This document shows positions 1-64,000 of a stretch of 64,000 bases of DNA, in pieces. Source of the stretch: Alphaproteobacteria bacterium (lineage in GTDB: Bacteria > Pseudomonadota > Alphaproteobacteria > Micavibrionales > Micavibrionaceae); NCBI GenBank assembly GCA_030427385.1, contig JAUHWR010000001.1, positions 1,608,042 to 1,672,041 of the forward strand, written 5' to 3'. A program made the translations under genes and the position numbers. The notes beneath the pieces were generated by a model that searched no databases, was not told the DNA's origin, and saw nothing but the letters and a program-made list of their open reading frames with translations. The stretch's first letter is position 1; every line of letters begins with the position of its first letter.

Positions 1-1
1 A

Positions 2-1606
2 GGGCGAGATGGCATTCATGGTGCGACTATGGCATCTGCCGAATTTGATGATGGCGCCGAAGCCAAGCGCCCAACAGTGCAAGTCGGCGACCCCTTCACC
101 GAAAAGCTTCTGCTCGAGGCCTGCCTTGAACTAATGCAAAAAGATGCCATCGTTTCCATACAGGATATGGGAGCAGCCGGCCTGACATCATCTTCGGTTG
201 AAATCGCCGATAAAGGCGAAATCGGCGTGCATTTAAATCTAGATCTTGTGCCCCAACGTGAACCAAATATGAGCCCCTATGAAGTTATGCTCTCTGAGTC
301 ACAAGAACGCATGCTAATGATTTTAAAACCAGGACATGAAGATGTTGCCCGCGCCATTTTTGAAAAATGGGATCTGGATTTTGCCGTGATCGGGGAAACG
401 ATTACTGAGCGTAATCTGGTTTTGGATATGCATGGGCGCCAATGGTGTAATATTCCGGTTCCGCCGCTTGTTGATGATGCGCCAATTTATGATCGCCCTC
501 ATACGGCTTATGACGTTGCGGATTTGGATCCTCGCTTTTACGATGAATTGGATAATAGCTCTGAGCATATTTTAACCGCATTGAAGCAAATGATGTCATG
601 CCCTGATATGGCATCAAAACGCTGGATATGGGAACAATATGACGGCTTAGTGATGGGGCAAACTAAAGCTAGTGCCGGAATTACAAAAACCCAAGCGGGA
701 TGCGCCAGTGATGCCGCCATTGTTAAAGTGAATGACAAAAAAGCGCTGGCGATGTCATCCGATTGCAATCCGCATTACTGCTTTGCCAACCCTTTTGAAG
801 GCGGCAAACAAATTGTGGCAGAAAGCTATCGTAATCTTTGCGCCAGCGGCGCGACGCCAAAGGCAGTCACAAATAACCTAAACTTTGGCAATCCGGAACG
901 CCCTGAGATAATGCATCAATTTGTCAAATGTATTGAAGGCATGGGCGAAGCATGCCGCGAGCTTGGTTACCCCGTCATATCGGGCAATGTATCGCTTTAT
1001 AATGAGACAAATGGCACAGGCATTTTACCGACGCCGGTTATTGGCGGGGTTGGTTTGATTAATGATTTATCACAATCCATGGATATGGCCTTTAAATCCG
1101 AGGGGGAAGCTATATTTGTAGTGGGTCAAAGTGATGCAGCTAAGGGTCATTTAGGACAATCCCTTTATGTGCGGGAATATCATCACTTAAAAGGCGAAGA
1201 AGGTGGAAACACCCCTTCAGTCGATCTAGCCAAGGAAAAAGTCCATGGTCAATTTATCTTAAAACTAATTCAGCAAGCTATGATCTCCTCGTGCCATGAT
1301 GTCTCTGATGGCGGCATATTATGTGCGGTTGCGGAAATGATGCTTTCATCCGGCATAGGATTAAAGCTTATAGAACCTCATGACCTTTCATTTTATTTTG
1401 GAGAAAGCCAGGCGCGTTATCTAGTTAGCACGAATGATCCGCAAAGCCTTATCAAACTTGCAAAATCGGAGAATGTGCCCGTGATGCAAATCGGGTCAAC
1501 TGGCGGGTCAAATCTGACCCTGTCTGATGAGGCTAAAATTAGCTTAAATGAGTTATCTGCCTTACATGAAAACTGGCTGCATGATTACATGACATCTCTG
1601 TCCTAA
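2..1606 (+). CDS. purL: Phosphoribosylformylglycinamidine synthase subunit PurL (5' truncated by window edge)
   Basis: Frame is open from base 2 (GRDGIHGATMAS...), with VGDPFTEKLLLEAC, QDMGAAGLTSSSVE and SGNVSLYNET motifs typical of PurL. Confidence 0.96.
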   Translation, partial: GRDGIHGATMASAEFDDGAEAKRPTVQVGDPFTEKLLLEACLELMQKDAIVSIQDMGAAGLTSSSVEIADKGEIGVHLNLDLVPQREPNMSPYEVMLSESQERMLMILKPGHEDVARAIFEKWDLDFAVIGETITERNLVLDMHGRQWCNIPVPPLVDDAPIYDRPHTAYDVADLDPRFYDELDNSSEHILTALKQMMSCPDMASKRWIWEQYDGLVMGQTKASAGITKTQAGCASDAAIVKVNDKKALAMSSDCNPHYCFANPFEGGKQIVAESYRNLCASGATPKAVTNNLNFGNPERPEIMHQFVKCIEGMGEACRELGYPVISGNVSLYNETNGTGILPTPVIGGVGLINDLSQSMDMAFKSEGEAIFVVGQSDAAKGHLGQSLYVREYHHLKGEEGGNTPSVDLAKEKVHGQFILKLIQQAMISSCHDVSDGGILCAVAEMMLSSGIGLKLIEPHDLSFYFGESQARYLVSTNDPQSLIKLAKSENVPVMQIGSTGGSNLTLSDEAKISLNELSALHENWLHDYMTSLS

Positions 1607-1693
1607 TATTTGCACCGTTACTCAGCACTTAATCAAGCAAAGCAAGATCAGATTCTTGCTTTCATAGGCATGACAAATTTGATATATTCGCCT

Positions 1694-1927
1694 ATGCCTA
1701 TTGATCAAACTACACTTGAATCGCTTATTAAGGACGCATTCCCTGATGCGCAAATTGAAATACAAGATTTGGCCGGAGATGGCGATCACTACTCGGCGCA
1801 TATCACTTCTAAATTTTTTGAAGGTTTATCGCGCGTCAAACAACATCAAATGGTTTATAACGCTTTAAAAGGTAAAATGGGTGGGGAGTTACACGCACTG
1901 GCTTTGCAAACAAGCATTCCATCTTAG
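1694..1927 (+). CDS. BolA/IbaG family protein
   Basis: ORF 1610-1927; likely start ATG at 1694 (MPIDQTTLESLIKDAFPDAQIEIQDLAGDGDHYSAHI...SRVKQHQMVYNALKGKMGGELHALAL), typical BolA fold sequence. Confidence 0.9.
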   Translation: MPIDQTTLESLIKDAFPDAQIEIQDLAGDGDHYSAHITSKFFEGLSRVKQHQMVYNALKGKMGGELHALALQTSIPS

Positions 1928-2237
1928 ATGATTGCAGAATAAGCAATCAAATTACTCAAACTTTGGCTTAACCAGCTGTCTTGTATCACTAATTCTGCAT
2001 CTATCTTTTTCACAAAAAATACGAGAAGATACGGCTGTTCGAATATTAAGGCAGATAGCACTCTCAAATTTTCCTGCATTTGCGTGGGATAACGCCAAAA
2101 CTCCCAAGGCACATTTATTCCTTCTAGCGAACTAAATTTTTCAATAGCTGCCTTTTATATGTGTCAGAATGAGCAAGAATAAATGTATCCAGATCACAAG
2201 CCGAGGCAGTATTATTTAATAAAAATAATACTGCCAT
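1924..2237 (-). pseudogene. Possible frameshifted small secreted protein gene
   Basis: Reading minus from ATG at 2237: MAVLFLLNNTASACDLDTFILAHSDTYKRQ (signal-peptide-like), then stop. A neighbouring frame continues ...KFSSLEGINVPWEFWRYPTQMQENLRVLSALIF... to 1924. Looks like one gene split by a frameshift. Confidence 0.35.
2205..2235. repeat. 13-bp perfect inverted repeat with 5-nt loop
   Basis: GGCAGTATTATTT-aataa-AAATAATACTGCC downstream of rpoC. Confidence 0.7.
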
Positions 2238-2276
2238 CAAACTTAAAGATAACGTTTTTGTATTGAATGGTTTTTT

Positions 2277-5200
2277 TTACCCATTCGCCACATCACGTTG
2301 ATCTTCGATAGCTTCCACATCGTCAGCAGTCTCATTAAGTGCTTGAGACTGTTGATATGCTGCCATCGCGACTTCGTCACGCTCAGAGGCAACTTTGCGG
2401 ATGCGGTTCATGTACGCGCCAGTTCCCGCAGGGATCAAACGACCAACGATCACATTTTCTTTCAGACCATATAGGCGATCAACCTTACCTTGTGTTGCGG
2501 CTTCGGTCAGAACGCGTGTTGTTTCTTGGAAGGACGCCGCAGAGATGAAGGAGCGTGTTTGTAGCGATGCCTTCGTAATACCTTGAAGAACAGGCTTACC
2601 GATGGCGGGCTGCTTGCCTTTTTCAATGTATTTGCGGTTTGTCGCTTCAAATTCAGCACGATCAATCGTCTCACCGATCAAGAATGTCGTATCGCCGACT
2701 TCCTGAACCTCAATTTTCTGCATCATTTGACGGATCACAACTTCAATGTGTTTATCATTGATTTTCACGCCCTGCAGACGGTAAACATCCTGAACCTCAT
2801 TGACAAGATATTCGGCCAAAGCTTCAACACCCATCACATCCAGAATGTCATGCGGCACCAATGCCCCATCCAGAAGCGGGTCACCCTTACGCACGAAATC
2901 ACCTTCCTGCACCGCCAAATGACGACCTTTTGGAATTAGATACTCGGCGCTTTCTTCTGACTTATCGACCGGATTAACAATAATACGACGTTTGGATTTG
3001 TAATCCTTACCGAATTCAACGTAACCGTCGATTTCAGAAATAACCGCAAAGTCTTTCGGAATACGCGCTTCGAACAATTCAGCCACACGTGGCAGACCAC
3101 CCGTAATATCGCGTGTTTTCGATGTTTCACGTGGAATACGCGCCACAATGTCACCCGCCTTCACATCTTGTCCATTTTCAATGGAAAGAATTGAGTCAAC
3201 AGACATGTAATAATTTGCAGGCAGACCGTTTGGCAGCGTAATCACTTCGCCTTTTTTATCCAAAATCGAAATACGCGGTTTCAAATCTGACCCCTTAGGT
3301 TGTGATTTCCAGTCAATCACAACTTTGGCGGCAATACCGGTGGCTTCATCGGTTTTATCAGAAATGGAGATCCCCTCAGCCAGGTCAAAATATTTCGCGA
3401 CACCGTCTTTTTCCGTGATAATCGGCACAGTATAGGGATCCCATTCTGCGATTTTATCACCGGCCTTAATTTTTGCCTTATTTTTTACCAAGAGTTTTGC
3501 ACCATATGGTACACGATGAGAGACTTTTTCATTGTCTTTCTCATCCAAAATCGCGACTTCCATATTTCGTCCCATCACGATCTGAACCCCTTCAGAGTTT
3601 GTGACCGTATTTTCATGACGAATATCAATTTTACCGGCAATATTGGATTCAACAGATGAACGCTCCGCGCCTCTTTGCGCCGCGCCGCCAATGTGGAATG
3701 TCCGCATGGTCAACTGTGTTCCCGGTTCACCAATGGATTGCGCCGCCATAACCCCGATCGCTTCGCCCATATTTACCATGGAACCGCGCGCAAGGTCGCG
3801 TCCGTAACAATTCGCACAGAAACCACCTGTTTTTGATTCACATGTCAAAATTGAACGAACTTGAATGCTTTCGATGCCGGCCGTTTCGATTTTTTCCGCT
3901 TTCGCTTCATCAATTTCTTCGGCCGCTTTCACCAGAATTTCTCCGGATAAAGGATCTTTTACATCTTCTACCGGACAACGGCCCAAGACGCGCTCGCCAA
4001 TGCCGACCACAATATCTGCGCCGTTCATCACTGCGCCCAATGTAATACCTTTATCGGTGCCGCAATCTGCTTCCAGAATAACCGCATCCTGAGACACATC
4101 AACCAAACGACGTGTCAGATAACCCGAGTTCGCTGTTTTTAGCGCCGTATCAGCCAAACCTTTACGCGCTCCGTGTGTGGAGTTAAAGTATTCAAGAACG
4201 GTCAGACCTTCTTTAAAGTTTGAAATAATCGGTGTTTCAATAATTTCGCCAGATGGTTTTGCCATCAAACCACGCATCCCTGCAAGCTGTCTAATCTGCG
4301 CGGCAGATCCACGAGCACCGGAATGCGCCATCATGTATACGGCGTTCATTGTACCGTCATCATATGAGTTGATTTTTTTCATCATCTCATCGGCAACATC
4401 ATCCGTACAGCTAGACCAGATATCAACCACTTTGTTGTATTTCTCGCCGCGTGTAATCAGACCATCCATGTATTGTTGCTCGAATTCTTTGACTTTTGAC
4501 TTCGCCGCATCAACCAGAACTTGTTTTTCTTCCGGAATAATCAGATCGTCTTTACCGATGGAAATACCGGCGATACACGCCCATTTGAACCCTAAGCCCA
4601 TCATTTTATCGGCGAAAATCACAGTATCTTTCTGACCGCAATGGCGATAAACCATATCAATCAGGTTAGAGATTTCTTTCTTCGTTAAAATCTTATTTAA
4701 CTCATCAAACGGCACGTTAATGTTGCGCGGTAATACTTCCGATAAAATCATACGACCCGGCGTTGAATTCACAATCTCTGTGACTTCATTTCCATCGGCG
4801 TCAATTGTCTTATAGCGACATTTGATTTTAGCGTGAATATGAATATGCCCCTCGGTCAGTGCATGCTGCACTTCACCCGGACCACGGAAAACCATGCCTT
4901 CGCCTTTTTGGTTGTCAAGAGCGATAGATAGGTAATATAGACCCAAAACAATATCCTGTGATGGCACGATAATCGGTTTACCATTCGCAGGAGACAGAAT
5001 ATTGTTCGTTGACATCATCAAGCAACGCGCTTCAAGTTGCGCCTCGATAGATAGTGGCACGTGAACCGCCATTTGGTCACCATCAAAGTCTGCATTAAAG
5101 GCTGTACAAACAAGCGGGTGTAGCTGGATCGCTTTACCTTCGATCAATGTTGGCTCAAATGCCTGAATGCCCAAGCGGTGCAAAGTTGGTGCACGGTTCA

Positions 5201-6470
5201 ACATGACCGGATGCTCACGGATTACTTCTTCTAAAATATCCCAAACTTCCGGACGTTCTTTTTCGACCATTTTCTTAGCGGCCTTAACGGTTGTTGCCAT
5301 ACCGTAAAGTTCTAATTTCTGGTAAATGAACGGTTTAAATAATTCCAAAGCCATTTTCTTTGGTAGACCACATTGGTGCAATTTCAGTTCAGGGCCCACC
5401 ACAATTACGGAACGACCGGAGTAATCCACACGCTTCCCAAGCAAGTTTTGACGGAAACGGCCTTGTTTCCCTTTCAACATATCGGAAAGTGATTTTAGAG
5501 GGCGTTTATTTGTGCCTGTAATCACGCGGCCACGGCGACCATTATCGAATAACGCATCCACAGATTCCTGTAGCATACGCTTTTCGTTACGCACGATAAT
5601 ATCAGGTGCGCGTAGCTCCATAAGACGTTTCAAACGGTTATTACGGTTAATTACGCGGCGATATAGATCATTCAAATCAGATGTCGCAAAACGACCACCA
5701 TCAAGCGGCACAAGCGGACGTAATTCAGGCGGAATCACCGGAATAGTTTTCATGATCATCCATTCAGGACGCGTGCCGGAGGAAATAAAGGCCTCTAGCA
5801 GCTTCATGCGTTTAACTAATTTCTTACGCTTGGCTTCTGATTTGGTCTCACCAAGAGCCTCTTCAACAAAGACAAGTTGCTCTTCCAAATCCATTTCGGA
5901 TAGAATTTTTTGTAACGCTTCGGCGCCGATCATGGCTTCAAATGCTTCATCGCCATACTCATCCTGCGCGTCCATATATTCTTCTTCGGACAAGATTTGT
6001 AATGGTTTAAGCGGAGTCATTCCTGGCTCGGTGACGATAAAGGCTTCAAAATATAGAACGCGTTCTAAATCTTTCAATGTAATATCCAACATCAAACCAA
6101 TGCGTGATGGCAATGATTTCAGGAACCAGATATGTGCCACAGGGGAGGCCAGATCAATATGGCCCATGCGCTCACGACGGACTTTGGTTAATGTGACTTC
6201 AACGCCGCATTTTTCACAAATAATGCCCTTATATTTCATGCGCTTATATTTACCGCAAAGGCATTCATAATCTTTAATCGGGCCGAAAATACGCGCGCAA
6301 AACAGACCATCGCGTTCCGGCTTAAAGGTACGATAGTTAATCGTTTCAGGCTTTTTGACTTCCCCAAAAGACCATGACGCAATCTGATCCGGCGATGCAA
6401 TCGCAATGCGGATTGAGTCAAAACTTTGTGGTCCTTGTGGTTGACCGAATAGGTTCATTAGTTCGTTCAT
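2277..6470 (-). CDS. rpoC: DNA-directed RNA polymerase subunit beta'
   Basis: 1397 aa; [16 protein letters not shown], Zn-binding [37 protein letters not shown]. Confidence 0.99.
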
Positions 6471-6483
6471 ATTTTACCTGCCT

Positions 6484-6717
6484 TTATAAAGTTTTCGCCG
6501 GAGTTTCACCGGCTTCCGTTTGATTGTGCCTTTGAACTCTTATTTGATAAGGAAGAGTTCCACCTTCTGTTACCGCCATAAGCATTAAAGCTATTTCAAA
6601 AGCTCTAGATGCTGTCTCATCCATCTGTTCATCATCCCCTTTGCCGCTTGCCGCATGTAACATTTTTAATGACAAGCTTGCTCCAGGTGACAATTTATAA
6701 CCTTCTGGATCATCCAT
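6484..6717 (-). CDS. Small hypothetical protein between rpoB and rpoC
   Basis: 77-aa ORF filling the rpoB-rpoC gap, same strand, compact spacing (8 nt from rpoB end, 13 nt to rpoC start). Confidence 0.6.
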   Translation of the reverse strand: MDDPEGYKLSPGASLSLKMLHAASGKGDDEQMDETASRAFEIALMLMAVTEGGTLPYQIRVQRHNQTEAGETPAKTL

Positions 6718-6725
6718 AAAGAATA

Positions 6726-9700
6726 TTAACCTCCTGTATTCTTTAAATCGACATTTAGACCAAGCGCTTTCAGTTCTTTCGTCAGAACGTTGAAGGACTC
6801 TGGAATACCTATCTCAAAATTTTCTTCACCGCGAACGATGGATTCATAAACTTTGGAGCGTCCCGCCACGTCATCTGACTTCACAGTCAGCATTTCCTGT
6901 AGCGTGTAAGCGGCGCCGTAAGCTTGCAAAGCCCACACTTCCATCTCCCCGAAACGCTGTCCACCGAACTGGGCTTTACCGCCAAGTGGTTGTTGCGTGA
7001 CCAGAGAATAAGGACCTGTTGAACGAGCGTGAATCTTATCATCAACAAGGTGATGTAGTTTCAACATATATTTGTAACCGATCGTGACTTTACGATGGAA
7101 ATTTTCCCCCGTACGTCCGTCAATCAATTGGACCTGTCCTGATTCATTGACACCGGCATATTCCAATAATTTGGAAATATCGGCTTCATCTGCCCCATCA
7201 AATGCCGGCGTTGCCATCGGCACCCCGCCGCGCAGATTTTGTGACATGGAGACAACTTGAACATCATCCAACTGGCTGACTTTCTCATCAAATTCACGAT
7301 CACCATAAGCTTGTTTCAACTTGGCTTTCAATTCCTTGATTTCTTCGGCCTTCGGATGTTTCGGATCATTGAAATTATCAATAATTTCCCCGATCTGACG
7401 TCCCAGATTAGCCGTTGCCCAACCGGTATGAATTTCCAAAATCTGACCGATATTCATACGTGATGGCACACCAAGCGGGTTTAGAACCAAATCAATCGGT
7501 GTTCCGTCTTCGGTATATGGCATGTCTTCCAATGGCATAATTTTGGAGACAACACCTTTGTTACCGTGACGTCCCGCCATTTTATCACCGGGCTGCATTT
7601 TACGTTTAATCGCCACAAACACTTTCACCATTTTCATGACGCCGGGAAGCAGTTCATCACCACGTTGTAGCTTTTCAACTTTGGATTCAAAACGTGCTTT
7701 CAGGTTATCAATCAAGCCGTCAAAGGTTTTAGACATAGCTTCAATTTCGCTCATGATGGCTTCGTCATCAATCGCAATTTCACGCCATAGGCCGCGGCGC
7801 ACACTTTCCAGTGTTTCCACATCCAACTTTGTCCCTTTTTTAATACCGGTATCTTTGGGCGCAGATGTTGCGGTTTGTCCCAAAAGCAATTCATTCAAAC
7901 GGCCAAAGAAGCCATCTTCCAGAATTTTACGTTCATCATCACGGTCTTTTGCCAAAGCTTCAATTTCTTGCTGCTCAATGGATAAGGCGCGAGAGTCCTT
8001 ATCAACGCCGCGACGGTTAAAGACGCGCACTTCAACAACTGTTCCGGTCACACCTGGTGGAAGGCGTAGGGATGTATCTTTCACATCCGCCGCTTTTTCA
8101 CCAAAGATCGCGCGAAGCAGTTTCTCTTCCGGTGTCATCGGCGATTCGCCTTTTGGCGTTACCTTACCGATTAGAATATCACCCGGTGATACTTCGGCGC
8201 CAATGTGAACAATACCTGACTCATCAAGATGCTTCAGCGCTTCTTCACCAACATTCGGAATATCACGTGTAATTTCTTCTGTGCCTAGCTTCGTATCACG
8301 TGCCATCACTTCAAATTCTTCGATATGGATTGATGTGAATACGTCATCACGCACAATGCGCTCGGAAATTAGAATGGAATCCTCGAAGTTATAGCCATTC
8401 CAAGGCATAAAGGCGACCAATACGTTGCGACCCAGCGCCAGTTCACCGAATTGAGTGGATGGCCCGTCCGCGATCACATCGCCTTTTTTCAGCAAATCAC
8501 CAACTTTTACCAATGGTCGCTGTGTAATACAGGTATCCTGATTGGAGCGTTGGAATTTCTGTAGACGGTAAATATCAACTGTCGGCTCATCGGAGCGTAA
8601 ATCATCAGTCGCACGGATCACGATACGTGAGGCATCAACCTGATCCACGACCCCTGAACGACGTGCCACCACGGCCGCGCCGGAATCTTTCGCAACTTTC
8701 TGCTCCATACCCGTACCAACCAATGGTGCATCTGTTTTCAGCAGAGGCACGGCCTGACGCATCATGTTTGACCCCATCAATGCACGGTTCGCATCATCAT
8801 GGCCAAGATAAGGGATAAGCGCCGCCGCAACGGAAATAACCTGTTTCGGGGAAACGTCGATGTAATCAATCTGATCCGGTAATGACATCAAGTTCTCACC
8901 TGCTTTACGGCAAGATACCAAATCAGCCGTAAATTTACCATTATCATCTAGGCCCGCATTCGCCTGCGCGATCACGTATTTGGCTTCTTGCATTGCGGAC
9001 ATGTACACGACTTCATCCGTTACCTGACCGTTATCAACGCGGCGGTAAGGGGATTCAATAAATCCATATGGATTCACGCGCGCAAATGTCGCCAAAGAGT
9101 TAATCAAACCAATATTCGGTCCCTCAGGTGTTTCAATCGGGCAAATACGACCATAATGGGTCGGATGCACGTCACGCACTTCAAAACCAGCGCGTTCACG
9201 CGTCAGACCACCCGGGCCAAGCGCGGATAGACGGCGTTTATGTGTAATTTCAGATAGTGGATTTGTTTGATCCATAAATTGTGACAATTGTGATGATCCA
9301 AAGAACTCACGAACGGCTGCGCCCACAGGCTTTGAGTTGATCAAATCGTGTGGCATATAGGTGTCAATATCAACAGATGACATACGCTCACGGATCGCAC
9401 GTTCCATGCGGGATAACCCAATACGGATCTGGTTCTCTAACAATTCGCCAACGGAGCGAACACGGCGGTTACCAAGGTTATCAATATCATCAACTTCACC
9501 AGCGCCATCTTTCAGACCGTGAAGGTATTTCAAGATAGCCAGAATATCTGTTTTTGACAGAATACGGAATTGAGCATCCGCTTCCAAATCCAGACGTGCA
9601 TTCATTTTTACACGACCAACAGGGGACAGATCATAGCGCTCTGGGTCAAAGAATAATGAATGCAATAGAGCTTCGGCAGATTCAACTGTTGGCGGCTCAC

Positions 9701-10952
9701 CGGGGCGCATGACGCGGTAAATGTCAATTAGGGCTTCTTCACGGCTATCACATTTATCGGCGGCCAATGTATTACGAACATATGGACCGACATTAACGTG
9801 ATCGATATTCAAGATAGACAGCGTATTCAGCCCCATATCTTCAATTTGCACGAAATCTTCTTCCGATAACTCATGGCCGGCTTCAAAGATAACTAAACCG
9901 CTATTTGTATCAATCATGTCCTTGGCAAGGAATTGACCTTCCAAAAACTCTTCTGTGACAACCACATTTTTCAGGCCGTCTTCTACGAGGCCTTTTAGTT
10001 TGCGGGCTGTCATTTTTTCACCGGCTTCGGCAACGACCTTACCTGTTTTGGCATCAATCAAATCGCTCGGTAACTTAGATCCCTTTAAAGCATCCGCATT
10101 AAATTCCGTAATCCAGCCTTTTTTATCTTTCTTATAGCTAACAACGCTGTAGAAAGTGGAAAGAATTTCTTCATTGCTCATACCTTGAACCATCAGAGGA
10201 TCAATAGGCACATCCTTTTCGGAGGCATTTTTACGATATGCTTCAGTTTCCGCAGAATCCAGTGCGCGCATCAAAGTTGTGACCGGCAATTTACGACGAC
10301 GGTCAATACGCACATTCATAATATCTTTTGCATCGAATTCAAAATCGAGCCATGACCCGCGGTAAGGAATTACGCGCGCAGCAAATAAATACTTACCTGA
10401 CGAGTGGGTTTTACCTCCGTCATGATCAAAAAATACGCCCGGAGAACGGTGCATTTGAGACACAATGACACGTTCCGTTCCATTAACAACAAATGTCCCG
10501 TTATCCGTCATCAGTGGGATGTCAACCATGTAAACATCTTGCTCTTTGATATCACGGATAGAACGCAGGCCCGTATCTTCATCCACATCAAAGACGGATA
10601 AACGAAGAGTAACGCGCAATGGCGCAGAATATGTCATATCGCGCTGGCGACATTCATCAACATCATACTTTGGCTTTTCAACTTCATATGAGACGTAATC
10701 AAGCTGGCAAATGTTATTAAAGTCGTTGATCGGGAAGATAGAGCGGAAGACTTCTTCCAATCCGGTGACCATGCGGTCTTTTAATTCAATACCCGTTTGT
10801 AAAAATGCATCATAAGATTGCTTTTGAATTTCGATCAAATTGGGCATCAAGGCCACTTCGCGAATTTCACCAAAATTACGACGTAATCTCATACGTTCGA
10901 TATTTGATAGTTCTTTGATATCTGATTTTTTGGATGCTTTTTTCGCGGACAT
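6726..10952 (-). CDS. rpoB: DNA-directed RNA polymerase subunit beta
   Basis: 1408 aa; [68 protein letters not shown]. Confidence 0.99.
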
Positions 10953-11114
10953 GATTTACCTGCTTCTTTGTTATCTTATTACAAACGAATAAATTGCCTT
11001 ACCTCCATCTTTCAGGGGGCAAAACATAAAAAATTAATTATCTAAAATGTGGGAATTCCAAATTCACCCATCTCGCCGAATCTATTCAAGTGTGCTGGTT
11101 ATGGCCTAAAATTT

Positions 11115-11146
11115 GCATAGTGTCAAGGGGTAACCCGACACTATGC
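11115..11146 (-). promoter_or_regulatory. Hairpin in rplL-rpoB intergenic region (possible attenuator/RNase III site)
   Basis: GCATAGTGTC ... GACACTATGC perfect 10-bp arms, with inner GGG/CCC. Confidence 0.55.
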
Positions 11147-11209
11147 ATAAATTTTAAGTCTTCTCTTAAATCCCATCGCTTTCGCCCGGGACTTCGCGTA
11201 AGTAACTAA

Positions 11210-11578
11210 TTACTTAAGCTCAACCTTAGCACCAGCTTCTTCAAGCTTTTTCTTGATTTCTTCAGCTTCGCCTTTAGCAGCAGCTTCTTTCACTGCTTTG
11301 CCGCCTGCATCAACAAGATCTTTTGCTTCTTTTAGACCAAGACCAGTGATCGCACGTACTTCTTTGATCACAGCAATTTTGTTTGCGCCGGCATCAACCA
11401 GAATCACATCAAATTCGTCTTTTTCTTCCTCAGCAGCAGCGGCAGGGCCAGCAGCAGCAGGAGCAGCAGCAGCGGCAGCAGAAACGCCCCACTTTTCTTC
11501 AAGCATTTTGGACAGTTCAGCCGCTTCCATAACGGTTAGGGCGGACAGGTCCTCTGCAATTTTGTTTAAATCAGCCAT
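11210..11578 (-). CDS. rplL: 50S ribosomal protein L7/L12
   Basis: Ala-rich hinge plus [38 protein letters not shown]. Confidence 0.98.
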
Positions 11579-11626
11579 TTTTAGTTCCTTTCAGTTTTAA
11601 ATAATAAATTTTGGTTAGTTGTTTAT

Positions 11627-12145
11627 TTATGCGCCTTTTTCAGCCTTAGCCGCCATTACACGTGCCAATTGTGCCGCCGGAGCTTGGCACAATGTCGCAA
11701 TGCGTTGTTGCGGCGTAATAAGAATGCCCACGATTTTAGAGCGTAGCTCATCAAGACTAGGCATTTTCGCAAGAGCTTCAACGCCCGCCTTATCTAATAT
11801 GGTTGCACCCATATTACCGCCCATAATGACCAACTTGTCATTATCTTTAGCATATTCGAATGTAACCTTTGCCGCGGCCACAGGATCTTGAGACGTGGCA
11901 ATACCAACCGGCCCCTTAAAAAGATCTGCAATACCTTCGGAATTCGTTCCTTTGGCTGCACGTTTTGCCAAAGTGTTTTTTGTAACCTTGAATGTCGCAC
12001 CAGCCTCACGAAGCTTGGCTCTGTAGTCTGTTAATTGCGCCACGGTCATACCGCTATATTCCGCAACAACTACTGTCTCACAATTCTCAAAGCCTTTTTT
12101 ATAGACTTCGAGTTCACTTGCTTTTTTTTCGCGGCTCATTGCCAT
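11627..12145 (-). CDS. rplJ: 50S ribosomal protein L10
   Basis: MAMSREKKASELEVYKKGFENCETVVVAEYSGMTVAQLTDYRAKLREAGATFKVTKNTLAKRA; adjacent to rplL. Confidence 0.97.
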   Translation of the reverse strand: MAMSREKKASELEVYKKGFENCETVVVAEYSGMTVAQLTDYRAKLREAGATFKVTKNTLAKRAAKGTNSEGIADLFKGPVGIATSQDPVAAAKVTFEYAKDNDKLVIMGGNMGATILDKAGVEALAKMPSLDELRSKIVGILITPQQRIATLCQAPAAQLARVMAAKAEKGA

Positions 12146-12188
12146 GTTGTGTGTTCCTTCTTTTAAAAATCAATTCCAAAATAATAAA

Positions 12189-12269
12189 GGACGGAAAAAC
12201 CGTCCCTGTCGAAATCATGCGCATAACCTATGATAGATAGCCCCCGCTCTCGCCTTCGGCCTGTTATGC
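12189..12269 (-). promoter_or_regulatory. Putative L10 leader (autoregulatory 5' UTR of rplJL-rpoBC)
   Basis: Minus strand: GCATAAC(12269-12263)/GTTATGC(12227-12221) stem, then GGACGG-ttttt-CCGTCC hairpin (12205-12189), upstream of rplJ. Confidence 0.5.
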
Positions 12270-12329
12270 TCATCTATACTGGACTTATTTTTAACGCCAA
12301 TAATCTCGGACAAGTAATAATATGAGCGC

Positions 12330-12358
12330 ATATAAAAGAATATATCAAAGACTGTCAA
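12330..12358 (-). promoter_or_regulatory. Putative sigma70 promoter of rplJL-rpoBC
   Basis: Minus strand TTGACA (12358-12353), 17-nt spacer, TTATAT (12335-12330). Confidence 0.6.
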
Positions 12359-12365
12359 TAGTTTT

Positions 12366-12803
12366 TTAATCAATTAATCCCAAAATTCGCAAATCATGTG
12401 CCATCTCGTCGGGGGGCAGATGATCTTGTGACTGATTCAGTTGCACAGGGCCGATATCTTTTGGTGCGTCTTCTGCGCGTAAATAACGCCACCCCTGAAA
12501 TGGTTTATGAGATAAAATTTGAGTACGGAAGATCTCTGGATCCAGAAATAACTTACAAAATTTCCTCCCGCCCTCATCTATGTCCTGTTCGATTGCGATT
12601 ATCTCTTGCCGACATTGGATGCGCCGGTTAATGACCCAATAAATTGACCCGCCGCTGACTAGCTCACGCTCCTGCTTTGGTGTATTACGCGTAGTTCTTA
12701 ATACGGCATCATATCCATGATAAAGCACCTTTTGAGTATCCTGCCACATGACAAGGCTTTCAACGCTCTCCGTTCCTACAGATAATTTTTTTAAATGAAT
12801 CAT
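12366..12803 (-). CDS. DUF1489-like family protein
   Basis: 145 aa MIHLKKLSVGTESVESLVMWQ...GWRYLRAEDAPKDIGP...LPPDEMAHDLRILGLI, resembles the alphaproteobacterial DUF1489 family. Confidence 0.75.
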   Translation of the reverse strand: MIHLKKLSVGTESVESLVMWQDTQKVLYHGYDAVLRTTRNTPKQERELVSGGSIYWVINRRIQCRQEIIAIEQDIDEGGRKFCKLFLDPEIFRTQILSHKPFQGWRYLRAEDAPKDIGPVQLNQSQDHLPPDEMAHDLRILGLID

Positions 12804-12890
12804 ATTAATATTAACATATATAAGCTTGCCAGCACGATACCAGCCCTCTTATACTAATTATAGTACGTTCGTATTCATTCTTTTATTGAA

Positions 12891-15419
12891 ATGCCACACA
12901 AAAATATATCTTATGCAGCCCTGCTTATTGCATGCTTTACAGTTTCTCCTGTGGCAGCGCAGGAAAACCATGCCTTTGATCCCTTTGGTGAGAGAGAGGA
13001 AATCGCCGCCCCCCTATTATCTCCCATCGCTACCCCGGGACATGCCCTGCCAAAAAACAGCCTGCCTGTTGTTAATGAACTGAATAACACACGATCATCA
13101 GCGTTGGCTCCCCCTGCCTCTCTCTCCCGGATTGAGACTTACTATTCTGGCCGAATTATTGATGAGCTAAAACAATTTGGATATGAGATGTTTGCCGGGC
13201 AACATAATCTTAACGCCGACACCCCCCTGAATGGGGCCATTCAGGATGACTTTATTTTAAGTGCAGGCGACCGTGTAACCGTTATTCTGCGTGGTCAGAC
13301 CAATTCGCAAAAAACGTATCAGATTGCGACCAATGGCTTGCTTACACTTGACAACCTCTCCCCTGTACCGGCGGCGGCCCGTACATTATCTCAGGTTGAA
13401 GCCGCCCTAAAAAGCCAAATGGCGTCCCTGCCCAATATTGATCTTTACCTATCATTAGATAAAGTGCGTCAGATTGATGTGCTGGTGATTGGCCATGTTA
13501 ATCAACCGGGGCGGCAAACAATGACCGCCTTTAATACAATCCTTGATGCCCTCTCCATGGCGGGCGGCATTACAAAAGACGGCAGTTTACGACAGATTAA
13601 GCTAATCAGATCCGGACGCACGCAGTTGATTGACCTTTATAGTCTGTTGATTTATGCGAGTGATATTGCCGATATCCAGCTAAAAAACGGTGACCGGATT
13701 ATCATTCCGCCGCTCGGCCCCACACTCGCCGTCTCCGGCAACGTACATCGCCCCGGTATATATGAACTGCGTAAAACGCTAAACGGCATGAATTATAATC
13801 CCGCCAAATCAAGTGAAACTTTGAATATGGAAGAGGTTCTCACCATGGCAGGCGGTGTTTTGTCGCCGGGTCAAAATAGGTTCATGCACCTCTCCGTGAC
13901 CCAAAACGGCTATGAAGATGTGATCGATGTCGCAGATACCTTCAAACCACAATTTCATAGCGGCTCCATTTTAATGGTGTCACCAACGGATGAAACCAGA
14001 CAAGGGCAAGTCGAAATCAGCGGGCATTCCAGAAAATCAGGCATACATCCCCTATCCAAAAACAAAACGTTATCCGCATTATTAAGCCGTGAAGCGCTTG
14101 GCGAAGATATCTATCCCTTAATGGGTATTATTGAGCGGCATGATCAGAATGACCTAAAACAAAGCTTTCTACCTTTTCCGCTGCATCTGGTCATAAAAAA
14201 TCAATTTGATCAGAGGCTTGCGGACGGTGACACGGTTCATTTATTTTCAAAGTCGCAAATTCACAATCTGGCTTTGCCAGAAATCAAAGAAGCATTTATT
14301 CCTATTCATTATCAGGATTTGGGATCATCTGCCTCCATCCGCCACAATCACAAAGCCGCCGTGACCCCGTTATTATCTCAAATTTTAAAAGAACATAGTA
14401 TTCACCTAAAAGGGGCGGTGCGGCTTCCCGGTGCTTATCCGGTTAGTGAAGGGGTTACACTTGAGGATATCTTGAATATCTCGGGCGGTCTAACGCTGGA
14501 GGCCAATAAAAGCCGCATTGAGGTTACCTCGGATCAGTTCGGATCGAACGGACAGGCACATGGCCGTAGCGGGACACAAAGAATGCTGGTTAATCTTTCG
14601 ACATCAAACCCAGGGTCCATATCATTAGTGCCGGGCGATACCGTTCGCGTGAACCAAACTATCAAAAAATTAAATAATGAGTCTGTCCTTCTTGCGGGTG
14701 AAGTGGTTCAACCGGGGGAATATAATTTAATGCCGGGCGATACCTTATCAACGTTATTCGCACGTGCTGGTGGCCTAACGCCCGAAGCCTATCCGGAAGG
14801 TGCCATTTTTAGCCGCGCGCAAGAACGTAAGGCGGAAGAGCAACGATATCGCGCCACCGCCAATGATATTGAACGCTCGCTAGCCGCCGCATTGGATCGT
14901 AATGACGATCAAAAACCCAATCATACTCAAATCGAGATGGTACGCGGATTGGCGGCAGAATTAAAAAATGTAAAAGCAGTGGGGCGCATTACAGTTGAAG
15001 CTAGCCCCGATAAATTATTAAGTACACCAGAACTTGATATCTTACTGGAGGCAGGGGACCGAATATATATGCCTAAACGCCCATATAATGTGCGCGTGCG
15101 CGGTGAAGTCCTCTCCCCCTCTAACCTGCAATTCAGAAGTGGCAAAGCGCCGCGTGATTATTTAATGGAAGCAGGCGGTTACACGCATTTTGCGGATAAG
15201 AACCGTACATTTGTTATTTATCCGGATGGCAGCGCACAACCATTACAAGTTAGCAATTGGAATTATGACCCGGTCATGATCCCCCCCGGATCAACCATTA
15301 TCGTGCCACGCGACCCCAAACCATTTGACTTCATGGAAACAGCCAAAGATATCTCACAGATACTCGGTAATCTTGCTATAAGCGCAGTAGTTATAGACGA
15401 TATACAGGATGATGATTAA
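12891..15419 (+). CDS. SLBB-domain polysaccharide biosynthesis/export protein (Wza-like, multi-SLBB)
   Basis: 842 aa with signal peptide; LSAGDRVTVILRGQTN poly-export motif and repeated SLBB signatures (VLVIGHVNQPGRQTM, LAVSGNVHRPGIYELR, VLLAGEVVQPGEYNLMPGDTLSTLFARAGG, VRVRGEVLSPS). Confidence 0.88.
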   Translation: MPHKNISYAALLIACFTVSPVAAQENHAFDPFGEREEIAAPLLSPIATPGHALPKNSLPVVNELNNTRSSALAPPASLSRIETYYSGRIIDELKQFGYEMFAGQHNLNADTPLNGAIQDDFILSAGDRVTVILRGQTNSQKTYQIATNGLLTLDNLSPVPAAARTLSQVEAALKSQMASLPNIDLYLSLDKVRQIDVLVIGHVNQPGRQTMTAFNTILDALSMAGGITKDGSLRQIKLIRSGRTQLIDLYSLLIYASDIADIQLKNGDRIIIPPLGPTLAVSGNVHRPGIYELRKTLNGMNYNPAKSSETLNMEEVLTMAGGVLSPGQNRFMHLSVTQNGYEDVIDVADTFKPQFHSGSILMVSPTDETRQGQVEISGHSRKSGIHPLSKNKTLSALLSREALGEDIYPLMGIIERHDQNDLKQSFLPFPLHLVIKNQFDQRLADGDTVHLFSKSQIHNLALPEIKEAFIPIHYQDLGSSASIRHNHKAAVTPLLSQILKEHSIHLKGAVRLPGAYPVSEGVTLEDILNISGGLTLEANKSRIEVTSDQFGSNGQAHGRSGTQRMLVNLSTSNPGSISLVPGDTVRVNQTIKKLNNESVLLAGEVVQPGEYNLMPGDTLSTLFARAGGLTPEAYPEGAIFSRAQERKAEEQRYRATANDIERSLAAALDRNDDQKPNHTQIEMVRGLAAELKNVKAVGRITVEASPDKLLSTPELDILLEAGDRIYMPKRPYNVRVRGEVLSPSNLQFRSGKAPRDYLMEAGGYTHFADKNRTFVIYPDGSAQPLQVSNWNYDPVMIPPGSTIIVPRDPKPFDFMETAKDISQILGNLAISAVVIDDIQDDD

Positions 15420-16165
15420 TGATCTCTATCATTACCATCACATACCAGAACCTCGCTGGATTGACAAAAACAGCGCAAAGTATTTTATCGCAAACGTCGC
15501 AAGAATATGAATGGATCATCATTGACGGCAATTCCAAAGATGGCACAAAAGACTTTCTAAAGACTTTACCCGCCAATTATATCAGCGAAAAAGACAACGG
15601 CATTTATGATGCCATGAATAAGGGGATAGATCGCGCAGGCGAAGAATATATTATATTTATGAATGCCGGCGATCAATTTGCAAGCGATGAGACGATTGAA
15701 ATATTAAATAACGCCATAATAACTGAAAATTTCCCTGATTTTATCTATGGTGCGTCTCTGGAGGGAGAAGATTATCAAAATGCGCAATTAAAATCGGCGC
15801 GTCCTATAAAGTTTCTCCCCCTCGGATTACCGACACATCATCAGGCTATGATGTATAAAACATCGCTTTTGACTGACTTAAGATATAATACATCATATAA
15901 AATCGCCGCCGATTATGATTTTACGTGCCGGTTCATTAGCCGTGTCAAAACGCATCACTTGACCCAATCTCCCCTATGCCTATTTGAACCCGGAGGAATT
16001 TCCCAAACATCAGTTATTGCGGGTCGTAAAGAACAATTTAGGATTAGAAAATCTCTTAAAATTTGCTCTTTTCCCATGAACTACCTGATCTATATAATGC
16101 AATCATGCAGTATGGCGCTGCGTCAAAATTTTCCCGACATTTATTGGTATCTTCGGGCAAAATAA
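15419..16165 (+). CDS. Family 2 glycosyltransferase (WcaE-like)
   Basis: MISIITITYQNLAGLTKTAQSILSQTSQEYEWIIIDGNSKDGTKDFLK...ISEKDNGIYDAMNKGIDRAGEEYIIFMNAGD. Confidence 0.9.
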   Translation: MISIITITYQNLAGLTKTAQSILSQTSQEYEWIIIDGNSKDGTKDFLKTLPANYISEKDNGIYDAMNKGIDRAGEEYIIFMNAGDQFASDETIEILNNAIITENFPDFIYGASLEGEDYQNAQLKSARPIKFLPLGLPTHHQAMMYKTSLLTDLRYNTSYKIAADYDFTCRFISRVKTHHLTQSPLCLFEPGGISQTSVIAGRKEQFRIRKSLKICSFPMNYLIYIMQSCSMALRQNFPDIYWYLRAK

Positions 16166-16249
16166 AAACTTCTCAGATAATCAAAAACGCGTTAAAGTTT
16201 TATTAATATTTCTTGCCTAAAACAGATCAGGAAAGGATATTCGAGCATC

Positions 16250-16831
16250 ATGTCCATAGCGCAAAAGGATCAAGAATTAAAAGCTCTATATCACAAATTT
16301 GGCGTTCCTGAATTTGTGAAAAAATGGATTGAAAATAGCGATGAATCCGACGATATCCCGCAATATAACCTTCACGCCCCCCTTTGTAATATGCATCCTG
16401 AAGATGCATTACTTTGCATTGCTCTATGCTTAAAGGTTATTCATCAAAAACATATACATGCCTCTAAGTTATTAGAGAATGTGGTTGAAATAATGGATAG
16501 CATTGTTGAAAATTACGGCGCATCCGCCCTAAATAGAGACACAAAAAACTTTCCCGACATAGAGCGTATCGATATTGAATTTGTCGCGGCTGATTTGGAT
16601 ATGCTAACGTATCATTTGGAAAATATTGAACCCTATCTTTTTGAAAATCAGGATGACAGTGTTTCCATTATTATCCATGCACTCTATATCCAAGCAAAAG
16701 CACAAGCAGAGATTGCCTCCTATGTCCTTAAAAACTTTCGCGAGCAGTCACATCATAATAAAACCTTTAAACAACAAGATGTGCCGTTTTTAAAGACGTT
16801 GCCGGTTAATGATAATAAAATTAAAATTTAA
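16250..16831 (+). CDS. Hypothetical protein
   Basis: 193-aa ORF with non-overlapping position; no recognised domain. Confidence 0.65.
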   Translation: MSIAQKDQELKALYHKFGVPEFVKKWIENSDESDDIPQYNLHAPLCNMHPEDALLCIALCLKVIHQKHIHASKLLENVVEIMDSIVENYGASALNRDTKNFPDIERIDIEFVAADLDMLTYHLENIEPYLFENQDDSVSIIIHALYIQAKAQAEIASYVLKNFREQSHHNKTFKQQDVPFLKTLPVNDNKIKI

Positions 16832-17193
16832 TCCTGCTTAGGACGCATGGGCCCAATATCCTCGCCTGCTAATATGTGCCAATGCAAATGAGGAATCTCC
16901 TGCCCGCCATGTTTACCCGTATTTGAAACCAGCCTATAACCGTCTTGTTCAATATCAAGAGCCTTTATCACACTGGCGACGGCACGATTCATGGCTATAA
17001 TTTCTGCATCGCTGGCATGTGAAGAAAAATCGCTCATTGACATATATGCGCCCTTTGGCAGAACCAACGCATGAATGGGCGCTTGTGGGAAAGCATCATG
17101 AATTACCAATACATGCTCATCTTCGTATATTTTTTTACTGGGAATGTCCCCACGTAGAATTTTGGCAAAAATGTTATCTTGATCGTAACTCAT
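16828..17193 (-). CDS. HIT family protein (HinT-like)
   Basis: IFAKILRGDIPSKKIYEDEHVLVIHD ... GGQEIPHLHWHILAGEDIGPM (HxHxH motif). Confidence 0.93.
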   Translation of the reverse strand: MSYDQDNIFAKILRGDIPSKKIYEDEHVLVIHDAFPQAPIHALVLPKGAYMSMSDFSSHASDAEIIAMNRAVASVIKALDIEQDGYRLVSNTGKHGGQEIPHLHWHILAGEDIGPMRPKQD

Positions 17194-17510
17194 GTTTTAT
17201 TTCGTCCCTTTTTTTCGTCATGTCCGCTAATCCCCATTCTCCTTTCGAGAATTTTCAAAACATCTTCCGGTGTAATATTTTGATCCGCCCACAATACCAT
17301 TAAATGAAAAAGAAGATCCGCAGATTCAGCTTTTAAAGCCTCTTTATCTCCCTTAATTGCTTCAATAATGGTCTCAATCGCTTCCTCGCCAACTTTTTCC
17401 GCTATTTTTGACGTGCCCTTATCATAAAGAGAAGCAACATATGACTGATCCCCCGCAGCATTTTTGCGCGATTGGATTACATCATATAGTGAGCTAATAA
17501 TATCGCTCAT
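17190..17510 (-). CDS. hisE: Phosphoribosyl-ATP diphosphatase
   Basis: GTSKIAEKVGEEAIETIIEAIKGDKEALKAESADLLFHLMVLWADQ; next to his genes. Confidence 0.95.
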   Translation of the reverse strand: MSDIISSLYDVIQSRKNAAGDQSYVASLYDKGTSKIAEKVGEEAIETIIEAIKGDKEALKAESADLLFHLMVLWADQNITPEDVLKILERRMGISGHDEKKGRNKT

Positions 17511-18271
17511 GCCGCGCTCCTGGCATTCTTATGGGCACTTAATAAATGCTTCATAAAATTCTTTGGACGCTGCACCATAATATCTACATAATCCGGCTTT
17601 TCTATCGCCGTTTTACCTTCAATAAACACAGTGCACAATTCAGGAAAAGCCGCCTTTGCAACCTCTAAATGTTTGGGCTGGTCTTCTATAAAAATTGCTT
17701 TGTCCGCATTCACACCTAATTTTTTCAACGCTAATTCAACAGCATAGGCGCTCTGCCCTTTTGACTTAAAATCAAAATCATCATAGCCCATAATATGGTC
17801 AAAATAATCCTCAACACCTAAATTACGCGACACAGGATGCGCCCAATATTCTGCATTGGCATGGGTAATCATGGCATGCTTAATATATGGCTTTAATGCC
17901 GCAAACAAATCATTCGTCTCAGCGCAGGGTGCAATCAATTGAGGAATATTCTCGGAAATATTTTTGAATGACCATTTCAATTGGGCAATTAAAACCTGTT
18001 TCTTAAAATCTGCCTCATCCATGCCTGTCTGTTTTGCATAGGGTAGAAAAGCAGTCACTGTATCGTGATATTGCAAAAACCCTTGCCCGCCCAAGTGATA
18101 TGCTTCCTCGTCTGACAAATCCGGAATAATTTCCTGTGCGCCCTTGGCATTTGCAGAAAAAAAGTTTTTTTCCAAATCTTCAGGTGCAATATCGTTGTAA
18201 TGATAGGAGTAAAGGACGCCGTCGAAATCCCATATCATTGCTGTTCTGTCTTTTAATATATGATCTATCAT
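17507..18271 (-). CDS. HAD-family hydrolase (pyrimidine 5'-nucleotidase-like)
   Basis: [12 protein letters not shown] ... [13 protein letters not shown] ... [16 protein letters not shown]. Confidence 0.85.
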
Positions 18272-19026
18272 ATTCTCACCGCTATGTTATTTTGCTGCAA
18301 AACATTTTTTGCTTGTTCAATCGTATATTCACCAAAATGAAAAATAGAGGCCGCCAGCACGGCAGAAGCTCTACCTTGGTCGATCCCTTCCACCAGATGT
18401 TGTAAATTACCGACGCCGCCGGATGCGATAATCGGAATATCAACTAAATCCGAAATGCTGCGCGTTAAATCTAAATCGAAGCCATTTTTTGTGCCATCAC
18501 GATCCATGGAGGTTACTAAAAACTCTCCTGCGCCATAATCAGCCATTTTTTGCGCCCATTCCAATGCATCAATACCGGTTTTTTTTCGCCCGCCATGTGT
18601 ATAAATTTCCCATTTATTATCTGCGATTTTGCGTGCATCTATGGCGACTACGATGCATTGTGACCCGCATTTATCAGAGGCTTCTTTTATAAAATCAGGA
18701 TTAAAAATTGCTGCGGAATTAATGGATACTTTATCTGCACCTGCATTTAATAATTTTCGAATATCCGAAATATGTTTTACACCGCCCCCCACCGTTAACG
18801 GCATAAATACTTCGGATGCTGTGCGTTCCACAACATCTAAAATTGTATCGCGTCCTTCATGGGTTGCCGTAATATCCAAAAAGCAAATCTCATCTGCGCC
18901 TTGGTCTTGATATAGCTTTGCTTGCTCCACGGGATCGCCCGCATCAATTAAGTCCAGAAAATTAACGCCCTTAACGACGCGGCCATTCGCAACATCAAGA
19001 CATGGTATAATGCGGGTTTTTAGCAT
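18268..19026 (-). CDS. hisF: Imidazole glycerol phosphate synthase subunit HisF
   Basis: [23 protein letters not shown] ... [11 protein letters not shown] ... [16 protein letters not shown]. Confidence 0.98.
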
Positions 19027-19745
19027 TAATTAATTCCCGCCAAATCCGTAATATTTAACCGATTTTCATAGAGCGCGCGTCCTATGATTAACCCCTCGAC
19101 GCCGTTATCAGACAGCTTTTCAACTTCGCGGACATGTTTCATATTGCCGACACCGCCAGAGGCGATGACAGGAATGTCAATCCCATCGGCAAGCTCTTTA
19201 GTTAGTTTGATATTCGGACCTTCTTCTGTGCCATCACGATTAATATCTGTGTAGATAATTGCGGCCGCGCCGGCATCTTCAAAACGCTTTGCCATATCAA
19301 AAATAGTTGTCTCAGACTCTTCGACCCATCCTTCGACTGCAATTTTCTCACCCCTTGCATCCAGCCCCAAAATAATTTTACCGGGAAAAGCAGCGCAGGC
19401 TTCGCATACAAGTTCAGGATTTTTGACCGCTAAGGTTCCCAGAATGACACGTGAAATTCCGGCTTCCAGCCAATTTTCAATATGGGCCATTTTGCGAATC
19501 CCGCCGCCAAGTTGCACCGGAAGATCAGTCGCCTCTAAAATAGCTGTCACGCTATCACGATTAACAGGAAATCCATCTACTGCCCCATTCAGATCGACAA
19601 TATGCAGATATTTAAATCCTGCTTGTTCAAATTGTTTCGCTTGAGATGCAGGATCGGGATTATACACCGTGGCATCGTTCATGTTTCCCTTATAAAGACG
19701 CACACATTTGCCATCTTTTAAGTCTATCGCTGGATAAATAATCAT
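19026..19745 (-). CDS. hisA: 1-(5-phosphoribosyl)-5-[(5-phosphoribosylamino)methylideneamino]imidazole-4-carboxamide isomerase
   Basis: [20 protein letters not shown] ... [30 protein letters not shown]. Confidence 0.98.
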
Positions 19746-19768
19746 AGAACTTTATAACACGAGCTTTT

Positions 19769-20317
19769 TTAGTCTTGAAGGATTTTATAATAGTGCCGAC
19801 CAGAAACAGGTTTTCCATCAATCTCAGCGTAATATGGATGCACGCCAACCAATTCAAACCCCGCGCTTTCATAAAATTTTACCGCTGCTTTTTGAGTTTC
19901 ACGCACCCCCAGATTAATAACCTTAAAGCCTTTATCTTTCGCTGTGTCTTCTACTTTTTTTAGCAATTTTTTTGAAATTCCCTGACCCCGTGCCCACGGC
20001 ACCGTAAAGTTTGTCGTAAGTTTTACCGCCTGTTTTTGCGCCTCGTTATTGGCGGGGGGTAAAATTAATTGCGCGGTTGCGCATATAACGCCGTCCAAAC
20101 GGCCAACAAATAATAATCTCTGTGGCATGGTCACAACGCCCTGCCAATATCTCTCTAGTAATTCCCGTGATGGCAATTCGACCCATCCAAAACCGCCGCC
20201 ATCCTTGATTGCCAAATCTGTGGCATCACATAAATCATTTAGATCGTTATTCGTTAACGCAGATACAAGCTCAACGCTTTCAACAGTTTTTAAATTTTCG
20301 ATTACATTGCGGTCCAT
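19769..20317 (-). CDS. GNAT family N-acetyltransferase
   Basis: TTNFTVPWARGQGISKKLLKKVEDTAKDKGFKVINLGVRETQKAAVKFYESAGFELVG; start could be 20329 or 20317. Confidence 0.9.
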   Translation of the reverse strand: MDRNVIENLKTVESVELVSALTNNDLNDLCDATDLAIKDGGGFGWVELPSRELLERYWQGVVTMPQRLLFVGRLDGVICATAQLILPPANNEAQKQAVKLTTNFTVPWARGQGISKKLLKKVEDTAKDKGFKVINLGVRETQKAAVKFYESAGFELVGVHPYYAEIDGKPVSGRHYYKILQD

Positions 20318-20340
20318 AATATTCCCCATTTTTTATTTTT

Positions 20341-21003
20341 TTAAGGCATCCAGTGCATAAAATCTTTAATTAAGTTTAACCCGGCATTCTGACTTTTTTC
20401 AGGATGGAATTGCGTACCGATAATATTTTCCTTCGCAATCATCGCCGCGACATTCTGTCCGTAATGCGTATGCGCCAATAAATGTCCCTTATCTTTACAG
20501 TCAAACATAAAAGAGTGAACAAAATAGAAATGTTTCTCCAAATCAGAGGCACTTTTTATGCTGCGAAGCAAAAAGTGCTCCGGCTGATCAAGAACAAGAT
20601 CATTCCACCCCATATGCGGAATTTTCATATCATTCGTCGTTTTTTGAAGCGGGATAACCTCTCCGCCAATCCACCCCAGTCCTTGATGCGTACCGTGTTC
20701 TTTACCCTGATCCGCTAATAATTGCATCCCGACGCAGATCCCTAAAAACGGAGTTTTATCCTCCAGTACTTTACGTTGCAAGGCACTGATCATATCCGGC
20801 ACGTCGTTCAGATTATGAATGCAATCGGCAAATGCTCCTTGCCCCGGCAATACAATTTTATCCGCTTTTAAAACGCCGCTGGCGCTATTTTCTATCACAA
20901 TTTCATAAGATAAATTTTCAAGCGCAATCACATGCTCAAACGCTTTGGCGGCGGAGCGGATATTTCCGGACCCATAATCAATAATCGCAATTGTTTTGCT
21001 CAT
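20341..21003 (-). CDS. hisH: Imidazole glycerol phosphate synthase subunit HisH
   Basis: IDYGSGNIRSAAKAFEH ... FLGICVGMQLLADQG ... IIGTQFHPEKSQNAG. Confidence 0.97.
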   Translation of the reverse strand: MSKTIAIIDYGSGNIRSAAKAFEHVIALENLSYEIVIENSASGVLKADKIVLPGQGAFADCIHNLNDVPDMISALQRKVLEDKTPFLGICVGMQLLADQGKEHGTHQGLGWIGGEVIPLQKTTNDMKIPHMGWNDLVLDQPEHFLLRSIKSASDLEKHFYFVHSFMFDCKDKGHLLAHTHYGQNVAAMIAKENIIGTQFHPEKSQNAGLNLIKDFMHWMP

Positions 21004-21027
21004 AGATTTCTTTTATAGATAAGGGAT

Positions 21028-22332
21028 ATGCACATCAATTACTTTATCTGGAATGACTTAAAAACAGAGCAAAAAGAGACGCTGATGCGCCGCTCTGCCA
21101 CGGATATCTCTGATATTATGGAGAAAATTCGCCCCATTATTGCCGATGTTCGTTTTAATGGCGATGCAGGATTGCTTGCCTATACGCGTAAGCATGACAA
21201 AGTTGACCTTGAACCACATCAAATTAAGGTAAGCGACGCCGAATTCGCCGCCGCCGAAGAAGAACTTTCATCTGAGTTAAAACATGCCATTGATCGCTGC
21301 GCGGCAAATGTGAAAAAATTTCATGAAGAACAATTAAGACGCGTTGAAAAAGAATGGTTATTTGAAGTGGAACCTGGCGTGTTTGCCGGGGAAAAAGTGA
21401 CACCGATTGATTCAGTGGGATTATACGCACCGGGCGGCAAAAACTCATTCCCCTCCAGCGTATATATGCTCGCTATTCCGGCAGTATTAGCAGGCATAAA
21501 ACATATTGCCCTCGTCAGCCCGCCGCGCCGTGATGGCAGCGCAGATGCCGCAACCCTTTATGCCGCCAAAATATCCGGTATAACTAACGTGTATAAGGCA
21601 GGCGGGGCGCAAGCTATCGCTGCCTTGGCTTATGGCACTGAGAGCATACCAAAAGTCGCCAAAGTTTTAGGGCCGTGCAGCCCCTATGGCGCGGCGGCAA
21701 AAATGGTACTTTCCCATATGATTGACCCCGGCATGCCGGCAGGCCCAAGCGAATCAATTATTCTTTGTGATGAAACGGCTAATCCACATAATACGGTTCT
21801 CGATTTATTAAATGAAATGGAACATGGATCAGACTCGGCCTCCCTGCTGGTCACAGATAACAAAGTGCTCGCCGATTATGTTTTTGCCGCCTTGCCTGAT
21901 GCTGTACGTGGACTACCAGCCCCTCAAAGCGAGTATTGTCAAAAGGTTCTTAAGTCATATGGCGGGATTATTTTAACCGAAAATATGGAGCAATCCATAG
22001 CTGTATGTAATGAAATGGCGACCGAACATTTGGTGATTAAAACCAAAAACCCGGAAGAAACGGCCAAGCATATTTTTAATGCCGGTGAAATTTTATTAGG
22101 CGAACATACGCCGTCTACATTAGGGAATTACGGCATCGGGGTGAACCATGTTCTGCCTACCGGCGGTATGGCACGTTCTTATTCCTGTACCTCTATTTGG
22201 GATTTTCTAAAACGTACTAGCATTGCTAAAACTACGAAGGATGGGCTAGAGACCCTTCAAGATCCTGTTGTGAAAATGGCAGAATATGAAGGATTTCCGG
22301 CACATATAAATGCGGTCACTGAGAGAAGCTGA
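21028..22332 (+). CDS. hisD: Histidinol dehydrogenase
   Basis: SVGLYAPGGKNSFPSSVYMLAIPA ... AGGAQAIAALAYGTESIPKV ... AGPSESIILCD. Confidence 0.97.
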   Translation: MHINYFIWNDLKTEQKETLMRRSATDISDIMEKIRPIIADVRFNGDAGLLAYTRKHDKVDLEPHQIKVSDAEFAAAEEELSSELKHAIDRCAANVKKFHEEQLRRVEKEWLFEVEPGVFAGEKVTPIDSVGLYAPGGKNSFPSSVYMLAIPAVLAGIKHIALVSPPRRDGSADAATLYAAKISGITNVYKAGGAQAIAALAYGTESIPKVAKVLGPCSPYGAAAKMVLSHMIDPGMPAGPSESIILCDETANPHNTVLDLLNEMEHGSDSASLLVTDNKVLADYVFAALPDAVRGLPAPQSEYCQKVLKSYGGIILTENMEQSIAVCNEMATEHLVIKTKNPEETAKHIFNAGEILLGEHTPSTLGNYGIGVNHVLPTGGMARSYSCTSIWDFLKRTSIAKTTKDGLETLQDPVVKMAEYEGFPAHINAVTERS

Positions 22333-22333
22333 T

Positions 22334-23092
22334 ATGGATAAAATCCATCTTTTGGATCAAAAAGTCTCTTTATATCAACCTGCTGAAGGGTTTAAAACCA
22401 CTCAAGATGCCGTATTACTGGCTGCGGCTTGCCCTGCGAAGAAGCAGGAACGCATTCTTGATTTGGGCTGCGGTGTCGGCGGCGCACTGTTTTGCTTACT
22501 ATGGAGAGAGCCGGAATTAATGATTACGGGGCTTGATAATGAACAAGCCTATCTTGACGTAGCGGGCGCAAATGCGTCTGAGAATGAACGTAACGTTTCA
22601 TTTGAAAATGCAGATGCGGCTCATTTTCGGGTCACTGACCCAAAGGAACGTTTTGACCATGTCATTTGCAACCCTCCCTATTTTAACACAGATAATCATA
22701 CCCCGTCCCCCGTAGATATTAAGGCAAAGGCGCGCAGTTATAACGGCTCAGGAAATGATTTAGAACTTTGGATTAAAAGCGCCCTGATAAATTTGAAACC
22801 AAATGGGTCGCTAACGATGATCAATCAAGCCAATAAACTTGATTTAATCTTGCAAATTTTTGGAAGGCGCTTTGGCGCAACGGAAATAATTCCTATTTAT
22901 AGCAAGCCAAATGAGCCTGCAAAAAGGGTCATTATCAGATCATATAAGGATCGCAACAGCCCCTGTAAGCTACTCCCCCCTATTTTGATGTATGATTCAG
23001 ATAAAAGACCCACTAAAACATCTGATCACCTCTTGCGTGACGGGCTCTCTTTTGACAGAGTATATGAACAGCAAAGGAGTCAATTGTCATGA
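22334..23092 (+). CDS. SAM-dependent methyltransferase, TrmN6-like
   Basis: GFKTTQDAVLLAAACP...ILDLGCGVGGALFCLL...DHVICNPPYFN (NPPY motif). Confidence 0.85.
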   Translation: MDKIHLLDQKVSLYQPAEGFKTTQDAVLLAAACPAKKQERILDLGCGVGGALFCLLWREPELMITGLDNEQAYLDVAGANASENERNVSFENADAAHFRVTDPKERFDHVICNPPYFNTDNHTPSPVDIKAKARSYNGSGNDLELWIKSALINLKPNGSLTMINQANKLDLILQIFGRRFGATEIIPIYSKPNEPAKRVIIRSYKDRNSPCKLLPPILMYDSDKRPTKTSDHLLRDGLSFDRVYEQQRSQLS

Positions 23093-23595
23093 CCACCCCA
23101 TATCAAAAAGATTTCCCCGTATCATGGGAAGAATTACATCGCGATTCAAAAGCGTTGGCTTGGCGACTTTCCGACCAACAAAATTGGATCGGAATTGTTG
23201 GCATTGCACGTGGTGGCTTGGTTCCGGCGTGTATTATGGCACGCGAGCTAAATATTCGTAACGTCGAGACACTTTGTATTGCAAGTTATGACCATAAAGA
23301 TCAGGGCGATGCCAAAATCATTAATGCGCCTGATCTTAAAGATGGCGGTCGTGGGTGGTTATTTATTGATGATCTGGCAGATACCGGAAAAACAGTCCAA
23401 ATAGCAAAGAAATTATATCCGCATGCACATTATGCCTGTGTTTACGGTAAGCCCGAGGGGATCAAACAAATTCATACTTTCGTAACAGAAGTGTCACAGG
23501 ATACATGGATTCACTTTCCTTGGGATCTATCCTATCAATATAGCGCCCCCATTGCCGATCAAGTGCGTAAAGAAAAATTGCCTGAACAAGCATGA
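23089..23595 (+). CDS. gpt: Xanthine(-guanine) phosphoribosyltransferase
   Basis: SWEELHRDSKALAWRL...IGIVGIARGGLVPACIMARELNIRNVETLCIASYD...FIDDLADTGKTVQIAK. Confidence 0.92.
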   Translation: MTTPYQKDFPVSWEELHRDSKALAWRLSDQQNWIGIVGIARGGLVPACIMARELNIRNVETLCIASYDHKDQGDAKIINAPDLKDGGRGWLFIDDLADTGKTVQIAKKLYPHAHYACVYGKPEGIKQIHTFVTEVSQDTWIHFPWDLSYQYSAPIADQVRKEKLPEQA

Positions 23596-24365
23596 GTAAC
23601 AATGATCTGGAATTAATATCAGATAACGGAGAAAAAATCCGTATTCACTATCAGGAGCCGTTTGTTTTAGGAAGATGCCTTCTTGATCCCTATCTTATGA
23701 TTTTCTGCCATGGTTTTCCCAATGAAAATATGTCATCGCATGATGACCTGTTTAGAAAATTACAAAATGCATGCGCGCGCATCGGGGTTCATTCCGTCAT
23801 GTTTGATTTCAGGGGATGCGGAACCAGCGATGGCAATTCGGAAGATTTCACAATGGCATCGGCGACAGAGGATTTAGAAACAATCAAGGAATGGGCCAAT
23901 AACCGCGGATTTGAAAAATTTATGATTACAGGCGCCGGTTTGGGCGCGGTTCCGGCCATTTTAGGTGACGACCAAAATATCCTTGCCGGGGCGTTTTTCT
24001 GGCCGGTTTTACAGACACAAGATTATGCCATCCGTAATTTGGAGGCAGAGGAGCATAAATCTCATTTTGATATGGGCGGTTTCATTGAACTACATCATGG
24101 CAAAGTTGGCATTCCGCTCATCAAAGAATTATATCACATGGATATCATTGATGATTTAAACCGCATTAAATATCCATGCCTGTTGCAACAAGGCGCCGAT
24201 GACACCGTGATCCCCATTGAGCATTTGGAACTGGCAAAAGCGCATCTGAGAAATAAACGTATTGAAATTACAAGTTATCAAGATGGAACATACGGCCTGC
24301 CGCAGGATAATCATAGAAAACATATGATATATCATTATGAACAATTTATTCTGAAATACCTTTAG
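23592..24365 (+). CDS. Alpha/beta hydrolase
   Basis: FCHGFPNENMSS...FDFRGCGTSDG...LLQQGADDTVIPIEH. Confidence 0.85.
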   Translation: MSNNDLELISDNGEKIRIHYQEPFVLGRCLLDPYLMIFCHGFPNENMSSHDDLFRKLQNACARIGVHSVMFDFRGCGTSDGNSEDFTMASATEDLETIKEWANNRGFEKFMITGAGLGAVPAILGDDQNILAGAFFWPVLQTQDYAIRNLEAEEHKSHFDMGGFIELHHGKVGIPLIKELYHMDIIDDLNRIKYPCLLQQGADDTVIPIEHLELAKAHLRNKRIEITSYQDGTYGLPQDNHRKHMIYHYEQFILKYL

Positions 24366-24831
24366 CTTTTCTTTTTTCTTGGAAAAATGATGTCAGAATA
24401 TCCCCACATTCCCGCTCTAACAGCCCTGATGTGATCTCTATTTTTTTGTGATGGCACGTCGGCAGATCAAAAAATTTTATCCCGCTGACCACCGCCCCGC
24501 CTTTTAAATCTTGTGCGCCGAAATATAATCGCCGAATGCGCGCAAAAGCAATTGCCGCCGCGCACATGGTGCAAGGTTCAAGAGTTACATATAGATCACA
24601 ATCGGGTATGCGCTGCGCGCCCAATTTTTGACATGCCTCACGGATAGCTAGCATTTCCGCATGTGCCGATGGATCGTTTAATTCCCTGGTGCGATTTCCT
24701 TGGACGGAAATAATGTCTTGCTCATATATAATGACTGCGCCAATTGGCACCTCTTGCCGCAAAGCGGCTCTATGCGCCTCTTCTAAAGCCTGTTGCATAT
24801 ATATTTCGTTTACTTTGTCCAATGAAAACAA
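24346..24831 (-). CDS. tadA: tRNA-specific adenosine deaminase
   Basis: DPSAHAEMLAIREAC...LYVTLEPCTMCAAAIAFARIRRLYFGAQDLKGGAV. Confidence 0.93.
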   Translation of the reverse strand: MFSLDKVNEIYMQQALEEAHRAALRQEVPIGAVIIYEQDIISVQGNRTRELNDPSAHAEMLAIREACQKLGAQRIPDCDLYVTLEPCTMCAAAIAFARIRRLYFGAQDLKGGAVVSGIKFFDLPTCHHKKIEITSGLLERECGDILTSFFQEKRKAKGISE

Positions 24832-24900
24832 CCCCTTGACGCAGTTTGAATTTAATCCTATCTTACGACAATTTTAAAATTGAAATAAAGGAATATTAGT

Positions 24901-25341
24901 ATGTTTAAAGAATTTAAAGATTTTATTGCGCGCGGCAATGTCATGGATATGGCCGTTGGTATCATTATGGGCGCGGCTTTTACAGCCATCGTTAATTCTA
25001 TGGTCGGTGATTTGATCATGCCATTTATTGGTGTTTTAACCGCCGGTGTCGATTTTGCCGACCAATATGTCGCCATCAGCGCCGGATCTTTCGATACCAT
25101 CTCTGCGGCACAAAACGCAGGATTAGACGCCGCAAAAGAAGCCGGCGCAACGGTTATTACATATGGCGTGTTCATTAACGCTGTTATTAACTTCCTAATC
25201 ATTTCTTTCGTCGTGTTTATGCTGGTCAAAGGCGTGAATAATCTGAAGAAAAAAGCCGAAGCTGAAGAAAAAGCAGCTCCAAAAGCACCACCTGTTGAAG
25301 TTGCCCTTCTGACAGAAATCAGAGATCTTTTAAAGAAATAA
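24901..25341 (+). CDS. mscL: Large-conductance mechanosensitive channel
   Basis: [41 protein letters not shown]. Confidence 0.97.
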
Positions 25342-25364
25342 ATTTAATTAAATGGACAAATATA

Positions 25365-25393
25365 AAAACCCCGCTCGCAAGCGGGGTTTTTTT
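25365..25393 (+). terminator. Rho-independent terminator after mscL
   Basis: CCCCGCTCGCAAGCGGGG stem (25369-25386) followed by TTTTTTT. Confidence 0.92.
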
Positions 25394-25503
25394 AGATTAC
25401 GAGAATTGGAATTTTCAATTTAATATTATAAGACTTAGATTCATACCAGTTTGCTCATAAAGAAGCAGCCCTTGACCTACTGCTACTGACATTATGTCGC
25501 CAG

Positions 25504-27798
25504 CTATGTGTTAGCCTTTTTAGATTGCTTACTTTTTTTGCGATGTCTTTCAAACCTGAAAACCATTTCATCTTTTTTATAATCAACAAAAACATCCCCG
25601 CCATTTTTCAGCTTTCCGAACAGAATCTCTTCGGAGAGCGGTCGCTTGATCTCTTTTGTAATCATGCGTCCGAGCGGTCTAGCCCCCATTGCCGGATCAT
25701 AACCCTGTTTAGCAAGATAGGCACGCGCCTCATCGGATAGCGAGATAGTAATATCGCGTTCAGATAATTGTGCCTCTAATTGCATAATAAATTTATCTAC
25801 AACGCGCTCAACTGTCTCTTGAGATAGGGCTTTGAATGGGACAATAGCATCTAAGCGATTACGGAATTCCGGAGAGAATTGACGTTTAATTTCCTCGGCA
25901 TCATCGCCTACGCGCATTTCCCCGCTATTAAAACCAATTGGCGCTTTTGCAAGCTGCGCTGCGCCTGCATTGGTGGTCATAATCAAAATGACGTTTCTGA
26001 AATCAATAGTTTTGCCGTTATTATCGGTTAACTTGCCGTAATCCATGACCTGAAGAAGGATATTAAACAAATCGGGATGCGCCTTTTCAATTTCATCTAA
26101 TAACAGGACACAATGCGGATGCTGATCAACTTTATCTGTTAATAAACCACCTTGCTCATACCCCACATAACCGGGCGGCGATCCGATCAGACGCGAAACG
26201 GAATGACGTTCCATATATTCGGACATATCAAAGCGTAGCAATTCGACGCCCATCGTTTTTGCTAACTGGCGTGCAACTTCGGTTTTACCAACGCCGGTCG
26301 GGCCGGAAAATAAATAGCTGCCAATCGGTTTATCCAAATCGCCAAGTCCAGCCCGTGACATTTTAATGGCATCCGCAACCATTTCAATGGCTTGGTCTTG
26401 ATCAAAGACCAAAGTTTTTAAATCACGCTCTAATAATTTCAGAGAGTCATGATCATTTTTATTCAGTGTTTTTGCCGGAATTCTGGCGATTGCAGCCACG
26501 ACGCCCTCGATATCTTTGGCATTAATTTGTTTCTTGCGCTTAGAGACAGGTAATAACATTTGCGCCGCGCCGACTTCATCTATGATATCAATCGCTTTAT
26601 CCGGCAATTTGCGATCACCAATATAACGCGCGGACAATTCCACCGCCGCACGAAGGGCATCCAGTGTATATTTTACTTTATGATGAGATTCATAATAAGG
26701 CTTTAAGCCCTTGAGAATCTTAATTGCATCATCAATGCTCGGCTCACTAATATCGACTTTTTGGAAACGACGTACAAGGGCACGATCTTTTTCAAAATAA
26801 TTGCGATATTCTTTATAAGTGGTCGATCCAATGCACCGAATTGACCCATTAGCAAGCGCAGGCTTTAACAGGTTTGATGCATCCATCGCCCCGCCCGATG
26901 TGGCGCCTGCACCGATAATGGTATGAATTTCATCAATAAATAAAACCGAATGTTCGATATTTTGTATTTCTTTGATGACAGCCTTTAAACGCTCCTCGAA
27001 ATCACCGCGATAACGAGTCCCCGCAACCAATGCTCCCATATCCAGCGAATATATTACGGCCTCGGATAAAACGTCCGGCACGTCATGATCAATAATTTTC
27101 TTGGCGAGCCCTTCCGCGATTGCGGTTTTACCAACACCCGGATCACCCACATATAACGGGTTGTTTTTAGAACGACGGCATAGGATTTGAATGGTGCGAT
27201 TAACTTCTTCCTCGCGTCCAATTAATGGATCAATTTTGCCCTTATGTGCCTTTTCGTTTAAGTTCACACAATAAGCACGCAGCGCCTCTTGACCGGTTTT
27301 ATTCTCTCCGCCTTCTTCCTCTTCCACGCCTGTGGGTGCCTCATTTGCCTCAAAATCATTCATCGGAATTTTGGCAATGCCATGGGTGATATAATTGACT
27401 GCGTCATATCGGGTCATGTCCTGTTCTTGCAGAAAATACACCGCATAACTTTCACGCTCTGAAAATAGAGCAATTAGCACATTTGCCGCCGTCACTTCTT
27501 CGCGCCCCGCAGATTGCACATGAATGGCGGCGCGTTGCAAAACACGTTGAAATGCTGTTGTCGGCTTAGCCTCTTCCATATCTTTATTGATAAGATAATG
27601 CAGTTCGCTATCCAGATAACTGATTAAATGATCCCTTAAGTCCGGCATAGAAATCCCGCAGGAGCGCAGCACTGCCATCGCATCCTGATCCTCCGTCATC
27701 GCCAGAAGCAAATGCTCTAAAGTTGCAAATTCATGCTTGCGGTCATTAGCAAGGATCAGGGCTTTATTGAGAGTTTGTTCAAGATTACGGGATAACAT
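25504..27798 (-). CDS. clpA: ATP-dependent Clp protease ATP-binding subunit ClpA
   Basis: [34 protein letters not shown]; two AAA+ modules ([26 protein letters not shown]). Start likely at 27798. Confidence 0.97.
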
Positions 27799-27800
27799 GA

Positions 27801-28151
27801 TTATTCCTTCTCCATGATGCATTGCAGCGGCTGTTCGTTTTGACGCGCGAAATCGAGCACTTGTGCCACCTTGGTTTCGGCCACCTCATGCGTAAAAATC
27901 CCGCAAATTCCAACGCCGCGGCGATGAACATGCAACATGATATCCGTTGCTTCCTGACGGTTTTTGGAAAAAAAGCGCTCCAGAACATGTACAACAAATT
28001 CCATGGGCGTATAATCATCATTTAACAATAATACTTTATAAAGCGCCGGCTTCTCATTTTTCACACGCGGTTTGAGCAATAATCCTGTGCCCGGATCTTC
28101 TTCCCTATCCGGATCATGGTCATTGTCTTTTTCGGCGCAAAATATATTCAT
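27801..28151 (-). CDS. clpS: ATP-dependent Clp protease adaptor ClpS
   Basis: [58 protein letters not shown]. Confidence 0.97.
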
Positions 28152-28186
28152 CTATCTATTTTAACGGGAAGTCAGAAAAAGGGAAA

Positions 28187-28213
28187 TAAAAAAAGGGTGC
28201 TTTTCAGCACCCC
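28187..28213 (-). terminator. Rho-independent terminator of the DUF481 gene
   Basis: Minus strand: GGGTGC-tgaaaa-GCACCC followed by TTTTTTTT. Confidence 0.85.
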
Positions 28214-28232
28214 TTTAGAAATTAGACTAAAT

Positions 28233-29246
28233 CTACCACTCATATCCGAGCTTAAGCGAATATTTCGTATCGGCTTCTCTGGTTCCCGCCGCAGGATCAT
28301 TATCCCAATCAAAATCAACCTGCGCCGTACCTGTTAAATATTTACTGACGGGAACGCGCAATCCTGTTTCACTTTGGAATAAGAAGGCATCAATCGGATC
28401 ATAAGGCAAATCAAGCTCGTGTTTATGAAACAACGTAAACATATCATCCCAGAATGTTTGATCGTAATCCAACGCAAAGGCCGCCGCGATATCTTCTTCG
28501 GTATTTCCGGTTTCGTAATCTTCATAGATATAATTCAGACCGCCGCGCACTTTTAAATTCAGATCATCCTCTTCATAAAATTGATATCCGACAAACGGCC
28601 CTGTCTTTGATCTCAAATTAAGCAAGGCAACTTTGTCAATTTCAAATTCCTGACGCAGGCCCACAAACCATTTTTCACTTAAAAATCGGTTATATTCGCC
28701 ATATAGAGTCTGGTCATTTTCTGTCTCTACGCCCTCATCATTTGCAAAATTCACATTACCGCCCAAAATCCAACGATTATGCTCATTGCGTGCTTTGGTT
28801 TCACCATCGCCTGTTAAGGCTTTCTTCTGGCTATTCCCATCATCCAAAGATGCCCCCAGGTTAATTCGGCCAGACCACTTATATTTTGATGGATCTTCGG
28901 CATCGAATCCAGCCGCCGGCTCAACACTGGCAACGTCTTCCTCTATCTCTGCAATGAGCGAAGGGGCCTCATCCGATAAAGGCGACGCCGCGATATCATC
29001 ATAAGATAACATCGTACCCTGCTCGGTCTGTACCGCCAAAACTTGCGCAAAAGGAATATCCAATTCCGCGCCATAATGAGTTTTAAAACCTAGCCCCGCG
29101 CCATTTTGATTGGTTATAATTTGCCCGCTTATTCTGTCACCGTTTTTCAACATAAGAATATCGGACGCCTCTGCAACGGAGCCGCATAACGCCAGCACCA
29201 TAATTGTAGATAAAAATGAAAATCTTTTTGAAGTATTATTGAACAT
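28233..29246 (-). CDS. DUF481 family (salt-induced, YdiY-like) outer membrane protein
   Basis: Signal peptide, MLKNGDRISGQIITNQNG, W-SGRINLGASLDDGNSQKKALTGDGE..., C-terminal YSLKLGYEW. Confidence 0.85.
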   Translation of the reverse strand: MFNNTSKRFSFLSTIMVLALCGSVAEASDILMLKNGDRISGQIITNQNGAGLGFKTHYGAELDIPFAQVLAVQTEQGTMLSYDDIAASPLSDEAPSLIAEIEEDVASVEPAAGFDAEDPSKYKWSGRINLGASLDDGNSQKKALTGDGETKARNEHNRWILGGNVNFANDEGVETENDQTLYGEYNRFLSEKWFVGLRQEFEIDKVALLNLRSKTGPFVGYQFYEEDDLNLKVRGGLNYIYEDYETGNTEEDIAAAFALDYDQTFWDDMFTLFHKHELDLPYDPIDAFLFQSETGLRVPVSKYLTGTAQVDFDWDNDPAAGTREADTKYSLKLGYEW

Positions 29247-29304
29247 GCCTTTTTAAAACAGAAAAAAAACACAGAGTCTAGTTTGGATCAGACCAATATT
29301 TAAA

Positions 29305-30246
29305 TTATTCTACCCAATCAGCTTCATTTAACTCGCCTGCTTTTAGCTTTGCCTGGATTTGTGGCTTTAAAATTTTATCTGCAAATTTTTCAGCATCAAC
29401 AACATGTTTGAACAAATCTGGACGCTCGGGGCGATAATTCACGTCATGGGCCAAGTCAAATTGCGAAATAGCATGATTTAAACGACCTAGGCGTTTTTCC
29501 CCTTCCTGCATTTTTTTAACTTCAATATCCCCTGCCGCAATCAACTCATAATGCATCTTTCGTTTCCCCATACCCACTGCAAAAGCCAACTGAATTCCTT
29601 CCAAAAAGGCCGCGGCAACACTTAAGCATTGTGATATCTTAATTTTTTTCCCGCGATGTTCCTTTGCCATGAAGTTAAACGTCGTTGTATGGCCCGCCCC
29701 GCGTAATATAACACCGCAACGCGCCTGCTCCGGGCTGATATTAATGACAAGGGCAACATTGGTATCATGCTCGATTGTGACCGGTTTTCCGGCATCTTGA
29801 AACGCTTGTTCAGCCAATTTTACGGCGCGTGCGTAATCGTCTTTATGCATTGCATCGAATTTTTCAATTATGTCCAAGAAGGGATGATGCTCTCCCTCTT
29901 TGAAAATGCACTTACCGTCAAAATATACAGCGCCCCAAGATTCGGGATTATATTGACGTTCAAACCCGTCTGTAACCTTATACCAGACCTGCTGCCAATC
30001 AAAATTTGGCTCATACATTAATTTTCCGCCGTCTTGAAAGCTGGAAATCATTTTTGCCGCCAAACGAATGGAGGAATGCATATTATGACCGCGCACAATA
30101 AATGTTTCCTGAATTTTACCTTGCTGATCGATCATAGGTACAACGATACGATTGCTCAGCGCCGTCACCGCTTCGACTTCATCCTCACTCAGCCGGTCAC
30201 GGATCACAAACTTTTCACGCAGTAATGATGTATTAAAATCGCCCAT
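29305..30246 (-). CDS. Hypothetical protein
   Basis: 313-aa ORF, coding-like composition; no family recognised. Confidence 0.75.
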   Translation of the reverse strand: MGDFNTSLLREKFVIRDRLSEDEVEAVTALSNRIVVPMIDQQGKIQETFIVRGHNMHSSIRLAAKMISSFQDGGKLMYEPNFDWQQVWYKVTDGFERQYNPESWGAVYFDGKCIFKEGEHHPFLDIIEKFDAMHKDDYARAVKLAEQAFQDAGKPVTIEHDTNVALVINISPEQARCGVILRGAGHTTTFNFMAKEHRGKKIKISQCLSVAAAFLEGIQLAFAVGMGKRKMHYELIAAGDIEVKKMQEGEKRLGRLNHAISQFDLAHDVNYRPERPDLFKHVVDAEKFADKILKPQIQAKLKAGELNEADWVE

Positions 30247-30346
30247 ATTCAGGTATTTATCCTATCATAGATATTTTATAAATCTATCTCTGTGATGCTT
30301 TATTGTAAACTTTCTCTTTTTACAAAAAATATGCTAAGAAAGTAGG

Positions 30347-30937
30347 ATGAAAAATAAACTATATATCCTATCTGCTTTTTTTGTAATGGCGTCCTATGCA
30401 CCTGTCTCTCTTGCCCAGAGTAGCGATAATGCACTGCCGACAATCTCTAAAACTAATTCGCCCAAACAATTGCAATCGGCCGATCACTTGCCCGTCCAAA
30501 ACCTGGATACCGACACCAGATCGCAAAATAGATTGGTCATTAATCCGATGGACGTGATCAAAGCCAAAGAGGAGCAAAATAATAAAAAAGGATATTGGAA
30601 ATCTTCCGAATTAAAAGATCAAGGCACTTCAAAAGAAGCGACAGAGCTTCCTAAAGATGCATCAAAAGAGGATAGTATTGAAGATCACGCGACGCCTGAA
30701 GCTTCTGTCATTGTCGAGGAAATTCCGATTGAACAAAGTGCCGCGCAGAATAAAAATAACGATGCTGAAATTAAGCCGGAGCCGACTAAGGAAAGCATTG
30801 CCAATAATATTGATAATCAGGCATCTGCCCCTCCCGCGGCAAAAAAAGACAACGCCCCCATCATTAAAAAAATAACTGCCGCACAACAATCTATACCCAG
30901 ACCTCAAGTCCCGGAACGCACTTGGAGCGTAGAATAA
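30347..30937 (+). CDS. Hypothetical secreted, low-complexity charged protein
   Basis: 196 aa, N-terminal signal peptide (FFVMASYAPVSLAQS). Confidence 0.6.
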   Translation: MKNKLYILSAFFVMASYAPVSLAQSSDNALPTISKTNSPKQLQSADHLPVQNLDTDTRSQNRLVINPMDVIKAKEEQNNKKGYWKSSELKDQGTSKEATELPKDASKEDSIEDHATPEASVIVEEIPIEQSAAQNKNNDAEIKPEPTKESIANNIDNQASAPPAAKKDNAPIIKKITAAQQSIPRPQVPERTWSVE

Positions 30938-30984
30938 TTTTTTTTCAGTAGATTTTATTGAACGCATATCTTATGACTTAATTT

Positions 30985-32598
30985 ATGATCAAAGATATGA
31001 AAGACATTGTTTCCCTCTGCAAGCGCCGCGGATTTATTTTCCCCGCTTCTGATATTTACGGCGGTATTAACGGTTTTTGGGATTATGGCCCGCTTGGGAC
31101 AGAGCTAAAAAACAACATCCGCGATTTATGGTGGAAAGCCATGGTCCTAACCCCGCCCGTCGGCCCGGACGGACAGCCCGTTCAAATCGTCGGTCTGGAC
31201 AGCGCCATCATTCAGAACCCAAAATGTTGGGAAGCCTCAGGGCATATCGGCGGTTTTAATGACCCCATGGTGGATTGTAAGGAGACAAAAAAAAGGTATA
31301 GGGCGGATCATCTTGTCGCTTACGTTATATCACATTATATGGACGATGATCAGCCAGAACTAAAACTAATTCCAGTATTTGAACAAAATACACCTGAAGA
31401 AGAAATCTTGAAAAAATTTAAAAAACTAGGTTTAGGTGCATCAACAGAAAACTATAAAGTTATACCATTTATGGATATAGAAAATTATCACTATACTAAC
31501 CCAGACAATGATCATGGTATGCTTCATTTAGAGGAAGGAAAATCTATATTAAGATTAAGAAAAGATAAGTTAGTAGGGCCAGATGTAAAAATACCAGATA
31601 CACTTACCGAACCTAAACAATTCAATCTTATGTTTCACACCTTCGTTGGCGCGAACGCCACAGAAGACGACAAAGCCTATCTTCGCCCCGAAACATGCGC
31701 AGGCATATTCCTTAATTTCAAAAATATTATTGATACGGCGCGTGTTAAAGTCCCCTTTGGTATTGCTCAAATCGGGAAGGCATTCCGCAATGAAGTTACC
31801 CCGCGTAATTTCATTTTCCGCAGCCGGGAATTTGAACAAATGGAACTTGAATGGTTCTGCGAAAAAGAAGACGCGCCGCAATGGTTTGAATTTTGGGTCG
31901 ATCAACGCAAAAAATGGTGGGAATCTATTGGTATGGATTTATCTAAATTTCACTTCTTGGACGTTGAAAAGGCCGATTTGGCGCATTATTCTGATCGTAC
32001 AATTGACTTTGAATACCAATTTCCCTTCGCATATCCTGATTATGATGAATTGGAAGGTATCGCCCATCGCGGCAATTTCGATCTAACCCAGCATCAGGAA
32101 TTTTCCGGTCAGAAACTGGAGTATATGGATCCAAGCGATAATACCAAACGCTACCTTCCTGATGTTATTGAGCCATCATGCGGATTGACACGCGCTGTTC
32201 TGGGTGTCCTTAGCGAGGCATATACCGTTGATGAAAGCCGCCCATCCGGCGTTTATCTGAACTTTCACCCGTCGGTCGCCCCCAAGAAAGCAGCCATTCT
32301 TCCCCTGACCGCGAAAGAGGAACATGTTCCTATCGCCACCAAACTATATATGGACCTGCGGGAAGAATTTGCCATTGATCTGGACGTTAAACAAAATATC
32401 GGTAAACGCTATGCGCGTCAGGATGAAATCGGCACACCTTACTGCTTTACCGTTGATAATCAAACACTTGAGGATCAAACCGTCACCGTTCGTGATCGCA
32501 ACACCATGACCCAAGAACGGGTCAATATGGACCAAGTTGCATCATATCTGCGTGAGAATTTGAAGCCCGCAAAAGTGATGGCAAAGAAAGAGGGTTAG
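30985..32598 (+). CDS. glyS: Glycine--tRNA ligase (single-chain dimeric type)
   Basis: RGFIFPASDIYGGINGFWDYGPLGTELKNNIRDLWW ... RPETCAGIFLNFKNI ... FGIAQIGKAFRNEVTPRNFIFRSREFEQMELEWFC. Confidence 0.96.
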   Translation: MIKDMKDIVSLCKRRGFIFPASDIYGGINGFWDYGPLGTELKNNIRDLWWKAMVLTPPVGPDGQPVQIVGLDSAIIQNPKCWEASGHIGGFNDPMVDCKETKKRYRADHLVAYVISHYMDDDQPELKLIPVFEQNTPEEEILKKFKKLGLGASTENYKVIPFMDIENYHYTNPDNDHGMLHLEEGKSILRLRKDKLVGPDVKIPDTLTEPKQFNLMFHTFVGANATEDDKAYLRPETCAGIFLNFKNIIDTARVKVPFGIAQIGKAFRNEVTPRNFIFRSREFEQMELEWFCEKEDAPQWFEFWVDQRKKWWESIGMDLSKFHFLDVEKADLAHYSDRTIDFEYQFPFAYPDYDELEGIAHRGNFDLTQHQEFSGQKLEYMDPSDNTKRYLPDVIEPSCGLTRAVLGVLSEAYTVDESRPSGVYLNFHPSVAPKKAAILPLTAKEEHVPIATKLYMDLREEFAIDLDVKQNIGKRYARQDEIGTPYCFTVDNQTLEDQTVTVRDRNTMTQERVNMDQVASYLRENLKPAKVMAKKEG

Positions 32599-33164
32599 TT
32601 TAATTTTTTTAATTTTTTAGATCCATATTTGCATCTCACCTCAAAAGATAGCTTAGAAAAATTTGGAAACATGTCATTCGCTTTTCTGGCGATTAAATCT
32701 AAGCTTGCATCGTTTTCATAGGGTTCATTGTTAGAAGCAATATACCATAAAATAAATATTTCCGTAATTTTACTTTTTGAATTTAAAAGTAATAAATCTA
32801 GAGATGCTAGAAGGATTGATAAACCAAGTGAGCGTACATCTATTGTTAACTTATCATTAATATCTCTTTTGGCGTGTTTGAGAAAATTCCACTCGTGATG
32901 TAAAATATCCCAAACTTTCGACTCTTCAATACCAGGATACTTTTCTTTAAAATGGCTTAAAAGCATGTCTCGCGAGATTACTTTCTTATTACTTTTACTT
33001 ATATCCTTTATAAGACTCCATGAACCATACGTAAGTACTACGACTGAAACATCATCTTTTCGATTAAAGAATAAATCAATTGCTGTTTCTAACTGCTTTT
33101 GAGCTGCCTCAGTTTTGCTTATTTCATTCATTACTGTATTGTCAGTTAATGCGCTTCCGCCCAT
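32595..33164 (-). CDS. Conserved hypothetical protein
   Basis: 189 aa; TEAAQKQLETAIDLFFNRKDDVSVVVLTYGSWSLIKDI resembles a widespread uncharacterised proteobacterial family; start may be 33131. Confidence 0.7.
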   Translation of the reverse strand: MGGSALTDNTVMNEISKTEAAQKQLETAIDLFFNRKDDVSVVVLTYGSWSLIKDISKSNKKVISRDMLLSHFKEKYPGIEESKVWDILHHEWNFLKHAKRDINDKLTIDVRSLGLSILLASLDLLLLNSKSKITEIFILWYIASNNEPYENDASLDLIARKANDMFPNFSKLSFEVRCKYGSKKLKKLN

Positions 33165-35944
33165 GATTTCCCCCAGCCGGCTTCTGCAATCAGAGGGACA
33201 TCAAACGGGGAGACAGATTCCATCATTGTTTTAATTTGCGCGGCGCGCTCCTCAACCTCTGATTCCGGTACTTCAAAGATCAGTTCATCGTGAACCTGTA
33301 ATAACATTTTTGCCTGTCCTATTTCGCCGCGGGATTGCGCGCGCCAGAGTTTAATCATCGCCAATTTGATAATATCCGCCGCTGTCCCCTGAAGTGGTGC
33401 ATTAACGGCGGCGCGCTCTGCCCCTTGCCTCATCATCGGGTTTTTCTCGTTAATATTCGGCGTGAAGCACTTGCGCCCGAAATGGGTTTTTACATAGCCG
33501 AATTTTCGTGCCTCTTCCTTTTTGGCTTCCATAAAGTTTTGCAATTCCGGAAAACGCGCCAGATAGGCACGGATGAATTCATTCGCTTCACCTGCCTCAA
33601 TGCCGAGCTGTTTGGCAAGCCCCCATCCCGAGATACCATAAATAATACCAAAATTAATCGCCTTGGCACGGCGGCGAATTTCAGAGGTCATCTCCGCCAT
33701 TGGCACGCCAAACACTTGTGATGCGGTCATGGCATGGATGTCATCACCGTTTTTAAATGCATCTTTCAGCCCCTCTATTCCCGCCAATTCCGCCGCCAAA
33801 CGCAGCTCAATTTGTGAATAATCGACCGATAGCAAGACACATCCTTCCTCGGCGATAAATGCTTCTCTAATTTTACGTCCCAGCTCTGTGCGGATCGGAA
33901 TGTTTTGTAGATTTGGGTCACTGGATGATAAGCGTCCTGTTGATGTTCCTGTCATTGAAAATGACGTATGGACACGCTTACTTTGCGGGTGAATAACCTC
34001 CTGCAAGGCATCGGTGTATGTTGATTTCAATTTCGCTATCTGGCGGTATTCCAAAACCTGTTGCACAATTTCGACCCCCGCATCATTCAGCTTTTCGAGA
34101 GTAGAAACATCGGTTGACCAATCGCCCGTTTTTGTTTTTTTGCCCCCCTGCAAGCCAAGCTCATCAAATAATATCCCACCGAGTTGTTTGGGGGAGGCAA
34201 CATTAAATTCCCGCCCTGCCAATTTGTGAATATTTTCCTCCAAATCAATCAATTGTTTAGCAAAGTCACCCGAGAAGCATTTAAGGGTCACAGGGTTCAC
34301 TTTGATCCCCTCAAATTCTATGCCCGAAATCACAGAAACCAGCGGTCTTTCTATGTCTTCATATACAAACTGCATCTGTTCCTGTATTAGGCGCGGCTTT
34401 AATATGTGATGCAAACGAAGGGTCACATCTGCATCTTCTGCGGCATATGCCAATGCCTGATCCAAGGGGACATAATCAAATGTGACCTGTTTTTTGCCTT
34501 TACCAGCAACATCCTCAAACTTCATCGGAATATGAGTAAGATAACGCTCTGATAAGGCATCCATATTATGCCGATGATTAGAGCCATCCAAAACATAAGA
34601 CATCAGCATTGTGTCATCAATGGGGGTAATATCTACGTCATGATGCTTTAAAACTTGCACGTCATATTTGGCATTATGGGCAATTTTTAAAACTGCACAA
34701 TCTTCGAAAAGCGGCTTTAATAATTCTATGGCGCGCGTTAAATCCATCTGATCCAAATCCGCATCATCGGCATTGTCTAATAAATCTTGCGCGGGCGCTT
34801 TATGTTTAAGAGGAAGATAATAAGCCGTACCCACCTCATAAGACAGCGCAATCCCAACCAAATCGGCATGTCGCGGGGTTAGATGAGTGGTTTCAACATC
34901 AAATACAAATGCCCCTATCTCTTTGGCCGCCAGAATAAACGCCTTTAACTGATCTTCATGACGGATAAGATGATAGCTATTATTCTGGATCGGCGCGCTG
35001 TCATTTTTATGGGGCAGATGGGGAGCGTGGTTGTCCGCCAGATCTTCTCCATGCCCTGCTCCCAAGCCAATCCTCGTCATCAATGTTTTGAAGCCTTGCT
35101 CTTCCAGAAACGCCTTAAGAATGGGCGTTTTCGGGTCATGAACCGCCATATCATCTAATGATAACGGCGCCTCAATATCTTGTGCGAGGGTAACAAGTAA
35201 TTTGGATAACTTCGCATTTTCAATATTATCCTTCAAAACTTGGCGGCGTTTTGGTTGGGGGATATCATCCAGATTGTCTAACAAGTTTTCCAAACTACCA
35301 AATTGTTCCAGTAGCTGCGCGGCAGTTTTGGGACCTATACTGGGAACACCGGGGATATTATCCACCGAATCACCCATTAGAGCCTGTAAATCAATCATTT
35401 TATCCGGCGTGACACCGAATTTAGTCATGACCGCATCTGCATCAATAATTGCCTGCTTCATCGGGTCAAATAATTGTACATTATCATTGATCAACTGCAT
35501 TAAGTCCTTGTCTGAGCCTACAATGGTGACTTTCATACCCCGCTCTTGCGCCTGCTTTGCATAGGTGGCGATCAGATCATCCGCTTCATAGCCTTCCAAT
35601 TCTATTGCCGGTAATCCGAATGCCTCGGCGGCTTTGCGAAATAATGGGAATTGCGGCACTAAATCCTCTGGGGCGGCTTCGCGATTGGCTTTGTAATCTT
35701 CATATAAATCAAATCTGAAATTTTTTTTCGGCGCATCAAAAATAACCGCAATGTTCTCTGCCTTTAAATCATTTAGCAATTTATGTAGCATATTACAAAA
35801 CCCCAGAACCGCACCAACAGGTTGCCCCGCCGGGTTAGTTAAATTCTGAGGAAGTGCATAATACGCACGGAATATATATCCCGACCCATCAATCAAAAAT
35901 AATTCATTGGATTTATCTGTTTTTAAGAGTTTTTCTGCAGCCAT
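33146..35944 (-). CDS. polA: DNA polymerase I
   Basis: 932 aa; 5' nuclease (LFLIDGSGYIFRAYYALP), 3'-5' exo (FVFDVETTHL), pol motifs (LSVDYSQIELRLAAELAG, LLQVHDELIFEVPESE). Confidence 0.98.
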   Translation of the reverse strand: MAAEKLLKTDKSNELFLIDGSGYIFRAYYALPQNLTNPAGQPVGAVLGFCNMLHKLLNDLKAENIAVIFDAPKKNFRFDLYEDYKANREAAPEDLVPQFPLFRKAAEAFGLPAIELEGYEADDLIATYAKQAQERGMKVTIVGSDKDLMQLINDNVQLFDPMKQAIIDADAVMTKFGVTPDKMIDLQALMGDSVDNIPGVPSIGPKTAAQLLEQFGSLENLLDNLDDIPQPKRRQVLKDNIENAKLSKLLVTLAQDIEAPLSLDDMAVHDPKTPILKAFLEEQGFKTLMTRIGLGAGHGEDLADNHAPHLPHKNDSAPIQNNSYHLIRHEDQLKAFILAAKEIGAFVFDVETTHLTPRHADLVGIALSYEVGTAYYLPLKHKAPAQDLLDNADDADLDQMDLTRAIELLKPLFEDCAVLKIAHNAKYDVQVLKHHDVDITPIDDTMLMSYVLDGSNHRHNMDALSERYLTHIPMKFEDVAGKGKKQVTFDYVPLDQALAYAAEDADVTLRLHHILKPRLIQEQMQFVYEDIERPLVSVISGIEFEGIKVNPVTLKCFSGDFAKQLIDLEENIHKLAGREFNVASPKQLGGILFDELGLQGGKKTKTGDWSTDVSTLEKLNDAGVEIVQQVLEYRQIAKLKSTYTDALQEVIHPQSKRVHTSFSMTGTSTGRLSSSDPNLQNIPIRTELGRKIREAFIAEEGCVLLSVDYSQIELRLAAELAGIEGLKDAFKNGDDIHAMTASQVFGVPMAEMTSEIRRRAKAINFGIIYGISGWGLAKQLGIEAGEANEFIRAYLARFPELQNFMEAKKEEARKFGYVKTHFGRKCFTPNINEKNPMMRQGAERAAVNAPLQGTAADIIKLAMIKLWRAQSRGEIGQAKMLLQVHDELIFEVPESEVEERAAQIKTMMESVSPFDVPLIAEAGWGKSWAEAH

Positions 35945-35962
35945 CCTTTAACAAAGCATACT

Positions 35963-36694
35963 TTAATCAGTGATTAAAGCATATAGTGCCACTGCGGCTG
36001 CGTTTGATACATTGATACTCGGCATCGGCCCTCTCATCTCCAACTTTGCAAGCATATCGCAATGACCCGCCACATTGGGGCGCAATCCGGGCCCCTCCGC
36101 GCCCAAAACAAGAGCAATTTTGTTATGCTCGGACAGCATGGAAATCTCTTTCTCACCACGCTCATCCAAGCCCACAACCATAAAGCCGCTTTCCTGCAAT
36201 TGTTCAATTGTGCGGCTAAGGTTGGTTTCAAAAAGAACGGGAACATGCTCCACGGCGCCACAAGCCGTCTTTGCTAAAACACCGTTTATTTCCGGTGCAT
36301 GCTTGCGCTGTAAAATCATTGCCTCCACCCCAAACGCACAGGCAGATCGCAGAATCGCCCCCACATTATGCGGGTCGGTCACCTGATCCAATATTAAAAT
36401 AATTGAATGATCCTTATTGGCGCTTTTTATGGTGATATCACTTAAAAAAACCTCCGGTAATTCCGCCGTGATAAGTGCCATGCCCTGATGCACGGCGCCG
36501 CCGGTCATTTTATCCATTTCTTTTTTAGATATAATCGTCGGCGCAGGGCGCTTTACACCCTTAACCGCTTGAAAGGACACAAATTCCCGCTGATGCGTAT
36601 CCGTCAGAAAAATAGCCGAAATATCCCTGTCCGGATTATGCCATGCGGCCTTAACCGCATGTGTGCCCCAAATATTCGCTTTATTTTTGCTCAT
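35963..36694 (-). CDS. rlmB: 23S rRNA (guanosine-2'-O-)-methyltransferase RlmB-like (SpoU/TrmH family)
   Basis: ILILDQVTDPHNVGAILRSACAFGVEAMIL ... LVLGAEGPGLRPNV ... INVSNAAAVALYAL. Confidence 0.9.
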   Translation of the reverse strand: MSKNKANIWGTHAVKAAWHNPDRDISAIFLTDTHQREFVSFQAVKGVKRPAPTIISKKEMDKMTGGAVHQGMALITAELPEVFLSDITIKSANKDHSIILILDQVTDPHNVGAILRSACAFGVEAMILQRKHAPEINGVLAKTACGAVEHVPVLFETNLSRTIEQLQESGFMVVGLDERGEKEISMLSEHNKIALVLGAEGPGLRPNVAGHCDMLAKLEMRGPMPSINVSNAAAVALYALITD

Positions 36695-36754
36695 AATTAA
36701 AATCTATCATTGACAGGACTAGAATAAACGCTTTATTTTCATTTTTCTATACGT

Positions 36755-36839
36755 GGAGGGATGGCCGAGTGGTTAAAGGCGGCGGACTGTAAATCCGCTC
36801 TCTCAGAGTACGTAGGTTCGAATCCTACTCCCTCCACCA
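36755..36839 (+). tRNA. tRNA-Tyr (GTA), CCA encoded
   Basis: GGAGGGA...ACTGTAAATCC...GGTTCGAATCC...TCCCTCC-A-CCA with class II variable arm. Confidence 0.97.
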
Positions 36840-36999
36840 TTTTTAGTTTCTTTCGATATTTAGTTTACCATGAAAACCAATTATAATTGGGAAACTTAGA
36901 CACTCATAATATTAAAATCACAAAATAATGCTAAAGGTTATATGATAATGTTGTCATTGAGGTTATGTTGATCTTACACTACAGCAGGAGCTAAATATC

Positions 37000-37506
37000 A
37001 TGACAACAACGCACCCCAGAACATTTTCTCATATTGGAATTTCTGTACCCGATATAGAAAAAGCTGTTAAATTTTACACTGAAGTTCTTGGTTGGTATTT
37101 AATTATGGCACCAACTGAAATAAAAGAAGATAACAGTGCTATTGGTGACATGTGCACTGATGTCTTTGGTGCTGGTTGGGAGAAATTTAGAATTGCTCAT
37201 CTATCAACGGGAGATCGCGTCGGCGTTGAAATATTTGAATTTAAAAATCAAGAGAATCCCGAAGATAACTTTGAGTATTGGAAGACTGGAATCTTTCATT
37301 TTTGTATCCAAGACCCTGACGTTGAAGGTTTAGCTGAAAAAATTGTTGCGGCAGGTGGTAAGAAGCGAATGAAAGAACCTCGTTATTATTACCCCGGGGA
37401 GAAGCCATATCGTATGATTTACATGGAAGATCCTTTTGGTAATATTCTTGAAATCTACAGCCATAGCTATGAGCTAACGTATTCTGCCGGTGCTTATCAA
37501 GATTAA
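37000..37506 (+). CDS. VOC (glyoxalase/bleomycin resistance) family protein
   Basis: FSHIGISVPDIEKAVKFYTEVLGWYLI ... YRMIYMEDPFGNILEIYSHSYE. Confidence 0.9.
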   Translation: MTTTHPRTFSHIGISVPDIEKAVKFYTEVLGWYLIMAPTEIKEDNSAIGDMCTDVFGAGWEKFRIAHLSTGDRVGVEIFEFKNQENPEDNFEYWKTGIFHFCIQDPDVEGLAEKIVAAGGKKRMKEPRYYYPGEKPYRMIYMEDPFGNILEIYSHSYELTYSAGAYQD

Positions 37507-37728
37507 CAACAAAAAACGATAAGTGATGGCTCGAGTATTACTTGAACTTAACTTTCCATTTTTCTAAAACTCTAAATAATTGGTTCGATGTATTGCCTTA
37601 ATATATTAAATTAAATTTATAAAGAAATATGCTATATCTTTTATGAGCTTATCGCTATCAATTTTACAAAAGTTCAGTATGTTGCATAGATCTATGTAAT
37701 TAAAAACCCCCATCTATATGGCATGTTT

Positions 37729-39117
37729 TTATTCATTAGCAGTATGTTCCCAGCCGCCGCCAAGGGCTGTATATAGTGCGATCAGTTTTGTGATTGAGGC
37801 TGTTTCTGAGATGATAAGATCGTCTTCACTGGCGATCAATTGGCGTTCTGCATCCACCACAGCCAGATAATCTTGCTCGCCTGCGCTATATAATTCTTTG
37901 GCCAAGACAGATGATTGTTTCAAGCTTTGAACGCCTTGTGCCAGACGCTTGCGTGTTTCAAGTTCTTCGCCATATCTGATAAGAGCTGTTTCTGCATCAC
38001 GCAGGGCCTCTAAAATGCTTTTCTCATATTCTGCTAAGGCGGCATCGCTTTCTGCTTCCTCCTGCTCTATACGTGCGCGAATGGCGCCGCCTTCGAATAC
38101 GGACCATTGTAGCGCAGAGGCCAGAGACCAAATACCCGTTCCGCCAGAAAACAGATCGCCAAAGAGCCGCGCTTGGGAACCTATATCACCCGTTAAAAAG
38201 AATTTCGGGAAAAGCTCGGCTGTTTCTGTGCCTATATCTGAAATAGAGGCGGCTAATTCACGCTCTGCGGCGCGGATGTCGGGTCGTTTGCGTAGAATAT
38301 CCGAGCGTAATCCCATAGGCACAATATCAGGTGGCGTCGGAAGGGGCTTGATAGCGTTCATTTCGTCTAATAAAAACTCCGGCGGCTGTCCCAATAATAC
38401 GGACAGGCTATAGATAGATGCCTTTAAGTCAGCGTTCAAATTTGGGATGCGGGCACGGGTAAGTTCATATTCGCTTTGCGCACGCGTCAGGTCAAAATGA
38501 CTAGTTTCGCCTATATTTAAACGGTCTTGGATGACATCAAAGGTTTCTTTTAATAATTGCGTATTTTGCTGCGTAATTGTAATGCGTTTTTGCAAGCCTC
38601 GCGCTTCATAATATGTTCTTGCAACCTCAGACAACGTGGATAGCATAACATCTTGATATTCCGCCTCGGATGCCCCTATACGCGCTTCTGCCGCATCATT
38701 GGCATGTCGATTTCCACCGAATATATCAATTTCCCAAGACGCATCAAAACCAGCCTCATAGGTATTAGTAAGTGAAGATGTAGAGCTAGATTTTGAACGT
38801 TCCGCGGCGGCATTACTTCCTATTTCAGGCCAAAAACTTGCCGCGTCTTCGCGCCGCGATGCTCTGGCGCTTCTGACATTGGCCAATGCAATTTTAAGGT
38901 CTTTGTTGTTCTCGGCTGCCTGCGCAATATATTTGTTCAACAGCGGATCATTAAAATTTTCCCACCATTGCACATTAATAGGTTCGGCTTTCGTTTTTTG
39001 GGCATCCGAGGAGAACCATTTATCGGCATAATTAAGTGATGGCGCGTGATAATCAGGGCCGACTGTGCAACCTGCAATATACAAAATAGAACTAGCCAGA
39101 AGTAGTTGCTTTATCAT
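37729..39117 (-). CDS. RND efflux outer membrane lipoprotein (NodT/OprM family)
   Basis: LYIAGCTVGPDYHAPS lipobox and GPDY motif; internal duplication typical of OEP family. Confidence 0.93.
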   Translation of the reverse strand: MIKQLLLASSILYIAGCTVGPDYHAPSLNYADKWFSSDAQKTKAEPINVQWWENFNDPLLNKYIAQAAENNKDLKIALANVRSARASRREDAASFWPEIGSNAAAERSKSSSTSSLTNTYEAGFDASWEIDIFGGNRHANDAAEARIGASEAEYQDVMLSTLSEVARTYYEARGLQKRITITQQNTQLLKETFDVIQDRLNIGETSHFDLTRAQSEYELTRARIPNLNADLKASIYSLSVLLGQPPEFLLDEMNAIKPLPTPPDIVPMGLRSDILRKRPDIRAAERELAASISDIGTETAELFPKFFLTGDIGSQARLFGDLFSGGTGIWSLASALQWSVFEGGAIRARIEQEEAESDAALAEYEKSILEALRDAETALIRYGEELETRKRLAQGVQSLKQSSVLAKELYSAGEQDYLAVVDAERQLIASEDDLIISETASITKLIALYTALGGGWEHTANE

Positions 39118-42100
39118 ATTTCCTGCTCCTGATTTTGAGATTCTAGAGTACGGCGAACATCTCCGGGAGAGCCTGTTTTGCGTGCCAAAATATCATAGGC
39201 AACAGGCACAATAAAGAGTGTAAATATCGTTGCCGCCGCAACACCAAAAAGCATGACAACGCCGATGGCAACGCGTGTTTCCGATCCTGCGCCGCTAGAT
39301 AGTATTAGAGGGATAGATCCCGCAATGGTTGTAATGCCGGTCATAACAATCGGGCGCAAGCGCATTTGCGCCGCTTCCCTTATGGCTTTGGAAAAATTCA
39401 TACCGTCATCACGTAGCTGATTTATAAACTCAACAATCAAAATACCGTTTTTCGCCGCAAGACCGATCAGCATGATCAATCCGATTTGCGTATAAACATT
39501 CAAAGAATTTCCCGTAAGATACAGACCGGCCAATGCCCCTGTAATAGCAAGGGGAACAGTTAAAATGATAACCAGTGGATGTATGTAACTTTCAAATTGC
39601 GCGGCCAAAACCAAAAATACAATAAGAAAGCCCAAGGCGAATATAAATAATAGCGACGAGCCGCTGGATTGGTAATCTAACGATTGTCCCTTATAATCTA
39701 TGACCGCGCTATCGGGTAAATTATCACGCACCAAGCCACGAAGGTGATCCAATGCATCCCCTAACGCATAACCCTCTGCCAATCCGGCCTCAAGCGTGAT
39801 GGCACGGACACGATTATAACGATTTAGAGAACCAGAATCCGCATATTCTTCTATCGTAACCACATTTGACAAAGGAATAAGCTTGCCATTATCTGCTCTG
39901 ACGTAAATATTTTGCATGTTGGTCGGGGTGCGTTGTGTATCGCGCTCGCCTTCAAGGATAACATCATATTCCTCGCCGTCTTCAATATAAGTTGTCACAC
40001 GACGAGAGCCCAACATAGATTCAAGCGTGCTGCCAATTAAATCACCGCTAACGCCCAGATCACCTGCGCGCTCTTTATTAACCTTAATTTTTAACTGCGG
40101 CTTGGTTTCTTTGTAATCACTATCAATATCCGTCAGACCGGGATTATCTTCATTAATTTTCTCAATAATTATATCGCGCCATTGCGCCAATTCTGCGAAA
40201 GTCCCGCCGCCAAGCACAAACTGCACAGGCTTAGATGTTCCGCCGCCAAACCCCTGACGCATGATAGGAAACGCACGTACACCAGGAAGATCAGATACCC
40301 TGCCTGCAATCTCGCTCATAATTTCTGAAGCGGGACGTCGATCATTCCAATCATTTAAAACACTAATAATGATGCCATCGTTAAAACTGGATAGAGTTCC
40401 AAAAGAGCGGGGAGCCCGAACCAAAAGTCGGTTTATTTCATCATTTTCAACATAGGGAGTCAGGCGCTTTTCTATTTCTTCCATATATTCTTTTGTAAAT
40501 TCAAATGATGCCCCTTCCGGTGCATTGACCATCATGAAAAATGCACCGCGATCTTCTTTAGGGGCATATTCAGACGGCAGCATATTGAATAAAAAGTATG
40601 AAGAGCCTGTAATGGCGGCAAAAATAAGTATGACAATTACACGGAATTTCAACGCTTTTTCCAAAACAGCGCCATACCCTGCCGCGAATTTATCAAACGC
40701 ATTATCAATGAAGGTGTGGAACGTATTTTTCTCTGTTTTCTTTAACAATTTAGACGCAATCATTGGACATAGCGTAACAGCGACAAATGTTGAAAAGACA
40801 ACTGCCGCCGCCATCGTGAGGGCAAATTCAGTAAATAAACGCCCCAAATCTCCCTCTAAAAAGGTGATCGGTACAAAGACAGCGACCAAAACAACAGTTG
40901 TTGCAATCACGGCAAAGCTGACCTGACGTGTGCCAAAATATGAAGCAGAAAGAGGTTGCTCGCCCTTTTCAATACGCCTGTAAATATTTTCCAGCACGAC
41001 AATCGCATCATCCACCACCAGACCAATTGCCAAAACCAATGCCAATAATGTTAGAAGATTAATCGAAAAGCCAAAAAAGTTTAGCACAATAAAGGTTGAT
41101 ATAAGTGAAACCGGCACAGTAACCGCGGGTACTATCATCGCGCGCCAGCTCCCTAGAAACACGTATATAACGCTGACCACCAGAAGTATGGCAATAAACA
41201 AAGTTTTATACACTTCCGATATGGCATTACTGATAAATACAGAAGAATCATAGGAGCTGATAATTTCCATGCCTGGGGGAAGATTTGGGCCTAAACGCTT
41301 CGCAAGCTGGATGGCTTCCTTTGCCACTTCAACTGTATTACCTTTTGATTGTTTGATAACGCCGATACCGACCATCGGCACGCCGTTTCCACGGAAAAAT
41401 GTTCTACTTTCTATGGCTGATTTTTCAACGCGTGCAATATCACCAAGGCGTATTAAATAATCATCATTTTTTACAATGACCAGTTTTTGAAAATCTTCCG
41501 GTGTTTTATAAGCGCGCTCTATACGGGCGGTAAATTGAACTTCCTGAGATTCTATACTGCCGGCTGGCAATTCCACATTTTCAGACCGCAGCGCCGCTTC
41601 AACATCTTGCACCGTTATGCCGCGCGCCGCCATCTTATTACGATCCAGCCACACGCGCATGGAATATTCTAACCCGCCGCCAATACGAACCCGCGCCACC
41701 CCCGGTAAAACCGAGAACCGATCTTGCAAATAACGCTTTGCGTAATCTGTTAACTCCAGCACATCCATCTGGTCGCTAATTAAATTTAACCATAAAATCA
41801 CATCATCACTGGAATCTGCCTTCTCAATTTCCGGCGGATCGGCTTCTTCGGGAAGATTATCAGAGATACCGGATACGCGATCCCGAACATCATTGGCCGC
41901 GGCTTCGATATCGCGGCTGACATCAAATTCAATATTTATGCGTGAGCGACCATCAGATGATGTCGATTCAATAAATTTGATGCCTTCCACGCCAGAGATA
42001 CGATCTTCAATCACTTCGGTAATGCGGGTTTCGACCACATTCGCCGCCGCGCCGGAATAACTGGTATCAACCGATACAATCGGGGGATCAATATCAGGAT

Positions 42101-42209
42101 ATTCCCGCAAGGATAATTTTGTGAATGACACGATGCCAAATGCTATTAGCAACAGCGACAAAACAGACGCGAAAACGGGGCGCGTAACAGAGATATCGGA
42201 TAATAACAT
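39114..42209 (-). CDS. RND efflux transporter permease
   Basis: 1031 aa; SVTRPVFASVLSLLLIAFG, VDDAIVVLENIYRRIEKG, GLAAKNGILIVEFINQLRDDG. Confidence 0.96.
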   Translation of the reverse strand: MLLSDISVTRPVFASVLSLLLIAFGIVSFTKLSLREYPDIDPPIVSVDTSYSGAAANVVETRITEVIEDRISGVEGIKFIESTSSDGRSRINIEFDVSRDIEAAANDVRDRVSGISDNLPEEADPPEIEKADSSDDVILWLNLISDQMDVLELTDYAKRYLQDRFSVLPGVARVRIGGGLEYSMRVWLDRNKMAARGITVQDVEAALRSENVELPAGSIESQEVQFTARIERAYKTPEDFQKLVIVKNDDYLIRLGDIARVEKSAIESRTFFRGNGVPMVGIGVIKQSKGNTVEVAKEAIQLAKRLGPNLPPGMEIISSYDSSVFISNAISEVYKTLFIAILLVVSVIYVFLGSWRAMIVPAVTVPVSLISTFIVLNFFGFSINLLTLLALVLAIGLVVDDAIVVLENIYRRIEKGEQPLSASYFGTRQVSFAVIATTVVLVAVFVPITFLEGDLGRLFTEFALTMAAAVVFSTFVAVTLCPMIASKLLKKTEKNTFHTFIDNAFDKFAAGYGAVLEKALKFRVIVILIFAAITGSSYFLFNMLPSEYAPKEDRGAFFMMVNAPEGASFEFTKEYMEEIEKRLTPYVENDEINRLLVRAPRSFGTLSSFNDGIIISVLNDWNDRRPASEIMSEIAGRVSDLPGVRAFPIMRQGFGGGTSKPVQFVLGGGTFAELAQWRDIIIEKINEDNPGLTDIDSDYKETKPQLKIKVNKERAGDLGVSGDLIGSTLESMLGSRRVTTYIEDGEEYDVILEGERDTQRTPTNMQNIYVRADNGKLIPLSNVVTIEEYADSGSLNRYNRVRAITLEAGLAEGYALGDALDHLRGLVRDNLPDSAVIDYKGQSLDYQSSGSSLLFIFALGFLIVFLVLAAQFESYIHPLVIILTVPLAITGALAGLYLTGNSLNVYTQIGLIMLIGLAAKNGILIVEFINQLRDDGMNFSKAIREAAQMRLRPIVMTGITTIAGSIPLILSSGAGSETRVAIGVVMLFGVAAATIFTLFIVPVAYDILARKTGSPGDVRRTLESQNQEQEI

Positions 42210-42210
42210 T

Positions 42211-43323
42211 TTATGGTGTTCCGTCGCTTAGCTGATTTGATTTTTGATTTTGTTTCAATAACCCGTCAAGCGGCGTGTCATTGTCTTCTTGCGCTAAAAT
42301 TGTTACCTCTGCACCGTCTCTTATTTTCGTGAGGCCATGGCTAACTATTCTATCCCCTTCTTTTACGCCGGAGATAATCTCAATCACGCCGGGTTGCCGA
42401 CTACCCACTTTTACCTCGGTTTGTTTCACTGTGATTTTTTTACCGTCTTCAGATATTAAAAATAAATAATTTAAATCCCCTCTTTTCACGAGCGCCTCTT
42501 CCGGAATAAGGAGAGATTGGCGAACATTTTTTGAAAGTGTGATACCCATTAAAAGACCCGGCTTTAATATGCCATCTTCATTTGGTAAAACGCCGCGAAT
42601 TTTGATCGTGCGAGTGATGGGGTCGATTTGTGTATTAATTGCGCTGATAACCCCATTAAATTCTCTATCCCCGAACGCCTCTATGTGCCCTGTTATTGGC
42701 AGACCTGGTTTCAATGTCGTCAAAAAGACAGACGGCACATCAAAATCCACCTTAATCTGACTAAGATCATCTATTGTTGTAATCATATCGCTCGGTTGAA
42801 CCAAAGTGCCAACGCTGACCTCTCTTAAACCTAAAACACCATCAAAGGGCGCTCTTATTTCATAGCTTTCAAGACTGGCCTTTAAAGCTTCTGTTTCTGC
42901 CTGAGCTTGCCTAAGCTCAGCCAATCGCGCTTGTAATGTCGCTTTCGGCAGGGCGCTATTACCACTTAATCCTTTTGCCCGGTTATAGGAACTTTGCCTT
43001 TCAACGGTTAGCGCCTCTGCGGCGCGTAATTCTGCCTCTTCCTGACTTTTATCAAGGGTAACAAGCAAGTCTCCTTTTTCGACCTCTTGTCCATCTTCAA
43101 AATGAATTGCCGATATTTTTTCAGAACGATCGGCTGTAATCGTTACGCTCTCATTGGATTTCGTTGTCGCCAAGGCTTCAATTTTATCGGCAAATTCGCT
43201 TTTGATAACAGGCGCAACAATAACAGCTGTAGGGCCTTTTGCATCGCCGCCTTTTTGCGCCAGCGCTACGCCGGATACATTAGCTATAAGTAACGCGGCG
43301 CAGATAAGGATAACTTTTTTCAT
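42211..43323 (-). CDS. RND efflux periplasmic adaptor (membrane fusion protein)
   Basis: VEKGDLLVTLDKSQEEAELRAAEA ... YEIRAPFDGVLGLREVSVGTLVQP. Confidence 0.94.
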   Translation of the reverse strand: MKKVILICAALLIANVSGVALAQKGGDAKGPTAVIVAPVIKSEFADKIEALATTKSNESVTITADRSEKISAIHFEDGQEVEKGDLLVTLDKSQEEAELRAAEALTVERQSSYNRAKGLSGNSALPKATLQARLAELRQAQAETEALKASLESYEIRAPFDGVLGLREVSVGTLVQPSDMITTIDDLSQIKVDFDVPSVFLTTLKPGLPITGHIEAFGDREFNGVISAINTQIDPITRTIKIRGVLPNEDGILKPGLLMGITLSKNVRQSLLIPEEALVKRGDLNYLFLISEDGKKITVKQTEVKVGSRQPGVIEIISGVKEGDRIVSHGLTKIRDGAEVTILAQEDNDTPLDGLLKQNQKSNQLSDGTP

Positions 43324-43325
43324 CT

Positions 43326-44060
43326 TTATTTTGCTTCCTCAGATATCGATTTAACCGCACTTAACAGATCACTTATTTCGGCGCGTTCCCTATAATCCGC
43401 GTTAAGATACGCATAAGAAATTGTGCCGTCTGTATCGATAACATAAGACGCCGAGAGAGGAAGCATATTCCGTTCATCATTATTTACTGTGTGAATATCG
43501 AAAGCCTCTTGATAATATTCGGCTATTTTGGGTGGCAACGTATAAAGCACACCATACTCTTCTGCTACTTTACTTCCCTCATCACTTAATACCTGAATTT
43601 TAAGATCACTTTTATCTTCAGAACTCCATGAATTATCAGGCTTGGCGGGGCTGATCGCAATGATAGTTGCATTATATTTGTTAAAGTCCTGCACCTGCTT
43701 TTGCACTTCATATAAATAAATATTGCAGTATGGGCACCACTCACCGCGATACCAAATCAAAACAACAGGACCATTTTCTAATGTTTGATATAAATTCACA
43801 CGCTCCCCCATGGCATTTGAAAGTGTGAAATCAGGCGCTTTATCCTCAACATTCTTGGCGCGATCAAGAACACCGGACTCACGCACTTGTCTTATACCTT
43901 CTTCATAATCATCCTTTTTCTGCTGAGGGGCGCGCTCTGAAAACGCCTCTTTTTGCGCTTTAAGTTTATCATTTACTGTATTTTGAGCTTGCGCAGGCAT
44001 GCTTATAATTCCTCCCATAAGTATTAAAAATAATTTTGATAGTATTCTTATACGCTTCAT
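43326..44060 (-). CDS. Periplasmic peroxiredoxin-like (AhpC/TSA) protein
   Basis: Signal peptide; APDFTLSNAMGERVNLYQTLENGPVVLIWYRGEWCPYCNIYLYEVQ. Confidence 0.88.
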   Translation of the reverse strand: MKRIRILSKLFLILMGGIISMPAQAQNTVNDKLKAQKEAFSERAPQQKKDDYEEGIRQVRESGVLDRAKNVEDKAPDFTLSNAMGERVNLYQTLENGPVVLIWYRGEWCPYCNIYLYEVQKQVQDFNKYNATIIAISPAKPDNSWSSEDKSDLKIQVLSDEGSKVAEEYGVLYTLPPKIAEYYQEAFDIHTVNNDERNMLPLSASYVIDTDGTISYAYLNADYRERAEISDLLSAVKSISEEAK

Positions 44061-44096
44061 ATCCTAATAATCCTTCTCTTTGCATCGCAATAATCA

Positions 44097-44118
44097 ATTT
44101 GTACAATATTGTACAAAT
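44097..44118. promoter_or_regulatory. Perfect 22-bp palindrome, likely TetR-family operator
   Basis: ATTTGTACAAT|ATTGTACAAAT in the divergent intergenic region between the efflux/peroxiredoxin operon and the TetR gene. Confidence 0.8.
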
Positions 44119-44165
44119 ATATGATAGTCTTATATGCATTCGCAACTAAATCAGAAAGAGTTACA

Positions 44166-44786
44166 ATGGTTTTAATGATGCAGACAAATAGCAGAGGACG
44201 CCCACTTACGTTTTCACGGCAAGACCTCATCAAAGCGGCCACAGAGCTATTCTGGCAAGAAGGATACCATGCGATATCATTAAATAAAGTGGCGCATAAA
44301 ATGGGGCTCAACCGCTCCAGCCTCTATAATAGCTTTAAAACGAAAGAAGATCTTTTTTATGAATGTTTAGAGTATTATTCATCTAAATCTCCTACCGTAA
44401 AGCTAACTCAATACAAGCCCGGGCAGAGTGTAGGCGCCTTACTCTATGAGGTTTTTGATGAAATTTGTGCGCTCAGATCAAAAGATAAACAAAATAAAGG
44501 ATGCCTTATTGCAAATACGTTTCATGAACTAGGAAATAAAAAAGATGCCTTGGGTAAAAAATTATTGAAACGCAACCATCAAAAAATTGAAAGTATGACC
44601 TCATTAATGAGACACGCTATAGAACAAAAAGAACTCCCTAATGACACTGATGCGACGATGATGGCGCATATTATCCTGAGTTTTTTAAATGGCTTAAATG
44701 TGCGCGCCAAATCCGGCGCAAGCGTTCAGGAACTTAAAGATATGTCCCATCTCTTTTTAGACAAAATCGGCTTTACTAAAAAATAA
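44166..44786 (+). CDS. TetR/AcrR family transcriptional regulator
   Basis: TFSRQDLIKAATELFWQEGYHAISLNKVAHKMGLNRSSLYNSFKTKEDLFYECLEYY. Start placed at 44166 because the ORF-track start (44109) lies inside the operator palindrome. Confidence 0.92.
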   Translation: MVLMMQTNSRGRPLTFSRQDLIKAATELFWQEGYHAISLNKVAHKMGLNRSSLYNSFKTKEDLFYECLEYYSSKSPTVKLTQYKPGQSVGALLYEVFDEICALRSKDKQNKGCLIANTFHELGNKKDALGKKLLKRNHQKIESMTSLMRHAIEQKELPNDTDATMMAHIILSFLNGLNVRAKSGASVQELKDMSHLFLDKIGFTKK

Positions 44787-44816
44787 TGTCATCATAATAA
44801 ATCAAAATGATCGCCG

Positions 44817-45761
44817 TTAAAGTGCAAAATAATAAAAAAACACTGCACAAATAAATATAAATACACTGATTGCACAAATCTTACGGTACAATGCATAACG
44901 CCGTGCGCGGCTTGGCTTCTCGGCATATTTTTTAATTAAACTTATGACATGAAACATGTCGTCTGTATTGTGATCTCTATTCGCAAACTCAATAACGGTA
45001 TTTGCCAAAGTAAGCACCATGAAATCTCTGGATGTCACCGCTTTATCTTGCGGCGCATTATTGCCATGGAAGATACGTTTTTTCTCATCTGATTTCTTTC
45101 TCGTCTGATCAAACCACCTGGCATAAAAAGATGCCTCATTGGAGTAAAATATACCGCCAAAAGCAGATATTCGCGTTAATAATGCATCATCAAATGCTAC
45201 GCATGGCGTATTAATCCAAGCCTGTTTTAATATCTCAGTTCTATAAATACCATGCAGCAAAAAACTATCATGTTTTTTTGACCCAAAATGATCTCTTATA
45301 AAGGCTGCCATACGTTTTAGGTCGTCGCGCTCATCCTGCAGCGCTTTGTTCCATTCTGATAAATCCGTAACTTTTTTCTTTAACGCTCCGTCTTGAGTGA
45401 TATGATAAATTTTACCGACAGACAGCGCAGCATTTTCATTTTTTTCCATCACCTCAAGCAGCGGCTTTGAATAAACTTCCCCCAGAATATCATGCGCGCC
45501 CAACCACATAAAATATTTGGTTTCACAGGCGAATAACGGCATACGGAAATTTTCAAACGCGCCCAAATTCTCATCATGGCGAACATGTGTGACGTGGCTA
45601 TATTTATCCGCATATTCGCGGCAAATATCCGTGCTTTCATCCGTGGAACAATTATCATACAGCCATATTGTGCCAGCCTGATGAATACATGATTCCAGTG
45701 TTTGACGGAGATATGCACCATCATTATATACAGGCACAGCGATTGTCAAAAATTGCTGCAC
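44817..45761 (-). CDS. Family 2 glycosyltransferase
   Basis: LTIAVPVYNDGAYLRQTLESCIHQAGTIWLYDNCSTDESTDICREYADKY; C-terminal TM segment. Confidence 0.88.
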   Translation of the reverse strand: MQQFLTIAVPVYNDGAYLRQTLESCIHQAGTIWLYDNCSTDESTDICREYADKYSHVTHVRHDENLGAFENFRMPLFACETKYFMWLGAHDILGEVYSKPLLEVMEKNENAALSVGKIYHITQDGALKKKVTDLSEWNKALQDERDDLKRMAAFIRDHFGSKKHDSFLLHGIYRTEILKQAWINTPCVAFDDALLTRISAFGGIFYSNEASFYARWFDQTRKKSDEKKRIFHGNNAPQDKAVTSRDFMVLTLANTVIEFANRDHNTDDMFHVISLIKKYAEKPSRARRYALYRKICAISVFIFICAVFFYYFAL

Positions 45762-45765
45762 AAAA

Positions 45766-46608
45766 CTAAACTCTTTTTAACCAGCCATCTGGGGCAACAG
45801 TTAAAAGCAATTTATCCTCTAAACCTTTATCCATTTCAAGCTGAAGCGGGGCGCCGTTGAGATCTGTACGACCCTCTTGCTTTATAGAATCTAGATACTT
45901 CCAAACAGCTGTCTTCGGGCTATTCCCGACAGACCATGGACGGTTGGGGAAGGCATCATCCGGCAAATCTTCGACGATGGTATCAAACACGACGCAATAA
46001 CTACCTTTGGATGTCAAAGGAGCATAAGCTTCAAGCTCTGCCAGAACATGATCATGCGTATGGTTCGAATCCAGAAATACCATCACTTTTTTTGCATTTT
46101 GTGCACGCTCTTTTGCAACATTAATTATATCATCGGAAAGGGATGATCCCTCGACCATATCAATGCGATTGGCGAGCGGATGCGCGGTGATGGCATCACG
46201 ATTATGTTGACGAATATCAATATCAATTCCCAAAACTTTACGCTTAGGCTTTGCGGGGTCAAGCATTTCCCCATTTTCAATGGCTTCACAGTAATCAATC
46301 AGTGCCAAGACTGATGCACTCAAGATTAAAGAGCCACCATGGGCAATACCCGTCTCAATAATTAAATCCGGTTTCACGTCCCAAATAATTTCCTGTGTTG
46401 CCACCATATCAATCGGCGTTTGTATAATGGGGCGTCCCAAAGAGGTATAATTATACATATATTTTTGCTCAAAAGCACGGCGCATCCAATCGGCGGATGT
46501 TTTTTGCCATTCTTGATCGCCTTGGTATGTGGCAATGGATTCGGCCGTTTCTTGCTTAAATTGTGCAATGGGGTCGTCATTCATAATGCGGTTTGTATTT
46601 TGTGACAT
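45766..46608 (-). CDS. Cephalosporin hydroxylase-like (CmcI) SAM-dependent methyltransferase
   Basis: NYTSLGRPIIQTPIDMVATQEIIWDVKPDLIIETGIAHGGSLI ... VFLDSNHTHDHVLAELEAYAPL. Confidence 0.9.
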   Translation of the reverse strand: MSQNTNRIMNDDPIAQFKQETAESIATYQGDQEWQKTSADWMRRAFEQKYMYNYTSLGRPIIQTPIDMVATQEIIWDVKPDLIIETGIAHGGSLILSASVLALIDYCEAIENGEMLDPAKPKRKVLGIDIDIRQHNRDAITAHPLANRIDMVEGSSLSDDIINVAKERAQNAKKVMVFLDSNHTHDHVLAELEAYAPLTSKGSYCVVFDTIVEDLPDDAFPNRPWSVGNSPKTAVWKYLDSIKQEGRTDLNGAPLQLEMDKGLEDKLLLTVAPDGWLKRV

Positions 46609-46617
46609 GATTTTTCC

Positions 46618-47409
46618 TTATAACATGTGTTTAATATCGTGCTCTAATCGAGCGGGTTGAAACTGAAATTCTTTCTTTATTTTTTCTATATCTATTCGCG
46701 GAAATGAGTGTGCTTTATTTTTATAAGTGAAATCCACTTGATGCCCTGCTTCTTTTATCCATTTTGAAATCTCTTCACAATTTATCTGCCTTCCGCTTGC
46801 GACATTATAAAGCGAAGATGTGCCATGCAAAACGATTTTTGTCAAAAGCATGCAAACATCAGCTACGGAAATATAATCTTTGGATGATTGGGGGTGATTA
46901 TCAATGCTAACACGCCCCTTTTCTTTAACCTCCTGCAATACTGCTCCTAAAAAAGTTTCTTTACTTTGCCCTGCACCATATACATTAGACAGACGTGCGA
47001 CTTTTATATTCGGATTATTATGAGCAAGGCACAGCGATTCGCCGAGCAATTTGCTCAAATCATATAATCCGTCATTACTGGGATAAACAGGGAGCCTCAT
47101 ATCCTCCGAAGCAATATCATCTTCTTTTAACCCCCCATAGACACGTGTGCTAGAAAGATATAATAAAGATGTATAAGTTAAATGCTGCAACGCCCAAGAT
47201 AATAATTCCACATGCGCTTCAATCGTATCATGCGGGCGGGAGCGAAAATCACCGGTCAAACCAATCGCATAAACTACATGACCGAGATCAATATCTGTTA
47301 TAGATTTAAGATCACGCGGCGCAATATAGACATCATGCCCCTCATGCTTTAAATGCTGCGCTAAATTGCTGCCGATAAAACCTGTGCCGCCTAAAATTGT
47401 AAATTTCAC
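46618..47409 (-). CDS. NAD(P)-dependent epimerase/reductase (SDR)
   Basis: MKFTILGGTGFIGSNLAQHLKHEGH ... LYLSSTRVYGG ... VARLSNVYGAGQSKETFL. Confidence 0.9.
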   Translation of the reverse strand: MKFTILGGTGFIGSNLAQHLKHEGHDVYIAPRDLKSITDIDLGHVVYAIGLTGDFRSRPHDTIEAHVELLSWALQHLTYTSLLYLSSTRVYGGLKEDDIASEDMRLPVYPSNDGLYDLSKLLGESLCLAHNNPNIKVARLSNVYGAGQSKETFLGAVLQEVKEKGRVSIDNHPQSSKDYISVADVCMLLTKIVLHGTSSLYNVASGRQINCEEISKWIKEAGHQVDFTYKNKAHSFPRIDIEKIKKEFQFQPARLEHDIKHML

Positions 47410-47948
47410 TTGCGATACCCTTTAAGCTCTAAAGGGTTACCGGCCTGAACGCTATAGGCCTCGATCTCACCGCGTATTAATGACATTGCCCCGATGATAC
47501 AACCTTTTCTTAATATCGCCCCGTCTAATATCACACACCCCGCGCCAATCCAGACGTCATCCTCGATAATTATCCCACCTTTACTTGGTTGGAAGCCTTG
47601 CTGCATAAAAAGTTCATCTTTCCGGGCATAGGCATGATTAACAGGCGCAAAAACGCAATTTGCGGCTATGGCAACATTATTGCCAATATGAATACCGTTA
47701 CCCGAATATAGAACACAGCCAGAATTTATAAATGTATTGTCACCAATGACGACATCCCCCGTTCCGCCCGCAGGTTTAAATTTAACAAAACTATCTATAA
47801 CCGAATGCTCGCCAACGATAAACTTTGTCCCGCGAACGCTTTCTTCAATATCACTAAGCGGCGAGATTTTAGCGGTTTTGGCGATCATATGGGGCATACT
47901 TAAAATACCTTTAATTCCGGGATAGCAACCACAAATTGTGCGCCCCAT
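47406..47948 (-). CDS. Left-handed beta-helix acyltransferase
   Basis: Hexapeptide repeats: VVIGDNTFINSGCVLYSGNGIHIGNNVAIAANCVFAPVNH...IIIEDDVWIGAGCVILDGAIL. Start may be internal (MPHMIAKTAKI). Confidence 0.87.
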   Translation of the reverse strand: MGRTICGCYPGIKGILSMPHMIAKTAKISPLSDIEESVRGTKFIVGEHSVIDSFVKFKPAGGTGDVVIGDNTFINSGCVLYSGNGIHIGNNVAIAANCVFAPVNHAYARKDELFMQQGFQPSKGGIIIEDDVWIGAGCVILDGAILRKGCIIGAMSLIRGEIEAYSVQAGNPLELKGYRK

Positions 47949-49126
47949 TCACGTGTATATGACAATTGTTTAACAATTTCATCTTTGATATTCCATGGAA
48001 AAATAATGATATAATCTGGTTTTGTTATCTTCAACTGATCCGGTGACATAACAGGAATATGACTTCCGGGAAGGCGCGTATTTTGTTTAGAGGGCGCCAG
48101 ATCACAGACATAATCAATCATTCCTTCCTTAATGCCACAATAATTAAGCAACGTATTGCCTTTGGCCGCCGCGCCATATGCAGCAATGGATTTACCTGTT
48201 TTTTGTTGCGCAATAATAAATTCCAGAAAATCCAGTCTAACTTTGTTTATGGCTGGTTGAAAATCATGATAAAATTCCATATGCCCCATACCGGCGGCTT
48301 TCTCTGCTTTGATGACACGATCAACGCTATCGCGGCGGGGGTTCGCTTTGCTATTCTGATGCGTCATTAATACACGCAAGGATCCCCCATGTGTTTTAAG
48401 TTCTTCAACATGGAATATTCGCAAACCCTGCGCCGCAGCAATTTTCTCTACGCTTAAGAGAGAGAGATAGGAAAAATGTTCATGATAAATCGTATCAAAC
48501 TGATGATGCGTCACAAGCTGTAATAGGTGCGGAAATTCAAAGGATGCCACCCCGTCCTGATTTAGCAAAATTTTAAAGCCGCCTAGAAAATCATTAATAT
48601 CCGGCACATGCGCTAAAACATTATTAGCCGCTGTCAAATCAGCGCCCCAACCATCGGCAATCAATTCCTTGGCCGTTTGCGTTCCGAAAAACACTTCACG
48701 CGTCTCAATACCCTTCTCACGGGCGGCTTTGGCGGTGCTAGCCGTAGGTTCGATTCCAAGGCAAGGAATCCCAGACTGTTTGAAATATTGCAGCAAATAT
48801 CCATCATTAGAGGCAATCTCCACAACTTTCGATGACTGATCCAAAGCAAATTCAGCGATCATTTTCCTGGCAAACTCTTCCGAATGTTTAAGCCACGAGC
48901 TGGACATAGATGAAAAATACGCATAATCATCAGAGAAAATCTCGCTATGGCTCTTGAATTCATCAATTTGACACAGAAAACAACTCTCGCACGTCCATAT
49001 CTTTAAAGGATAGTAGACTTCGGCATCATTTAAATGTTCGGGGCGGATATAAGAATTGGACGGCGGCGCATGCCCCAAATCGGCAAATACGTGGGTAAGT
49101 GGGGCGTGGCAAAATCTACACTGCAT
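47900..49126 (-). CDS. NDP-sugar C-methyltransferase (TylCIII/EryBIII-like)
   Basis: MQCRFCHAPLTHVFADLGHAPPSNSYI Zn-binding N-terminus; SSWLKHSEEFARKMI...VEIASNDGYLLQYF; YHEHFSYLS; C-terminal Methyltransf_14-like GAAAKGNTLLNYCGI. Confidence 0.92.
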   Translation of the reverse strand: MQCRFCHAPLTHVFADLGHAPPSNSYIRPEHLNDAEVYYPLKIWTCESCFLCQIDEFKSHSEIFSDDYAYFSSMSSSWLKHSEEFARKMIAEFALDQSSKVVEIASNDGYLLQYFKQSGIPCLGIEPTASTAKAAREKGIETREVFFGTQTAKELIADGWGADLTAANNVLAHVPDINDFLGGFKILLNQDGVASFEFPHLLQLVTHHQFDTIYHEHFSYLSLLSVEKIAAAQGLRIFHVEELKTHGGSLRVLMTHQNSKANPRRDSVDRVIKAEKAAGMGHMEFYHDFQPAINKVRLDFLEFIIAQQKTGKSIAAYGAAAKGNTLLNYCGIKEGMIDYVCDLAPSKQNTRLPGSHIPVMSPDQLKITKPDYIIIFPWNIKDEIVKQLSYTREWGAQFVVAIPELKVF

Positions 49127-49692
49127 TAACTAAGTCCTTTAAAATTTTTATCCAATAGAGGGAAAGCGCGATCCCGCTCCGATACTATACTTGGCGGTAA
49201 AGGCCAGTCAATCGCGAGCATGGGGTCATCATAACGCACCCCCCCTTCGCAAGATTTGGTATAAGGCGCAGAATGCAAATAAATCAAATCGCACGCATCT
49301 TCAATTGTTTGAAATCCATGCGCGCAGCCTTCCGGAATAAGCAAAGCAGCACCGTTTTCGCCCGATAACTCAATTTTCTCATGTGCTAAAAACGTTGCCG
49401 ATCCAGCGCGTAAATCAACAACAACATCAATAATGGCACCTTTTAAACAACGCACAATTTTTGCCTCCGGACACGGCGCGCCCTGATAGTGCATGCCGCG
49501 TATTGTTCCGGCATGTTTAGTATGGGAATGATTAATTTGCGCGGGTTGCCATGCTGTTCCTGTTGCCGCCTTTTTATCGTCCATACAATATAGACGCCTG
49601 AAATATCCACGCTCATCGGAAAAAGCATCACTTTCCATTAAATATAAGCCCGAGATGCGTGTTTCTTGAAACTCCATACTTTTTAAACCCAC
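49126..49692 (-). CDS. dTDP-4-dehydrorhamnose 3,5-epimerase-like protein
   Basis: DERGYFRRLYC...QINHSHTKHAGTIRGMHYQGAPCPEAKIVRCLKGAIIDVVVDLR...IPEGCAHGFQT. Confidence 0.9.
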   Translation of the reverse strand: MGLKSMEFQETRISGLYLMESDAFSDERGYFRRLYCMDDKKAATGTAWQPAQINHSHTKHAGTIRGMHYQGAPCPEAKIVRCLKGAIIDVVVDLRAGSATFLAHEKIELSGENGAALLIPEGCAHGFQTIEDACDLIYLHSAPYTKSCEGGVRYDDPMLAIDWPLPPSIVSERDRAFPLLDKNFKGLS

Positions 49693-50756
49693 TCTTTATA
49701 GTGATTGATTTGCCTTAAAGTGATTTCGTGTAAATCTTGGCCATTCAAATAAGACTGATACCACTGCCCCGTCCAATCCACCGCTTCATTAAGAGATAAT
49801 TTTGGCCTCCACCCCAGCTGTGATCGAGCTTTTTCTATACTTAAACCAAGTGTTTTTGCTTCCATGGGATGTACGGCATCATCCTTTTGTAATTTAAAAT
49901 CCAATGTCTGTGCCAATCGATCTAAAACATCACCAACGGATTGGATACCACTTTCCATGGGGCCGAAATTCCACCCCCCTGAAAAGGCCCCTTTATCCTC
50001 AAACATGCTTTGCGCAAGCATTAAATAGCCAAATAATGGCTCCAGAACATGCTGCCAAGGGCGGGTTGATTGCGGATTTCTGATTGAGACAGGTGTGTTT
50101 GCACCTATGGCACGGACCACATCAGGGATCAAACGATCCGCCGCCCAATCGCCGCCGCCGATTACATTGCCCGCACGTGCAGAAGATACCGTAACGTCTG
50201 TATCTTTAAAGAAGCTCTCCGCGTAACTCTGCGTGACAATCTCGGCGCAGGCTTTACTGGCGCTATAGGGGTCTTTACCGCCCAATGGATCCGTTTCAGT
50301 AAATAACGCCCCCGCATCGTCATTGCGATAGCATTTATCCGTCGTCACAATCAGCACTGATTTTAAACCGGAAAGCCCCCTTGCTGCCTGAAGGACATTC
50401 AACGTTCCCGTTACATTCGTATCAAAGGTTTCTATGGGCGATAAATAAGATTCTCGCACTAAACTTTGCGCAGCTAAATGCAAAATAATATCAGGATTTG
50501 CCTGTTGCAACGCTTCACTCAGCTCCTTGCGATCACAAACATTACCCTCCCTATGGACATCAATCATATTTTTGATGCCTAAGATATCGAACAAGGATGG
50601 CTCAGTCGGCGGCGGCAGGGAATAACCCGTTACTTGCGCGCCAAGATTTTTCAAAATCATACATAGCCATGCCCCTTTAAAGCCCGTATGCCCTGTTACA
50701 AAAACCTTTTTATCTTGCCAAAATTCTTGCATATGTGTTGTTACCATCTTTTCCAA
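49683..50756 (-). CDS. rfbG: CDP-glucose 4,6-dehydratase
   Basis: FWQDKKVFVTGHTGFKGAWLCMILKNLGAQVTGYSLPPPTEPSLFD ... DPYSASKACAEIVTQSY. Confidence 0.96.
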   Translation of the reverse strand: MEKMVTTHMQEFWQDKKVFVTGHTGFKGAWLCMILKNLGAQVTGYSLPPPTEPSLFDILGIKNMIDVHREGNVCDRKELSEALQQANPDIILHLAAQSLVRESYLSPIETFDTNVTGTLNVLQAARGLSGLKSVLIVTTDKCYRNDDAGALFTETDPLGGKDPYSASKACAEIVTQSYAESFFKDTDVTVSSARAGNVIGGGDWAADRLIPDVVRAIGANTPVSIRNPQSTRPWQHVLEPLFGYLMLAQSMFEDKGAFSGGWNFGPMESGIQSVGDVLDRLAQTLDFKLQKDDAVHPMEAKTLGLSIEKARSQLGWRPKLSLNEAVDWTGQWYQSYLNGQDLHEITLRQINHYKEWV

Positions 50757-51508
50757 GGCGCATTGCCGTCATTCCAGATTTTTTCAAGGATATTTTTATC
50801 ATATAGCTTATCCATAGATTGCCAAAAACCATTATGTTCATAGGCGGCAAGCTGTCCATTGCTGGCTGCGTTTTTTAATGGCGCATCTTCCAACATGACA
50901 TCATCCCCCGCAATTTGGTCAAGGAAGGGCGGCTCCATCACCATAAACCCGCCATTAATACGCTTTTCGGATTCCGTTGGTTTTTCTTGAAAACTGGTAA
51001 TTAATCCACCGTGAATATCAAGCGAGCCATAGCGCGCAGGGGGATATACTGCGCTCATGGTAACTAATACGTTATTTTTATGATGACATGCCAATAACTG
51101 ATCCAGATCAATATCGGATACACCATCCCCATATGTCAGGAAAAACGGCTCGTCACCTATATATTGCTTAACGCGTTTTATACGCCCACCTGTCATCGTT
51201 TTTTCGCCGGTATCAACTACAGTCACCTTCCAATCGGGCGCGCTGGAATTATGGGTGGTCATTTCTCCGCTTTGCAAATCAAAAGTAATGTCGGATTTAT
51301 TGCGTTTAAAATTAACAAAGAAATCTTTAATTATGTTCTGCTTATAACCTGCACAAATTATAAATTCTTTTACGCCATATGACGCATAATAGCTCATGAT
51401 ATGCCACAATATCGGCATGCCGCCGATCTCGACCATTGGTTTTGGCTTTAATTCCGTCTCTTCACTCAATCTGGTTCCCAGACCGCCCGCCAAGATCACC
51501 GCCTTCAT
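50741..51508 (-). CDS. rfbF: Glucose-1-phosphate cytidylyltransferase
   Basis: MKAVILAGGLGTRLSEETELKPKPMVEIGGMPILWHIMSYYASYGVKEFIICAGYKQ. Confidence 0.97.
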   Translation of the reverse strand: MKAVILAGGLGTRLSEETELKPKPMVEIGGMPILWHIMSYYASYGVKEFIICAGYKQNIIKDFFVNFKRNKSDITFDLQSGEMTTHNSSAPDWKVTVVDTGEKTMTGGRIKRVKQYIGDEPFFLTYGDGVSDIDLDQLLACHHKNNVLVTMSAVYPPARYGSLDIHGGLITSFQEKPTESEKRINGGFMVMEPPFLDQIAGDDVMLEDAPLKNAASNGQLAAYEHNGFWQSMDKLYDKNILEKIWNDGNAPWKRW

Positions 51509-51668
51509 ATTAATTCCTTACTATCAATTAAAAAACCTTCTCTGCACTATAAAGATAAAAGAATCCTGAACAAGAAGTTCATATCTAAAATATTGTTAAT
51601 TGTATGATAATACTAAGTATCGTAGAGATATTTCAAACCTAACTAAAATTGAAACTGATTGTAAATAC

Positions 51669-52565
51669 ATGGGACACGGCCACCACCATCACCACCACAT
51701 TGACCCTTCACAAATTAATGAACGCCGTTTGTGGTGGGCTGTTGCCGCGAATATGTTATTAACATTAGTTCAGGTTATTGGGGGTGTTATATCCGGCTCC
51801 TTATCCCTTGCGGCGGATGCGCTGCATAATTTCAGTGATGCCGCATCTCTATTCATTGCCCTCATTGCCATACGCATTGGGCGTAAACCGGCGGATGAGG
51901 TTAAAACATTTGGCTATAAACGCGCCGAAACGATCGCGGCGCTCATTAATCTCACGGCCCTTATGATGGTTGGGCTATATCTGGTGATAGAGGCCTTCCA
52001 ACGCTTTTTTTACCCTGAACCCATCACCGGATGGATTGTGATTGCCGTTGCGGGGGGCGCGTTATTAATTGACGCTTTTACCGCCCTGCTAACTTACAGC
52101 CAGTCTAAATCCAGTATGAATATGAAGGCCGCCTTCCTACATAACGTGACTGACGCCCTTGCCTCAATCGGCGTGATTATCACCGGAACCTTGATATTAT
52201 TATATGGCTGGGTCTGGACAGATGCGGCCATGACGCTGCTTATTTCCGCCTATGTTCTGTGGCAGGGATTTAGTGAAATGCCAAAAGTCATCCACTTACT
52301 GATGGAAGGCACTCCCGATTCCATTAATATTGATGAAGTTATCACAGTAATGAGCGCGGAAAACGGCGTTGAAAATGTTCATCATGTACATATCTGGCAA
52401 ATTGATGAACATCGTAACGCTCTGGAGGCGCATGTCGTCTTGAGCGATCCAAACGGCATGGATGCGATCAAAGAAAAATTAAAAAACATACTTCATGACC
52501 GCTTTCATATTGAACATTCCACTCTCGAGTTTGAAAAAAACAACTGCGAATCTCACGCGCATTAA
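51669..52565 (+). CDS. Cation diffusion facilitator family transporter
   Basis: MGHGHHHHHHIDPSQ His-rich N-terminus; SGSLSLAADALHNFSDAASLFIALIAIRI; HVHIWQIDEHRNALEAHV. Confidence 0.94.
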   Translation: MGHGHHHHHHIDPSQINERRLWWAVAANMLLTLVQVIGGVISGSLSLAADALHNFSDAASLFIALIAIRIGRKPADEVKTFGYKRAETIAALINLTALMMVGLYLVIEAFQRFFYPEPITGWIVIAVAGGALLIDAFTALLTYSQSKSSMNMKAAFLHNVTDALASIGVIITGTLILLYGWVWTDAAMTLLISAYVLWQGFSEMPKVIHLLMEGTPDSINIDEVITVMSAENGVENVHHVHIWQIDEHRNALEAHVVLSDPNGMDAIKEKLKNILHDRFHIEHSTLEFEKNNCESHAH

Positions 52566-52566
52566 T

Positions 52567-53007
52567 TCACTCTGGCTTTGCTCTGTACGCCTTCATGATC
52601 CGCAATGTCTCCTCACTGATATGATGTTCCATCCCCTCAGAATCAGATTCTGCAGTTTCTTGGCTAACCCCTAATCTGGTTAAAAAATTAACGATAATAT
52701 GATGCCGTTCCTTGCACTTTAACGCCAGTTCCGCGCCTTTTTTGGTTAAAAATATTGAACGATACGGCTTGCTATGAATATAACCCTCTTCTTTTAAACG
52801 CTTTAATATTTTGCTTACCGTCGGATGTGATACACCAAAGCGCTCGGATAAATCGCTCAATCGCGCTTCTTTTTGGGTGACCAATAAGTCTGCAATCAAT
52901 TCCACGTAATCTTCCGCGGTTTCCATCTGATGCGATTCCCGCACCCTTGCAAAACGCTCCGCCTGAATGACCGGCGATACCAATTTAGCTGTTTCCTGAG
53001 ACATCAA
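52567..53007 (-). CDS. mntR: DtxR/MntR family manganese-responsive regulator
   Basis: RVRESHQMETAEDYVELIADLLVTQKEARLSDLSERFGVSHPTVSKILKRLKEEGYI...LGVSQETAESDSEGMEHHISEETL. Confidence 0.93.
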   Translation of the reverse strand: MMSQETAKLVSPVIQAERFARVRESHQMETAEDYVELIADLLVTQKEARLSDLSERFGVSHPTVSKILKRLKEEGYIHSKPYRSIFLTKKGAELALKCKERHHIIVNFLTRLGVSQETAESDSEGMEHHISEETLRIMKAYRAKPE

Positions 53008-53040
53008 ACCTTCTCCACATAAACGTTAAAAACAGTCTAT

Positions 53041-53056
53041 TTTAGCATAAGCTAAA
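53041..53056. promoter_or_regulatory. Inverted repeat TTTAGC-ataa-GCTAAA, candidate MntR box
   Basis: Dyad 34 nt upstream of the mntR start. Confidence 0.5.
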
Positions 53057-53137
53057 TTGACAGAGGTTTTTTTATAGAATCAGTAATCTGAGAACTAAGT
53101 TGATCTTCTTAAATCTTCAACACCTATTACAGCACCT

Positions 53138-54340
53138 TCATTCTGTGAATTTTCTATACGCGCCAATATATGACGCCGCGCTCCATGCCTGAAACGCCTT
53201 ACCCATGGGACGTCCGGTGAGGCCGTGACCCCATTCATTAAACTCCCACTCATGTCTCATTCCCTGTTGACAGAACAAGGCCAATGATTCAATCGCTTTT
53301 TCGGCTTCATCTCTTTTTCCTATTTGTAACAGATAGCGAACCCACAATCCGCCCGCCAACGGCCAGATTCCGCCATTATGATAGTGATGGGGAATGTTAT
53401 GCACTTTCACAAGCTGGTAATTCCGCCACATCGGATCGCCGGGGAAAATAGCGGGGTATAAAACCTGTATCGGATATGGCTCGGCGATGCCGGTTTGCTT
53501 AATGTAAAAATAGGTCGTTTCTCTTTGTTCATCATCCACAACGTCAAAGATTCCGGCCAATAAGTTGGCATAAACATCACAACGCCACCCGTAAGAATGC
53601 GGCCCGGTCTGTTCGATCAAATACGGTGTGTGCACCAGATTAAATTGTGAAAAGGCATGCGGCGGGCGATGTTCGGCAATATTTGTTTCATTCGGCAAAT
53701 AATTAAACAAGATCCGGCTTTTTATATTCTCTGCTTTTGTGCGTAGCGCCGAACCGTCTTCGCCCATTTCATCTTTTAATTTTGCAAAAGCTAATGTCAT
53801 CACATACCACAAGACATCATCGTAAAGTACGTTATATGAGCGATATACCAGATCCGCCCAATCCGATGATTCCGGCATTTCCAGTAAACCGCAATTATTA
53901 CTGTCATGCGCGGCAATCCAATGGTAAGTCGCCTCAAGCTTTTTGTAATATTTATGGAGGAAATCTTTATCTTTCGTGTGCTCAATATAGCGCTGCGCTG
54001 CAATCACCACCAGCATGGCACCATCAAGGGCGCAAATATTGGAAACCCCGCCATATTCAATTTCCTCATTGTTCACATAAACATAATTCGGTAATACACC
54101 GGTATTAGTTTGCGCGCCCAATAATGTTTCTAAAGATAATTTAGAAGCTTCAATTAATTTCGGATCATTCAAAGGAAGCGTCCAAATTGTGGTCAGGGAA
54201 CTATCACGCGCCCAAATACAACAATAATTGGTGTGCAACTCATAATCATGCGACAGACTACAGGCCGAAAATCCTTTATGTGTAATACAAAGGTGGAGCG
54301 CTTCTATGGCCTTCTCAAAGGCTTTATCAATTATATTCAT
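53138..54340 (-). CDS. Six-hairpin glycosidase-like protein (GH15/amylo-1,6-glucosidase-like)
   Basis: CCIWARDSSLTTIWTLPL...LEMPESSDWADLV...HHYHNGGIWPLAGGLWVRYLLQIG. Confidence 0.75.
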   Translation of the reverse strand: MNIIDKAFEKAIEALHLCITHKGFSACSLSHDYELHTNYCCIWARDSSLTTIWTLPLNDPKLIEASKLSLETLLGAQTNTGVLPNYVYVNNEEIEYGGVSNICALDGAMLVVIAAQRYIEHTKDKDFLHKYYKKLEATYHWIAAHDSNNCGLLEMPESSDWADLVYRSYNVLYDDVLWYVMTLAFAKLKDEMGEDGSALRTKAENIKSRILFNYLPNETNIAEHRPPHAFSQFNLVHTPYLIEQTGPHSYGWRCDVYANLLAGIFDVVDDEQRETTYFYIKQTGIAEPYPIQVLYPAIFPGDPMWRNYQLVKVHNIPHHYHNGGIWPLAGGLWVRYLLQIGKRDEAEKAIESLALFCQQGMRHEWEFNEWGHGLTGRPMGKAFQAWSAASYIGAYRKFTE

Positions 54341-54477
54341 ATCATCATTCAGTTATGGATGTTCATCTGGCTTTAAAAAAACATAATCCATAAAATAATG
54401 CAATTTAGTAATGAAAGATTACGGAGGGGACTTCCCTGTATAATTTATGATCCCTGCTAATATAGGTGCTGAAATAA

Positions 54478-55086
54478 TTATTCTTCTTTTTTAAAATTTA
54501 AAATATTTTCTAAAACAACATATTTTGCTTTTTGGCCTTTAACAAAAAAAACTGCGTTTGAACGTTTAATACAGCGCTCATGCCCAAAATTTATGTCAGC
54601 CAAAAAATCTATTTTCTGATTATTTACAGAAAGTTTTAATAAGGTAGAGTTGAATTTTCCCTCGTAGAAACGTATGCCATAACTGTTATATACAAAGCTT
54701 TCAACCAATGTTTTATCTTTAATAAAAATATAAGCACCCAAAAAAGTAGGCCATAATATAAACGGTAAATTATTTTCTACTACTTCCTGATAATCCCCAT
54801 ATTTTTCTAATGCCTCAATTTGATTGTAAAAAAATTCATCAGAAAGGTAACGATGAACAGCGCAAACTGCATCCCATTCTGTCGTAACAACGTCTCTGAC
54901 AAGTACATAATTATATGGTGTTTTATTAAATTTCTTCTCAATTATTTCAATAAATTCCTTCTCTTTTAAAGGAATGTAGAACATAGAATACAAAACGGAT
55001 CCTACAATAAATAAACCAACCGTCAGAAAAATAGATTTTAGGATTTTTTCTATCATTTTTTCTCTTGTTTTAATTGGCACAAGCAT
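54478..55086 (-). CDS. Hypothetical membrane-anchored protein
   Basis: 202 aa with N-terminal hydrophobic segment. Confidence 0.6.
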   Translation of the reverse strand: MLVPIKTREKMIEKILKSIFLTVGLFIVGSVLYSMFYIPLKEKEFIEIIEKKFNKTPYNYVLVRDVVTTEWDAVCAVHRYLSDEFFYNQIEALEKYGDYQEVVENNLPFILWPTFLGAYIFIKDKTLVESFVYNSYGIRFYEGKFNSTLLKLSVNNQKIDFLADINFGHERCIKRSNAVFFVKGQKAKYVVLENILNFKKEE

Positions 55087-55136
55087 CCTTAACGTTCGTG
55101 TTTCTCAAATACTTTTTTAAATTTTTTTTCATGAGT

Positions 55137-55371
55137 TCACACTCTGTTTCTGTTAACTATTTTAAATTCTGGCTGATATAAAATAGTTAATAAATATAAA
55201 TCTAGGCCAGTTAAATTTGGTGTAATTTCTGAATTATTCTCATACGAAGATAATATATTAAAAGGAAATTGAGGTAATACATCATTAATTCCTAAAGATA
55301 TTAATACGGACTTATCCACTCAATATTTTCGCCAAGCATAATTATTAACTTTCTTCTCTCTATTTTTTTGC
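55137..55371 (-). pseudogene. Gene remnant with in-frame stop, DUF2927-like C-terminus
   Basis: ...NNYAWRKY*VDKSVLISLGINDVLPQFPFNIL...ITPNLTGLDLYLLTILYQPEFK; the C-terminal half looks like DUF2927 but an in-frame TGA precedes it. Confidence 0.3.
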
Positions 55372-55460
55372 ATTTTTTTAATGCTAGCGACAAACAAAAT
55401 AGCTTAGCCTTTATGCTACAGAACAGTTTTTTTCAATTAAGAGGATAAGTTATTAATAAA

Positions 55461-55477
55461 TGGAGAGTGAAGGGATT
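55461..55477. repeat. Distal attachment site (decayed copy of tRNA-Gly 3' end)
   Basis: TGGAGAGTGAAGGGATT versus TGGAGCGAGTGAAGGGATT at 62793-62811: 2-nt deletion, otherwise identical; shared exact core GAGTGAAGGGATT. Confidence 0.72.
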
Positions 55478-55611
55478 AAGTTAATCACTATAAGACATTG
55501 ATAGTAATTATTTATACCTAATTATAACTACTAACATACCCCCATTTATACCCCCAAGTGTAATTAAAATATCAAAAGTAGATTTTTGAAAATTAAATTA
55601 AACTTAATATG

Positions 55612-56985
55612 CTAGGTTAGTAACCAGTTTTTAATAGCTAAAATTTCAGCATGGCTTTCTGGCATATCTTCCAATAAGGAATCTATTCTTGAAATAACAT
55701 CTTTTATAGTACGACCTGTTGAAACACCATCAAGACCATGCCGCCTATTATTTACCCACTTCCTAAGTTTGTCTCTAATATCACTTTCAAGAGCCATTTG
55801 GTTTTCTAGAAATACAAGCCTCTGGGCTATTTCCTTGTACCGCTCATCCTTAAATAAGGTGATCGTTTCTATTTTTTTATCAATATCTCCTGAGTGAAAT
55901 TCTTTCATTAATTTTTGATCCGATATGTTTGGAAACCCTTCAAATATTCGTTCTTCAAGAACTTTTTTCTTCTCTTCCCTTGCGAAACGAAGTTTTAAGG
56001 CACAGGCAACATTCTTATGAAACTGACCTGCATTATTTACTCGATCTGCTCTTTTCTGAATTTCGGAAAGCGCTAATTTGAATTTATGTTCTGGATTTCT
56101 TAAGTGCTCTAATTTAATTATAGCAGGCATTTTATTAGTATAGATTATTCTAATCGCTTTCTTAGAGCTATTCATTACCTTAACTATTTCATTTACAGAT
56201 AAATCAAAATACTCTTCTGGATCATATGTTAAATCAAAAACTGAAATAAGTGAAGAAACAGTATCTGGAGCACAACATCCAACAATCGCTCGCACCGAAG
56301 AGCTTCCACCAAAGTATTCTATAAGACAATTAACCTTATTGTTGTTAATCATCTGATTAACCTTTGACTTATCAACTAAAGGAATAAGTGTTTCCCAAAT
56401 ATCAGGAGCACGCTTCCTTACTAAATTAGCCATATATATGGTAGCCTGAACATCGCCTAAAGCATCATGGGCACTTTCATGCGCGAAACCATTTGCAGGT
56501 GCCAATACATCTAGCTTTAACGTTGGCATACCTCTGTTATTTTTTGGGATATTAATCACGTCTGGCCTCAATGTAGATGCTGCCTGTATGAATCTTAAAA
56601 CATCACCACGTTGATTACCATTTGTATTAGTTAAAAATGTAGGGTGTAATGTTTGGTAGAAAGCTTGACGAAGCAATAGTTCATCAAAATTTATTGTATT
56701 GTATCCAAGGAAAACAGCTGGTGACCAATCGTTTAAGACCTTTACTATTTTCTGCATAAACTGGTAATGAGAAACTAAGTGTGGATCATTGAGCATATCG
56801 GGGCTAATACGAGTAACTAAGAGAGCTTCGGGGGCTGGTATTATGTGAGGCTGTATCCTGCATCTTATTTCAATACGATCCAATTCAATAAACTCAGCAT
56901 CAGTCAAAATTGCTGCAAATTGTAAAATTTGATCAAACGTAGTGTCTAGGCCAGTTGTTTCTGTATCATAAAATATATAATTCAT
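55612..56985 (-). CDS. Exonuclease I (SbcB)-like DEDDh 3'-5' exonuclease
   Basis: 457 aa; FYDTETTGLD (DxE), LGYNTINFDELLLRQAFY, LRPDVINIPKNNRGMPTLKLDVLAPANGFAHESAHDALGDVQATIYMANLV. Collinear with E. coli SbcB, including the C-terminal region. Confidence 0.9.
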   Translation of the reverse strand: MNYIFYDTETTGLDTTFDQILQFAAILTDAEFIELDRIEIRCRIQPHIIPAPEALLVTRISPDMLNDPHLVSHYQFMQKIVKVLNDWSPAVFLGYNTINFDELLLRQAFYQTLHPTFLTNTNGNQRGDVLRFIQAASTLRPDVINIPKNNRGMPTLKLDVLAPANGFAHESAHDALGDVQATIYMANLVRKRAPDIWETLIPLVDKSKVNQMINNNKVNCLIEYFGGSSSVRAIVGCCAPDTVSSLISVFDLTYDPEEYFDLSVNEIVKVMNSSKKAIRIIYTNKMPAIIKLEHLRNPEHKFKLALSEIQKRADRVNNAGQFHKNVACALKLRFAREEKKKVLEERIFEGFPNISDQKLMKEFHSGDIDKKIETITLFKDERYKEIAQRLVFLENQMALESDIRDKLRKWVNNRRHGLDGVSTGRTIKDVISRIDSLLEDMPESHAEILAIKNWLLT

Positions 56986-57019
56986 CTTTTATCCGAAAAG
57001 CATTACTAGATATATTCAA

Positions 57020-58603
57020 TTAATAATAAGATATGTAATTGGGAGGCTCAACTTTCTCTAAACCGAATGTGAAATAATATTTTCTTGCTGCCCGCCACCC
57101 TCTAACAAAACTAGGCAAGCCTGCCTCTGGCTCACTTTTACCCCTCCAAGCTTTCATATCAAGCCATGTACCTAATATTAAATGTTCTTGATCTGGCTTT
57201 ATTCCTTGAAGACTATACTTGTTTTTTAAAATAATAGCCCTCTTATGCATCGCACGTTTAATGGAATTTGCAAGCCAACCGTCTAAATCAACAAATTGTT
57301 CGCGTTGTTCTATAAGAGCATAAAAACCCATTAATCCTCGCATTTGCTTTAGTTTTTTCCCCTCGCGTAAATAGAGTTGAATATCTTCTTCATCCAATCC
57401 CCCATATAGGTATTTTCTTATTTCAGTAATAAGCCCTAGCAAATCCCAATCATAGTCAGGGGTAACACCATTTCTTTGCCTAGAGAAACCGTATTTTTTT
57501 GGATAGTGGATTAAATATATGTGAATTAGTCGAGATATTTTGGCTTTAACTCGCTTCATTACGCTTTCTGGGATAGACGTTCCGTCCTTTGAGAAACTAT
57601 ATCCAAGATAATTAAGAGTCTCATAGTTTCTCATTTCTGATTTGTGTTTTGAAATAATTGCAACACCTTCAGATTTTTTTTCATTAATCTTGATACCACT
57701 AGCCTTACAGTGCTCAATAAAACAATTCTCAACTTTTTGTGCATCTTCATAATTAGAACAAACGGCAGTTACATCATCTGCATATCTTACAAATTTACCT
57801 GCGCATCGCTCTAATGATCTATCTAAATTATCACTGGCTAAATTTGCCAACAAAAGTGAAATTGATGAACCTTGAGGAGTACCTATTACACGCCTCTTAA
57901 AATCATTTGCGCTATACTGTATTGGCTCTGCATATTGATGATGTAAAAACTCGCCAAAAACGTAACGTTCATGCGGGGTTAAGCTAAGCATATTTTTATC
58001 AGAGATGCATTTCTTTAGGTAACCTGTAGGAATGCTATCAAAATATTTCTCAAAATCAATTTGAACAGCAAATAATTTATCAGTTGTAATATAATTAGAC
58101 AGCGCCAAAACAGCGTCAAAAATATTCTTATTCGGATGATACGCATAAGAAAATGAAGAAAGGCGCTTTAAATTACGCGCTCTAGATCGCTTCATCATGA
58201 TATTTGCTAGGGCTGCATCAGGTATGGAAAAAGCCATAATACTTCTGTAACCACCAGCAGGCTTAGGGATTAAAAAATTTTGCGCGGGTACAGGTTTATA
58301 GTCTTCAGATAGCACCTTCTGCCATATAGTTTTTGATAGAAAATTTGCGTTTCTTGCACAATGTTTTGGTTCAAAAAGTGGCATTACGGCTTGTCTGGAC
58401 TTGTTTTTAACGGGCTCTCCAGCTTTTAAACCTGTTCTTTTAGAATATTTATTTCTATATTCTTTGTCCTTAGACTCTGACTGCGCTGTTCTTAAAAGAA
58501 TGCGCTTTGATAGTCTCTTGATCTCATTTTTTAAGGCTGTTTGCATAGTTCGACGAGGAGCCTTTAAAGTAAGGGTTTCTGCGTTGCATTTAAAATGTCG
58601 CAT
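57020..58603 (-). CDS. Reverse transcriptase (stand-alone, non-maturase; UG/DRT-like candidate)
   Basis: 527 aa; IPKPAGGYRSIMAFSIPDAALAN, FAVQIDFEKYFDSIP (motif A), RRVIGTPQGSSISLLLANLASDNLD (B), KFVRYADDVTAVCS (C), GIKINEKKSEGVAI (D), LNYLGYSFS (E). Alternative start at 58546 (MQTALKNEIKR). Confidence 0.92.
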   Translation of the reverse strand: MRHFKCNAETLTLKAPRRTMQTALKNEIKRLSKRILLRTAQSESKDKEYRNKYSKRTGLKAGEPVKNKSRQAVMPLFEPKHCARNANFLSKTIWQKVLSEDYKPVPAQNFLIPKPAGGYRSIMAFSIPDAALANIMMKRSRARNLKRLSSFSYAYHPNKNIFDAVLALSNYITTDKLFAVQIDFEKYFDSIPTGYLKKCISDKNMLSLTPHERYVFGEFLHHQYAEPIQYSANDFKRRVIGTPQGSSISLLLANLASDNLDRSLERCAGKFVRYADDVTAVCSNYEDAQKVENCFIEHCKASGIKINEKKSEGVAIISKHKSEMRNYETLNYLGYSFSKDGTSIPESVMKRVKAKISRLIHIYLIHYPKKYGFSRQRNGVTPDYDWDLLGLITEIRKYLYGGLDEEDIQLYLREGKKLKQMRGLMGFYALIEQREQFVDLDGWLANSIKRAMHKRAIILKNKYSLQGIKPDQEHLILGTWLDMKAWRGKSEPEAGLPSFVRGWRAARKYYFTFGLEKVEPPNYISYY

Positions 58604-58688
58604 ACCAGATTAGCATTTCAGCGTCACCGTTCTTAAGGGCTTCCGCCCTTGGTATTTTCGACCCCTCGCCTAAGCTACTACGCTGTAA
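58604..58688 (-). ncRNA. Candidate structured RNA/leader upstream of the RT
   Basis: Minus strand: CAGCGT(58685-58680)/ACGCTG(58624-58619) closing stem; inner AAGGGC-GGAA-GCCCTT hairpin (58650-58635); GGT-cgaaaat-ACC hairpin (58663-58651); CTT/AAG junction stem. Confidence 0.4.
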
Positions 58689-58692
58689 TTCA

Positions 58693-58722
58693 TACTTAAT
58701 CACGCTTCTTTTTTTGTGTCAA
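58693..58722 (-). promoter_or_regulatory. Putative promoter for RT/ncRNA
   Basis: Minus strand TTGACA (58722-58717), 18-nt spacer, TAAGTA (58698-58693). Confidence 0.4.
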
Positions 58723-58729
58723 ACTGTCA

Positions 58730-59749
58730 TTAGTAATAATCAAGACTTGATATTATCCTTCTTTGATCGATAACCGATAACTGACCATAGCTATTTAGCG
58801 TTGTATCAATAGATTTATGCCCTAAGTTTTGCCGTATCGCGTTCAAAAATTCAGGGCTTTGCGATTGCGCATAAATGGCGTGAGTTTTACGAAATGAATG
58901 CGGTTTGATATAGGGCAACCCTGCGCTTGTGAACGCTTTTTTAAATACATCCCTGATCGTTGTATCTGACTTAATTTCTTCTTTGCGGATGGTTTGTTCA
59001 AGTAAGTTTGTATGCGTGAAGCGATTATCAACTTTTGGGAATAACGGATCGGACTCTTTAAAACCCAATGAGACAAGATAATCACGCCATACAATCACAT
59101 TCTGAATAATATCTTCGGGCAATGCCATAAAATGCGCATGGCGGGTTTTAGCAAACTTAACACTCATATTTTTTGGACATACATAGATAAAATATTGCCC
59201 GTTTTCTTCAATCAAGCTTTTGAGTTTTACGGTGCGCAGTTCGGAAATGCGAAGCGCGCATAATGCTTGTAAAGAGATCATGGCTTTATCACGCTTTTCT
59301 TTATCGGTGGTATCAGGCATTTGCCGAATGGTTTTGATGATCTGATCAAAGGTATATGATTTTTGATACTCAACAGCCTTGGCGGTGGTTTGTTGATTGC
59401 GTGACATATTCAGATAATCAATCTGATTATAATCTATTTTACTACGATACCCTCTTTGTCGTTCCAACCACCGCAAAAACTCTTTTAAGCACCAAATGTT
59501 ATTAGAGATATAGGACTCCCCTAAACCTCTTGAATGCATAGATCTGATATATTTATCCGCGACATGTCCGTTGTACTTTTCAAAGCCTGCAAAATCTATG
59601 TAAATCTCAAAATCACGAATATGTTTTAAAGCGGCATCAATCGTCTTCACATCCTTCTGAGCAACACGCGCCAGATGTTGACGATATTTGTATTTTACCC
59701 GTTCATTTACAGGGTTAAACTTGTGCTTATCTTTCTTTGCGGTGGTCAA
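58730..59749 (-). CDS. Tyrosine recombinase (XerC/D-like phage integrase)
   Basis: ALCALRISELRTVK ... KPHSFRKTHAIYAQS ... LGHKSIDTTLNSYGQL (R-HxxR-H-Y). Confidence 0.92.
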   Translation of the reverse strand: MTTAKKDKHKFNPVNERVKYKYRQHLARVAQKDVKTIDAALKHIRDFEIYIDFAGFEKYNGHVADKYIRSMHSRGLGESYISNNIWCLKEFLRWLERQRGYRSKIDYNQIDYLNMSRNQQTTAKAVEYQKSYTFDQIIKTIRQMPDTTDKEKRDKAMISLQALCALRISELRTVKLKSLIEENGQYFIYVCPKNMSVKFAKTRHAHFMALPEDIIQNVIVWRDYLVSLGFKESDPLFPKVDNRFTHTNLLEQTIRKEEIKSDTTIRDVFKKAFTSAGLPYIKPHSFRKTHAIYAQSQSPEFLNAIRQNLGHKSIDTTLNSYGQLSVIDQRRIISSLDYY

Positions 59750-60261
59750 AATAAACTCCCTTGCCCTGACTCATTTAACGGACTGATCTTTGATGCTTCC
59801 AAGTGAGTCTTAGAGGGGGGAGTATCACAATCATATAATTCCAAAACATCAACCACACGAAAGGTTTTGCGAATGTCTTGATAAACACTCATTTTATAGC
59901 TTTTAAACATGGTGGTTTTGCACGTGCGGCAATGCGCCCTTGCTTTAAGCATTTTATTTTCTTGATTGAGAACAGTCTTGTTTTGAAAGACAGGGCGCGC
60001 ATCTTTGCATTTCAGGCAAAGGAACTGGTCAAATTCTAGTTTGCACTTACCCTTCATATTTTGCGCTTTGATATACTTAATTAAATCATTGCCATAAATT
60101 AAGGTTGGGCGAGATTGATCTATTGTCTTCAAACCGTTTTTTATCCACGTGCGCACCGTTTGGGGATGTAACCCCAAATCATAATATAATGCGCAAATAT
60201 CTTCTATGTCATAGACATACCAATATTTAACGCGCCTATGCGGATAGAGACGCTTTGACAT
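59746..60261 (-). CDS. HTH and zinc-ribbon-like protein partner of the recombinase
   Basis: N-terminal HTH-like HPQTVRTWIKNGLKTID; two CxxC pairs (CLKCKDARP, CRTCKTTM); overlaps the recombinase start by 4 nt. Confidence 0.75.
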   Translation of the reverse strand: MSKRLYPHRRVKYWYVYDIEDICALYYDLGLHPQTVRTWIKNGLKTIDQSRPTLIYGNDLIKYIKAQNMKGKCKLEFDQFLCLKCKDARPVFQNKTVLNQENKMLKARAHCRTCKTTMFKSYKMSVYQDIRKTFRVVDVLELYDCDTPPSKTHLEASKISPLNESGQGSLF

Positions 60262-60269
60262 GGTATGAC

Positions 60270-60461
60270 TTACTCTTGAGCGGCAATAAGGGCGCGAATG
60301 TCTTCAACGCGCCATGCGGTCATTTTTTGACCTAACTTAACGCCTTTCGGATATCTGCCACTTTTAACGCCTGCCCACCATGTGGATTTTGAGACAGGAA
60401 AGACTTTTAAAACCTCTGGCAATCTTAGAAAGCCTGTTTCGGGTAATGTGTGTTTGTCCAT
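60270..60461 (-). CDS. AlpA-like DNA-binding regulator/excisionase
   Basis: GFLRLPEVLKVFPVSKSTWWAGVKSGRYPKGVKLGQKMTAWRVEDIRALIA. Confidence 0.93.
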   Translation of the reverse strand: MDKHTLPETGFLRLPEVLKVFPVSKSTWWAGVKSGRYPKGVKLGQKMTAWRVEDIRALIAAQE

Positions 60462-60561
60462 TGTGATTCTCCTATATAATTTATAGGAACACGATAGAGT
60501 TCAACTTTGTTCTATTCCTGTAAGGTAATTTAATTTTTAGAAATAATGTTCCAACTTCAAG

Positions 60562-61407
60562 TTATTGAATGAGTTTTCTTATCCGCTCTTCACTGAGATC
60601 AACGTCTTCTCCTAAAATGCCCATAACCAAATCATTAATATATCGAACATGTTTTCTGTTATTAACGCCATGCACTTCAAAAATTTCTTTTAAAGTTCTT
60701 ACTATGTAGTGCAAATAAGCGTCTTTAGAATTTATTTTTTTAACCTTCATTGATTTGCCTGCCGCCAGTGGTTTTATTTCAGCTAAATATTCTGATATTT
60801 GTAAAAATAAATGCATGAGATCATGATGAACACTATTCGAAGTGGTGTTCCCTTCTTTAATCATGCCCTTGTGAACTAAATTTTTTTGATTTGAAAAATT
60901 AGGAAATATCATCTGCTTAGCAAGTTTAAGCGTTTCACGCCCCCCATCAGTAATACGTTCTTCAGATCCGCTTGATATTAATTTTATAATCTGCTTTTCC
61001 CAAAACATTTGCACATTGAAGCGTAGATCAACTGACTCGGATAATGCCCCTGTACATTTCTCTAATGCTTTCCGCATTTTCTCCGCAGCCAAAGCATCTT
61101 CCCGACCGCTGGTTTTAAAATCATAGCGCCACTCTGGCAAGTGCTTAAACGCGCACCTCACATGGAGTAATAGATCTTCATTACCTTGGCTTTCAAGATA
61201 GAAATCTTTAAAGTTAAGGCTGTTCTCAATAAAATTAACGCAATAATTTTTTTGTTCCTCACAGATAATAATGTTGTATTTGTTAAAAGAGGCTACATCT
61301 TCATTTCTACGTAAATTAATAATATGCTTATTGAGAAATTTTATTTGAGCGCAAATATCATTGTAAAATTTAAGCGGCACATACTTTGGTCTTTCAAAGT
61401 CAGACAT
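60562..61407 (-). CDS. Hypothetical protein
   Basis: 281-aa ORF immediately downstream of the integrase gene, same strand. Confidence 0.75.
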   Translation of the reverse strand: MSDFERPKYVPLKFYNDICAQIKFLNKHIINLRRNEDVASFNKYNIIICEEQKNYCVNFIENSLNFKDFYLESQGNEDLLLHVRCAFKHLPEWRYDFKTSGREDALAAEKMRKALEKCTGALSESVDLRFNVQMFWEKQIIKLISSGSEERITDGGRETLKLAKQMIFPNFSNQKNLVHKGMIKEGNTTSNSVHHDLMHLFLQISEYLAEIKPLAAGKSMKVKKINSKDAYLHYIVRTLKEIFEVHGVNNRKHVRYINDLVMGILGEDVDLSEERIRKLIQ

Positions 61408-61410
61408 TAA

Positions 61411-62628
61411 TTAACCTTTCTTTATAAAAGGCAAAACCTGAGAAGTCTGCGATGCGGTGTCCAAATAATCCGACCAATCTTGCATCATAACTTTACGTTC
61501 ATCCAAAAACTGCGCGCGGTCATAAGCGCGCTGCACCATACTTTTAGGAGCATGTGCAAGTTGACGATCAATAACCTCATGGCGATAATCTAGTTTTTCT
61601 TTAATTGTTGTCATAGCCAACGCACGAAAGCCATGCCCTGTCATGCGCCCTTTAAAACCCAATCGCTCTAAGCCTTTTAAAACTGTATTATTGCTCATGT
61701 GTTTGCGTGGCGAATGGTGACCAGGGAATACCCACTCCCACCGCACGTTGCGTGCTTTTAAATCGCTCAAAATTTCAATGGCTTGTGTTGATAATGGCAC
61801 AATGTGATCGTTCCGCATTTTCATACGTTCGGCAGGGATAACCCACTGCGCGTTTTCAAGATCAAATTCTTGCCATTTTGCTTCAATCAGTTCTTTTGTG
61901 CGCACAAAAGTAAGCATCAATAATTTCATAGCTTGCCTTGTATCAAGATGCAAACGCGCATCATTCCGTTCTATTGCGTGCAACAATTCAGGAATTTCTT
62001 TCACATCAAGACAGGCATAATGCTTTTTCTTTACAGGCTGTAAAACCATACCAATTTCGGATGCAGGGTTAAGCATCGCAAGTTCACTTATAATCGCATA
62101 TTTAAAAATTTGATCGCAATATTGTCGCAAGCGGTGGGCGGGTTCAAACGCCCCACGTTTTTGCACCTTCTTTAAGGCATTTATAATCTGTATAGGTTTG
62201 ATATCACTGATTGGTAAAAATCCTATTTCAGAGAATAAATCAATTTCCATTCTATGTATGACTGTCTTTGCATGACGATCCGTCCATTTATGTTTGAAAT
62301 TCTCATGCCATTGGCGTGCCACAACCTCAAACGTATTTTCAAATTTACTTTCTGCGTTCTGTTTTTGAGACTGCTTTTCTTGATTCGGATCAATATTTTG
62401 ATCCAGAAGCTTGCGCGCTTCCGTACACCTTTCTTCGGCTTCTTTCAGTGAAATTTCTGGATATACCCCCAACGCCAATAGCTTTTCTTTGCTATTAAAC
62501 CGATATTTCATACGCCAATACTTACTATTATTAGGCATAATTTGAAGATACAAGCCACGCCCACCCGCTAATTTATAGGGCTTATCACGTGATTTTGCAT
62601 TTTTGCATTCTAGATTTGTAAGACTCAT
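61411..62628 (-). CDS. P4-type tyrosine integrase (DUF4102 N-terminus)
   Basis: MSLTNLECKNAKSRDKPYKLAGGRGLYLQIMPNNSKYWRMKYRF...EKLLALGVYPEISLKEAEERC...TFVRTKELIEAKW...MTGHGFRALAMTTI...QLAHAPKSMVQRAYDRA. Confidence 0.95.
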   Translation of the reverse strand: MSLTNLECKNAKSRDKPYKLAGGRGLYLQIMPNNSKYWRMKYRFNSKEKLLALGVYPEISLKEAEERCTEARKLLDQNIDPNQEKQSQKQNAESKFENTFEVVARQWHENFKHKWTDRHAKTVIHRMEIDLFSEIGFLPISDIKPIQIINALKKVQKRGAFEPAHRLRQYCDQIFKYAIISELAMLNPASEIGMVLQPVKKKHYACLDVKEIPELLHAIERNDARLHLDTRQAMKLLMLTFVRTKELIEAKWQEFDLENAQWVIPAERMKMRNDHIVPLSTQAIEILSDLKARNVRWEWVFPGHHSPRKHMSNNTVLKGLERLGFKGRMTGHGFRALAMTTIKEKLDYRHEVIDRQLAHAPKSMVQRAYDRAQFLDERKVMMQDWSDYLDTASQTSQVLPFIKKG

Positions 62629-62792
62629 TGGGGGTATCAACTCCATACAATTTATTTTATACCCCCGCTTGCACCCCTTTTTGATTTGGATTTGGGGGTA
62701 TAACATCGGATGGCTTTGGACAAAATTGTTTCATAAAAACCCTCTTAACACAAGGCTTTCTGGACTTTACTGGACTGTTTGGGATGCCAAAT

Positions 62793-62867
62793 TGGAGCGA
62801 GTGAAGGGATTCGAACCCTCGACTTCAACCTTGGCAAGGTTGCGCTCTACCCCTGAGCTACACTCGC
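62793..62867 (-). tRNA. tRNA-Gly (GCC), CCA encoded
   Basis: Minus: GCGAGTGTAGCTCAGGGGTAGAGCGCAACCTTGCCAAGGTTGAAGTCGAGGGTTCGAATCCCTTCACTCGCTCCA. Confidence 0.96.
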
Positions 62868-62928
62868 GTACTTGCAAAACAAGTATGGGGAATATAATAT
62901 TTCTGAAATAGAATGCAAGGAAAAATTT

Positions 62929-63489
62929 ATGGTGGCCGCAAAAATTTTAGGAAATAGCGAAATTCCACACGGGCAAAATGATCTGCCCACCTCTCCGCAG
63001 GCGCTTTTGGCGCTGTTTGATAATTTAGGTATAACTTATGATCTGTCCCATCACCGCGCCGTTTACACCGTTGAGGAAAGTGAAGATGTTGATAAAGCCA
63101 TTCCTGGCACGCATTGCCGGAATATGTTTTTACGTGACAAGAAAAAAGTGATGTTTTTGCTCTCCCTCGCGAACAAAACATTGGTTGATTTGAAAAAATT
63201 AGAAAATTTGCTGGAATGCGGGCGCATTTCCTTTGGCTCGCCTGATCGTTTATGGAGCAATCTGGGGGTTCGTCCCGGTTCTGTTTGTCCGTTTTCAATC
63301 ATTAATGATACTGAAAAAAATGTAATGCTTATTCTTGATGAATGGATGATGGCACAGCCTAGAGTCAATTTTCACCCGCTTGTCAATACCATGACGGTGG
63401 GAATGACGCCGGCAGACATCGTCAAATTTCTGGATCACATTGGGCATCCTTATAAAATAATGGATTTAAATGATGCGCGGCCATCTTGA
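62929..63489 (+). CDS. Prolyl-tRNA editing protein (YbaK/ProX family deacylase)
   Basis: LLALFDNLGITYDLSHHRAVYTVEES...GTHCRNMFLRDKKKVMFLLSL...RISFGSPDRLWSNLGVRPGSVCPFSIIND. Confidence 0.92.
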   Translation: MVAAKILGNSEIPHGQNDLPTSPQALLALFDNLGITYDLSHHRAVYTVEESEDVDKAIPGTHCRNMFLRDKKKVMFLLSLANKTLVDLKKLENLLECGRISFGSPDRLWSNLGVRPGSVCPFSIINDTEKNVMLILDEWMMAQPRVNFHPLVNTMTVGMTPADIVKFLDHIGHPYKIMDLNDARPS

Positions 63490-63519
63490 TAAAAAAAATA
63501 ACTTGGTTTAAATAGTTTT

Positions 63520-64000
63520 ATGAATATTAGAATATTTCTCTTAAGTACGCTTGCTTTATTATTATGCTACATAAATGCTAGCTTGTACGTGGGGCCATTT
63601 ACTAAACTTGAACATAATATTATTTCAAAAGCGCGAATATACAAAGCTAAGAAAGAAAAACAAAAGCAAATTCAAAATTTGGCAATAGAAGCAAAAAAAG
63701 GAAACGCCTACGCACAATTTAATTATGCCTTCACTTTTCTTGACAAAAGAAACTCAGAGTACAGTCAAGAAAAGGCCATTTTCTGGTTCAAGGAAAGTGG
63801 TGATAACGGTTATCTAGACGGCTATCATAAAATTGCATACGGACTTGATAATGGTGTGTTTGGTTTTGATAAAAATTACGACCAAGATAAGCAACTTGTT
63901 GAAAAATTTTATCGAATAGCAGTAGATAAGGGCCTTGCAAAATCCCAAAATAATTTAGCTATCTTTTTATCGGAAAAATACAAAGAACATGCAGATATTA
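63520..64000 (+). CDS. Sel1-like repeat protein (truncated by window edge)
   Basis: Own translation: MNIRIFLLSTLALLLCYINA...AIEAKKGNAYAQFNYAFTFLDKRNSEYSQEKAIFWFKESGDNGYLDGYHKIAYGL...AVDKGLAKSQNNLAIFL. Confidence 0.75.
   Translation, partial: MNIRIFLLSTLALLLCYINASLYVGPFTKLEHNIISKARIYKAKKEKQKQIQNLAIEAKKGNAYAQFNYAFTFLDKRNSEYSQEKAIFWFKESGDNGYLDGYHKIAYGLDNGVFGFDKNYDQDKQLVEKFYRIAVDKGLAKSQNNLAIFLSEKYKEHADI

What the first reader, a model, noticed from the sequence alone, without database searches (positions are those of the whole stretch)
58604..58722. Promoter-preceded, highly foldable RNA immediately upstream of the RT
In the 126-nt gap between the recombinase and the RT, a perfect TTGACA -35 with a plausible -10 sits just upstream of a sequence that can form a closed multi-branch fold: CAGCGT/ACGCTG closing stem, CTT/AAG junction stem, AAGGGC-GGAA-GCCCTT hairpin and GGT-cgaaaat-ACC hairpin. 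The GGAA hairpin lacks a T-tract, so it does not look like a terminator. Several RT defence systems use an adjacent ncRNA as template or primer, so this is the natural template candidate.
Basis: partly seen in the sequence, partly recalled or inferred. Interest (0 to 1): 0.78.

Follow-up and report, generated by a model that had tools for sequence, protein, structure and literature searches.

The report
DRT9-like defence RNA before reverse transcriptase
The RNA in front of this bacterial reverse transcriptase is real and conserved in many bacteria: it is a divergent relative of the RNA that serves as template and scaffold in the DRT9 anti-phage system, but its template letters differ from the published ones, so the DNA that such systems make may differ too.

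Summary
The RT is UG28/DRT9-type (PADLOC Drt9 520 bits; about 30% identical to E. coli DRT9). Seventeen homologous leaders, mostly from Alphaproteobacteria, share one fold with strong covariation: 96% of cells paired, 65 double changes against 20.3 ± 3.5 in shuffles. The RT therefore starts at 58546, and the RNA runs about 58687 to 58552. A -35 box TTGA(C) stands 37-40 nt upstream of the SL1 motif in all 19 leaders. The position of the published DRT9 U4 template reads CUUAC-UUUA here and UCU in most relatives, so the 'universal' poly-U tract is not kept; the SL6 hairpin is absent too. Only here, among the loci examined, does an ExoI-family gene follow the RT; it is the only one detected in the genome. 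Verdict: new variant of a known kind (DRT9-like). Its product is untested; poly-dA is most likely here.

The parts
58717..58722 (-). -35 box TTGACA of the ncRNA promoter
   Evidence: TTGA(C) 37-40 nt upstream of the SL1 motif in 19 of 19 leaders; -10 weak (TTAAGT 58699-58694)
58552..58687 (-). DRT9-like ncRNA (about 136 nt); 5' end inferred from the promoter, 3' end taken at the end of helix P1
   Evidence: CM R1: 82 bits, E 3e-24 (the window is in the seed); covariation
58673..58684 (-). SL1 hairpin AGC-GUAGUA-GCU (GGC/GCC in most relatives)
58660..58670 (-). 5' strand of closing helix P1 (GGCGAGGGGUC)
   Evidence: pair probability 0.90-1.00; 99.1% of aligned P1 cells paired
58635..58650 (-). 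SL2 hairpin AAGGGC-GGAA-GCCCUU, the one reader stem that is kept
   Evidence: corresponding family helix has double changes at 6 of 6 pairs
58565..58573 (-). Template loop CUUACUUUA; UUU at 58566-58568 takes the place of U4 in published DRT9
   Evidence: unpaired in the predicted fold; motif in all relatives; canonical counterpart CUUACUUUUA
58552..58562 (-). 3' strand of closing helix P1 (GGCUCCUCGUC), 5 nt before the RT start codon
57020..58546 (-). RT, UG28/DRT9 type, 508 aa; start corrected from 58603 to 58546
55612..56985 (-). ExoI/SbcB-family 3'-5' exonuclease (RTasSbcB), 34 nt after the RT stop codon
   Evidence: PADLOC RTasSbcB 392 bits; ExoI structures as best PDB hits; only PF08411 match in the genome
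58730..59749 (-). Tyrosine recombinase upstream of the ncRNA, probably not part of the system
   Evidence: PF00589; E. coli DRT9 also has an integrase-domain gene upstream, with no significant similarity to this one

Best explanation
The interval is the 5' part of a DRT9-like ncRNA that the neighbouring UG28-type RT binds as scaffold and template. Transcription starts just upstream of SL1 from a conserved promoter (inferred). The RNA folds into SL1 followed by a long closing helix P1 that encloses stem-loops and a single-stranded template loop (supported by covariation). The RT, primed by a tyrosine near its C-terminus, repeatedly copies the short pyrimidine run of the loop into long single-stranded repetitive DNA (inferred from published DRT9). 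In this locus the run is UUU, so poly-dA is the most likely product. The ExoI-family enzyme encoded next to the RT would degrade that DNA in healthy cells, and an infecting phage that blocks or outcompetes it would let the DNA build up and stop the cell (inferred). Here the ncRNA ends almost at the RT start codon, with no terminator between, so it is probably also the leader of the RT transcript.
For: RT identity: Drt9 520 bits, against 735 for E. coli and 513-523 for two other alphaproteobacterial members; the solved DRT9 RT is the best PDB hit at 212 bits. Conserved fold: 96% of cells paired, 16 pairs with double changes, covariation score 0.515 against 0.256 +/- 0.017, none of 500 shuffles as high, at most 57.6% paired when slid. 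Specificity: CM hits at E <= 0.001 in 4 of 266 related genomes, each beside a DRT9-type RT gene found, and one strong hit in the own genome. Promoter: -35 at a near-fixed distance in 19 of 19. Architecture as in canonical DRT9: SL1, then P1, with a CUUAC-pyrimidine loop shortly before the P1 3' strand. C-terminal tyrosines: NYISYY here, NYDYE in E. coli. Literature: an upstream ncRNA with U4 templates tyrosine-primed poly-dA, and loss of sbcB is not tolerated with DRT9 (PMC12483538).
Against: No transcript or product was measured. U4 is U3 here, and deleting one template U abolished defence in SenDRT9. The alphaproteobacterial covariance model does not hit canonical DRT9 ncRNAs, so the link between the two RNA groups rests on architecture, the short motif and RT kinship. 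The close relatives examined have no such exonuclease next to the RT, and four of their genomes lack the family altogether, so the exonuclease is not a general part of the clade.
Confidence: 0.85

Rival explanations
1. The RNA is only a cis-acting leader of the RT mRNA that controls translation or RNA processing, not a template.
For: It abuts the RT start codon (5 nt after P1) with no terminator between, and no clear ribosome-binding site is visible, so the fold could hide the start.
Against: Same position and architecture as DRT9 ncRNAs shown to bind the RT and template DNA (PMC12483538); invariant single-stranded CUKACU loop inside a covarying fold. Both roles can coexist.
Confidence: 0.08
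2. The template is read as a tandem repeat through an A-B-A' pattern, as in DRT10 (UG17): CU-KA-CU is present in all 18 leaders tabulated, and here CUU-A-CUU would give (TAAG)n rather than poly-dA. This shares the RT-ncRNA template model and differs from the best explanation only in the product.
For: CU-KA-CU is invariant while U4 is not; DRT10 uses A/A' of 2-4 nt (PMC12632851).
Against: Canonical DRT9 with U4 also carries CUUACU (L034, L040, L081), and the characterised members make poly-dA, so the repeat may be kept for contacts; the RT matches UG17 with only 86 bits against 520 for Drt9.
Confidence: 0.25
3. It is a retron-type or group II intron-type RNA.
For: The RT domain gives distant hits to group II and retron models.
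Against: All far below their cut-offs (132.7 against 300; 51.5 against 235); no Rfam match to the interval even at E 1; full-length Drt9 match.
Confidence: 0.02

Closest known systems
DRT9 (UG28) of Salmonella enterica and E. coli (PMC12483538, PMC12489045)
   Same: RT family over its full length, upstream ncRNA on the same strand, SL1 followed by a closing helix that encloses stem-loops, CUUAC-pyrimidine loop shortly before the 3' strand of the closing helix, C-terminal tyrosines
   Different: RT only about 30% identical; UUU instead of UUUU (UCU in most relatives); no terminator-like hairpin SL6 between ncRNA and RT; shorter RNA (about 136 against 188 nt); its own ExoI-family gene next door
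DRT10 (UG17, PMC12632851)
   Same: Class 2 UG RT with an ncRNA whose template loop can hold an A-B-A' repeat; some systems have a tyrosine recombinase nearby
   Different: RT scores far lower for UG17; no SLATT gene found here; the DRT10 ncRNA lies upstream of the SLATT gene
DRT3 (PMC13174585)
   Same: An ncRNA loop placed like that of DRT9 with a dinucleotide repeat template (ACACAC), a precedent for the CUCU loops of the relatives
   Different: DRT3 has two RTs and makes double-stranded poly-(dTdG)/(dCdA)

Membership tests
DRT9 (UG28) | RT of the UG28 clade | tested here: met
   Drt9 model 520 bits over residues 19-525; canonical members 632-735, alphaproteobacterial members 513-523
DRT9 (UG28) | Structured ncRNA immediately upstream of the RT | tested here: met
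   Conserved covarying fold, confined to loci beside the RT in the genomes searched
DRT9 (UG28) | Universally conserved poly-U template (U4) | tested here: not met
   UUUA here; UCU in 13, UUU in 4, UAU in 1 of 18 leaders. For this reason it is filed as a DRT9-like variant
DRT9 (UG28) | Terminator-like SL6 between ncRNA core and RT | tested here: not met
   5 nt from P1 to the start codon here, and no such hairpin seen in the listed leaders
DRT9 (UG28) | C-terminal priming tyrosines | tested here: met
   NYISYY at the C-terminus; tyrosines near the C-terminus in the relatives aligned. Presence only; priming was not tested
DRT9 (UG28) | Poly-dA synthesis, hexamer, abortive infection | not testable with these tools
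   needs experiment
DRT10 (UG17) | RT of the UG17 clade with a SLATT gene | tested here: not met
   RT_UG17 86 bits against Drt9 520; none of the neighbouring proteins scanned matched a SLATT family
Known Rfam RNA families | Covariance model match | tested here: not met
   No match up to E 1

The most novel reading that the evidence does not exclude
A branch of DRT9-like systems in Alphaproteobacteria has changed its template: UCU loops (in ACUCU) would drive poly-(dAdG), or CUKA repeats a tetranucleotide polymer, instead of poly-dA. The window represents an early branch with U3, and it carries its own ExoI-type enzyme as a built-in antidote.
Probability: 0.35. Interest if true: 0.75.

Novelty: new variant of a known kind. 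Interest (0 to 1): 0.55.

Why it matters
The published DRT9 work calls the poly-U tract universally conserved and leaves open how many uridines are needed (PMC12483538). This clade offers natural variants with three U, or with UCU, at that place, so the templating rule becomes directly testable. The exonuclease next to the RT, in a genome where no other ExoI was detected, fits the idea that DRT9 needs an ExoI to be tolerated and that the antidote can travel with the system. The RT start is easy to mis-call because the ORF runs into the ncRNA; an annotated E. coli copy seems to carry the same error.

Tried and rejected
A coding extension upstream of 58546 was rejected by frame and stop positions. 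ExoI as a clade-wide partner was rejected: absent near the other RTs and from four of their genomes; related short ExoIs sit in HTH-ImmA/IrrE cassettes, mostly near ThiF genes. The tyrosine recombinase was considered as a part; it shows no significant similarity to the one upstream of E. coli DRT9. Searches of viral contigs with the window RT and with its exonuclease, and of phage records with an alphaproteobacterial RT, gave no relatives. An alignment of four canonical ncRNAs was too poor at the 5' end for a covariance model, so cross-detection was not tested in that direction. A 13-base repeat of the tRNA end at 55465 was checked as a left island border and left undecided.

Full report
What was claimed.

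What the RT is. The RT matches the PADLOC Drt9 (UG28) model with 520 bits over nearly its full length; the solved DRT9 RT (PDB 9NLV and others) is its best PDB match. E. coli DRT9 scores 735 on the same model and two other alphaproteobacterial relatives 513-523. Nineteen loci encoding relatives of 50-56% identity were found in genome contigs; those named to genus are Alphaproteobacteria. In a tree of 20 RTs the window is the first branch of a fully supported clade of 14, well apart from the canonical DRT9 RTs (rooted at the midpoint, and with long branches).

The RNA. The regions upstream of these RTs hold a conserved RNA. A structure-blind alignment of 17 gives a consensus fold: SL1, a long closing helix P1, SL2, two further stem-loops, and an unpaired loop just before the 3' strand of P1. 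On that alignment 96.0% of cells pair, 16 of 27 pairs show changes on both sides, and 65 cells are double changes against 20.3 +/- 3.5 in shuffles, with none of 500 reaching the observed value; sliding the partners leaves at most 57.6% paired. In the window P1 pairs 58660-58670 with 58552-58562 at probability 0.90-1.00.

It pairs 48.7% of cells against 47.4% in shuffles, and three of its four helices have no double change. Only the AAGGGC-GGAA-GCCCTT hairpin lies at a conserved place. The 126-nt gap alone does not fold better than chance (z -0.50).

The start codon. From the loop motif to the RT start the distance modulo 3 is 2 in 11, 1 in 5 and 0 in 2 loci, with in-frame stops in several, so the stretch 58603-58547 is RNA and not protein in the family; the RT most likely starts at 58546. 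The E. coli record annotates its RT from locus position 1581, inside the ncRNA core at 1494-1637.

Promoter. TTGA, in most followed by C, stands 37-40 nt upstream of the SL1 motif in all 19 leaders compared. The window's -10 is weak.

Specificity. The covariance model hits the window (82 bits) and the alphaproteobacterial leaders, but none of the canonical ncRNAs. In the own genome there is one strong match. In 266 related genomes there are four matches at E <= 0.001, each in a genome and contig where the RT search found a DRT9-type RT directly beside it. Rfam has no match.

Template. In published DRT9 the U4 at 123-126 templates poly-dA and is called universally conserved. In L081 (E. coli), L040 and L034 it reads CUUAC-UUUU-A. 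Here it is CUUAC-UUU-A, and in 18 leaders the three bases are UCU in 13, UUU in 4 and UAU in 1; the UAU locus (L015) has an RT reading with stop codons. On the RT tree the middle base changed at least three times (without L036 and L046). CU-KA-CU is invariant in the 18, so an A-B-A' repeat as in DRT10 cannot be excluded, and DRT3 gives a precedent for a dinucleotide template.

Exonuclease. The gene 34 nt after the RT matches RTasSbcB with 392 bits and ExoI structures. It is the only PF08411 match in the genome, and the window's genome is the only one of its family among those listed with a match. Other loci of the clade lack it. Since DRT9 is not tolerated in E. coli without sbcB, a built-in antidote is a plausible role; this is inference.

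Setting. An integrase (61411-62706) lies beside a tRNA-Gly (62793-62867); in the same-genus relative the similarity to the window starts at that tRNA, so the segment looks like an island inserted there. The left border is not settled.

Limits. Nothing here measures transcription, binding or product. The leaders are related, so shuffle counts are not probabilities. Homology to canonical DRT9 ncRNA rests on architecture, motif and RT kinship. Two key DRT papers (Mestre 2022; the Science 2025 DRT9 paper) were not available here, so an earlier description of this clade cannot be excluded.

Noticed in passing
L081:1581-3179: The annotated E. coli DRT9 RT (WP_211092143.1) starts inside the ncRNA core (1494-1637); the start matching relatives is at 1680.
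   Followed up: partly
L012:4874-5007 and L016:4912-5058: Two MAG loci have leaders that seem to lack the 3' half of the ncRNA next to the RT N-terminus, with different junctions; deletion or assembly error. They score only 46-48 bits with the model.
   Followed up: no
L015:5004-6517: The RT reading carries a TGA and a TAG (same genome as L089), so it looks like a pseudogene; its template base is the odd one (UAU).
   Followed up: partly
L082:1996-2693: In E. coli VE-T9 the DRT9 RT is annotated as a short ORF followed by an IS1-like element, apparently interrupted.
   Followed up: no
L074, L075, L076, L077, L078, L079: Relatives of the window exonuclease follow HTH and ImmA/IrrE genes, mostly near ThiF-family genes and in some loci multiubiquitin genes, on alphaproteobacterial plasmids and in a genome of the same order.
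   Followed up: partly
window 55465-55477: 13 bases identical to part of the tRNA-Gly 3' end (62799-62811), a possible left end of the island; similarity does not extend further.
   Followed up: partly
window 54478-55086: ORF of 202 aa with a possible N-terminal membrane segment and no Pfam, PADLOC or NCBIfam match, in the low G+C stretch beyond the exonuclease.
   Followed up: no
L036:4001-6131: A more distant Drt9-type RT (484 bits) on a Thioclava plasmid, followed by a SLATT gene; upstream it has CCUUACUUUGAGG but a different-looking arrangement.
   Followed up: no
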